Of a stretch of 38,214 bases of DNA, positions 1 through 38,214 are shown piece by piece. Origin of the DNA: Pseudobdellovibrionaceae bacterium. GTDB taxonomy: Bacteria; Bdellovibrionota; Bdellovibrionia; Bdellovibrionales; Bdellovibrionaceae. The translations under genes were made by a program, and so were the position numbers. Numbering within the stretch: position 1 is the stretch's first letter; each line of letters opens with the position of its first letter. Below the pieces are notes generated by a model that had not been told where the DNA came from, did not search any database, and was given only the letters and a program-made list of their open reading frames with translations. The stretch covers positions 1 to 38,214 of the forward strand of contig CANFQX010000023.1 in the NCBI GenBank assembly GCA_947449255.1. The letters run 5' to 3'.

Positions 1-704
1 AAAATATTTCCCATCACCGCACTGGATAGCCAACTTTCAAGAGCTGGCTGCGTGATATTGGTCGAAGTCTGAATGAACTGATCTTTGCTTTTTCCATCCA
101 ATGTTTCAGAGTTCACAGCAAAGGCCATAGCTCGCATATTAAAATCAGCTTTGATCAAAACAGAATTAACAGTCAGATTTATGCGAAATTTTCGAGCTCC
201 ACCGCTACCGGCAGTTGTTGGATTGAAAGAAGTTGATGAATTATTGATAGATCCATCAGAAAGCAAGCAGGTCAATCCGTTAATCACAGCTGAATTGTCC
301 ATCACTTGTTTTAAATCAAAACCTGGGTCTAGTCCTTGGGCTACGCCAGAACCAATCACAAGATTAATATACCCATTAGAGATATTCACACCCGAAAATT
401 GTTCTTCCCTTAAAACACAGTTGTTGGGAGATAAAATTTGAGCAGTGACAGAAATCCCTGAGCTTGTTGGAACTTCGCCCGATGGCAATTTAATGACCCC
501 TTGAAAATTCAATCCCTTGTGCGGCTTTGTCACCTGAGTCAATCCAGGAATCGCAAAACCCAATATTGAAAAAGTTAATATAATAAATTTAATTGAAATC
601 GAACTCACAGCAAAGCCATTGAAAAATGAACGCAAAAAACAAAGCACTGCCCCTTGCTCAATAGTTAATTTAATTTTTAAATAATAATATCTAAGGCATA
701 GCAT
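1..704 (-). CDS. N-terminal part of a large secreted/surface protein (truncated by window edge)
   Basis: The reading frame is open from base 704 to base 1 with no stop, so about 234 residues are visible and the gene continues outside the window. The ATG at 704 is preceded by GGAG ten bases upstream; a GTG at 608 is an alternative start that would put the hydrophobic segment (IKFIILTFSILGFAIPG) right at the N-terminus, as in a signal peptide. After it comes KGLNFQGVIKLPSGEVP, then a cysteine in SPNNCVLREE and a beta-rich stretch NGYINLVIGSG. This pattern resembles the start of the large Bdellovibrio surface proteins, some of which end in a tail-fibre type domain; that match is from memory. No catalytic motif is visible. 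The protein is probably exported; its role is unknown. Confidence 0.7.
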   Translation of the reverse strand, partial: MLCLRYYYLKIKLTIEQGAVLCFLRSFFNGFAVSSISIKFIILTFSILGFAIPGLTQVTKPHKGLNFQGVIKLPSGEVPTSSGISVTAQILSPNNCVLREEQFSGVNISNGYINLVIGSGVAQGLDPGFDLKQVMDNSAVINGLTCLLSDGSINNSSTSFNPTTAGSGGARKFRINLTVNSVLIKADFNMRAMAFAVNSETLDGKSKDQFIQTSTNITQPALESWLSSAVMGNI

Positions 705-962
705 TTGCACTTTACTCCCAAAAAAAGTACACTATCTTGCTGATCGGCTTTTTAGGGAATAACTAAAAAGAGCTTACGATTGTATCATTTTTAGACATCA
801 CTTAACTTCCCCTATAGGAAACCTTTCCAGGAAAAATATTTATCAATAAAGGGGTCTACTCACTTCTCTGTATTGACTGCGATCTGACAAATTAAAGACT
901 TTCAAAAAATTAACTTGAAGACTCTGCAAATAATCTCAAGATAGAACAATTCGGAGGATTTT
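705..962. other. Divergent intergenic region (258 bases), no gene seen
   Basis: This AT-rich gap separates two divergent genes and must hold both promoters. I see no convincing -35/-10 pair. A TTGACT at 873-878 has only a poor -10 17 bases on. The only strong signal is the ribosome-binding site GGAGG at 953-957, five bases before the ATG of the OmpA-type gene. No open frame with a ribosome-binding site was found. Confidence 0.5.
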
Positions 963-2294
963 ATGTCTTTATGGAAAGTAACTAGCCTCTTGTTTTGCCT
1001 TGCTATTGTTCCCATTTCATCTTCTCTAACTAGCTGTGCAAGTAAACCAGCTGAACTCAAATCCATTCCAATCGACGCAAATCCGATTGCTGAAATTGGC
1101 AAGACTCAACAAATGATCGAGGAAAGTCGAGCCAACCAACTGGACGTCCTGTCACCAAACAATTTCACACGAGCTCAAAATGCTCTAAAAAATGCCATGA
1201 CAAAGAATGATCGCACCGAATCGACGGAAAAGATTCTTGAGCAGGTCTCAATTGCTAGAGCCTGGCTTCATGAAGCTAAGGAAAAAGCACAGATCGCGAC
1301 CCTCCAAATCAAAGATATCGCAGATGCCAGGCGCGGCTCCCTCAATGCCAAAGCCAACGAGTTTTTTCCCAAAGACTGGAGTCATGCAGAAAGTGATTTA
1401 ACCAAGGCGACAAAGCAAATTGAAAAAGGAAAATTTAAATTGGCAGAAAAAAATGCTGATGAAATTCTGGCACAATTTAGAAAACTTGAGGTGGACTCAG
1501 TCATTCAAAGGCACCTGAGCAAGACCAAAGACAATATTTTATTTGCTGAAAAAGTGAATGCAAAAATTGCGGCACCCATCAGCTATAAGGATGCCCTGAG
1601 CAAGCTTGACGAGGCCATTGAAGTCATAAAAAAAGATCCCCGAAACCTGCGCGCCATCAAAACTGCAGCTCTCGAAGCTAGCGAATCTGCGCAAAACTTG
1701 GTAGATATCACCCAAAAAATTCGCCTCGGCAAGACAGAAGAGATTCTTCTTCAAGCTGAAAATCAAAGAAAGACAATATCAAACTTACGCAGAGAAAACA
1801 GGTCCGTGGAAGAACAATTGAGAGATTTAGAGCATCGGCAAATTGAACTTGAACGCACGCAAAACTTATTGGACCAAAGCTCGGCTATTCGAAAAGCTCT
1901 GGAACCAAATGAAGCTGAAGTTTTCGCTGAGAATGGTCGCATTGTGGTGCGCATGAAGGCCTTGCAATTTGCAGGGAACAAGGCCACGTTAAACAAAAAA
2001 AATGAAGCTTTGCTTAAAAAGCTCAACCAAGCCCTAATATCAACTGTGCCTTCAAAGGTCGTTATTCAGGCGCACACGGACTCTCTAGGCAACACCATTA
2101 GAAACAAAAAACTTTCCGTTCAAAGAGCCAGGTCGGTCCAAGATTTTTTGGTGGCTAACGGCGCTGTGAATTTAAAAAATGTAGAGTCTGTTGGACTTGG
2201 TGATGCCGATCCTATTAGTGACAATAAAACGCCCGCAGGAAGATCTCTAAATCGCCGCGTTGAAGTGATCATTGAGCCGACTTTCAAAAAGTAA
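963..2294 (+). CDS. OmpA-family lipoprotein with coiled-coil stalk
   Basis: 443 residues. The N-terminus is a lipoprotein signal peptide with lipobox LTSC and lipidated Cys25, so the protein is expected at the outer membrane facing the periplasm. Residues about 35-320 are charged, helical and heptad-like (a DUF4398-like region followed by a coiled coil rich in E, K, Q and R). Residues about 325-440 form an OmpA C-terminal peptidoglycan-binding domain: HTDSLGNTIRNKKLSVQRAR carries Asp373 and Arg388, which align with the diaminopimelate-binding Asp and Arg of E. coli OmpA, and the end has the usual NRRVEVII. The ribosome-binding site GGAGG is five bases before the ATG. The likely role is tethering the outer membrane to peptidoglycan. 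It probably forms an operon with the small gene 23 bases downstream. Confidence 0.9.
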   Translation: MSLWKVTSLLFCLAIVPISSSLTSCASKPAELKSIPIDANPIAEIGKTQQMIEESRANQLDVLSPNNFTRAQNALKNAMTKNDRTESTEKILEQVSIARAWLHEAKEKAQIATLQIKDIADARRGSLNAKANEFFPKDWSHAESDLTKATKQIEKGKFKLAEKNADEILAQFRKLEVDSVIQRHLSKTKDNILFAEKVNAKIAAPISYKDALSKLDEAIEVIKKDPRNLRAIKTAALEASESAQNLVDITQKIRLGKTEEILLQAENQRKTISNLRRENRSVEEQLRDLEHRQIELERTQNLLDQSSAIRKALEPNEAEVFAENGRIVVRMKALQFAGNKATLNKKNEALLKKLNQALISTVPSKVVIQAHTDSLGNTIRNKKLSVQRARSVQDFLVANGAVNLKNVESVGLGDADPISDNKTPAGRSLNRRVEVIIEPTFKK

Positions 2295-2317
2295 TGAAAT
2301 TTTCATCGAGGTAACAC

Positions 2318-2641
2318 ATGAAATACAAAGACCCCCGCGGCTGGCTAGAACTCAAAAAAGAAATTCTTTCTAGGTGGCATGAGATCACCGAAAACGATAT
2401 TCTTAAAGTGCGCAATGAGCGACAATCCATCATCGAACTGCTCGAAAAAAATGTGGGTCTTAAAATTGATGAAGCAGCTCGCTACTTTGAAGAGATGGCA
2501 TCTCGGTTTCACCTTTATGAAGAACCCAAGGATGAAAAACAACCTATGGATAAAGACAAAAAAGAATCTCCCCGAGAACTTACGCCTAAAATACCAGCTG
2601 ACAGAGACCTTAAGCCAAAAGATGATTTTCACAGCGCCTAG
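2318..2641 (+). CDS. CsbD-like small protein with charged C-terminal tail
   Basis: 107 residues. Residues about 8-65 follow the CsbD-family spacing: WLELKKEILSRWHEIT, then ENDILKVRNERQSIIELL, then a second helix beginning VGLKIDEAARYFEEM (family pattern: W..LK..V...W..LT.DDL..I.G.R..L...I....G.S..EA). CsbD proteins are small stress-associated proteins of unknown biochemistry. The last about 40 residues are Lys/Glu/Pro-rich and probably disordered. The gene sits 23 bases after the OmpA-type lipoprotein with a ribosome-binding site in CGAGGTAACAC, so the two are probably cotranscribed. Its stop is three bases from the stop of the convergent protease gene. The family call is by pattern only. Confidence 0.7.
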   Translation: MKYKDPRGWLELKKEILSRWHEITENDILKVRNERQSIIELLEKNVGLKIDEAARYFEEMASRFHLYEEPKDEKQPMDKDKKESPRELTPKIPADRDLKPKDDFHSA

Positions 2642-2644
2642 GAT

Positions 2645-4363
2645 TTACATCCCACCGACAAAATTGATGCTCCAGCTATTAAGAATTCCCGTCTGGCCAG
2701 CTTGGGCGTCAACAACTCGAAGGCTCCAAGTGCCCGCCGAAGTTTCGCCGTAAAAGGCATTGCTCAGAAACACCTCTCCTCCTGTAAAGTCTGCCTGATT
2801 AGTTAATGAGTTGACCGCATTGACCAAAATGCTTTTTGTTCCCGAAGGTGATGTCAGCTCAAGGGCCAATTCAGAAATTGCTGAATGAGTGACCTTTACT
2901 TTGATTCTGACCGCCTCCACCTTCACAATTTCGCTGGAAATTAAAAGATCGTGCTTTGCCCCTGTGGCTGAGTTGTCAGGAATAGCTAAATTGAGATCAC
3001 CGGTTCCAGAGCTAAACCAAAGGGTCTCATGGTAGGTGCCCAGATGAGGTTTGTAACTCCTCGCTAGAGCTACGGCCGCATCAACATCTATCACCCCAAA
3101 GCCATACCAGTTGTGAAATTTAAAGCCTGCACCATTTGTAATCCAACCCTGCTCCCAAACATATCCCGCGGGCATTTTTTTGGCCAGTGGATGCCCCATT
3201 GATTTTGTATTCGTTCCACTTCGGGCAGTTTTTGCGAGAATGAATTTAACATCTCGCCAGGTCAGTGCTGGATTTACTTCCAATAGCAATGCCACCGCTC
3301 CTGAAATTGTTGGGGCGGCCGACGAGGTTCCATTGAAAGTCACTGTATAATTGCAATGGGAGTTCTCAAATTTACCCAATTCAAATCTGACCGTGGACTT
3401 AGACGAACTGATGGATTCACCCAGCAAGCAACCCATGCGATCGGTGGTCACCATTGCGGGGCTGTCAGAGCCATGCTCGCCGCCAAAAGATGAGATCCAA
3501 AGATTTGAGCCAGGTGAAGAATAGCTCGCCGAAGCACCATCGGCATCAAGAGCGGCAACCAAGATGGTGTAGGGATTTGTATTGTCCCGATCAAAATTAG
3601 AACTACCTATGCAGGGAATGCTTGGATCACCACCATAGCAGGATACCATAAAGTCATTCCCACCAGATTTCACGTAGATTGGACCTTTGCCATTGCGCAT
3701 GGATAAGATCATGTCCTTCATTTTTGCTTCATATAATAAATGATCACCATTGGGATCATCATCAACGAGGTTTTGAGTTGTTCCCCAACTCATGTTTGAA
3801 ATATCAAAGTCACCACTCAATTGATCGATCACCATGGCATTGGTCTGCGTGGTAACAGACGCTGAAATTAAATTTGAACTGATCACAGAAGCTTTGGACG
3901 CCACTCCTCGAGAGCCCTTGCCATTGCCTGCAATTCCCGCCAGAATCCCAGCCACAGAAGTCCCATGGTTGTCGGTAGAATCTTGAGGAGCTGAGACCAT
4001 CGATGTGTAGGGAAAAGACTTATTATAGTCCTTCGATCCAGCCCCATAGGCAAAATTATCATGAAGATCTTCATGCTGATCTTCCAGCCCAGTGTCCGAG
4101 ATCATCACTTTGATGCCAGCCCCTGTGATTCCCTGGGCAAATGTTTTTAACAAATTCATGTCCATCCCTGCCGTACCTGGTTTTGCAGCATAGACAGCCT
4201 GGCCTGTGTTATGTAAATGCCAAGCCATCCCGACAAGTGGATCACCGCTAAAAACATCAACGGCCTCGAATCCACTCCCAGAACAATTCATAAAAAATAT
4301 CGACGGTATAACGCTCGCAAGTAAAATTAAAATAAAGGTTTTTGCTTTTTTAATTTGCAGCAT
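2645..4363 (-). CDS. Subtilisin-like (S8) serine protease lipoprotein with P/Homo B domain
   Basis: 572 residues. It has a lipoprotein signal peptide with lipobox FFMNC (Cys27). The catalytic domain starts almost at once with DPLVGMAWHLHNTGQ, the usual first strand of a mature S8 domain. The triad is Asp90 (SDTGLEDQHEDL), His133 (DNHGTSVAGI) and Ser347 (FNGTSSAAPTISGAVALL), with oxyanion Asn236 (SGGND). Residues about 450-572 form a proprotein-convertase P domain (ELALELTSPSGTKSIL, then GTWSLRVVDAQAGQTG, then LNSWSINF). There is no room for an inhibitory prodomain between the lipid anchor and the catalytic domain. The ATG lies inside the end of the upstream gene (14-base overlap), which encodes a prodomain-like protein. 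It is presumably an envelope-anchored or surface protease; its substrate is unknown. Confidence 0.92.
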   Translation of the reverse strand: MLQIKKAKTFILILLASVIPSIFFMNCSGSGFEAVDVFSGDPLVGMAWHLHNTGQAVYAAKPGTAGMDMNLLKTFAQGITGAGIKVMISDTGLEDQHEDLHDNFAYGAGSKDYNKSFPYTSMVSAPQDSTDNHGTSVAGILAGIAGNGKGSRGVASKASVISSNLISASVTTQTNAMVIDQLSGDFDISNMSWGTTQNLVDDDPNGDHLLYEAKMKDMILSMRNGKGPIYVKSGGNDFMVSCYGGDPSIPCIGSSNFDRDNTNPYTILVAALDADGASASYSSPGSNLWISSFGGEHGSDSPAMVTTDRMGCLLGESISSSKSTVRFELGKFENSHCNYTVTFNGTSSAAPTISGAVALLLEVNPALTWRDVKFILAKTARSGTNTKSMGHPLAKKMPAGYVWEQGWITNGAGFKFHNWYGFGVIDVDAAVALARSYKPHLGTYHETLWFSSGTGDLNLAIPDNSATGAKHDLLISSEIVKVEAVRIKVKVTHSAISELALELTSPSGTKSILVNAVNSLTNQADFTGGEVFLSNAFYGETSAGTWSLRVVDAQAGQTGILNSWSINFVGGM

Positions 4364-5135
4364 GGACCTGACTCACGACCTCTAAGGCAACTTGCTCAAT
4401 CCTTGGATCATTTCTGAGCTGTCCCATCTTTGAAACCAAATCAAAGGGTTGATTTTTGACTTCGACATAATAAGTGTTGATACTAGAAATTTCAGCTTTC
4501 AGATTGAGGTCGTTTTCAGCCAGCACATTTTCAAGATCTTGCTGATGATGCAAGTGAATCGTAAAAACTCCAAAGACCAATCCCATGCGATTTCTTTTTT
4601 TATTATAAACTGGCATCGGAAAAGCTGAAGCAAATTGATGTTCATTGTTTATATATTCTGAATCCTGAATAAATATTTTATTTCCAAAAGACCCCAATTG
4701 CCGACGAGGGTCTTGTTGCTCTTCATTCAGGTCGTGAGATCCCAAGACTCGAACACCCTTCCAAATTTGCCAATCCCCATTTTCCCACAATTCGGAGGGC
4801 TGCAATTCACTTTCACTTTTGGGCAAAAGAGCTGACCTGGCATTTTGTGGCCGCCTCAGGTCTGTGGCGATATTCATTTTTTTAGAATTGTCCTGAAAGA
4901 AAAGATTTTGGCTGGATTTTAGATTCTCTGCTGGACCCAAGGATTTGGCCTGATTCAATGGTCTATTATCGTTAGGTGGCACTTTTGAAATAGAACTTGT
5001 ATCAAATTGAGACTGCTTTTGTTTTAATCCACGGGCATCAGAACTCTGAACTTTCACAACCTGCTGTTCTTGGCTGTAGAAGAATACTGCGACGGTAACA
5101 GCCAAGCTGAGAAGCAACACCCACCGATAATTCAT
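4350..5135 (-). CDS. Membrane-anchored protein with S8-prodomain-like C-terminus
   Basis: 261 residues. Residues about 4-20 (RWVLLLSLAVTVAVFFY) are a membrane anchor or uncleaved signal. A long polar, probably disordered region follows to about residue 110. The C-terminal about 80 residues look like a subtilase inhibitory prodomain: MGLVFGVFTIHLHH, then a helix DLENVLAENDLNLKAEI, a strand TYYVEVKNQPFD, a second helix LVSKMGQLRNDPRIEQVALE, then the end VVSQVHAAN. This is the two-helix, four-strand order of I9-type propeptides, where the end normally runs straight into the NDP...WHL start of the protease. Here the next gene begins in an overlapping frame with its own lipoprotein signal. The most likely role is folding chaperone and inhibitor in trans for that protease. 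The prodomain assignment is an inference from pattern and context. Confidence 0.75.
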   Translation of the reverse strand: MNYRWVLLLSLAVTVAVFFYSQEQQVVKVQSSDARGLKQKQSQFDTSSISKVPPNDNRPLNQAKSLGPAENLKSSQNLFFQDNSKKMNIATDLRRPQNARSALLPKSESELQPSELWENGDWQIWKGVRVLGSHDLNEEQQDPRRQLGSFGNKIFIQDSEYINNEHQFASAFPMPVYNKKRNRMGLVFGVFTIHLHHQQDLENVLAENDLNLKAEISSINTYYVEVKNQPFDLVSKMGQLRNDPRIEQVALEVVSQVHAAN

Positions 5136-5398
5136 ATCTTTATATTATCCCCATAGAGTCCTATTCGGAATAATATTTTAAAGCGGGAATAAATTTAATA
5201 GCACCTTTCCGCCCCCCGTCAATCCCAACGCCTGTCTAACAATTTTTGGCTTTCTCAAGATGAGACACCTAAACTCGCGTCCAAATCGATTTAAATCGAT
5301 TTTCGCTGGCATTAAGACCTGCCCGAGTTGGTATGCCTCTTGAATAAAGGTAAATGTGTAGGCTTAGGATACAAAAAATTTTTACAAGAGGGTTTTAT
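5136..5398. other. Divergent intergenic region (263 bases) with a long palindrome
   Basis: This gap lies between the divergent prodomain-like gene and the cysteine-repeat lipoprotein gene. No open frame with a ribosome-binding site was seen. Its notable content is the 20-base palindrome listed separately at 5283-5302. A weak promoter candidate for the plus-strand gene is TTGAAT at 5340-5345 with TAGGAT at 5365-5370, but the 19-base spacing makes it doubtful. Confidence 0.5.
5283..5302. promoter_or_regulatory. Perfect 20-base palindrome, candidate operator
   Basis: AAATCGATTTAAATCGATTT is its own reverse complement over all 20 bases. It is also two direct copies of AAATCGATTT, so each half-site holds ATCGAT. 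It lies 97 bases before the start codon of the cysteine-repeat lipoprotein gene and 148 bases before the divergent prodomain-like gene. The shape fits a binding site for a dimeric or tetrameric repressor. No cognate regulator is identifiable in the window. Confidence 0.45.
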
Positions 5399-5893
5399 AT
5401 GAAAACGAAACTGATGAAATTTAAAAAAATCGCCCAGGTTATAGCCCTGGCTTCATTAACCTTAGTTATGGCAAATTGCTCTAACAATGGGAGCAATGGC
5501 AACAATAATATGGGAACTCAATATGTTTACTCGAACGGAGTCTGTATTGATCCACGAACAAACACTCAAGTGCAACCTACACTTTGCTCGACTTCAACAC
5601 GGTATCAATTCATGAATGGTCAATGTTATGACTCCATCTCAAGGACCTACACAGTCATCACACTTTGCCAAAATCAATCGCCTTATGGAGCGACAGGAAA
5701 TGGTTACTCTACTTGCAACGGAACATATTACTACAACCAAGGCAATGGAGTGCAGACAATCCTGTGCAGCCCTACTAGCACAACCACCTATTCAGCCTCT
5801 TATCAAACGGGCGCGAATATGGTTTATAACTGTCGCGGTTTATACCTCTATCAGTATATTGCACAGCAATACCAACAGGTCCTTTGTCAATAA
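5399..5893 (+). CDS. Small secreted lipoprotein with four cysteine-pair repeats
   Basis: 164 residues from the ATG at 5399, chosen because AGAGGG lies just upstream and because the lipoprotein signal then starts properly (MKTKLMKFKKIAQVIALASL, lipobox VMANC). After the lipidated cysteine comes an Asn/Gly/Ser-rich linker and four degenerate repeats, each with one cysteine pair. The pairs are GVC to TLC, GQC to TLC, STC to ILC and YNC to VLC, with 13, 13, 16 and 17 residues between the cysteines. The body is rich in Tyr, Gln, Asn and Thr and has almost no charge. Probably each repeat is a small disulfide-closed loop on the outer surface. No family is recognised. The gene ends in a terminator. 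Confidence 0.82.
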   Translation: MKTKLMKFKKIAQVIALASLTLVMANCSNNGSNGNNNMGTQYVYSNGVCIDPRTNTQVQPTLCSTSTRYQFMNGQCYDSISRTYTVITLCQNQSPYGATGNGYSTCNGTYYYNQGNGVQTILCSPTSTTTYSASYQTGANMVYNCRGLYLYQYIAQQYQQVLCQ

Positions 5894-5966
5894 TTGAAAA
5901 ACGACTAAGGTCCACTGAATTGATTCACCCGTAAAATGTCCTTTGAATTCTGTTCTATAAAACCAT

Positions 5967-6009
5967 CCAACTTCCCCCCTGCTGGGAAGTTGGCCTCTCT
6001 GGTTTTTTT
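5967..6009 (+). terminator. Rho-independent-type terminator after the cysteine-repeat gene
   Basis: A perfect 10-base-pair stem, CCAACTTCCC (5967-5976) with GGGAAGTTGG (5984-5993), encloses a seven-base loop. Seven Ts follow at 6003-6009. An outer helix AAACCA/TGGTTT (from about 5960 and 6000) brings the T tract next to the stem. It lies 74 bases after the lipoprotein stop codon and 90 bases before the next gene, so the sulfoxide synthase gene should have its own promoter in 6010-6090. A short inverted repeat, TTCCTA-GAA-TAGGAA (6021-6035), lies in that interval. Confidence 0.75.
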
Positions 6010-6098
6010 CGGTAGTCACTTTCCTAGAATAGGAATATGCTATGACTTCAGCCTGAATAATTCGCCCTTGAGAGGGAATTTCGCAGATGGAGTGATGA

Positions 6099-9000
6099 AT
6101 GACTTACACTGTTTCAACACAAAGAAATCCAAATCTTTCCATTCCTCAACTAGACAAAAGCCTAAAAAATGAAATTCAAGAAGCTTTTGGCCAAAAATGG
6201 TGGACGGGCTTGGCTCCGGATTTTTGCCCAGGTTTTCATTATGAAAAAAAATATTTGCAGGCTTTGCCTTTAATCAATTTAAAAATCTGCAGTCGGCAGG
6301 ATGTCCTGGATTATTTCAATAACACCTGGACTTTGACAGAGCTTTTATTTGCTTCATTAAAAAACGAAACGGCCTTTACTCGCCCCCCCTACCATGAGCT
6401 TCGGCATCCACTGATTTTTTATTACGGACACCCCGCAGTTTTGTATTATAATAAAATGCGCATGGCCGGATTATTCAATGAGCCCGTGGATCTTTACTTA
6501 GAGAAAATTCTTGAAACAGGCGTTGATGAGATGAGCTGGGACGACATGTCCAAGAATGAAATGAAATGGCCCACCGTCAAGGCTGTACACGAATACCGGC
6601 AAAAAATTTACAATCACGTTGTGAATATTATAAAAACTCATCCGGGCCTAGCAGACCATCGCAGCGAGGAGATCCATCCGAACTCTGCCCTGTGGTCTTT
6701 ATTTATGGGTTTTGAGCATGAAAAAATACACTTTGAAACTTCCAGTGTATTGATGCGAGAACTTCCCCTTGAGTTGATAGAGACGCCCAGATATTGGGCC
6801 CCTCTTCATCCCTCTGCTTTATTCGAAAAAAATGCAAAAGGTGAGACAAAATCCAAAAAAAACAACCCCCTTGCTGATTCACTTTCTCTGCAGCTATGGC
6901 AAAATATCTCTGGTGGAACTGTGCATGCTGGCAAGCCCATCCATGCGCCTTCTTTTGGTTGGGACAATGAATACGGAACGAGGACTCAGCAGATCAAGGA
7001 CTTTCAAGTTAGAAAGTCCTTAGTCACAAATGCTGAATACTATGAATTTGTTGCAAGTCTTGATTACACGAACGATGCCTATTGGAGCCAAGAGGGCCAG
7101 CTATGGCGCAAGTTTAGAAACACTAAACGACCTACCTTTTGGGTTGCCCACGGGCCTGAAGGCCTCCATGAATATAAACTCCGCACGCTTTTTGATGTGA
7201 TTGAAATGCCCTGGAGTTGGCCCGCTGAAGTGAACTATCACGAAGCCAAAGCCTTCACTTTATGGCGCAATAAAAAAGATCAAAGTCCTCTAACATATCG
7301 GTTGATTACAGAGCTTGAGCACCTTCGACTCCGAGATCTAAACGATAAAGACCCTGTTCTGCAAAAAAATCATTACAGGTCATCGGGTGCTTCGGCGGAT
7401 CCTTCCACCATCGATTGCCATTTGGATGTGAATCTCAATTTACAGTATTCCTCTGCCAGTCCTGTTGATTTTTATTCTGAAAATAAATGTGGCGTTCACG
7501 ATATCTTTGGCAACGTCTGGCAATGGACTGAGGATCAGTTCAATCCCTTTGAAGGTTTTAAAGCGCATCCCTTGTATGACGATTTTTCAACGCCTTGTTT
7601 TGATGGAAAACATCAAATGATCCTAGGAGGCAGTTTTATCAGCTGCGGCCATGAAGCCAGCAAATGGGCGCGTTTTCACTTTAGACCTCATTTCTTTCAG
7701 CATGTGGGATTTCGAATTGCAGCAACCCTTGATGGCAGTGATGACAACCAATCTATCAAATTAAAAAAATCAACTGAGTACATTCATCCACAAAGAAAAA
7801 ATGTTCGAGCTCAAATGCAACAAGCCTTGTGGTGGAAAAACATACAACAGCCTTTAGATTTGACAGAACCTGAACTGACAGAACTTTGGAATCAGACTGT
7901 CTCTGCGATTTTGGAAGTCGAAAAAAATCGCGACCACTCATCACCTATGGGCTCAGCTCTTGATCCCGCAACCAATGATGTTGCCCAGAATTTCAGGGTC
8001 CCCTATCAAAGTGTCACAGCGTTTCCTGAAAGGTCAGAGGACTATCAAAAACTATTGAAATTGATTATTCATGACTTAGCGCCGACGGGACAACAGCCCG
8101 GACATCCTGGCTATATGGCCTATATGGCGGGGGCAGGAAATGCCATCAGCAATATGGCCCAAGCCCTGGCACAGACAATGAATCAATTCACAGGACATTT
8201 CAGTATGTCCCCGGGGCTTGTCAGTCTTGAAAATGAGGCTCTGCAGTGGATCATCAATATGTTGGGCTTCCCCACTGAAAGTGGAGGTGTTTTTACAACA
8301 GGAGCAAGTTTCGCCACCCTTTCAGCTCTCAGTATTGCAAGAAAAACAAAAATGAAGGGCTATGACCTCAGCCAAGTTCGATTTTATGCTTCTCTGCAGT
8401 CCCACCATTGCATCGGTAAAGCTTTGGCTTTTTTGGGCTTTCCCAAAGAGGCTTTAAAATTGATTGACGTGAATGAAAAATTTCAAATGAAACTAGATGA
8501 TTTGCGCCAGGCGATCAAGACGGATCAAGACCTTGGCCTTCAACCCCTTTGCCTGATTGGGACAGCCGGCACCACAACCTCTGGGGCTATCGATGATCTT
8601 GCAGAAATTGGAAAGATTGCTCACGCAAATAATATTTGGTTTCACATCGATGCAGCCTATGGTGGTTTTTTTCTACTCACTGGCAAAGGAAAAGAAAAAC
8701 TTCACGGAATTGAAAATGCCAATTCTATTGCCATGGATCCACACAAATCTCTTTCTTTACCTTATGGCACCGGCTGCTTGATTGTCCGTGATCGCCAATT
8801 GATGACTTATAAATATGGGGGATCGAGTTCCTATATGCCTCCTTCGGCAGAGACTGCGTTGGCGATGTCATCAAGCTCCCGAACTGATTTGGATTTTGCA
8901 GATATTTCGGCGGAACTCTCGCGAGATTTCCGCGGCCTGCGTTTTTGGCTGCCCCTCAAAATGTGGGGAGTTGCACCTTTTCAACTGAACTTAGAAGAGA

Positions 9001-9287
9001 AACTTGAACTGGCGCAATATTTAGCTCAGGAATTAAAAAACACAGCTGGCTTGACTTTGATCACCGATCCCCAGTTATCGGTTGTAAATTTCAAAATGAA
9101 AGAAAGTTCTCAAACGCGCGAATTATTAAAAAGGATCAACCAATCCCATCAGTTTTTCTTGAGTGGCTGCACCTTGAATAACGAATTTGTGATTCGAGTT
9201 TGTCTTTTAGGCTTTCGCTGTCACTTTGATGACATTCAAGCTCTCTTGCAATTCATACAAAAATCAGTGGTGGAGATGTCTACTTAA
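6099..9287 (+). CDS. ovoA: OvoA-type histidylcysteine sulfoxide synthase fused to a PLP-dependent decarboxylase
   Basis: 1062 residues; GGAG lies six bases before the ATG. Residues about 30-235 are the DinB-like domain with the mononuclear iron ligands of EgtB/OvoA: His111 (LRHPLIFYYGH), then His207 and His211 in HEKIHFE. The phrase GVDEMSWDD is typical of OvoA rather than EgtB. Residues about 270-560 are the formylglycine-enzyme-like domain (FGWDNEYGTR, EVNYHEAKAFTLWR, GNVWQWTED, GGSFISCGHEA). In known OvoA the C-terminus is a SAM methyltransferase. Here residues about 580-1062 are instead a group II (aromatic amino acid / glutamate type) decarboxylase domain: GGVFTTGASFATLSAL, SHHCIGKALAFLG, HIDAAYGGFF and DPHKS with PLP Lys883. 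Known OvoA joins cysteine sulfur to C5 of histidine. The fusion predicts decarboxylation of histidine, the sulfoxide or the thiohistidine. The next gene supplies a second PLP enzyme. Confidence 0.9.
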   Translation: MTYTVSTQRNPNLSIPQLDKSLKNEIQEAFGQKWWTGLAPDFCPGFHYEKKYLQALPLINLKICSRQDVLDYFNNTWTLTELLFASLKNETAFTRPPYHELRHPLIFYYGHPAVLYYNKMRMAGLFNEPVDLYLEKILETGVDEMSWDDMSKNEMKWPTVKAVHEYRQKIYNHVVNIIKTHPGLADHRSEEIHPNSALWSLFMGFEHEKIHFETSSVLMRELPLELIETPRYWAPLHPSALFEKNAKGETKSKKNNPLADSLSLQLWQNISGGTVHAGKPIHAPSFGWDNEYGTRTQQIKDFQVRKSLVTNAEYYEFVASLDYTNDAYWSQEGQLWRKFRNTKRPTFWVAHGPEGLHEYKLRTLFDVIEMPWSWPAEVNYHEAKAFTLWRNKKDQSPLTYRLITELEHLRLRDLNDKDPVLQKNHYRSSGASADPSTIDCHLDVNLNLQYSSASPVDFYSENKCGVHDIFGNVWQWTEDQFNPFEGFKAHPLYDDFSTPCFDGKHQMILGGSFISCGHEASKWARFHFRPHFFQHVGFRIAATLDGSDDNQSIKLKKSTEYIHPQRKNVRAQMQQALWWKNIQQPLDLTEPELTELWNQTVSAILEVEKNRDHSSPMGSALDPATNDVAQNFRVPYQSVTAFPERSEDYQKLLKLIIHDLAPTGQQPGHPGYMAYMAGAGNAISNMAQALAQTMNQFTGHFSMSPGLVSLENEALQWIINMLGFPTESGGVFTTGASFATLSALSIARKTKMKGYDLSQVRFYASLQSHHCIGKALAFLGFPKEALKLIDVNEKFQMKLDDLRQAIKTDQDLGLQPLCLIGTAGTTTSGAIDDLAEIGKIAHANNIWFHIDAAYGGFFLLTGKGKEKLHGIENANSIAMDPHKSLSLPYGTGCLIVRDRQLMTYKYGGSSSYMPPSAETALAMSSSSRTDLDFADISAELSRDFRGLRFWLPLKMWGVAPFQLNLEEKLELAQYLAQELKNTAGLTLITDPQLSVVNFKMKESSQTRELLKRINQSHQFFLSGCTLNNEFVIRVCLLGFRCHFDDIQALLQFIQKSVVEMST

Positions 9288-10418
9288 ATGAATCACCACA
9301 AACTGCTTCAATTTCAAGACCAATTTGCACGTCGTCCTGACCTCATTCATTTGAACAATGCGGGGCTGACACCAATTTCTCGGGCGGCAAGAGATAAAAT
9401 TAATTACTGGGCAGAGCGTTTTTATCAGGAAGGTTTTTGGACCGATGCGGACTATATGGCTGACGTTTTATCAGCTCGGCTTGCCTTGGCAAATTTAATT
9501 GGCTGCCAAGCGCAAGAAATTGCGTGGTATCAAAGCACGGCTGGTGCGATCAATCAATTTGCCTTTGGAATAGGCCTTCAGCCCGACGATGAGGTGCTGA
9601 TCTGGGACCAAGAGTACTCAAGTCATCTCTACCCCTGGAAAGAAGCTTGCGACCAAACAAAGGCACAACTGGTCGTGCTGAAATCCGAAGCTGATTTGGG
9701 CACTCCCACGGAAAAATATTTGCAGGCCTTAACAAAAAAAACAAAAGTGGCCGCCTTCAGTTGGGTGCAATTTAGTTCTGGTGCTCGCATGGATGTCGAG
9801 GCCGTGATTAAAGAATGCAAACGGCGGGGAATTTTTGTTTTCGTCGATATCGCCCAAGGCTTAGGAATTCATCCTTGCCAAATTTGGCATTGGGGTGCGG
9901 ATGCTGTAGCGGGTGCCAGTCATAAATGGCTCGTAAGCCCTGTCGGAGTTGGCTATTTGGCCATCCGAACAGAGCTAGCCCAAAAAATGAAGCCGCGAAT
10001 ATTTGGAGCCTACACCTTTGGCACCTGTGATGACCCCTCTGATTTTGCCTGCGAACCTAAGCGAGATGCTACAAAATTTGAACCTGGCTCAAAACAGGTC
10101 ATTGAGATCACTGCACTAGGAGCCTCCTGCCAACTCATTCACGATATCAGCGTTGAAGTCATTGAAGCAGAAGCGCTTCGTCTGGCTCACCGCTTGCGCC
10201 GAGGATTAGAGTCCAAGGGGCATGAGTTGCTCAATCCTTTTGGCAAGGCCTCGATCTCCCTCATGGTTAACTTCTTACCCACTCAGGGCATTGCAGAAGT
10301 ATCGGTCACACTAACCACAAACAATATCAACTTTGCTCGTCGAGGGGGCGGAATTCGACTCTCGACTCATGCCTTCAATACAGATCAAGAAATTGATAAA
10401 GTCCTGTCTCTGCTATAA
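9288..10418 (+). CDS. Class V aminotransferase-fold PLP enzyme, probable C-S lyase (EgtE/OvoB-like)
   Basis: 376 residues. Its ATG follows the stop of the sulfoxide synthase fusion with no gap (TAAATG), so the two are cotranscribed and probably translationally coupled. The fold is class V aminotransferase (cysteine desulfurase, isopenicillin N epimerase, EgtE): LIHLNNAGLTPIS at the N-terminus, FVDIAQGLGIHP with the PLP-binding Asp, and the Schiff-base Lys213 in GASHKWLVSPVGVGYLAIR. EgtE performs the C-S cleavage that frees the thiol in ergothioneine synthesis, and OvoB does the same for ovothiol. Context therefore favours cleavage of a histidylcysteine (or histaminylcysteine) sulfoxide to a thiol. 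A generic desulfurase or epimerase role cannot be excluded. No methyltransferase gene is nearby. Confidence 0.82.
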   Translation: MNHHKLLQFQDQFARRPDLIHLNNAGLTPISRAARDKINYWAERFYQEGFWTDADYMADVLSARLALANLIGCQAQEIAWYQSTAGAINQFAFGIGLQPDDEVLIWDQEYSSHLYPWKEACDQTKAQLVVLKSEADLGTPTEKYLQALTKKTKVAAFSWVQFSSGARMDVEAVIKECKRRGIFVFVDIAQGLGIHPCQIWHWGADAVAGASHKWLVSPVGVGYLAIRTELAQKMKPRIFGAYTFGTCDDPSDFACEPKRDATKFEPGSKQVIEITALGASCQLIHDISVEVIEAEALRLAHRLRRGLESKGHELLNPFGKASISLMVNFLPTQGIAEVSVTLTTNNINFARRGGGIRLSTHAFNTDQEIDKVLSLL

Positions 10419-10469
10419 AAACCAAACCGGATTTGACCAAAACATACACTTGCGAGAACCTCATGGTGT

Positions 10470-11384
10470 ATGAATAAAAAATTTCACCATCTCATTTCAG
10501 AAGCCTCTAAAATTATTCTCGATAAAAATGCCGAAATTCGTTTGGCAGCCACTTGCCTTTTGGCTGGCGGACACTTGCTGATTGAAGATTTACCTGGGGT
10601 TGGTAAAACGACTTTAGTGCAGGTCCTAGCGAAATTGCTGGGATTAAAAAATCGTCGCATTCAATTTACCATTGATTTGCTGCCCGCTGATATTATTGGC
10701 GGCCAAATCTTTCACCCCCAAGAGCAAAAATTTATCTTTCATCCCGGCCCCTTATTTTCTTCAATTGTAATGGCTGATGAGCTCAATCGTGCCAGTCCCA
10801 GAACTCAGAGCGCACTCTTGCAAGCCATGGAAGAAGGTGAAGTCTCCGTCGATGGGACAACCTGGAAATTGCCAAGACCTTTTTATCTGATTGCCACGCA
10901 AAATCCGCACAAACAAATTGGCACTTTTCCATTGCCTGAAAGCCAATTGGATCGTTTTCTTATGAGCTTAGAACTTCACCACGCTTCAAAAAGCACCGAG
11001 GTCACTATCTTCCAAAGAAAAGATGCTAAACTTTCAATGGATCAAATTGAATCTCTTTTTAGCGAGCAAGAAATTATCGAAATCCTAACCCAGGTTGAGG
11101 AAGTTCAAATATCGCCGGCCGTGGCCCTCTATATTGCTGATCTGCTAGAGCGCTCAAGACGACCTGATTTTGAAGGCATGCAGCTCTCGACTCGTGCCGG
11201 ATTAGCTCTTGTGAGGGCTGCGAAGGCTTGGGCCTTTATGGAAGGAAGAACTTACGTGCGACCCGAGGATGTTCAAGAAGTTTTAATACCTGTACTTGGT
11301 CACCGACTTGGAGGAAGCCATGGCATCAATAAAGGCCGTGAGTGGGCCCTTGCTCTACAAAAAAATACAGCAGTTCCTGTTTAA
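10470..11384 (+). CDS. MoxR-family AAA+ ATPase
   Basis: 304 residues, the usual MoxR length. Walker A is EDLPGVGKTTL with Lys46, Walker B and sensor context is SSIVMADELNRASPRTQSAL (about residues 92-112), followed by the MoxR hallmark LLQAMEEGEVSVDG and sensor-1 Asn in IATQNPHK. The C-terminal lid has STRAGLALVRAAKAWA. MoxR ATPases act as chaperones with a DUF58 partner and often with membrane transglutaminase and VWA proteins. Here the DUF58 and transglutaminase genes follow in overlapping frames, so the three form one operon. No VWA gene is present. The ribosome-binding site before the ATG is weak. Confidence 0.93.
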   Translation: MNKKFHHLISEASKIILDKNAEIRLAATCLLAGGHLLIEDLPGVGKTTLVQVLAKLLGLKNRRIQFTIDLLPADIIGGQIFHPQEQKFIFHPGPLFSSIVMADELNRASPRTQSALLQAMEEGEVSVDGTTWKLPRPFYLIATQNPHKQIGTFPLPESQLDRFLMSLELHHASKSTEVTIFQRKDAKLSMDQIESLFSEQEIIEILTQVEEVQISPAVALYIADLLERSRRPDFEGMQLSTRAGLALVRAAKAWAFMEGRTYVRPEDVQEVLIPVLGHRLGGSHGINKGREWALALQKNTAVPV

Positions 11385-12264
11385 AAATAAAACTCGGACC
11401 TATATTGTCCCTACTTCATTTGGATTTGCTTTTGCAGTCTTGGGTCTGGTGTTGTTTGCCCTCGCTGTAGGTGCGGCAAACAACTTAGCTTACATTTTTA
11501 TTTTTTTTCTCATTTCAGTGGCTTTGACCTCAATGTCCATCACAAATAAAAATGTTGATGGATTAATAATCTCAGAGCCAACTGGTGGAATTATTTTTGC
11601 AGAGGAGCCCTGCAACTTAGGCGTTCTCATCCAAAACAAAAATGCCACTTGTGTGCGGGACCTTGAAATCTACGGCAAGGGATATGATCAAAAATTAATC
11701 CTGAATGAATTAGACTCTGGGCTAGAAGTATCAATTCTCGTCCCTTGGACTGCTCCAAGGAGAGGTCTGATCAACTCGCCAATTTTCATATCGCAAAGCG
11801 ATTATCCCTTTGGATTATTGAGAGCCTGGAAGGTTTTTGAATTTCCAAAAAAGTTTTTTGTTTTCCCAGCAAGAAAAGGCGATCCAACATTCCCACCCCT
11901 GTCAGTTGTAAGCCAAGAAAACAAAAATGGTGGCCTTTTCAAAGATCACAGATTTTATACGAGCTCAGATCCTCTCAGTCGTATAGACTGGAAGGCCAGT
12001 GCTCGAAGACAATCTCATTTAATTAAAACATTTGAAGAATCTGAAAATCATTCCTTATATTTTTGCTGGGAACAAACCAGCCATCTCAATGACTTTGAGG
12101 CACGAGTTTCACAACTTGCCCTATGGCTTGATAAAGCCGAAAAAAGTGGCTTGCTCTATTCAGTCAAAATAAATGATCACCAGACTCTTTTCGAAAGTGG
12201 CAAATCTCATTATCTTAAATGCCTAGAGTTTTTGGCACTGATGAATCCTGGAGATCAAGGGTGA
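11320..12264 (+). CDS. DUF58 protein, partner of MoxR
   Basis: 314 residues from the ATG at 11320, chosen because GGAGG lies five bases before it; an in-frame start 24 bases upstream lacks such a site. It overlaps the moxR end by 65 bases. Two adjacent hydrophobic segments (IVPTSFGFAFAVLGLVLFAL and YIFIFFLISVALTSM) anchor it. The DUF58 core is YTSSDPLSRIDWKASARR followed by a VWA-like end. DUF58 proteins are known operon partners of MoxR; their exact function is unsettled. The downstream transglutaminase gene starts in a GTGA overlap with this stop codon. Confidence 0.9.
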   Translation: MASIKAVSGPLLYKKIQQFLFKNKTRTYIVPTSFGFAFAVLGLVLFALAVGAANNLAYIFIFFLISVALTSMSITNKNVDGLIISEPTGGIIFAEEPCNLGVLIQNKNATCVRDLEIYGKGYDQKLILNELDSGLEVSILVPWTAPRRGLINSPIFISQSDYPFGLLRAWKVFEFPKKFFVFPARKGDPTFPPLSVVSQENKNGGLFKDHRFYTSSDPLSRIDWKASARRQSHLIKTFEESENHSLYFCWEQTSHLNDFEARVSQLALWLDKAEKSGLLYSVKINDHQTLFESGKSHYLKCLEFLALMNPGDQG

Positions 12265-14207
12265 ATAAAAGTTTTTTTTCGCAAAAGTTTTTTTCTTTTT
12301 CAATGATCATTGCGATGGGAATGTTAGCCTTTGAGGTTTCCTTCGCAGTAACTTTTTTTTGCATCGCAATGATCTTTTGGAAGTGGGGAACTGAATCGAG
12401 GTCTTGGCCAAATCTTTCAAGAAAAGTCACAGGTGCACTCAGTGTCTTGCTCCTCGTTGGAATTCTTTTAAAATACCGCACCCTGATGCAACAAGAGCCC
12501 GCTTTTACATTTTTACTGGGGCTGTCTGCACTAAAAATTGTCGACTATATCAATGAACGGGACCATAAATTTCTGGTCTTATTGGGCTTTTTACTTTTAG
12601 GAGCAAAGTCACTCTTCACCTTGGACTTCATCTGGATTGTTCCTTCGACAGTGGCCTTGATTGGGCTATGGTCATCACTGCTTCCATCCTTTTTAAAACA
12701 CCAAACCAGCTATCTCATAAAGATTTCTATTTATTCATTGCCAATGACAGTTCTGCTCTTCTTTGCCTTTCCAAGGGTTGTCCTTCCCTGGGCCATTTCC
12801 AGGGGTGGGGACGCCCAAGGGGACATTGGCTTTTCTGATGAGACAGATCCTGGAAGAATGAGTGAAATTGCATCTGGGCCCAATATTGCTTTTCGCGTGA
12901 AACTTGAAAATATTTACTTCAATAAACCGAAGAGTTTTTATTGGAGAGGTGCCGTACTCACTTTTTCCAAGGGCCTGAGTTGGAGACCAGGGCATTCAGA
13001 ACTAAAAACAACCCAGGAAACAGACTTTTCTAAAGAGGTATTTTACGATGTGGCCATAGAAGCGACTTCACAAAATTTTTTATTTGCCCTTGATGGCACC
13101 ACGGCCATCGACCTTCCTGAAAACACTGTCCTTACTTCGACTTTTTTAACTTTCAAGACTGTTCACCCCCTACTGAAGTCTGCGGTTTATCGCGGTTACT
13201 GGAAAAACAAATCGATTGATTCTGAAAAACCAAATGATGACTTTTTGCAAACGCCTAGCCTCAGGGGTAGGTCGTTAAAATGGGTCGAAAATATTAAAAA
13301 TAAAAAACTCCTTGAATATCAAAAAATCGACGAGTTAAAAAAATTATTTTCTGCTGATTACACTTACACTCTGAAACCTGGAAGTTACCGTGAAGATGAG
13401 CTCAACACCTTCCTTTTTGATCGCAAAAAAGGCTTTTGTGAACACTTTGCCGGAGCTTATGCTACCCTTGCGCGCGCCATAGGAATTCCCTCTCGCGTCG
13501 TTGTCGGCTATCAAGGTGGTCGATACAATCCTGTGGGAGAATTTTGGAAAATTTCACAAAAAGATGCTCATGCCTGGGTTGAAATATACACTGAAAGTTC
13601 ATGGAAAAGAATTGACCCTACATCCTGGGTGGCACCACTTCGATTAGAAATTGGTGGAGAAGAATTTTTTTCCCTCAATGAAGAGGATCAAAAATATTTT
13701 AGTCACTCCCTCCAAAAATCTCTTCGTTCACAGAACAGCGTTGAACTTTGGGATAAATTGAGTTTTTGGTTGGAAGATTTGAATTATCGTTGGGTCTATT
13801 TTTTACTAGAATATGACAAATCAAGCCAGGAAGGACTTTGGAGTAAAATATTTAGCTATAAAGTGAGCACTTTAATTACATTTATTTTGGCTCTTATTCT
13901 TAATATTCTTTTATTTCGAAAATTTTTATCCCAGCGCTCATCAAAAAATCAGGCACAAATGCTTATTGATAAAGTTGAAACTTTTGGCAGCAAAATGGGA
14001 CTTAGCCGAGCTCCCTCTGAACCGCCACTGGCTTATTTAAAAAGACTCGCAAAAGAACTTCCCGAATTGAATGAAGCTCTTTCAAAAATTGAAACCTATT
14101 ATGATCACAGAATGTACGCGGGCACAGCCCCGTCCACTTCGGGCCATGAGGTTTTAAAAATTTGGAAAGCCAAAGTGAAGAAGATTGCCTCAAAACCAAG
14201 TCAATGA
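12261..14207 (+). CDS. Membrane transglutaminase-like protein (TgpA/DUF3488 type)
   Basis: 648 residues from the GTG at 12261, which overlaps the DUF58 stop as GTGA and has GGAG seven bases upstream; an ATG at 12219 lacks this arrangement. Residues about 10-175 hold several membrane segments (DUF3488-like). The periplasmic part ends in a transglutaminase-like domain with catalytic Cys393 (KKGFCEHFAGAYATLARAIG), His437 (DAHAWVEIY) and Asp452 (WKRIDPTSW). A last membrane segment (STLITFILALILNILLF) and a cytoplasmic tail with a DUF4129-like end follow. Known relatives are TgpA of Pseudomonas and proteins in MoxR-DUF58 operons. The triad is complete, so the enzyme should be active as a transglutaminase or peptidase. 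Its substrate is unknown. Confidence 0.9.
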   Translation: MNKSFFSQKFFSFSMIIAMGMLAFEVSFAVTFFCIAMIFWKWGTESRSWPNLSRKVTGALSVLLLVGILLKYRTLMQQEPAFTFLLGLSALKIVDYINERDHKFLVLLGFLLLGAKSLFTLDFIWIVPSTVALIGLWSSLLPSFLKHQTSYLIKISIYSLPMTVLLFFAFPRVVLPWAISRGGDAQGDIGFSDETDPGRMSEIASGPNIAFRVKLENIYFNKPKSFYWRGAVLTFSKGLSWRPGHSELKTTQETDFSKEVFYDVAIEATSQNFLFALDGTTAIDLPENTVLTSTFLTFKTVHPLLKSAVYRGYWKNKSIDSEKPNDDFLQTPSLRGRSLKWVENIKNKKLLEYQKIDELKKLFSADYTYTLKPGSYREDELNTFLFDRKKGFCEHFAGAYATLARAIGIPSRVVVGYQGGRYNPVGEFWKISQKDAHAWVEIYTESSWKRIDPTSWVAPLRLEIGGEEFFSLNEEDQKYFSHSLQKSLRSQNSVELWDKLSFWLEDLNYRWVYFLLEYDKSSQEGLWSKIFSYKVSTLITFILALILNILLFRKFLSQRSSKNQAQMLIDKVETFGSKMGLSRAPSEPPLAYLKRLAKELPELNEALSKIETYYDHRMYAGTAPSTSGHEVLKIWKAKVKKIASKPSQ

Positions 14208-14223
14208 ACTGAGAAACAATACA

Positions 14224-14246
14224 AAAATGAATTTCATATTCATTTT
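14224..14246. repeat. AT-rich inverted repeat downstream of the transglutaminase gene
   Basis: AAAATGAAT (14224-14232) and ATTCATTTT (14238-14246) are perfect nine-base arms around the five-base spacer TTCAT. It begins 17 bases after the transglutaminase stop codon. With no GC in the stem beyond one pair and no T tract after it, it is a poor terminator. It could be a protein-binding site or a weak mRNA 3' hairpin. Confidence 0.4.
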
Positions 14247-14355
14247 CATGGCAATTTCTTTCCAACGAAGGTCAACACTCAAACATGGACTTCTTTCATT
14301 TTCGGCGGAAAGAATCGACCTAAAATGGAACGCTAATTAGCACTCAATAGATAAC

Positions 14356-14385
14356 AAGGTCCTTTTTTATAAAAAACAAGACCTT
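14356..14385 (+). promoter_or_regulatory. Inverted repeat in the porin leader region
   Basis: AAGGTC (14356-14361) pairs with GACCTT (14380-14385), and between them TTTTTT-AT-AAAAAA pairs with itself, so nearly the whole 30 bases can fold into one hairpin. It lies 61 bases before the porin start codon. It could be an mRNA leader structure or an operator. A nearby palindrome, GCTAATTAGC, is at 14332-14341. The rest of this 239-base gap shows no gene, and no good promoter was identified. Confidence 0.4.
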
Positions 14386-14446
14386 CAGCAGATCCTTTTT
14401 CTAGCACCAAGCATTTACTATTTTTGCCAGAAACCGATTAATAAAT

Positions 14447-15733
14447 ATGAAAAACAAAAAACTTAAATCAAAAATTAGTCTCTCTTTATTACTCTCCAGT
14501 TCGCTTGCCATGGCTCAAGAAAAGGACCGGGAACCAGCCTCCGCCTCTTACTCAATCCCTACAACACAGCAAGAACAAGAGAAAAAAGACAAGGGCTCTG
14601 CTGAAGCTCCACACTACCTGGCCGGCAACTGGGGTGGTGTTCGTACTCAACTGGCAGAAAAAGGTCTTGAATTTCAAATCGTTTACAAAACGGATTTCAC
14701 TAGAAATTTTTCTGGTGGTGAAAAAGTGGATAATTCAGTCCTTGGAAACCTTGATGTCAGAGCCCTCCTTGATGCAGAAAAAAAATGGGGCTGGACAGGA
14801 ACAACATTTATGTTTTATGGATTGGGAAATCATCTCAAGGCGGGCTCCGCACCTTCTGAACTTATAGGCGACACCCAAATTACTAATAACATCGAAGCCA
14901 AGATCGACGATTTTAAATTGTATGAAGCCTATGTTTTGAAAAAATTTGACTGGTATGGAACGTCAATTCTCTTTGGTCTTCATGACTTAAATACAGAATT
15001 TTACTCCACAGAGTCTTCAACAACTTTACTCAATAGCTCCTTTGGCGTTGGCAAAGAATTCGCTCAAACGGGCACCAATGGCCCTTCGATCTTTCCATAT
15101 ACAGCACCTAGCTTGCGCCTTCGAATTGAACCCTCAAAAACCACCTTTGCCCAAATTGCCATATTTAATGCCCAAGCTGGAAATCCGGATCACCTGAAAG
15201 GATTGCATGTTGATGCGACTAGCAGCGAGGGATTTTTGTATATTGCAGAAACTGGGACTGCTGCTGAAAACAAGGGTGTCAGTTCTAAATACTCCATTGG
15301 AGCTTGGACCTACAGTAAAAAAATGGCTGCAATAAATGGGGGCACAGACAAATCATCAACTGGTGCCTACGGCCTCATCGATCATGGCTTTAGCGAAGAT
15401 TTTTCAGTTTTTTTACGCTACGGTTTTGCCAATACTGAAGTCAGCCCGGTTCAGTCTGATGTGGGCGCAGGATTCCTTTTGAAGTCTCCCCTTGCAGGAC
15501 ATAAGAATGACAAATTGAGTTTTGCCATTACACAGGCTTCTGCGGGCAGTGATTACAAAAAAATAAATATCGATTTGGAAAATGCGGAAACAACTTTGGA
15601 ACTCACTTACAAAGCTGAACTCATTGAGGGATTATTTGTGCAACCGGATGTTCAATATGTCATGAACCCCAGTTTCAGCAAAACTCTTGATCCCGCTTTA
15701 GCTGGAACTATTAGATTTGAATTTAATTTCTAG
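14447..15733 (+). CDS. OprB-family carbohydrate-selective porin
   Basis: 428 residues. A signal peptide ends at AMA (residues 21-23). The mature protein has a Lys/Gln-rich linker and then the family signature HYLAGNWGGVRTQLAEKGLE, which marks the start of the OprB barrel (the family typically has G.WGG.R..L...G). Alternating beta-strand patterns run to a C-terminal phenylalanine (IRFEFNF), the usual BAM recognition end of outer-membrane barrels. OprB proteins let sugars or other small solutes cross the outer membrane; the substrate here is unknown. No good ribosome-binding site precedes the ATG, which is unusual next to its neighbours. A leader hairpin lies upstream. Confidence 0.85.
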   Translation: MKNKKLKSKISLSLLLSSSLAMAQEKDREPASASYSIPTTQQEQEKKDKGSAEAPHYLAGNWGGVRTQLAEKGLEFQIVYKTDFTRNFSGGEKVDNSVLGNLDVRALLDAEKKWGWTGTTFMFYGLGNHLKAGSAPSELIGDTQITNNIEAKIDDFKLYEAYVLKKFDWYGTSILFGLHDLNTEFYSTESSTTLLNSSFGVGKEFAQTGTNGPSIFPYTAPSLRLRIEPSKTTFAQIAIFNAQAGNPDHLKGLHVDATSSEGFLYIAETGTAAENKGVSSKYSIGAWTYSKKMAAINGGTDKSSTGAYGLIDHGFSEDFSVFLRYGFANTEVSPVQSDVGAGFLLKSPLAGHKNDKLSFAITQASAGSDYKKINIDLENAETTLELTYKAELIEGLFVQPDVQYVMNPSFSKTLDPALAGTIRFEFNF

Positions 15734-15792
15734 ATTATGAATTAAAAAGGCGGCAAGATAAAGTCAGTTTCAACTCAAGGAAGGGTAGAAAT

Positions 15793-16305
15793 ATGATGCA
15801 TTCAATTAAGATAGGTCTTTATATTTTTGTGACGACGTTTGGATTGCTGACTTTTGCCGAGACGATGCCTTTGCTAGAGCTCAATAATATTCTAGAGAGC
15901 ACTGAAAAGCCCAATTACCCTGGCTCAGAAATCAGTGTGGACGTCGATGAACAGGGAAATCTTTTGGGCATTATTTATGGAGGCAAAAATGAAGCCTCCC
16001 ATAAAAAGCAAACCTTTGATCTACAAACACTCAATAGCCATAACGGAGCAATTCTTGAAGCGGATCACTCCGCCTTAGTACTGCTCGGGAGCCACGTTGA
16101 TAAAACTCTGGGTGGGACCGTGAGATTGCGGCATATTTACAATGGTATCTTAGGGACCTATCATCACTGCCCCGCCCAATTAAGAAAAACGGAACAAGGT
16201 CAGTGGGCCTTATTTCCAGAGGGTACAAACTCACCAATCACAAGTGCTACGCTAGTGGTTTATAGCATTGGTATTAGAGACATTCGAGGACTGCACTGCC
16301 GATGA
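15793..16305 (+). CDS. Small secreted protein, function unknown
   Basis: 170 residues; AAGGAAGGG lies seven bases before the ATG. Residues about 5-22 form a signal peptide (YIFVTTFGLLTFAE). The mature part has YPGSEISVDVDEQGNLLGII and a later stretch GTVRLRHIYNGILGTYHHCP, and ends in GLHCR. The two cysteines could form one disulfide. I do not recognise the family. It starts 59 bases after the porin, so it may be cotranscribed with it. Its last 54 bases overlap the end of the convergent histidine kinase gene. Confidence 0.75.
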   Translation: MMHSIKIGLYIFVTTFGLLTFAETMPLLELNNILESTEKPNYPGSEISVDVDEQGNLLGIIYGGKNEASHKKQTFDLQTLNSHNGAILEADHSALVLLGSHVDKTLGGTVRLRHIYNGILGTYHHCPAQLRKTEQGQWALFPEGTNSPITSATLVVYSIGIRDIRGLHCR

Positions 16306-18051
16306 ATTTTTAAGCCCCTGGGATGGAAGTTTTTTGCTGACCTTACGGAGCTGGTTAAAAAGTTCCTCTCGGTTGATTGGTTTTGTCAAATAGTTGTCAA
16401 ACCCAGCAGCATTAATTTTGTCGCGATCTTCTTTCATAGCTTGTGCTGTTAAGGCAAAAACAGGCCTAGAATAATGATTTGCTTTTAATTGATGGAGAGC
16501 CTCATAACCATCCATTTCAGGCATTTGGATATCCATCAGAACGACATCAAAGTCACCAAGCAAGGCCTTCATGACTCCCTCTCTTCCATTGCAGGCCTCT
16601 TCCACGATAGCGCCTTGTTTGGAAAGGATTTTATTCATCAACAGGACATTGTCTAAAACATCATCCACCACAAGAATTCGCATATCCTTCAGGAGTTCAT
16701 TTTGTGCACTCTTTTGCGAAATTTCTTGGGCATTGACTTGATATTTTTTCGAGCTCAGAGATTGATATATTTTATCTCTTGAAAATTTCTCTGTGTTTGC
16801 AGCCTTGCACGATCTCACGCTAAACCTGATAACAAAGACCGAGCCGTGTTCTGCCTCGTTCTGTTGATGCTGAATGAACCCACCCATAGCTTCCATCAAT
16901 TGCAGGGACAAAGCCAAGCCCAGTCCTGTTCCGCCATACCGTCTTGTTGTTGAACAGTCAGCCTGCATAAAGGGCCTAAAAATTCTTTGTCGCTGCTCTT
17001 CGGAAATCCCACAACCCGAATCTATGATATGAATCTCAATATTATCTTTGAGACCTGTCGCGCTCGTTCGGAACACTTGAACACTGATACCACCGGTCTC
17101 GGTGAATTTGACTGCATTGCCAATAATATTAATCAAAACTTGGCGCAGGCGCACGGGGTCCGATTCAATATAAGTCGGAACATCTGCGCCGAACTCATAG
17201 CGCAAGGTTAGATTTTTTTTGCGAATCTCCTGACTGAACAGCTGAATGACATCATCCATCAGTTCCAGAAATGAAAATTTAATATTTTCTAATTCTATTC
17301 GGCCTGCTTCAACTTTTGCAATATCAAGGATATCATCAATAATTCGTGATAACTGTCGACCATTTCGCTCAATCACTTCGGCAAGAGCCAATCGATCTTT
17401 ATCTGAAATAAGGGGCTCACGCAAAATAGTTGCAAAGCCAACAATTGCACTCAGGGGAGTCCTGATCTCGTGACTCATATTTGCTAAAAAAGCACTCTTG
17501 GCTTGGTTGGCTTTTTCGGCTTCCAGTCTTGCCGACTCAGCCTCTCTCAACGCCTGATTCATGCCATTTCTAGTCAGAGTCAAGGCCTCTGTGTGCACCT
17601 GTAAATCTTTAGTTAATTCTTGAAGACTGACGTTCTGATTTACAAACTTAAAGTTTCTTCTTTCATTCTCAAGCAAACCAGAAAGAGACAATGCAAAATC
17701 CTTGAAATTATTGAGAATGGCCAAAGTTTCAAGATTGGCTTCAAAGAGCACCCACACAGAAGTACCAAAGAGCTTTCCAGTCACTTTGGTGAGCTGTCCC
17801 TCGCGATTGCAGGGCAACTCTCCCGTAGCCCATCCATCAAGCTCACATTTTGCCAAAAAAATTCGCCAATGCTTCGTCCCCCACAAAGTTTGAGGAAAGC
17901 CAATAGCCGGCAACAAAGCCTTGATGTCGGCATCAAAATCAAAAATGACTAAGTTCTTTGCCTTAAGGGATTCAGCCAATTCCCTTGCGCCAACTTGACG
18001 TGTTTCAGGTGTGATTAATTTTGAAAAAAGTTTTAAATCTATTTGCGGCAA
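16252..18051 (-). CDS. Soluble hybrid histidine kinase with C-terminal receiver domain
   Basis: 599 residues with no membrane segment. Residues about 1-135 are an unassigned sensory region (includes WRIFLAKCELDGWATGELP, GAF-like in feel). A coiled coil (NQALREAESARLEAEKANQA) leads to the HisKA domain with phospho-acceptor His194 in NMSHEIRTPLSAIVG. The ATPase domain follows (N box NIIGNAVKFTETG, G boxes IIDSGCGIS and YGGTGLGLALS). The receiver domain begins MRILVVDDVLDN, with phospho-acceptor Asp507 in VVLMDIQMPEMDG and the conserved Lys in LTKPIN. The start is TTG, supported by AGGTGAGG upstream. It lies seven bases after the stop of a 42-codon gene and shares its promoter. No response regulator gene is adjacent. 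Confidence 0.92.
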   Translation of the reverse strand: MPQIDLKLFSKLITPETRQVGARELAESLKAKNLVIFDFDADIKALLPAIGFPQTLWGTKHWRIFLAKCELDGWATGELPCNREGQLTKVTGKLFGTSVWVLFEANLETLAILNNFKDFALSLSGLLENERRNFKFVNQNVSLQELTKDLQVHTEALTLTRNGMNQALREAESARLEAEKANQAKSAFLANMSHEIRTPLSAIVGFATILREPLISDKDRLALAEVIERNGRQLSRIIDDILDIAKVEAGRIELENIKFSFLELMDDVIQLFSQEIRKKNLTLRYEFGADVPTYIESDPVRLRQVLINIIGNAVKFTETGGISVQVFRTSATGLKDNIEIHIIDSGCGISEEQRQRIFRPFMQADCSTTRRYGGTGLGLALSLQLMEAMGGFIQHQQNEAEHGSVFVIRFSVRSCKAANTEKFSRDKIYQSLSSKKYQVNAQEISQKSAQNELLKDMRILVVDDVLDNVLLMNKILSKQGAIVEEACNGREGVMKALLGDFDVVLMDIQMPEMDGYEALHQLKANHYSRPVFALTAQAMKEDRDKINAAGFDNYLTKPINREELFNQLRKVSKKLPSQGLKNSSAVQSSNVSNTNAINH

Positions 18052-18058
18052 GCCTCAC

Positions 18059-18187
18059 CTACAGAAGCAGAGAGGTTACGGTTGTGCGGTTGTAACAACC
18101 ACCGAATTGACAGTCGACTGTGCCAATTTGTTTTCCTGCTTGAATGAGATGATCTAGCGAAGTGATCGCAATAGCTGATTTGTTCAT
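18059..18187 (-). CDS. 42-residue peptide gene upstream of the histidine kinase
   Basis: ATG at 18187 to TAG at 18059 on the minus strand. AGGA lies about six bases before the ATG. The product begins MNKSAIAITSLDHLIQAGKQ and ends in GTVDCQFGGCYNRTTVTSLL plus one Leu; it has no signal peptide or membrane segment. It contains one cysteine pair (CQFGGC). A near-consensus promoter lies about 50 bases upstream, and the histidine kinase start codon is seven bases after its stop, so both should be on one transcript. Its role could be a kinase ligand or regulator, a signalling or modified peptide precursor, or merely a leader peptide controlling kinase translation. Coding status rests on the ribosome-binding site, promoter and spacing. 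Confidence 0.6.
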   Translation of the reverse strand: MNKSAIAITSLDHLIQAGKQIGTVDCQFGGCYNRTTVTSLLL

Positions 18188-18234
18188 ATTTTTTCCTGAT
18201 CAAAAAAAATGGCTTAGATGTGTTTGGGCGAGGA

Positions 18235-18263
18235 CCTATACAATCTTAGGATGACCGAGTCAA
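18235..18263 (-). promoter_or_regulatory. Near-consensus sigma-70-type promoter for the peptide-kinase operon
   Basis: On the minus strand TTGACT (18263-18258) is followed after exactly 17 bases by TATAGG (18240-18235). The predicted transcript starts near 18228 and gives a leader of about 40 bases to the ATG of the 42-residue peptide. This is the clearest promoter in the window. The rest of the divergent gap to 18486 shows no gene. Confidence 0.65.
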
Positions 18264-18486
18264 AATCAAACAAACACTATTTCATCAATGTAATATCCAA
18301 GCTTGATTTTACGGCCGCTTGATGAGGCTGTCTAGAGACTTTACAAAACTAAAAGATTTACAACCCATAGAAGCAACTGTGACTTGTGATTCCCTCTGAA
18401 AGAAAATCGGCTTAAAAGGGCGGATCATGAATTGTTCTCTTATTCGGTTCGAAATTGAGGCCTCAAATGGCCGTAAGGATATTATT

Positions 18487-19014
18487 ATGAAAATCAAGAA
18501 CACATCTTTGAGCACAAAAATCGCTCTGCTTCTTCTTTTGATGGTCGGCTCAAAAGCTCTGGCTGCAGAAATTTGTCCTGACCTGTCGGGAACATATATG
18601 GCTGAAATTGGTCATTGCGATAACCTTTCTGCTTTAGTGCCCGCACCAGCAGATAAAGCAGGACTTAAAGACAACTCCATTTCATTTTACAATCTCTATG
18701 GCCAGGGAACGGCCCTTCCTCTGACCTTTAAACAGGATGGATGTAAAACATTGGTTGTTGTTCGACCCGTAGGACCCTATGAGCAGTCAAAAATATTTCG
18801 TATCGACCTTTCCAATGCTAAAATCTTTAACAACACGATCCAAAAGTCCTATCAAGAATCCAACAGAGGTTCCGCCATTCAGACTTTTTGGAGCCTCGAT
18901 CAGCTGACAAATGGAGACATCCAATTTGACAGTATTTTTCAGATGAACTCTCCAAGTGTAAACAAAAAAAATTCAGCTTCATGTTTGCTTAAAAAGCGGA
19001 CCCCAACTCAATAG
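18487..19014 (+). CDS. Secreted protein of unknown function
   Basis: 175 residues from the ATG at 18487, chosen because AAGGAT precedes it and because it starts directly at a signal peptide (KIALLLLLMVGSKALA, cut after ALA); an in-frame ATG 60 bases upstream would bury the signal. The mature protein begins AEICPDLSGTYMAEIGHCD and has four cysteines. The opening C-P-D-L-S-G-T-Y resembles small periplasmic proteins with a lipocalin-like beta fold, but no family is recognised. It stands alone, divergent from the peptide-kinase operon and 200 bases before kup. Confidence 0.75.
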   Translation: MKIKNTSLSTKIALLLLLMVGSKALAAEICPDLSGTYMAEIGHCDNLSALVPAPADKAGLKDNSISFYNLYGQGTALPLTFKQDGCKTLVVVRPVGPYEQSKIFRIDLSNAKIFNNTIQKSYQESNRGSAIQTFWSLDQLTNGDIQFDSIFQMNSPSVNKKNSASCLLKKRTPTQ

Positions 19015-19214
19015 GGATCTTGCTGCCGAACACTTCTCCAAGATTTCCACCAGAAAAAATGCCTAAAAACCGTGCTTTCTAGGCTCAATAATCGTGTGAA
19101 ATGAGCCAACAAAGTCACATTTCTTTTGGATTTTGGCTAAAATCCAATGTATTGTCTGCGCTGACTCGCCATCTTTTCAATGCATGGCAGCGTCAAAATC
19201 TATTAAGGAACCCC

Positions 19215-21086
19215 ATGCAAACTGAAACTCAGCAAAGCACTCATTCGTCACAACTTGCTCTGACAATTGCAGCCCTTGGAGTCGTCTTTGGCGATATTGG
19301 AACGAGTCCACTCTACTCTTTAAAAGAGTCTTTCCATCACTCTCATAACATAAGCCTCGATGCCACTTCCATCTTTGGTGTTTTATCATTGATCTTTTGG
19401 TCGCTCATTATTGTTATCAGTTTTAAATATGTTTTTTTTATTTTAAAAGCTGACAACAAGGGTGAAGGTGGAATTCTTGCTCTGACGAATTTGGTGACCA
19501 AAAACGGTCGTAAAAGCAAGCTCTTGATCTTTGGTTTATTTGGTACAGCCTTGCTCTATGGCGATGGCATGATCACACCCGCCATTTCGGTCCTGTCCGC
19601 AGTGGAAGGTCTTTCGCTGATTACACCAGTTTTTGATCCTTATATCATCCCGATCACTATTTTTATTCTTGTTTTGCTTTTTTCAATTCAAAGATTTGGA
19701 ACATCCCTTGTCGGTAAAGTCTTTGGGCCGATTACTTTTGTTTGGTTTATGGTCCTAGGAGCTTTGGGTATTTATAATATTTTAAAGTATCCAGAAATTA
19801 TTGCCGCCGCAAATCCATACTATGCCGTGCAATTTTTCATCGCCAACTCTTGGAATGGTTTTTTAGTTTTAGGCTCTGTCTTTTTGGTCATCACTGGAGG
19901 CGAAGCCCTTTACTCGGACTTGGGACATTTCGGCAGAAGACCAATCACAAAAGCTTGGTTTAGCATTGTACTGCCTTGCCTGATCATCAATTACTTCGGA
20001 CAAGGGGCCTTGCTTCTTAAAAATCCAGAAGCAGTTAGAAATCCTTTTTTCTTGATGGCTCCAAACTGGGCCCTGACCCCTTTGGTTATACTGGCTACAT
20101 TTGCAACGGTCATTGCTTCGCAAGCCCTGATTACGGGCGTTTTTTCTCTTACTTTGCAGGCCGTTCAATCGCGATTCATTTCTAGGGTGCGAATTGTGCA
20201 TACTTCTGAGCATGAACGTGGACAAATCTATATTCGTTTCATGAACAATTTTTTAATGATTTCCTGTGTTCTGTTAGTTCTGACCTTTAAAACCTCGAGT
20301 GCACTAGCCTCTGCCTATGGTATCGCCGTGACCATGACGATGGGAATCACCACTCTGCTTTTCTATTATTATTTAAAAAGTGTCATGAAGTGGAAAAAAA
20401 TAAATGCCTTTCTGCTTTGCGGACTTTTCCTAATTATAGACACCGCATTTTTCGGCGCTAATGTCCTAAAAATTATGGATGGTGGATGGGTTCCCATAGC
20501 CATCTCTATTGCCATTGTGACTTTGATGACAACATGGCGAAAAGGTCGCTACATTCTGGAACTTCGACTGTTCCATAAAACGATTCCCTTAGAAAAATTC
20601 ATCAACAAACTGCAATCTGAACCTCATCATGTTGCACCAGGGACCGCCATTTATCTCAATGGTAATATTGAAAAAACGCCCTATGCCCTTTTTCATACCT
20701 ATCAACATTTTAAAACCATCCACGAGCGCTTGATTTTCTTGTCGGTTGTAACCAAAGAAATACCCTTTGTCTCTTCAAAGGAACAAATACGAGTTGTAAA
20801 ACTGCACGACAATGTCTACGCAGTCACAGTGAACTTTGGCTATCTCGAATCCCAAGATGTGCCAAAAGCGATAGATAAAATCAAACTTGATGAATATGTG
20901 ATAAATGCGGATGAAATGCTTTACTTCCTGGGCAAAGAAAAAATATTTGCCACCAAATTAGTTGGAATGGCCCTATGGCGAGAAAAGATTTTTGCATTTT
21001 TAAATCACAATGCGCTGGATGCCACTCGCCACTTCAATTTGCCACCTAAACAGGTGACAGAGATTGGTGTTCAGGTAGAAATTTAA
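19215..21086 (+). CDS. kup: Kup low-affinity potassium transporter
   Basis: 623 residues from the ATG at 19215, the same length as E. coli Kup (622). AAGGA lies five bases before this ATG; an upstream in-frame ATG at 19101 has no ribosome-binding site. Family motifs are ALGVVFGDIGTSPLYSLKES at the first membrane helix, DNKGEGGILAL in the first loop, GDGMITPAISVLSAVEGL, GGEALYSDLGHFGRRPI and NYFGQGALLL. About twelve membrane helices are followed by a cytoplasmic C-terminal domain from about residue 455. It imports K+ coupled to protons. The 200-base upstream gap (19015-19214) shows no gene and no convincing promoter or riboswitch. Confidence 0.95.
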   Translation: MQTETQQSTHSSQLALTIAALGVVFGDIGTSPLYSLKESFHHSHNISLDATSIFGVLSLIFWSLIIVISFKYVFFILKADNKGEGGILALTNLVTKNGRKSKLLIFGLFGTALLYGDGMITPAISVLSAVEGLSLITPVFDPYIIPITIFILVLLFSIQRFGTSLVGKVFGPITFVWFMVLGALGIYNILKYPEIIAAANPYYAVQFFIANSWNGFLVLGSVFLVITGGEALYSDLGHFGRRPITKAWFSIVLPCLIINYFGQGALLLKNPEAVRNPFFLMAPNWALTPLVILATFATVIASQALITGVFSLTLQAVQSRFISRVRIVHTSEHERGQIYIRFMNNFLMISCVLLVLTFKTSSALASAYGIAVTMTMGITTLLFYYYLKSVMKWKKINAFLLCGLFLIIDTAFFGANVLKIMDGGWVPIAISIAIVTLMTTWRKGRYILELRLFHKTIPLEKFINKLQSEPHHVAPGTAIYLNGNIEKTPYALFHTYQHFKTIHERLIFLSVVTKEIPFVSSKEQIRVVKLHDNVYAVTVNFGYLESQDVPKAIDKIKLDEYVINADEMLYFLGKEKIFATKLVGMALWREKIFAFLNHNALDATRHFNLPPKQVTEIGVQVEI

Positions 21087-21093
21087 TTTGCAC

Positions 21094-21119
21094 CCCTGGT
21101 CTATTTTAAAAATCCAGGG
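21094..21119. terminator. Possible shared hairpin between convergent genes
   Basis: CCCTGG (21094-21099) pairs with CCAGGG (21114-21119); the 14-base interval can pair further through ATTTT/AAAAT. It sits between the kup stop and the end of the convergent phospholipase-like gene, overlapping the latter's last codons. There is no strong T tract on either side, so termination is likely weak. Confidence 0.35.
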
Positions 21120-21604
21120 AAATTTCTTTTAATAAATTCTTCAACTAAAGCTTGATCCACCGTTGTTTTTCTGAGCTGCTCCATCACATAGACGGACTCG
21201 TCGTGATCAAGTTTCGCAGATCCTCTCGCCACTTCCCAACCCCAGCCCCAATGGGTTGGATGCTTCACTGGGGAATAGCGTCCCATTTCAACGCCACGAT
21301 AGATGATATGACCCCACAAGGCTCCAGCCACACTTTTTACACAGGCCCCTAATTGCAGGTTGGCCTGATGTGCGTCTTCTCTGTCCCCACCAAACCAATA
21401 TCTGAGGTCATGCTCTACACAGCAATGGCGCCACAAGCCGGGCTTTGATGGGGGCCCATCGATAAAGAGCGTGCATCCATCTGTATAAAATGGTTTTAGG
21501 GAGTTGAGTAAGTGATCCCCTTCATGGGACCATCCCTTGGGAACAAAGGACAATGCCGAAGTCAAAAAAATATAAAGTCCAAGCCAAAAAGTTTTTTTAT
21601 TCAT
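21101..21604 (-). CDS. Secreted phospholipase A2-like protein
   Basis: 167 residues; AAGGA lies seven bases before the ATG. A signal peptide (FWLGLYIFLTSALSFVPKGW) precedes DGCTLFIDGPPSKPG and then HCCVEHDLRYWFGG, which matches the phospholipase A2 core CC-x(2)-HD with catalytic His65 and Asp66. The following helix DAHQANLQLGACV carries the Asp and Cys expected in the second active-site helix. Bacterial proteins of this shape are small secreted lipases. It is expected in the periplasm or outside the cell, cutting phospholipid sn-2 esters. The calcium-loop glycines are only partly visible. It is convergent with kup and divergent from the next secreted protein. Confidence 0.72.
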   Translation of the reverse strand: MNKKTFWLGLYIFLTSALSFVPKGWSHEGDHLLNSLKPFYTDGCTLFIDGPPSKPGLWRHCCVEHDLRYWFGGDREDAHQANLQLGACVKSVAGALWGHIIYRGVEMGRYSPVKHPTHWGWGWEVARGSAKLDHDESVYVMEQLRKTTVDQALVEEFIKRNFPGFLK

Positions 21605-21762
21605 TCTTGCATCCTTTAAATCCTATAATTTGACATTTTTTGGGCTTTTAGTGTTAATCATCTGCACTCGACTCCAATTATCTTAAACCTGTCATTGAAA
21701 AAATTCATTTCAAAAATATTTGTGTCCATTTAAAATCCAATGTCCCTATGAAAGGACTTTCC

Positions 21763-22344
21763 ATGAAAACCAGTAAAGTAGTTACTTGTAGTTATGTTTC
21801 TCTTACTAAAAAGTTTTTACTTACAGCACTTTTGATTTTTACAGCTCATGCACAGGCTGACAATTCAAACACAACAGGCCAAGACTTGTTGTCCTCTATT
21901 TCTGGAACGTGGCATTCTGTGAATGGTTACGTCCTGAATTACAACGGCAGTGTTTGTTACACGACTCAAGGTTTTTACTTGAATAGCAATGGTTCAGATT
22001 CAGCCAACTTTTCTTATTCATTCAGTTGTTCAACGGGCTACCAAGGCCAAATGCAAGGTCTGGATTTTAACCCAAAATTTGGCAATTATCAAAATGGCTA
22101 CAATACAATTTTTAGCCAATTTATTTATAATAACAATCAGCAGGTTGGTCTTGAACGTAAGATGACAACAACTTGGGGTTTTGGGAGTATGATCAATTTT
22201 CAATATCAAACAGTGCGAATCACTGTTTCAAAACGCGATTCAGTGGGCCGGCCCGAACAACTTTCTTTTGAAGTGAACAATTCCCAATCCAATGTTCAAA
22301 ATGGACAAGCGACAATTTACCATCTTGAACTTATACGGAATTAA
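21763..22344 (+). CDS. Secreted protein of unknown function
   Basis: 193 residues from the ATG at 21763, which has AGGA six bases upstream; an in-frame ATG 15 bases earlier overlaps that site. A signal peptide (FLLTALLIFTAHAQA) leads to a Gln/Asn/Ser/Tyr-rich, almost uncharged mature protein. SISGTWHSVNGYVLNYNG near the start and repeated strand patterns suggest a lipocalin-like beta barrel. Two cysteines (GSVCYTT and FSCSTG) may pair. The family is not recognised. It ends 18 bases before the 3' end of the convergent tRNA gene. Confidence 0.75.
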   Translation: MKTSKVVTCSYVSLTKKFLLTALLIFTAHAQADNSNTTGQDLLSSISGTWHSVNGYVLNYNGSVCYTTQGFYLNSNGSDSANFSYSFSCSTGYQGQMQGLDFNPKFGNYQNGYNTIFSQFIYNNNQQVGLERKMTTTWGFGSMINFQYQTVRITVSKRDSVGRPEQLSFEVNNSQSNVQNGQATIYHLELIRN

Positions 22345-22355
22345 TTCTGCTAAAT

Positions 22356-22362
22356 AAAAAAA
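22356..22362 (-). terminator. T7 run directly after tRNA-Pro
   Basis: Seven Ts on the minus strand follow the encoded CCA end of the tRNA with no gap. Together with the tRNA acceptor and T stems this probably acts as the terminator of the pheS-pheT-ihfA-merR-tRNA transcript or of the tRNA alone. Confidence 0.5.
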
Positions 22363-22439
22363 TGGTCTGCGCGACTGGATTTGAACCAGCGACCTCTTGC
22401 ACCCCAAGCAAGTGCTCTACCAAGCTGAGCCACGCGCAG
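22363..22439 (-). tRNA. tRNA-Pro (anticodon GGG)
   Basis: A complete 77-base cloverleaf with encoded CCA. Acceptor CTGCGCG pairs with CGCGCAG over seven bases, with C1-G72 and discriminator A73 as expected for proline tRNA. The D arm is GCTC/GAGC, the anticodon stem CTTGC/GCAAG with loop TTGGGGT (anticodon at 22403-22405), the variable loop is five bases, and the T loop is TTCAAAT. It follows merR, an order (ihfA, merR, tRNA-Pro) also seen in other Proteobacteria. Confidence 0.95.
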
Positions 22440-22467
22440 AGATTGTGAAATTTCTAAGACTTACTCA

Positions 22468-23010
22468 CTATAAAAATAAATTGCGAACCTGTCTAATATC
22501 AAGAACTAATTGTCCGACCGCCTCATTTAAACTCTCAAACTTATTTTGAATTTGAGTTCGATCTTTTTCTTTGCGGACTTGGGACTTGAGTTCTTTCATT
22601 GCGTTTCTTGCGCCCTCAATTGAAAAGCGATCGCGATGCAAAAGTTTTCGAATGAGCAGTGCATTTTCAACGTCCCGGCGATGATACATCCGTTGATTGT
22701 TCACCGCTTTTTTTGGGGAAAGAATTTCAAACTCTGTTTCCCAATACCTGAGCACATACTGTTTGATACCAAGAATTTCAGCCACATCACCAATTTTAAA
22801 AGCCATTCTGTCTGGAATTAAACTGATTTCTTCGAGCAGTTTGGCATCACATAAAAGCGAAGTAAGAGGTGCTTGAGGTCTAAAAGTTTCACTTAGACGA
22901 GTTTCATCTAGATGAATTCCATCTAAGCCAGCCCCCTCTAGCTCTACCACCGCGCTATTTGTGTTTGGCAGGCTTACTTGGTTTGCCGTAGTCGTCGTCA
23001 TCGTCGTCAT
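22468..23010 (-). CDS. MerR-family transcriptional regulator
   Basis: 180 residues from the ATG at 23010, preceded by AAGGA five bases away; in-frame ATGs at 23013, 23016 and 23043 are possible. The first about 65 residues are polar and non-conserved. A MerR winged helix-turn-helix follows: FKIGDVAEILGIKQYVLRYW, then the wing NNQRMYHRRDVENALLIRKL. The C-terminal coiled coil (MKELKSQVRKEKDRTQIQNK) should dimerise; no metal- or drug-binding cysteines are seen. The start lies inside the ihfA gene, overlapping by 56 bases within the codons for the IHF polyaspartate tail, so the two are translationally linked. A MerR gene after ihfA and before tRNA-Pro is conserved in several Proteobacteria. Its targets are unknown. 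Confidence 0.88.
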   Translation of the reverse strand: MTTMTTTTANQVSLPNTNSAVVELEGAGLDGIHLDETRLSETFRPQAPLTSLLCDAKLLEEISLIPDRMAFKIGDVAEILGIKQYVLRYWETEFEILSPKKAVNNQRMYHRRDVENALLIRKLLHRDRFSIEGARNAMKELKSQVRKEKDRTQIQNKFESLNEAVGQLVLDIRQVRNLFL

Positions 23011-23341
23011 CATCATCCTTGAGGTGGGCGTACTCTTCACCATTCAACATAGCCTTCAAAACCTGCGATGGTCGGAAGGTCAGCACTCGACGTGCGGAAA
23101 TTTTAATTTGTTCGCCTGTTTGTGGATTGCGACCAATGCGTTCATTTTTACCACGAACGACAAAGTTTCCAAAGCCAGAGATTTTTACCTTTTCACCATT
23201 CTGCAAAACTTGCTTCAAGGTATCAAAGCAAAGCTCAACAAGCTCAGAGGCTTCTTTTTTTGAGAACCCGATTTTTTCATAAACTTTCTCGATAATATCA
23301 GCTTTAGTCACTGTTGATTTACCTAAGTTTTGGCCCGCCAT
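22955..23341 (-). CDS. ihfA: Integration host factor alpha subunit with polyaspartate tail
   Basis: 128 residues against about 99 in E. coli. The N-terminal helices contain TKADIIEKVYEKIGFSKKEA; the DNA-binding arm is GKNERIGRNPQTGEQIKISA with the intercalating proline Pro73, then RRVLTFRPSQVLK. After the normal end the protein continues with nine consecutive aspartates (codons 22991-23017) and a basic end YGKPSKPAKHK. The tail is not part of the canonical fold. The position after pheT matches the enterobacterial pheS-pheT-ihfA order, which favours alpha over HU. AAGGAT lies just before the ATG. The protein should bend DNA as a heterodimer with IHF-beta, which is encoded elsewhere. Confidence 0.93.
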   Translation of the reverse strand: MAGQNLGKSTVTKADIIEKVYEKIGFSKKEASELVELCFDTLKQVLQNGEKVKISGFGNFVVRGKNERIGRNPQTGEQIKISARRVLTFRPSQVLKAMLNGEEYAHLKDDDDDDDDDYGKPSKPAKHK

Positions 23342-23422
23342 AGTGATCCTTCACGTTAACAAGTTAAAAAGCCCAATTCGAACAATAAAATCTATTTTCT
23401 CATTCAAAAGAAATTAAAAAAT

Positions 23423-25861
23423 CTACCTTACGGAAAGATCAAAATTCTTTTTCAAACTTTCAAGCACCTTTGAGGTCACATCATTGATTTGTGCCTCTTG
23501 AAGTGTTGCATTTTTGTCTTGCAGCCACAACCTCAGGGCCACTGACTTTTGCCCCGCTTCCATCTTATCACCTTCATAAAGGTCAAAGACATCGACATTC
23601 ATGAGCAAGGCTCCTGCAGATTTCTTAATTTCCTTTAAAATATCGCCGACTTTTAAAGTCTTAGGCATTACAAAGGCAAAGTCACGCTCTACAATTTGAA
23701 ATTTAGAAACACTTTGAATACGGTAAGGTCGAGGTTGCCCCTTGTAAAGTTGATCCAGATCAAATTCACCCATCGCTGCCGGGACACGAATTTTATTATC
23801 TTCCAGCAAAACGGGATGCAAGCTGCCAATAAAGCCCACTTTTTTACCCTCTACCAAAAGCTGTGCATACTGCCCTTGATGAATGAATGCGGGTATTTCG
23901 GCCTTGTTCACTGGACTCACCCAAGTGTAGGCCGAAATATTCAAAGACTTTAACAGCACTTCCACAGCGGCCTTCAACTCAAAGACGATCGGATAATCCA
24001 AGGATTTGTTCCAAAGATTTTCATTTTTTCCCCAAAGGGAAAAGGCTAAGTGCTGACTCTCTGCATAGCTGCCATCGTCTTTCACACAGAAGGTGCTGCC
24101 AATCTCAAACAATCTCCCCTGCATATTTCCAGAATGAAAATTGCTATTGAGATTTTTGAACAATCCAAAACTCAAGGCTGTTCTCATCACATCCATATCT
24201 TCATTCAATGGATTCATAATGCGAATTTCTTTTTCACTTCCGGTGAGACCCGCGGCCTTTAATGTCTCAATGGGACCCAAAAAGGCTTTCTCGGCCTTTG
24301 ATGCAACAAAGGCAAAATTGACGGCCTGCTGATAGCCCTCAGCACGAATCAACTCGCTGGCTGTTCTATTCATCATAAAAGTCTTGTCATGATGAGAGGG
24401 CGCTTTTGCAAAAACGGGAAGCGTTTCAGGAATATGCTCATACCCATGAAGTCGTGCATACTCTTCAACTAAATCCATATCTTGCTCTAGGTCAAAACGG
24501 AAGGTCGGTGGCAAGACTTCAAAAGTTTCGCCCTTCTTTTCAATCTGACAACCCAAGCGTTTCATAAAATCGACAAACTTGTCTTCAAAAGCTTCATAGC
24601 CCAATCGATCTGAAACAGTTTTTATAGAAATCTGCACAGAACTTTTCTTCACTGGACTTGGATAAAAATCATGATGATCGCCAAAGGCTTCGCCGCCCGC
24701 AACTTCTAAAATTAAAGCGGTTGCGCGGTTTAGGGCGCGCAAAGCCCCGTCAGGATCCACTCCTCGGGAAAACCTGTAGGCTGAATCTGTGTCAATTCCA
24801 TGAGTGCGTGATGTTTTTCTGGCACTCATGGGAATAAAATAAGCACTCTCTAAAAACAAATTCACAGTGAGGTCACTCACTCCAGAATTTTTTCCACCAA
24901 TGACACCGCCCAAACACAGGGGATGATGGGCATCGCGAATAGAGAGCTCTTCGCCAGTTAATTTTATTTCAGTTCCATCAAGAGTGACAAAAGACTCACC
25001 GGCCGTGGCCTTATCAACAATAATTTTAGATCCACTGATAAATTGCGCATCAAAGGCATGTAAAGGCTGCCCTAATTCCATCATCACAAAATTTGTGACA
25101 TCCACGATGTTATTGATTGAGTTGAGTCCCACACTTTCTAGACGATTTTTTAACCATTCTGGACTTGGGCCCACCTTCACCGCTTGAATAGATCTGCCGG
25201 TGTAACGAGGACAAAGGTCTGAGGCTATCACTTCTAAAGCTATTTTGCTTTTTGATGATTGCGCCGACAACTTAGGCTCAGCTTTAGGAGCCTTGAGGTC
25301 TTTTCCGAAAAGACAAGCCACCTCTCGCGCTAGACCAAAATGACTTAAACAATCGGCTCGGTTCGGAGTCACCTTCAATTCAAAAGTGATGTCATTGTAT
25401 CCACCGAAGTCCGCATAAGCTTTTCCAGTGGGGGCATCCGCCGCCAAAATTGAAATCCCATCAGACTCTTTAGCAAGGCCCAACTCTTTTAAAGAGCACA
25501 GCATTCCACCTGAATCCACGCCGCGAACGACGGATTTTTTGATGGCAAAATTTCCCGGCAAAACAGCCCCGGGCAAAGCGACAATAACCTTATCCCCCGC
25601 CTTGTGATTTTGTGCCCCGCAAACGATTTGATGGATCTCATCGCCTGTGGAAACACGACAAACCGACAATTTATCAGCATTGGGATGTTTATCTTTTTCG
25701 AGGATATGACCAATCACAACGTGATTGAAATCTTTTGCACGATTGGTGATGTCTTCAACTTCCAATCCAGCCCTGGTTAAGGCCTCCGCTAAAACTTCTG
25801 GTTGTGCAAAAAATTCTTGGACATCAACATAATCATGGAGCCATTTTAAACTGATCTTCAT
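23423..25861 (-). CDS. pheT: Phenylalanine-tRNA ligase beta subunit
   Basis: 812 residues, near the usual 790-800. The order of domains is normal: the N-terminal [13 protein letters not shown], the EMAP-II-like tRNA-binding domain (about 40-150, [20 protein letters not shown]), the B3/B4 editing region ([14 protein letters not shown]), the B5 region, the catalytic-like core ([18 protein letters not shown]) and the C-terminal ferredoxin-fold anticodon-binding domain ([20 protein letters not shown] to the end). It forms an alpha2-beta2 enzyme with PheS. Its ATG overlaps the pheS stop by four bases. Confidence 0.97.
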
Positions 25862-26892
25862 TTTACAAACTGCCTTAAGAAACGAACGTCATTTTCAGGG
25901 AACAACCGAATATCTTCTATACCGTATTTAATAATCGCCATGCGCTCAATTCCAAAACCAAAAGCAAAGCCCTGGTATTTTGGATACTCAATTTTAGCCG
26001 CATGAAAAACCTTAGGATTCACCAAGCCACAGCCACCGATTTCAATCCAACCCGTGTGTTTGCAAAGACTGCAACCTTTTCCTTTACAAATAGGACAGGA
26101 ACAATCCACCTCGGCTGAAGGCTCCGTGAAGGGGAAAAAACTAGGACGGAAACGAGTTTTTAAGCCAGCACCAAAATATTCACGCACAAAAAAACTAATA
26201 GTCCCTTTGAGATCAGCCATCGAAACTTTTTCATCAACGCACAAAGCTTCGATTTGATGAAAATTTGGCAGATGCGAAATATCTGAATCACATCTAAAAA
26301 CAGGTCCTGTGCCGATCACACGCAAAGGCAGGGCTTCTGTCTCCAACGAGTGGATTTGAATGGGTGAGGTGTGGGTTCTTAAAACATGCGTTTTATCGAT
26401 AAAAAAAGTATCTTGCATATCTCGCGCTGGATGATCTGCAGGAATATTTAAGGCCTCAAAGTTATAATAATCTTTTTCTATGAGTGGCCCTGTGCGAATG
26501 CTATAGCCTAGGCGAGACATGATGCCAAAGATCTCTTCAATAACCATATTTACAGGATGTTGAGATCCCTTGCTACGAGCAAATCCCGGCAGAGTCAAAT
26601 CGAGCTCTTCAGCCGCCATTTTTGCTGAGATTTCATTTTTCTTGAGGGCTTCTTCCGCCTCCGAGTAAACGGCCTCTAGGAGCTGCTTGACCTCATTGAC
26701 TTTTTTACCAAAAAGAGGCTTTTCCTCTTTAGACATGGAAGCCATTTCTTTCATGATCTCGGTGAGAGAGCCACTTTTCCCAAGAAACTGAACTTTGAGG
26801 TCGTAAAGATCCTTAGAGCTGGAAGCTGCTTTAAAAGCAGTTTGAGCTGCATTTTGAATTGAATCGAGTTTTTGCGCTGAAGTATTAGACAT
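25858..26892 (-). CDS. pheS: Phenylalanine-tRNA ligase alpha subunit
   Basis: 344 residues. An N-terminal coiled coil (about 1-90) is followed by the class II catalytic core: motif 2 region [15 protein letters not shown], the active-site stretch [18 protein letters not shown], and motif 3 [21 protein letters not shown] small cysteine cluster, [19 protein letters not shown], is present before motif 3, as in many bacterial PheS proteins. It charges tRNA-Phe together with PheT. No Shine-Dalgarno sequence precedes the ATG, and a TATAAG sits only six bases upstream, so the message may be leaderless. It is the first gene of the pheS-pheT-ihfA-merR operon. Confidence 0.97.
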
Positions 26893-26907
26893 ATGAGCTT
26901 ATAGTGG

Positions 26908-26930
26908 CTTGAAAACGGCGCCTTTTCAAG
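26908..26930. promoter_or_regulatory. Inverted repeat in the divergent pheS/rsmG promoter region
   Basis: CTTGAAAA (26908-26915) and TTTTCAAG (26923-26930) are perfect eight-base arms around CGGCGCC. It lies 16 bases before the pheS start codon and just upstream of a TATAAG (minus strand, 26903-26898). A factor bound here could cover the pheS -35 region. Confidence 0.45.
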
Positions 26931-27003
26931 GAGTTGAGTCTTTTCTCACAGTGCAGAAAAGACTTGAGCTTTCAGAGCTTTGCCCCTATCTTCCGTCTTT
27001 ACT

Positions 27004-27921
27004 ATGGCGCATAAAAATAAAAACAATTACAGTCCCTACAAAGCCCGGCAAGAAGCCCGAAAAGAAGCCTCTTCAGGAGCTAAGCAAGACCCAGGACAGC
27101 CCGCGCGAAGAAATGATCCTAAAAAGGCCGCACCCACGGAATCAAACCTCCAAGGTCGCCACAAAAAACCCGAAATGGTCTATGAGTTACAAGAAGCCAA
27201 TGACCGCCTTTCTGACGTTTTTCACAATCATGGGTTTGATCTGGTCAATCATCAGCAGCGTTTTCAGCTGGCGGAGTTCTATCGATTGCTGATGTTGAAT
27301 CAAGAAAAAGAAAATTTCACTCGGCTATTGAAATTGCGAGACGTCGCCATCAAACATTTTATCGATAGCATTATCATTTTAAAATACACAAAATTGCAAT
27401 TTCCGCTCTTAGATGTGGGAACCGGCCCCGGTTTTCCTGGGATTCCTTTAAAAATCATGTTTCCTGAAGAAAAAATTCTCTTAGGAGAAGGCGTTCAACG
27501 TCGTGTCGAGTTTTTAAAGCAAGTTCGCTCTGCGATGAAATTAAAAAATCTCGATATATTAGGTCGCAATATCAATAAATTCTGTGTCTATCCTGTCAAT
27601 GGCGTGATCACACGAGCCGTGGAAGACATTGGCAACACTCTTGGAAATGTCATCAATGGCCTCCAACTGGGTGGTCGAGTTTATTTTATGAAAGGCCCAG
27701 GCGTGGATCCAGAAATTGAATCTGCCAAAAAAAATTGGGCTGAACACTATAAGCTTGTCGAGGACATCTCCTATTCCCTACCAAACACACCCCACAATCG
27801 CCGCCTTGTGATTTATGAAAAAATAAAACACATGGCGCTGCCTGAAACAGATGAAGGGGAAGACATTTTGTTTGAAGAGCTCTCTGGAGACGAAAAACGC
27901 CGTTGGAAGGACATTAAGTGA
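27004..27921 (+). CDS. rsmG: 16S rRNA (guanine527-N7)-methyltransferase with extended ends
   Basis: 305 residues from the ATG at 27004; E. coli RsmG has 207. The first about 60 residues are basic and low-complexity (YKARQEARKEASSGAKQDPG) and probably disordered. The RsmG core follows: QLAEFYRLLMLNQEKENFTR, KHFIDSIIIL, the SAM-binding LLDVGTGPGFPGIPLKIMFP and the catalytic-region VITRAVEDIGNTL. A short acidic C-terminus (TDEGEDILFEELSGDEKRR) is added. It methylates G527 of 16S rRNA. No ribosome-binding site is visible; TTGAGC (26964-26969) and CTATCT (26986-26991) with 16-base spacing would start transcription within a few bases of the ATG. A TTG at 26980 is a weaker alternative start. The next gene overlaps its stop as GTGA. 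Confidence 0.92.
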   Translation: MAHKNKNNYSPYKARQEARKEASSGAKQDPGQPARRNDPKKAAPTESNLQGRHKKPEMVYELQEANDRLSDVFHNHGFDLVNHQQRFQLAEFYRLLMLNQEKENFTRLLKLRDVAIKHFIDSIIILKYTKLQFPLLDVGTGPGFPGIPLKIMFPEEKILLGEGVQRRVEFLKQVRSAMKLKNLDILGRNINKFCVYPVNGVITRAVEDIGNTLGNVINGLQLGGRVYFMKGPGVDPEIESAKKNWAEHYKLVEDISYSLPNTPHNRRLVIYEKIKHMALPETDEGEDILFEELSGDEKRRWKDIK

Positions 27922-28685
27922 CAGAAATCACTTCATCAAAAAACGAACTCTTTAAACGCTGGAGCGATCTTGCGACGTCTCGCGGGATAAAAAAACACAA
28001 TGAGTTCATCCTCATGGGTGAAAAACTGCTGGAAGAGTTCCTAAAAAATCCGAATTTCACTGTGAAGGCCGAACTCATTTATGAAGGCCTCAAAACGGTC
28101 ACTGGATTTTCATCAGCACCAGTGAGCGCTCAACTCCATCGCGTTCCCGTCTTTAAACTTTCAAAAGACCTTTTTAATGAGCTTGATGTCGTTGGCACTC
28201 ACTTTAATTTATTGGTCTTAGAGGCTAAACCCATTGAGGCTTTGCCCTTAAACCAAACTCCGCAAGGACTTGAATTGATCTGTCCATTGGGTGATCCAGG
28301 AAATCTTGGAGCTTTAGCTCGCTCGGCCCTGGCTTTTAATGTTAAAAAATTAATTCTTTCTGAGGAAAGCTGTTCACCTTATCACCCGAAGGCCATCAAA
28401 GCTTCGGCGGGAGCCTTGCTAAAACTTGAACTTTATAAAATTGGCAAGTTTGCGGATTTTATTTCTCAAAATAAAAATATTTTTGCCTTAGACATGAAGG
28501 GCGAAAGCGTAGCTAAATTTAAATGGCCAAAAAATCTGCAGCTTGTGATTGGCGAAGAAGGACCTGGCTTTGGCGACATTAAGGGCTTACAGCGACTCTC
28601 TATTCCCACCCAGGGTGTGGAGTCCTTGAACGCCACTGTGGCGGCGTCCATTGCCTTGTTTGCTTATTCTAGCTCTCAACATTGA
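27918..28685 (+). CDS. SpoU/TrmH-family RNA 2'-O-methyltransferase
   Basis: 255 residues; the GTG start overlaps the rsmG stop as GTGA. An N-terminal substrate-binding part (SSKNELFKRWSDLATSRGIK) precedes the SPOUT domain with its three motifs: GDPGNLGALARSALAFNVKK, LQLVIGEEGPGFGDI and GVESLNATVAASIALFAY. These form the trefoil knot that binds SAM. The usual motif-3 SLNV is SLNAT here. Members methylate ribose 2'-O in rRNA or tRNA; the target cannot be read from sequence. It is in one operon with rsmG, so an rRNA target is likely. Confidence 0.9.
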   Translation: MTEITSSKNELFKRWSDLATSRGIKKHNEFILMGEKLLEEFLKNPNFTVKAELIYEGLKTVTGFSSAPVSAQLHRVPVFKLSKDLFNELDVVGTHFNLLVLEAKPIEALPLNQTPQGLELICPLGDPGNLGALARSALAFNVKKLILSEESCSPYHPKAIKASAGALLKLELYKIGKFADFISQNKNIFALDMKGESVAKFKWPKNLQLVIGEEGPGFGDIKGLQRLSIPTQGVESLNATVAASIALFAYSSSQH

Positions 28686-28813
28686 GTGCCTAAGAATTTT
28701 ATCGTCAACCTCTATGTAATCTGTAAGTCACCTGTGAGTGATCTTGTTTCAAAGAGCAGCACCACAAGAGCTTTAAAAAATAAAAAACCCTAAAAAAGGG
28801 AATTGGAACTAAA

Positions 28814-29266
28814 ATGAAATCGACTGATGTTTTAAAAGTAATGGCGCAAACCTTGGATTCCACAAATCTTCATTCAACGATGGATGAATTGAATAAAATT
28901 TTAAAAGACAAAAAAACTCCTCAGGTGAAATTTCGGATCGCCGGAAAAAATCTTGGAAATAACTTAGGCCACTTGGGATTTACTGGTTTGATTAAAAATA
29001 TAGCCCCTGAAGGTTTAAAAGTTTTTAATATTGGCAAAGTGATTTTAATTCGGTTTGAAGACATCGAACTCTTTGAAAAAGCAAAGCCCCGCGTTCCCCG
29101 ACACACCGGACCTAAACTTTCCCTTTCTGAGGATGATCAAAATCTCACAACTGAAGACGCACCAGAACCATCAACGAACAGTGACAAACTCACCTCAAAA
29201 AAGCTTAAAAACAAAAAACCTGTTTTGAATGGCAAGTTTGGAAGTAAATTTATCCCTCGAGGATAA
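28814..29266 (+). CDS. Small basic cytoplasmic protein, function unknown
   Basis: 150 residues without signal or membrane segment. Residues about 1-95 look folded: a helix STDVLKVMAQTLDSTNLHST, then KVFNIGKVILIRFEDIELFE with strand-helix character. The last about 50 residues are Lys/Ser/Glu/Pro-rich, ending KKPVLNGKFGSKFIPRG, and probably disordered. I do not recognise the family. It lies 128 bases after the RNA methyltransferase; a small CCC-N7-GGG hairpin is in the gap. Its stop is eight bases from that of the convergent chemoreceptor gene. Confidence 0.7.
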   Translation: MKSTDVLKVMAQTLDSTNLHSTMDELNKILKDKKTPQVKFRIAGKNLGNNLGHLGFTGLIKNIAPEGLKVFNIGKVILIRFEDIELFEKAKPRVPRHTGPKLSLSEDDQNLTTEDAPEPSTNSDKLTSKKLKNKKPVLNGKFGSKFIPRG

Positions 29267-29274
29267 ACAATCAT

Positions 29275-31428
29275 TTAAATCTTCTCCCAGGGGTCATCAC
29301 GCAAATCAGTGGCAAGATTTCCTTCAGTGAATGACCTTTGAGCTCTCGATACGGTTGCTTTTTTAATTGGCTTTCTCAAAGATTTTTCAACTGAATTTAT
29401 CGCTGTTTTATTGGCATATTTTTTTGGAGCTCGACTTGCAGCCTGCCTCACCACTGGGGGTAAGCGCTGCTTTCCAACTTGACTCACATCTTCCTCGTTT
29501 TCAGCATCAACCCACTTGCCATGAACAACCCTTTCAAGTTCTGCAACGACAGTGGTGAGTGATTCTCCCTGACTCCAGAGGGCCTGACTGCTGGCCGAGC
29601 ATTCTTCGGCAGAGCTCGCATTTTCTTCTGTGGCTCGACTGATCAAATTGATGCTTTGATTGATTTGCTGAATACCAGAATTTTGCTCTTCAGAGGATCT
29701 CAGGATTTGCTCAGATCCTTTAAGAATAGCCTTTGAGGCTTCTTGAATAGAATGAAGTTTTTCAGCGGTCTGTTTGCACAAGGCAACTCCATCTTCCACG
29801 CGAGTTCGATTGGATTTAACCACCTCTTGCGCTTCGTTCATGCTGCTCTTTACAATCCGTCCAATTTCATGGGCACTTTTGCCACTCATTTGCGCCAGGT
29901 TTCCAATTTCTTGGGCGACGACGGCAAAGCCTCGGCCATGTTCACCAGCACGCTCGGCCTCGACGCTGGCATTGAAAGAAAGCAGCCTTGTTTGAAAGAC
30001 AATTTCATCAATCAGTTCGGTTTTTTCGCCGATCTCTTCGATGAGTTTCGCCAGCGATTCAACCCGCTCATTGGCCTCTGCAATTTTTTGCACTGATATT
30101 TGCAGATCGGCCATGGATTTGGCACTGTTCGTCACAAGACTTGCCACATTTTTAGAATGCTCTACGGCCTCTTGCGATGTTTTTACAGAGGAGCTGACGA
30201 TGGCTGAAATTTGTTCCAGGCTTGATGAGGTTTGCTCCACTGAACTTGACTGCTCTTGACTTGAAGTCGCCAACTGCTGACTGGCTGAGGCTAAAGTTTC
30301 CGATGCTTTAGTGACATCTCGACTGGTGATATTTATTTTTTCAGTGAGGGAAGCTAAATGCTTAGACAGCTTACTGATCAGAAAATAAGAGGCGGCACAA
30401 CAAACACTGAGAAAGATAATAACCTTCAATAAAAAACCATGCTTTTGATCCTCGAGCGAAGCAAATTCTTTTGCTGCTTCGTTTTGAACAATCACGCCCC
30501 ATCCCAAACTATCCAACCATTTTTTTCCTGAAATGGGCGCAAATCCTGCGACTTGTTCAATATTTTTTCTAGAATTCATGAATAGGCCAGAGCCCGTTTC
30601 ATTTTTATTAACGATGGCCAATGCACCTGGAACCTTTTTTTCAACCAGATTTAAGACGCCTAAAACTTCTGGATTGTTTTTAAATTCCATAGAGCCCATC
30701 AAAGAGGGATCGAACTCTAAAATCACATTCCCTTTTTTATCAATCAGTGTGATCTCAGAAGTTTCATGGCCCAGTTTTTTGAGCTCTTCATAGGCTTGAG
30801 ACAATTCGCCTTGAATGTATCTTGAATCCGTTCGATTTGTGATAGCACCTATTGGCTTGCCATTTTGGCCATAGACGATCGTTGAAAAACCTTGAGTGTA
30901 GGTTTCAACACCCGTGGCCGATCCCATTAAATAGTCAAAGCCGAGAGGCTCAACAAAGGTGCCTGTGAATCCCTTGGCTTCATCTTCTGAAAATCGACCT
31001 GCGGAAACAGCTTGAAACCACGGCTGAAAAGCATAGCGACCCGTGGAAAGATTTTCTATGGAAATTTTTTGACCACTGAATGTTTTTGAATTGGAAGCAA
31101 TGTATTTCCCCTTCATATCAACATAAACAATTAAATCGTAAATTCCATAAAGCTTAACATAGTCATCCAGTGTCGCTTGTATTCCCGAACGATCGGATTG
31201 ATTTTGTAAAATAGAGTTTTTAGCAAAGGCCTGAACATCGCCGTACCTTTCATAAAACTGCGCGGCAATTCGAGCGCTCAAAGAGGTTGCATGCGATGAA
31301 AACTGGGAGGTGATTTGCTGTTCATTCTTATTGACTTGATCAGTATAAGAAATAGAAATCCAAGTTCCAAAAACAACCAGATTCCCAATGCACAAAAGCA
31401 TAAGTTTAATATTCAGGTTCCATTTCAT
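29275..31428 (-). CDS. Methyl-accepting chemotaxis protein with Cache-type sensor, no HAMP
   Basis: 717 residues; AAGGGA lies six bases before the ATG. The first membrane helix is about 8-28, then a periplasmic double-Cache-like domain of about 300 residues ([49 protein letters not shown]), and the second membrane helix at about 332-352. The signalling coiled coil starts within about 25 residues of the second helix, so no HAMP domain is present. The hairpin tip (about 475-505) reads [20 protein letters not shown] against the usual QTNLLALNAAIEAARAGE. A basic tail of about 90 residues ends in DPWEKI and has no NWETF-type receptor tail. The ligand is unknown. Confidence 0.93.
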
Positions 31429-31566
31429 AAATTTTCCCTTCTCATCAAGGGCTGCGGGGTGAGTTTTTGCTTTGCCTTTTTAGTTCAGGCAAATCATAAA
31501 ACACCGAGAGCACGATGATTTATCGGGATATTTCACAAAGCCCACAGTCCAGGCCTTGTTATTAAA

Positions 31567-31606
31567 GAATTGGGTTTCAGGACCCAGACCTGGGTCCTGA
31601 CAATTC
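31567..31606. repeat. Strong hairpin between glutathione peroxidase and chemoreceptor genes
   Basis: TCAGGACCCAG (31577-31587) and CTGGGTCCTGA (31590-31600) are perfect 11-base arms with a two-base centre, extended by GAATTG (31567-31572) and CAATTC (31601-31606). It lies 17 bases after the peroxidase stop codon, where a terminator is expected, but no T tract follows on either strand. The rest of this 194-base gap shows no gene. Confidence 0.55.
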
Positions 31607-31622
31607 AGCCGTTGAAATTCAA

Positions 31623-32171
31623 TTAAGCCAAACTCTTTTCGATGGCATTAACCAAAATTGTATCATTTGGATCCATATCCGGAGCAAAGCGACCAGCCAC
31701 AGTTCCATCACGTGCAATCAGAAATTTTTCAAAATTCCAAAGCACATCCATTGGGTTTGTGCGAATTTCTCCGTACCCAATCAGTTTATTTTCAAAATCA
31801 CTGTCGGGGCTCTTGATCGTTTGAGGCTGCTCCGTCGTTAAAAATTTATAAAGTGGATGTTGCTCGACTCCCTTAACAGTGACTTTAGCAAACATCGGGA
31901 ATTTAACGCCAAATTTCATGGTGCAGAATTCTTTGATCTCAGCATTGCTGCCGGGCTCTTGACCTGCAAACTCATTGGCCGGGAATCCCAGGACTTCAAA
32001 ACCTTGTGCTTGATATTTTCTGTACAGTTTTTCTAAGCCTTCGTATTGAGGGGTCAGGCCACATTTTGAAGCCACATTGACAATCAGCAGAGCCTTGCCC
32101 TTAAATTGTTCTAAAGAAGTTTTGTTCCCGTTGATATCTTGCACATTAAATCCGTAGACGTTGCTTTGCAT
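31623..32171 (-). CDS. Glutathione peroxidase-family peroxidase (cysteine form)
   Basis: 182 residues. Family motifs are LLIVNVASKCGLTPQYEGLE with peroxidatic Cys37 in place of selenocysteine, GFPANEFAGQEPG with the catalytic Gln, and DVLWNFEKFLIARDGTV with the catalytic Trp and Asn. It reduces peroxides; cysteine forms in bacteria mostly use thioredoxin. There is no signal peptide, so it is cytoplasmic. A separate resolving cysteine may be the one in EIKEFCTMKFG. It stands alone, with a hairpin after its stop. Confidence 0.94.
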   Translation of the reverse strand: MQSNVYGFNVQDINGNKTSLEQFKGKALLIVNVASKCGLTPQYEGLEKLYRKYQAQGFEVLGFPANEFAGQEPGSNAEIKEFCTMKFGVKFPMFAKVTVKGVEQHPLYKFLTTEQPQTIKSPDSDFENKLIGYGEIRTNPMDVLWNFEKFLIARDGTVAGRFAPDMDPNDTILVNAIEKSLA

Positions 32172-32242
32172 GTGAAACTCTCCTAAAAAATGATTCTTGA
32201 AATGAAGCTAAGATCTTGGTTCTGCTATTATTAAATTTATTG

Positions 32243-32749
32243 CTATCGGCATAGAGCGTTCAAAGAGCTCCAACTTGATCTGAGGGCTGGATCCTTTGGC
32301 GCCCCCTCCGCTGATGAAGTGGGTTCAAATTCACTTAAAAACTTGGCTTTGTATGTTGAACAATTTTTTTTCTTAAAGCCCTTTTCAACCGGCAGTTCTT
32401 TAAATCCCTTCAAAACCACTTGGATGTAGGCCTGATCTTCGGCACTGAGTTCTGATTTTTTGTTGAGCAAGCTTTGAAATTTTCCTGCGATTTTTTTAAG
32501 AATCCGAAATCTCTCTTTATTGTTCTTTGCAAGAATCATTTCTTTTTCAACAAATTCGGCGTAAGTGTCCACTTGCCGACGAACACTGCGACCGCTGTCG
32601 ACGGGAATTTCTTTGCCTTTTGCAAAAGATGAAAATGGCATCTGAGTCAAGGCCACAAAGAAAAAAATAAAAAGAAAATTCCATTGAACTGCCCACAATT
32701 TGGGCTTTTGATGCGATCCTTGCGAAAAATTGAGTGTCTGTTTTGACAT
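32243..32749 (-). CDS. Small exported protein, function unknown
   Basis: 168 residues; AGAGGAAC lies just before the ATG. A hydrophobic segment (about 23-40, WNFLFIFFFVALTQMPFSSF) after a 20-residue polar start is a long signal peptide or an anchor. The mature part is helical and Lys/Glu-rich (EFVEKEMILAKNNKERFRIL) and has two cysteines (KKNCSTY and NALCR at the end). It is not recognised. It is divergent from the possible cysteine peptidase gene; the 237-base gap between them shows no other credible gene, and TTGAAC (32921-32926) with TATAAC (32942-32947) is a weak promoter candidate for the plus strand. Confidence 0.75.
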   Translation of the reverse strand: MSKQTLNFSQGSHQKPKLWAVQWNFLFIFFFVALTQMPFSSFAKGKEIPVDSGRSVRRQVDTYAEFVEKEMILAKNNKERFRILKKIAGKFQSLLNKKSELSAEDQAYIQVVLKGFKELPVEKGFKKKNCSTYKAKFLSEFEPTSSAEGAPKDPALRSSWSSLNALCR

Positions 32750-32986
32750 TTGTTCCTCTCATTGAGTCTGGATCTTTCCTTGATTGACCGATGAACGGAC
32801 AAAACATTGCAAAGACATCATCATGACATTTAGCTGCATTTTAGGGAGCCAACACGTTAATTCAAGACGCACCATGCATAGCCGCCCTGTAAACGCACAG
32901 CAAAATTTAGTGTTATTCAGTTGAACCTTACAGTTCAGCAATATAACTCTCCATCTCTGCAATGCAACCTTCAGGATGGAGCCCCC

Positions 32987-34297
32987 GTGTATAAAACCAG
33001 CTCAGCGCTAAAAATACTAGTTCTTGCCTTCACCTGGATTCTTTTTTTAGTCCCTGGGCCAAAAGCAGAGGCTGCCGTGTGGACTGATGTGAATCAGTGG
33101 TCTGCGGAATGGGAAAATAAGTTTTCGGAATGGGTGCGCAGCTCTTGGCAAATTGATTTTTTCTCTCGTCCTTTTTTGCCCCATGGACAAAAAAATCCTT
33201 ATTATGGTCTGCGACTAGATTGCGCCGACACAGTTTATTCAATGCGGATCATCTTTGCTTTTGAAAATAAATTGCCCTTTGTCATTCAAGATCCAACGGC
33301 TTCTGGAAAATCTTTAAGCAACAAGATGAGCCGCTGGGACAGCCAAAATGAAATCGCTCGCATTCGACATTTTTTAGAGTTTATGTATGAAACCGTCAGC
33401 ACGCGGTCGCTACCTAATGACACCTATCCCACAGCCCTGACCAGGGACACGATTCGCCCAGGATCCCTGATCATGACTGTGGCTAAAAACCACCACTCAT
33501 GGAGTGTGAAGGAAATTCTTCCCATTGGTGTTCCTTATTTAGTTTTTAATTCTACGGTTGCTGCAAACTCTGGAGCTGATTTGCAACAACGTCAAAGCTG
33601 GCCCAATCCTGCATGGGTTTTTGAAGGCAATCAAAATGCAATAGGAAATGCCGGATTTCGTTACTGGAGACCCGCAGGTTTTATCAATAAACCCGTGTGG
33701 ACCGTCCCCGGCTACAGCGAAGAACAATACCATGTTCCCCTTGCAAAATGGGTTCGCCAAATTCAAGCAAAGCTGGCTCTGCGCCAAGAAACAGACCTTC
33801 AGATGATGACACGCATGCTTAACACCACCTGTGAAAACCTCAAAGGTCGTGTCGTTGCTGTCAGCGAAGCCCTTGATTATCTGCACAAAAATTCAGGGTG
33901 CATGGATTTTGAAACCTTTGACACTTACTCGACTCCAAATAGAGACCAAAGATCTATCGATGATTTTTTAGCTTTAAGAAATGCCTATCACGAAATTATG
34001 GCCAGCAATGGTGGCGAACAATTGCCTTCTGCGCTGAAAAATCAGTTGAACAAAATTTATCCCTCAATCCAAGATTCTGTCACACTTGAGACAAATCACA
34101 TGGGTGCCTCTCAAATCACCGAGGATTCGTACTGTTCAACGCAATACTTAAAGGGTAAAGACATGGATGCCGCGGAGTTTAAACGGCGCTTGTTTGCTAA
34201 ACTCACCTCGCCAAATCCCAATAACGATGGAGCCTATCGTTGGGGCGACGCGCGAGGACCATCACCTCACGCCAAAAGCTGTCCGGCGTGGGATTAA
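32987..34297 (+). CDS. Exported protein, possible NlpC/P60- or papain-like cysteine hydrolase
   Basis: 436 residues from the GTG at 32987, chosen because GGAG lies five bases upstream and the signal peptide (KILVLAFTWILFLVPGPKAEA) then starts properly. The mature protein contains YGLRLDCADTVYSMRIIFAF with Cys79 at the start of a helix, and later RPGSLIMTVAKNHHSWSVKE with His169/His170 at the start of a strand. A Cys-helix followed by a His-strand near a GxLI phrase is the pattern of NlpC/P60 and related amidases. Three more cysteines lie in the C-terminal half. The hydrolase call is tentative because the rest does not match a family I know. A membrane-anchored protein is encoded 32 bases downstream. 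Confidence 0.7.
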   Translation: MYKTSSALKILVLAFTWILFLVPGPKAEAAVWTDVNQWSAEWENKFSEWVRSSWQIDFFSRPFLPHGQKNPYYGLRLDCADTVYSMRIIFAFENKLPFVIQDPTASGKSLSNKMSRWDSQNEIARIRHFLEFMYETVSTRSLPNDTYPTALTRDTIRPGSLIMTVAKNHHSWSVKEILPIGVPYLVFNSTVAANSGADLQQRQSWPNPAWVFEGNQNAIGNAGFRYWRPAGFINKPVWTVPGYSEEQYHVPLAKWVRQIQAKLALRQETDLQMMTRMLNTTCENLKGRVVAVSEALDYLHKNSGCMDFETFDTYSTPNRDQRSIDDFLALRNAYHEIMASNGGEQLPSALKNQLNKIYPSIQDSVTLETNHMGASQITEDSYCSTQYLKGKDMDAAEFKRRLFAKLTSPNPNNDGAYRWGDARGPSPHAKSCPAWD

Positions 34298-34329
34298 TAA
34301 ATATTTTTTGTTTGAAAGCTTGAGACTCC

Positions 34330-35043
34330 ATGATATCGACAGTGACTCTTCCAAGGCTAAGGCAAATATTAAAACAAGCAGGGATAACTATGTTTATAGG
34401 AATGTTCATTTATTATTTACTGCAAAATTATAATGGCAAAAAATCACCCGATCCAGCTCCGACATCAGTCACTGAAATTCAAACAGCGGACAGGACAACA
34501 GCTGCGGCAGCCCCTGCTGTCAGTGATTCTTTGCCTCAAGATCAAAACAAAACAGAGCCCTCCACAGAACCCACCAGTGAAGTTGACAATTTCACTGAAT
34601 CCTTGGCCTTATGCTCGCCGCAAATGTCTGGAAAAAACATTACAACTCCAGATAATCTGATTCAGGCTCTGCGAAAATCTGAAAGTTTTAAAAGTGAAGA
34701 CATTGCCATTGAAAATTTTCATTTGATCTTAAAAGACGGAACAGAACGACGAATTCACGTGGTCACCACAGACAACACAAATTCAAAGCTCAAAAAAGAA
34801 ATTCATCTCTATCGCTTGGATGACGAAGGTTACCCGGTTCCCCTGGCACTAACACAAAACGATACTCTCGACTCCCTTTTAGCTCTGGGGGAGATGAAGA
34901 AACACGAAATGACCTCAGAATTAAAATTTAAAGACGGTCAAAGTCTAAACCTAGAAATGCACGATCAACAAGTTTATGAGTTTCAGCTGATGAACGGCGG
35001 GAAGATCTTGTCTTGTCGTAACAAGACTTGCCGATGCAGTTGA
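34330..35043 (+). CDS. Membrane-anchored periplasmic protein, function unknown
   Basis: 237 residues. One membrane segment (about 17-33, AGITMFIGMFIYYLLQN) is followed by a Pro/Thr/Ala/Asp-rich linker to about residue 88 and a folded C-terminal domain of about 145 residues with alternating strands (LILKDGTERRIHVVTTD, KKEIHLYRLDDEGYPV, ELKFKDGQSLNLEMHD). It ends in a cysteine cluster, CRNKTCRCS. The family is not recognised. It lies 32 bases after the possible cysteine hydrolase and is probably cotranscribed with it, so the two may act together in the envelope. The 182 bases after it (35044-35225) show no gene. Confidence 0.75.
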   Translation: MISTVTLPRLRQILKQAGITMFIGMFIYYLLQNYNGKKSPDPAPTSVTEIQTADRTTAAAAPAVSDSLPQDQNKTEPSTEPTSEVDNFTESLALCSPQMSGKNITTPDNLIQALRKSESFKSEDIAIENFHLILKDGTERRIHVVTTDNTNSKLKKEIHLYRLDDEGYPVPLALTQNDTLDSLLALGEMKKHEMTSELKFKDGQSLNLEMHDQQVYEFQLMNGGKILSCRNKTCRCS

Positions 35044-35225
35044 TGTGGTATTGGGGAATGCCTTCGACGGGAAGCTGAGGGTAATAAGTTCAACTCATTC
35101 CCACTAAATATATTTTATCTGTTTAAAAATAGATTTTTCTATCAAATTTAATAAAATCATGTTGTTATCGCGCCAAAAAGTTCATACCCCATTTCAATTT
35201 TTTATTTGGAGCGATTGCATTTATT

Positions 35226-35909
35226 ATGTCTTTAAATTTGGCAAACAATTCAATCTTACAAAAAAACACTGAATTTGACGATCGCTTCAAAAAGCTAACG
35301 GCCTTAATTTCACGTTTTCTTGCCAACGAAGGTGTATTTCTCGATGCCTACACGGAAGGTTTGCCTCATTTTTCAAAGTTATCAATGAACGAGAAAAGAG
35401 CGGTGACTGATCATCTTCAATTCTATCATGATCTTTGCTCAGAACAAATCACAGAGGGTTACACTTTAAAAGACAACCCTACCTTCGCTTGGCGTGCCAT
35501 TAGTAAATTGGGACTCACTCCAAGATCAGATCTTTTTTCATATCTAAAAAACGAGCATATTGTCCAAATCTATTCTGCAAACAATGTTCAGCTCTTTAGC
35601 AATTTTCGCTTTTTCGAGATTTGTTCTTACACTTTAGAGGAACTTTTCAGCTTAGAGTGGTGGGTCCTTTATGAGCGGGATCCTAAAATAACGAGTCAGC
35701 TTTTTGAATATTCCACAAAAATTTTTTCTGGGGAAATTGCCGAGAATTTTAAGCCTCAAGTTGAAAAACATTTTGTTAGAGAAAAATCATCGGTCGATAA
35801 ATTTATATTGGATTGCACCTGCGATCTAGCAGGCCCCTTGTATAAAAACAAAAGACCTGAAGCCTTTATCGCTTTTTCAACTGCTCATATTGTTCAACAC
35901 TTCTGCTGA
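35226..35909 (+). CDS. PAS-like domain protein, first of a paralogous pair
   Basis: 227 residues, no signal or membrane segment. The N-terminal half is helical (FKKLTALISRFLANEGVFLD). The C-terminal half looks like one PAS-type sensor domain: HIVQIYSANNVQLFSNFRFF, then CSYTLEELFSLEWWVLYERD, and a final strand set ending AFIAFSTAHIVQHF. It aligns over its whole length with the convergent protein at 37294-37914 (matching segments EIWTLDGKFMASSGKFYKMT and SWSIEDLLNKDRAELFTRDD). No output domain is present. The ribosome-binding site is weak. A weak hairpin with eight Ts (35981-36002) lies after it, so the next gene may be partly uncoupled. The PAS call is by pattern. Confidence 0.7.
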   Translation: MSLNLANNSILQKNTEFDDRFKKLTALISRFLANEGVFLDAYTEGLPHFSKLSMNEKRAVTDHLQFYHDLCSEQITEGYTLKDNPTFAWRAISKLGLTPRSDLFSYLKNEHIVQIYSANNVQLFSNFRFFEICSYTLEELFSLEWWVLYERDPKITSQLFEYSTKIFSGEIAENFKPQVEKHFVREKSSVDKFILDCTCDLAGPLYKNKRPEAFIAFSTAHIVQHFC

Positions 35910-35980
35910 ATTTCATGTTTATTCAAGCGGTTATTCTGCACCTGACTTTTTAAAAACATCCTCTCTCAAAAATCAGATCC

Positions 35981-36002
35981 CCAGTCTAGTCTGGTTTTTT
36001 TT
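35981..36002 (+). terminator. Weak terminator-like hairpin after the first PAS-like gene
   Basis: CCAG (35981-35984) pairs with CTGG (35991-35994) around TCTAGT, followed at once by eight Ts (35995-36002). The short stem makes it a weak or partial terminator. It lies in the 136-base gap before the acyltransferase gene. Confidence 0.4.
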
Positions 36003-36045
36003 GCCATTATTGATTTCTACAGATTCCTTGTTTAGCGTAGTTGTC

Positions 36046-36696
36046 ATGTTTACAATTATTGATTTTTCAAACCTAACAAAAGAAACACGCCCCATCGTAA
36101 ATCAAGCATTTAAGATTTGGAAGGATACCTACTCGGAAATCCTGAGTGACTCAGGTGAAAAACTCATTCCTGAATATTTTTATAGATCAAAAATAATGAC
36201 TGCAATTTATGAAGAAGGACTTGTAAAGGCTTTTTTACTGCACAATATATATGACCTCACACTCTGTGGAGTTTCAGAATTGTCTTATTTTGAGCCGGTG
36301 AACGACATTCTAAAATGCCGTCTCATTAAATCTGAAGCAAAAATATTTTCATGCGAATGGGTCACAGTTCATCCAGAACTCAGGGCTCGTTTTTCTAAAG
36401 TTCAACTAGGTGACGTGATGATGGGGCTAGCATTTAAGACAATGATGGACTCCTCTTGCGACTCAGCATTAGGTTTTTCTAGATTAGACAATAAAGCTGA
36501 TAAAATGGCCTTAAAATTTGGCTTTGAAAAGTTGGACACTATTGTTCGCCACGGGAAAGAGTGTGGAGTTATGTACTTATCGAGAGAAAATCTGAAGCCG
36601 CATCCTTACTCCAAAACTCAGGAAATAATAAATGAACTTTATCAAAACAAAGTCAACTTTTCTAATTTGATAAATTCCAATCTGGGGGCCGCATGA
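36046..36696 (+). CDS. GNAT-fold acyltransferase (N-acyl amino acid or AHL synthase-like)
   Basis: 216 residues from the ATG at 36046; the frame is open 156 bases further upstream but holds only a TTG there. The pattern is that of the GNAT superfamily branch that uses acyl-ACP: an N-terminal helix (RPIVNQAFKIWKDTYSEIL), a central strand EAKIFSCEWVTVHPELRARF, the acyl-donor loop and helix VQLGDVMMGLAFKTMM, the strand SALGFSRLDNKADKMALKFG and the final strands. Relatives such as FeeM make N-acyl amino acids and LuxI-type enzymes make acyl homoserine lactones. There is no visible ribosome-binding site. The next gene starts in an ATGA overlap with this stop, so the two products are made together. 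The donor and acceptor are unknown. Confidence 0.68.
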   Translation: MFTIIDFSNLTKETRPIVNQAFKIWKDTYSEILSDSGEKLIPEYFYRSKIMTAIYEEGLVKAFLLHNIYDLTLCGVSELSYFEPVNDILKCRLIKSEAKIFSCEWVTVHPELRARFSKVQLGDVMMGLAFKTMMDSSCDSALGFSRLDNKADKMALKFGFEKLDTIVRHGKECGVMYLSRENLKPHPYSKTQEIINELYQNKVNFSNLINSNLGAA

Positions 36697-37313
36697 AAAA
36701 TCGAATTTCAAGTTCAATCGATTGTGTTGTTAAAGCACTTAGCGATTACAATTTTGAGGACCGTCATCAATATGCGTTTTGGCTCTCTCAGGCTTATTAT
36801 TTCGTGAAGCACTCAACGCCATTGCTCGCTCTGAGTGCGGGATTATCCGTTGATAACAATGCCTACCACAATCGTTGCATCGATCATCTTAGCGAAGAAA
36901 AAGGTCATGAAAAAATGCTTTTAAACGACCTCAAAAAATTAAGCTATAGACCAAGCGATTTTCCAGAACTTGCACAGACACAAGCCTTCTATCAGACACA
37001 ATATTATTGGATTCAGCATAAAAAGCCTGCTTCCTTTATGGGTTATATTATACTTCTGGAGGGTCTTGCTGTTATCTCTGGGAAGGAACTCCATCGCAGG
37101 GTCTCGGCTCATCAAGGTAAAAGCTTCATAAAAGTTCATTCAGATGAAGATGTCGATCATCTAGAAAAAGCGCTGCAAATGATGGACTCGTTTACAGCAG
37201 AAGAGCAGGAACTCATCGTCAGAAATTGTGAATTGTCATCTCAAATTTATCTAACAATGCTCGACGCCATGAGTACGAGGCGCCGAGTTCAAATCAATGA
37301 TGCAAGGGTTTGA
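36693..37313 (+). CDS. Haem-oxygenase-like diiron protein (iron-containing redox enzyme family)
   Basis: 206 residues, all-helical. The pattern matches the haem-oxygenase-like oxidase superfamily (UndA, TenA/PqqC-like fold): helix 2 AYYFVKHSTPLLALSAG, then HLSEEKGHEKMLLNDLKKL with Glu69, His72 and Asp79, helix with Glu123 in LLEGLAVISGKEL, and VHSDEDVDHLEKAL with His149, Asp153 and His156. These are the positions expected for two iron atoms. Known members split or oxidise fatty acids, amino acids or cofactors with O2. It starts in an ATGA overlap with the acyltransferase, so the likely substrate is a fatty acyl group or the acylated product. Its last 20 bases overlap the end of the convergent PAS-like gene. 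Confidence 0.75.
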   Translation: MKNRISSSIDCVVKALSDYNFEDRHQYAFWLSQAYYFVKHSTPLLALSAGLSVDNNAYHNRCIDHLSEEKGHEKMLLNDLKKLSYRPSDFPELAQTQAFYQTQYYWIQHKKPASFMGYIILLEGLAVISGKELHRRVSAHQGKSFIKVHSDEDVDHLEKALQMMDSFTAEEQELIVRNCELSSQIYLTMLDAMSTRRRVQINDARV

Positions 37314-37914
37314 AATTTATTACAGCAATCACCCCTATAAGGTTTTTTTCTGCTGCGGAGTAAACTGGCGCAAAATATTTCATTTTAACCATCACTGAGA
37401 CGGGATCTTTCTTTGTTTCAGTGACGACATGGGGTTCGCAAGGGTTTTCAATAAAACTCGCCCCCTGGCCTATCAAATTCAGAGAATGAATGACTTGATG
37501 CAAATATTTATCGTCCCTGGTGAATAATTCAGCTCTGTCTTTATTTAAAAGATCCTCGATGGACCAACTGGTCATCTTGTAAAACTTGCCTGAAGAGGCC
37601 ATGAATTTGCCATCCAAAGTCCAAATTTCAAACTCATCATCATCTGCAATTTTTTCCAGGATTGACGGCGAAACTTTTAAATCAAATTTCTTAAGAAGAT
37701 TGACGAGGAAAGTTTCAACTGGAAGCTTTTCTTCCCACGAACCAACGAGCTCACTCAATGCCTTAGCATGCACGATAAGCTGCAGCCTGAGTTCCGGTGA
37801 AATCGAGTTTAGGAGCTCATCACTAACGGGTTTTTCAAAAAATTTTGACAATATCTTTGTAATCATGTTTTTCCATGCCGTTATTTGGTTTATGTAGTTA
37901 GAGGAGTCGAACAA
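37294..37914 (-). CDS. PAS-like domain protein, second of the paralogous pair
   Basis: 206 residues from a TTG start at 37914, supported by AGGAG ten bases upstream (37929-37925); an in-frame ATG at 37866 is an alternative. The helical N-terminal half (SPELRLQLIVHAKALSELVG) is followed by a PAS-type domain: FEIWTLDGKFMASSGKFYKM, SWSIEDLLNKDRAELFTRDD, then strands DPVSVMVKMKYFAPVYS and LIGVIAVINFKPL. The core and order match the protein at 35226-35909. It has no membrane segment and no output domain, so it probably acts through a partner protein. It is convergent with, and overlaps by 20 bases, the diiron protein gene. Confidence 0.72.
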   Translation of the reverse strand: MFDSSNYINQITAWKNMITKILSKFFEKPVSDELLNSISPELRLQLIVHAKALSELVGSWEEKLPVETFLVNLLKKFDLKVSPSILEKIADDDEFEIWTLDGKFMASSGKFYKMTSWSIEDLLNKDRAELFTRDDKYLHQVIHSLNLIGQGASFIENPCEPHVVTETKKDPVSVMVKMKYFAPVYSAAEKNLIGVIAVINFKPLHH

Positions 37915-37989
37915 AACAAAACAGCTCCTTTAATTGCTAACGATTGCAAGACCCTTGCCGGAGCAATGGCCCGCCTGAAAAGCATTAGG

Positions 37990-38214
37990 CTAAAAAAATT
38001 GTCCAATCTTTTTACAGAGTGACTTAAATTGTTCATCACGCGAATGTTTGTGATAGGGGTCTCCGTCGAATTGACTCAAATTAAATGATACCGAAATGGA
38101 CGATTGAGGGTGCGCAATTTGGAAAATTGCTTCGATATATTGGATTTAAATATTTTTCGGTGCGAATAATTTGAGTCATCGAAAAAAAGGTCCTGATCGA
38201 AATAAACCCGATGA
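37990..38214 (-). pseudogene. End of a frameshifted gene cut by the window edge
   Basis: Reading leftwards from the right edge, one frame gives a protein-like stretch (RVYFDQDLFFDDSNYSHRKI, then FKS) that turns into noise near 38147. A second frame then gives QYIEAIFQIAHPQSSISVSF, followed by NLSQFDGDPYHKHSRDEQFK and the end SLCKKIGQFF, with a stop at 37992-37990. The second frame has no ATG and is preceded by TAA. The two stretches read as one protein if four bases were lost where TCC is now followed by AAT (ATCCATCC reduced to ATCC). It may be a pseudogene, a phase-variable gene or an assembly error. The family is not recognised. The gap 37915-37989 holds no gene. Confidence 0.5.

Follow-up and report, generated by a model that had tools for sequence, protein, structure and literature searches.

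Which product can be expected of an OvoA-type sulfoxide synthase that carries, in the place of its methyltransferase, a complete PLP decarboxylase? The question is raised by two adjacent genes in the window, i.e. the whole 38,214-nucleotide stretch of Pseudobdellovibrionaceae DNA analysed here. An earlier note, made from the sequence alone, had proposed that this pair yields 5-thiohistamine or a related amine thiol instead of ovothiol.

Table 1. Features of the two-gene locus (positions in the window).
Feature	Position	Strand	Basis
Terminator-like stem-loop, between upstream gene and fused gene	5967..5993		Consensus match only
Fused gene, OvoA sulfoxide synthase - group II PLP decarboxylase, 1062 aa	6099..9287	+	ORF, domain matches
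OvoA-type sulfoxide synthase domain, residues 60-540	6276..7718	+	TIGR04344; position from genome search
Group II PLP decarboxylase domain, residues 600-1062	7896..9284	+	PF00282, alignment, AlphaFold2 model
Class V PLP enzyme gene, 376 aa, predicted 5-histidylcysteine sulfoxide C-S lyase	9288..10418	+	PF00266, linkage, alignment

The fused gene and its partner

Both reading frames described in the earlier note were found at the position given there (Table 1). The class V gene indeed follows the fusion without a gap, its ATG at 9288 standing directly after the TAA at 9285-9287, and its product matches PF00266 (Aminotran_5) with 152 bits and has a Schiff-base lysine, Lys213. The stem-loop upstream of the fused gene, as judged by its match to the consensus, suggests that the fusion and the class V gene form a transcription unit of their own. 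On the 3′ side, MoxR/DUF58/transglutaminase genes start at 10470, and these are not kept beside the pair in other genomes. The earlier note had seen no methyltransferase nearby, and GidB, which acts on rRNA, is the one methyltransferase noticed in the window, at a distance of 17 kb. Likewise, a profile search of the fused protein itself did not detect the C-terminal SAM methyltransferase (TIGR04345) that defines a complete ovothiol synthase, OvoA-OvoC.

The N-terminal domain (residues 60-540) matches the OvoA profile TIGR04344 with 577 bits (cut-off 400) and contains the OvoA motif YDDFSTP at residues 493-499. The three iron-binding residues that had been named, His111, His207 and His211, are correct and are invariant in an alignment of 21 relatives. 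Solved relatives of this domain are OvoA in complex with histidine and cysteine (8khq, the best) and EgtB-IV, the type IV ergothioneine sulfoxide synthase (8vih). Although fold and iron site are common to the latter, the fused clade sides with OvoA at all 17 OvoA-wide invariants at which EgtB-IV differs, which rules out that the domain is an EgtB-IV.

The C-terminal part is a full PLP decarboxylase, as first described, and PF00282 (Pyridoxal_deC) matches residues 640-1001 with 204 bits (cut-off 27). We aligned it with human histidine decarboxylase (HDC; sequence verified against 4e1o), DDC, GAD65 and the tryptophan decarboxylase of R. gnavus (4obu). All 21 fused proteins have the catalytic residues His769, Asp851, Lys883 (the Schiff base), Tyr912 (in the catalytic loop) and Arg1033; identity to 4obu and 4e1o is ∼25%. 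Because the model of the full-length fused protein was mediocre (pLDDT 66), the decarboxylase domain was folded alone, giving an AlphaFold2 model with pLDDT 92.9 and pTM 0.91. This model superposes on 4obv with Z 51, on 4e1o with Z 46.8 and on cysteine sulfinate decarboxylase (CSAD) with Z 47; overall, tryptophan, lysine, glutamate, cysteine sulfinate and histidine decarboxylases score between 46 and 51. The decarboxylase fold can be taken as certain, in contrast to the substrate.

Judged from the alignment, the pocket is not diagnostic of the substrate. Ser941, found in all 21 fused proteins, is the equivalent of Ser354 of HDC, a position at which DDC has Gly; a Ser is seen here in standalone decarboxylase relatives as well, and the equivalents of HDC Trp72, Tyr81 and Leu102 differ in the fused decarboxylase. 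The invariants confined to the fused clade include Pro667, Asn681, His700, Asp943 and Asn964, and position 677 is Ala or Ser in this clade and Pro in nearly all other proteins. Some of these fused-only residues lie, by homology, near the predicted pocket, which would fit a changed substrate without naming which. The neighbours of the standalone relatives gave no shared hint of a substrate.

Distribution and origin of the fusion

The earlier note had proposed a database search for this domain order. When 369 genomes of the Bdellovibrionota were searched with a profile built from the fused protein, about 22 proved to carry an intact fusion: nine in the family of the window, one in a neighbouring family and twelve in one Bacteriovorax-like genus. 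It is therefore not a product of chance. In two more genomes of the latter genus, the fusion is broken by a transposase or split across contigs; in one of them (L143, contig G154:C17), a Tn5-like transposase gene at 9183-10499 on the minus strand interrupts the OvoA part, which is intact in relatives of the same genus. A scan of ∼85,000 species, using one genome per species and short peptide patterns and hence not exhaustive, found the fusion in Bdellovibrionota records only, among them that of Bdellovibrio sp. qaytius, a complete genome.

At every locus with readable downstream DNA, the class V gene lies 3′ of the fusion, while the remaining neighbours vary among lineages; the unit thus consists of exactly two genes. 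Several of the variable neighbours deserve mention. Genes for MsrB (SelR), a DsbD-thioredoxin protein and a HutD-like protein stand directly upstream of the fusion in another species of the window's genus (L115, 4860-8155). A glutathione peroxidase gene lies just upstream of, and divergent to, the fused gene at three loci (L034, at 7295-7783, L119 and L120). That some copies of the fusion adjoin genes of such redox proteins (glutathione peroxidase, MsrB, DsbD-like) faintly suggests a redox role. In the window, a glutathione peroxidase gene is found at 31623-32171, 21 kb from the fused gene. No glutathione synthetase domain was seen in the window's genome; however, a link between the fusion and the loss of glutathione synthetase showed no clean pattern among 28 genomes.

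The phylogeny of the two domains points to a single event. In a tree of 88 OvoA domains, all 23 fused ones group together in a single clade with SH-aLRT 100, nested within the OvoA-methyltransferase proteins, and the nearest non-fused row is an OvoA-methyltransferase, its domain content checked, from another species of the window's genus. The fused decarboxylase domains likewise make up a single clade (SH-aLRT 100), here among uncharacterized standalone decarboxylases of the phylum. Since both trees show single nested clades, we conclude from the sequences that the decarboxylase replaced the OvoA methyltransferase once, by a domain swap, and so occupies the methyltransferase's place, as the first reading of the locus had it. 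Comparison of close pairs gave dN values of roughly 0.03-0.19, with dS near 1 or saturated, and both domains behaved alike; such low dN against high dS indicates purifying selection on the OvoA as well as the decarboxylase domain.

An independent, unfused OvoA and decarboxylase operon could not be established in another phylum. Two candidates were given no weight. In Actinophytocola (L056), an OvoA gene is followed, after a distance of about 2.7 kb that leaves the linkage doubtful, by a decarboxylase gene at 13002-14411, whose product is fairly close to the fused domain (349 bits); the methyltransferase domain of this OvoA scores below its cut-off. In the other genome (G133), a generic decarboxylase gene lies near an EgtB-like gene, but this decarboxylase is a distant one and the sulfoxide synthase is of the EgtB type.

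Proposed assignment of the three steps

We consider it likely, on the strength of homology and gene linkage, that the two genes make a decarboxylated 5-thiohistidine, along the route histidine and cysteine to sulfoxide to 5-thiohistidine to 5-thiohistamine. As far as sequences go, the comparison agrees with the proposal of the earlier note. In the first step, the non-haem iron OvoA domain would use O2 to join histidine and cysteine into 5-histidylcysteine sulfoxide, as predicted by homology and residue conservation. The adjacent class V enzyme would then cut the C-S bond to release 5-thiohistidine, which is OvoB's job, an assignment drawn from its constant linkage to OvoA. Finally, the C-terminal decarboxylase would strip the alpha-carboxylate to give 5-thiohistamine, 4-(2-aminoethyl)imidazole-5-thiol. 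The methyltransferase fused to classical OvoA takes the third step, with the 5-thiohistidine released by OvoB as its substrate (PMC12631010); because the decarboxylase has the same place in the protein, it may by analogy act third as well. The order of the last two steps could be reversed, with the histidyl part of the sulfoxide decarboxylated first, and the product would be identical.

The lyase step could in principle be assigned to either of the two PLP enzymes. Close relatives of the class V protein (249-298 bits) are encoded directly 3′ of short OvoA genes in three genomes of the same taxonomic order (L109/G105, L110/G099 and L111/G103), and these OvoA genes have neither a methyltransferase nor a decarboxylase domain. 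Given these relatives adjoining OvoA without a decarboxylase, and the constant OvoA linkage, we infer that the class V enzyme takes OvoB's place as the C-S lyase. The class V protein also shows a match to EgtE/Egt2, which are known sulfoxide lyases, although it scores only 62 bits against the EgtE family TIGR04343, below the cut-off of 400. A cysteine desulfurase of the SufS/IscS type was rejected, as Cys is absent from the 90 C-terminal residues of the protein; its C-terminal loop reads GGGIRLSTHAFNT. Most of the OvoA-methyltransferase genes of the phylum that were examined and have a lyase-like neighbour are accompanied by a class I/II aminotransferase-like gene, i.e. the OvoB type. The three short OvoA/class V pairs represent a minimal two-gene arrangement, which may end at 5-thiohistidine itself.

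These observations bear on the alternative that the decarboxylase has been repurposed, e.g. as the C-S lyase or as an aldehyde-forming oxidative deaminase, with the class V enzyme doing something else. PLP enzymes of a single fold can switch reaction, and the many fused-specific invariants would agree with such a change; still, we regard it as improbable. The class V relatives occur beside OvoA where there is no decarboxylase, and the match to EgtE/Egt2 again points to the class V protein for C-S cleavage, so that it is unlikely that the two PLP domains have exchanged roles, as the earlier note had considered. Plant relatives with Phe in place of the catalytic-loop Tyr are aldehyde synthases. 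In the fused proteins, the loop Tyr (Tyr912, in the motif SYMPP) is invariant in 21 of 21 and never Phe, which disfavours an aromatic aldehyde synthase.

Alternatively, free histidine could be the substrate of the decarboxylase, and the histamine so formed could then be coupled with cysteine by the sulfoxide synthase. The resemblance of the decarboxylase fold and of Ser941 to histidine decarboxylase would agree with this order, but a switch to a substrate lacking the carboxylate should alter the binding site, and all OvoA-wide invariants, which are shaped by histidine, are kept in the fused clade. Fused-specific changes in the OvoA domain are just four and mild (Y93, L138, K209 and F448), and OvoA genes exist with a close class V relative but no decarboxylase. 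From this residue conservation, the first step, from histidine and cysteine to 5-histidylcysteine sulfoxide, appears unchanged; histamine is disfavoured as a substrate of the N-terminal domain, and we rate decarboxylation of free histidine as very improbable. Among the three decarboxylase substrates put forward earlier, histidine is thus the unlikely one, while the sulfoxide and the thiohistidine stay.

The locus might also make ordinary ovothiol through an unlinked methyltransferase, the decarboxylase being an unrelated passenger of the fusion. Ovothiol methyltransferases can in principle sit elsewhere in a genome; however, the OvoA-type methyltransferase profile TIGR04345 found nothing above its cut-off in the genome of the window (best 27.6 bits versus 170), and a passenger would hardly be retained over three families with strong purifying selection on both domains. 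There is, in our judgement, only a slight chance that this is the case. Finally, OvoA has a cysteine dioxygenase side activity and CSAD shares the fold (Z 47), but it is hardly credible that the decarboxylase converts the OvoA side product cysteine sulfinic acid to hypotaurine, since Tyr675 is as in HDC/DDC where GAD65, to whose acidic-substrate group CSAD belongs, has Gln, Ser941 is Gly in GAD65, and the linkage to a C-S lyase would be left without explanation.

Relation to known histidine-thiol pathways

The proposed pathway, with 5-thiohistamine as its predicted product, combines known parts in a different way. With OvoA-OvoC, the 5-histidylcysteine sulfoxide synthase and 5-thiohistidine N-pi-methyltransferase (8khq), the fusion shares the family of the N-terminal domain, its iron ligands and invariants, and the C-terminal position of the tailoring domain. 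It differs in that this domain is a group II PLP decarboxylase instead of the SAM methyltransferase, and in that the partner lyase is class V rather than class I/II. OvoB-type neighbours in the phylum are class I/II aminotransferase-like. EgtE/Egt2 and OvoB resemble the class V protein in their role as a PLP C-S lyase beside a sulfoxide synthase, the role predicted here, and EgtE also in its class V fold, from whose family profile the protein is nonetheless set apart by the cut-off. The fused decarboxylase shares fold and the Lys/Asp/His/Tyr/Arg set with the R. gnavus tryptophan decarboxylase (4obu) and HDC (4e1o), and has the Ser354 equivalent of the latter; unlike both, it is joined to OvoA and has a pocket signature of its own (Pro667, Ala/Ser677, His700 and Asp943).

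Enzymatic end products described for 5-thiohistidine are ovothiol and, since 2025, N-acetyl-5-thiohistidine only; besides the N-acetyltransferase 5THNAT, only the methyltransferase of OvoA is known to use a 5-thiohistidine, and it has been argued that this product class may be more diverse (PMC12631010). Like the fusion as predicted here, 5THNAT is an OvoA-linked tailoring enzyme by which 5-thiohistidine is drawn away from ovothiol (PMC12631010); it acetylates, is encoded by a separate gene and belongs to Bacteroidota, whereas the fusion is predicted to decarboxylate, is part of one protein and belongs to Bdellovibrionota. In one genome of the latter phylum, an OvoA-methyltransferase gene is followed by a GNAT acetyltransferase gene and then by a class V PLP gene (L136, G213:C34, 3324-7047), a possible 5-thiohistidine acetylation operon that recalls 5THNAT of Bacteroidota.

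A review records bacterial OvoA without a methyltransferase as well as OvoB-OvoA fusions, but not a fusion to a decarboxylase. The literature searched, which gives partial coverage and may miss an earlier mention, holds no report of an OvoA-decarboxylase fusion; thiohistamine is not mentioned in it, and mercaptohistamine appears only as a reference to the 2-isomer. The predicted 5-thiohistamine would thus be a so far unreported small thiol in predatory-type bacteria, relatives of Bdellovibrio and Bacteriovorax, in which it would likely serve as a low-molecular-weight redox thiol. On balance, we lean towards the wider view that Bdellovibrionota make 5-thiohistamine for a dedicated redox function, using an operon of two genes that goes back to the exchange of the OvoA methyltransferase for a decarboxylase. 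This conserved swap of a tailoring domain leads to a concrete prediction, 5-thiohistamine, for which two genes are sufficient as a test, and Bdellovibrio sp. qaytius offers a carrier with a complete genome. If true, a histamine-like thiol would join bacterial redox chemistry, sulfoxide-synthase pathways would gain a new architecture, and histidine-thiol metabolism would have a further branch.
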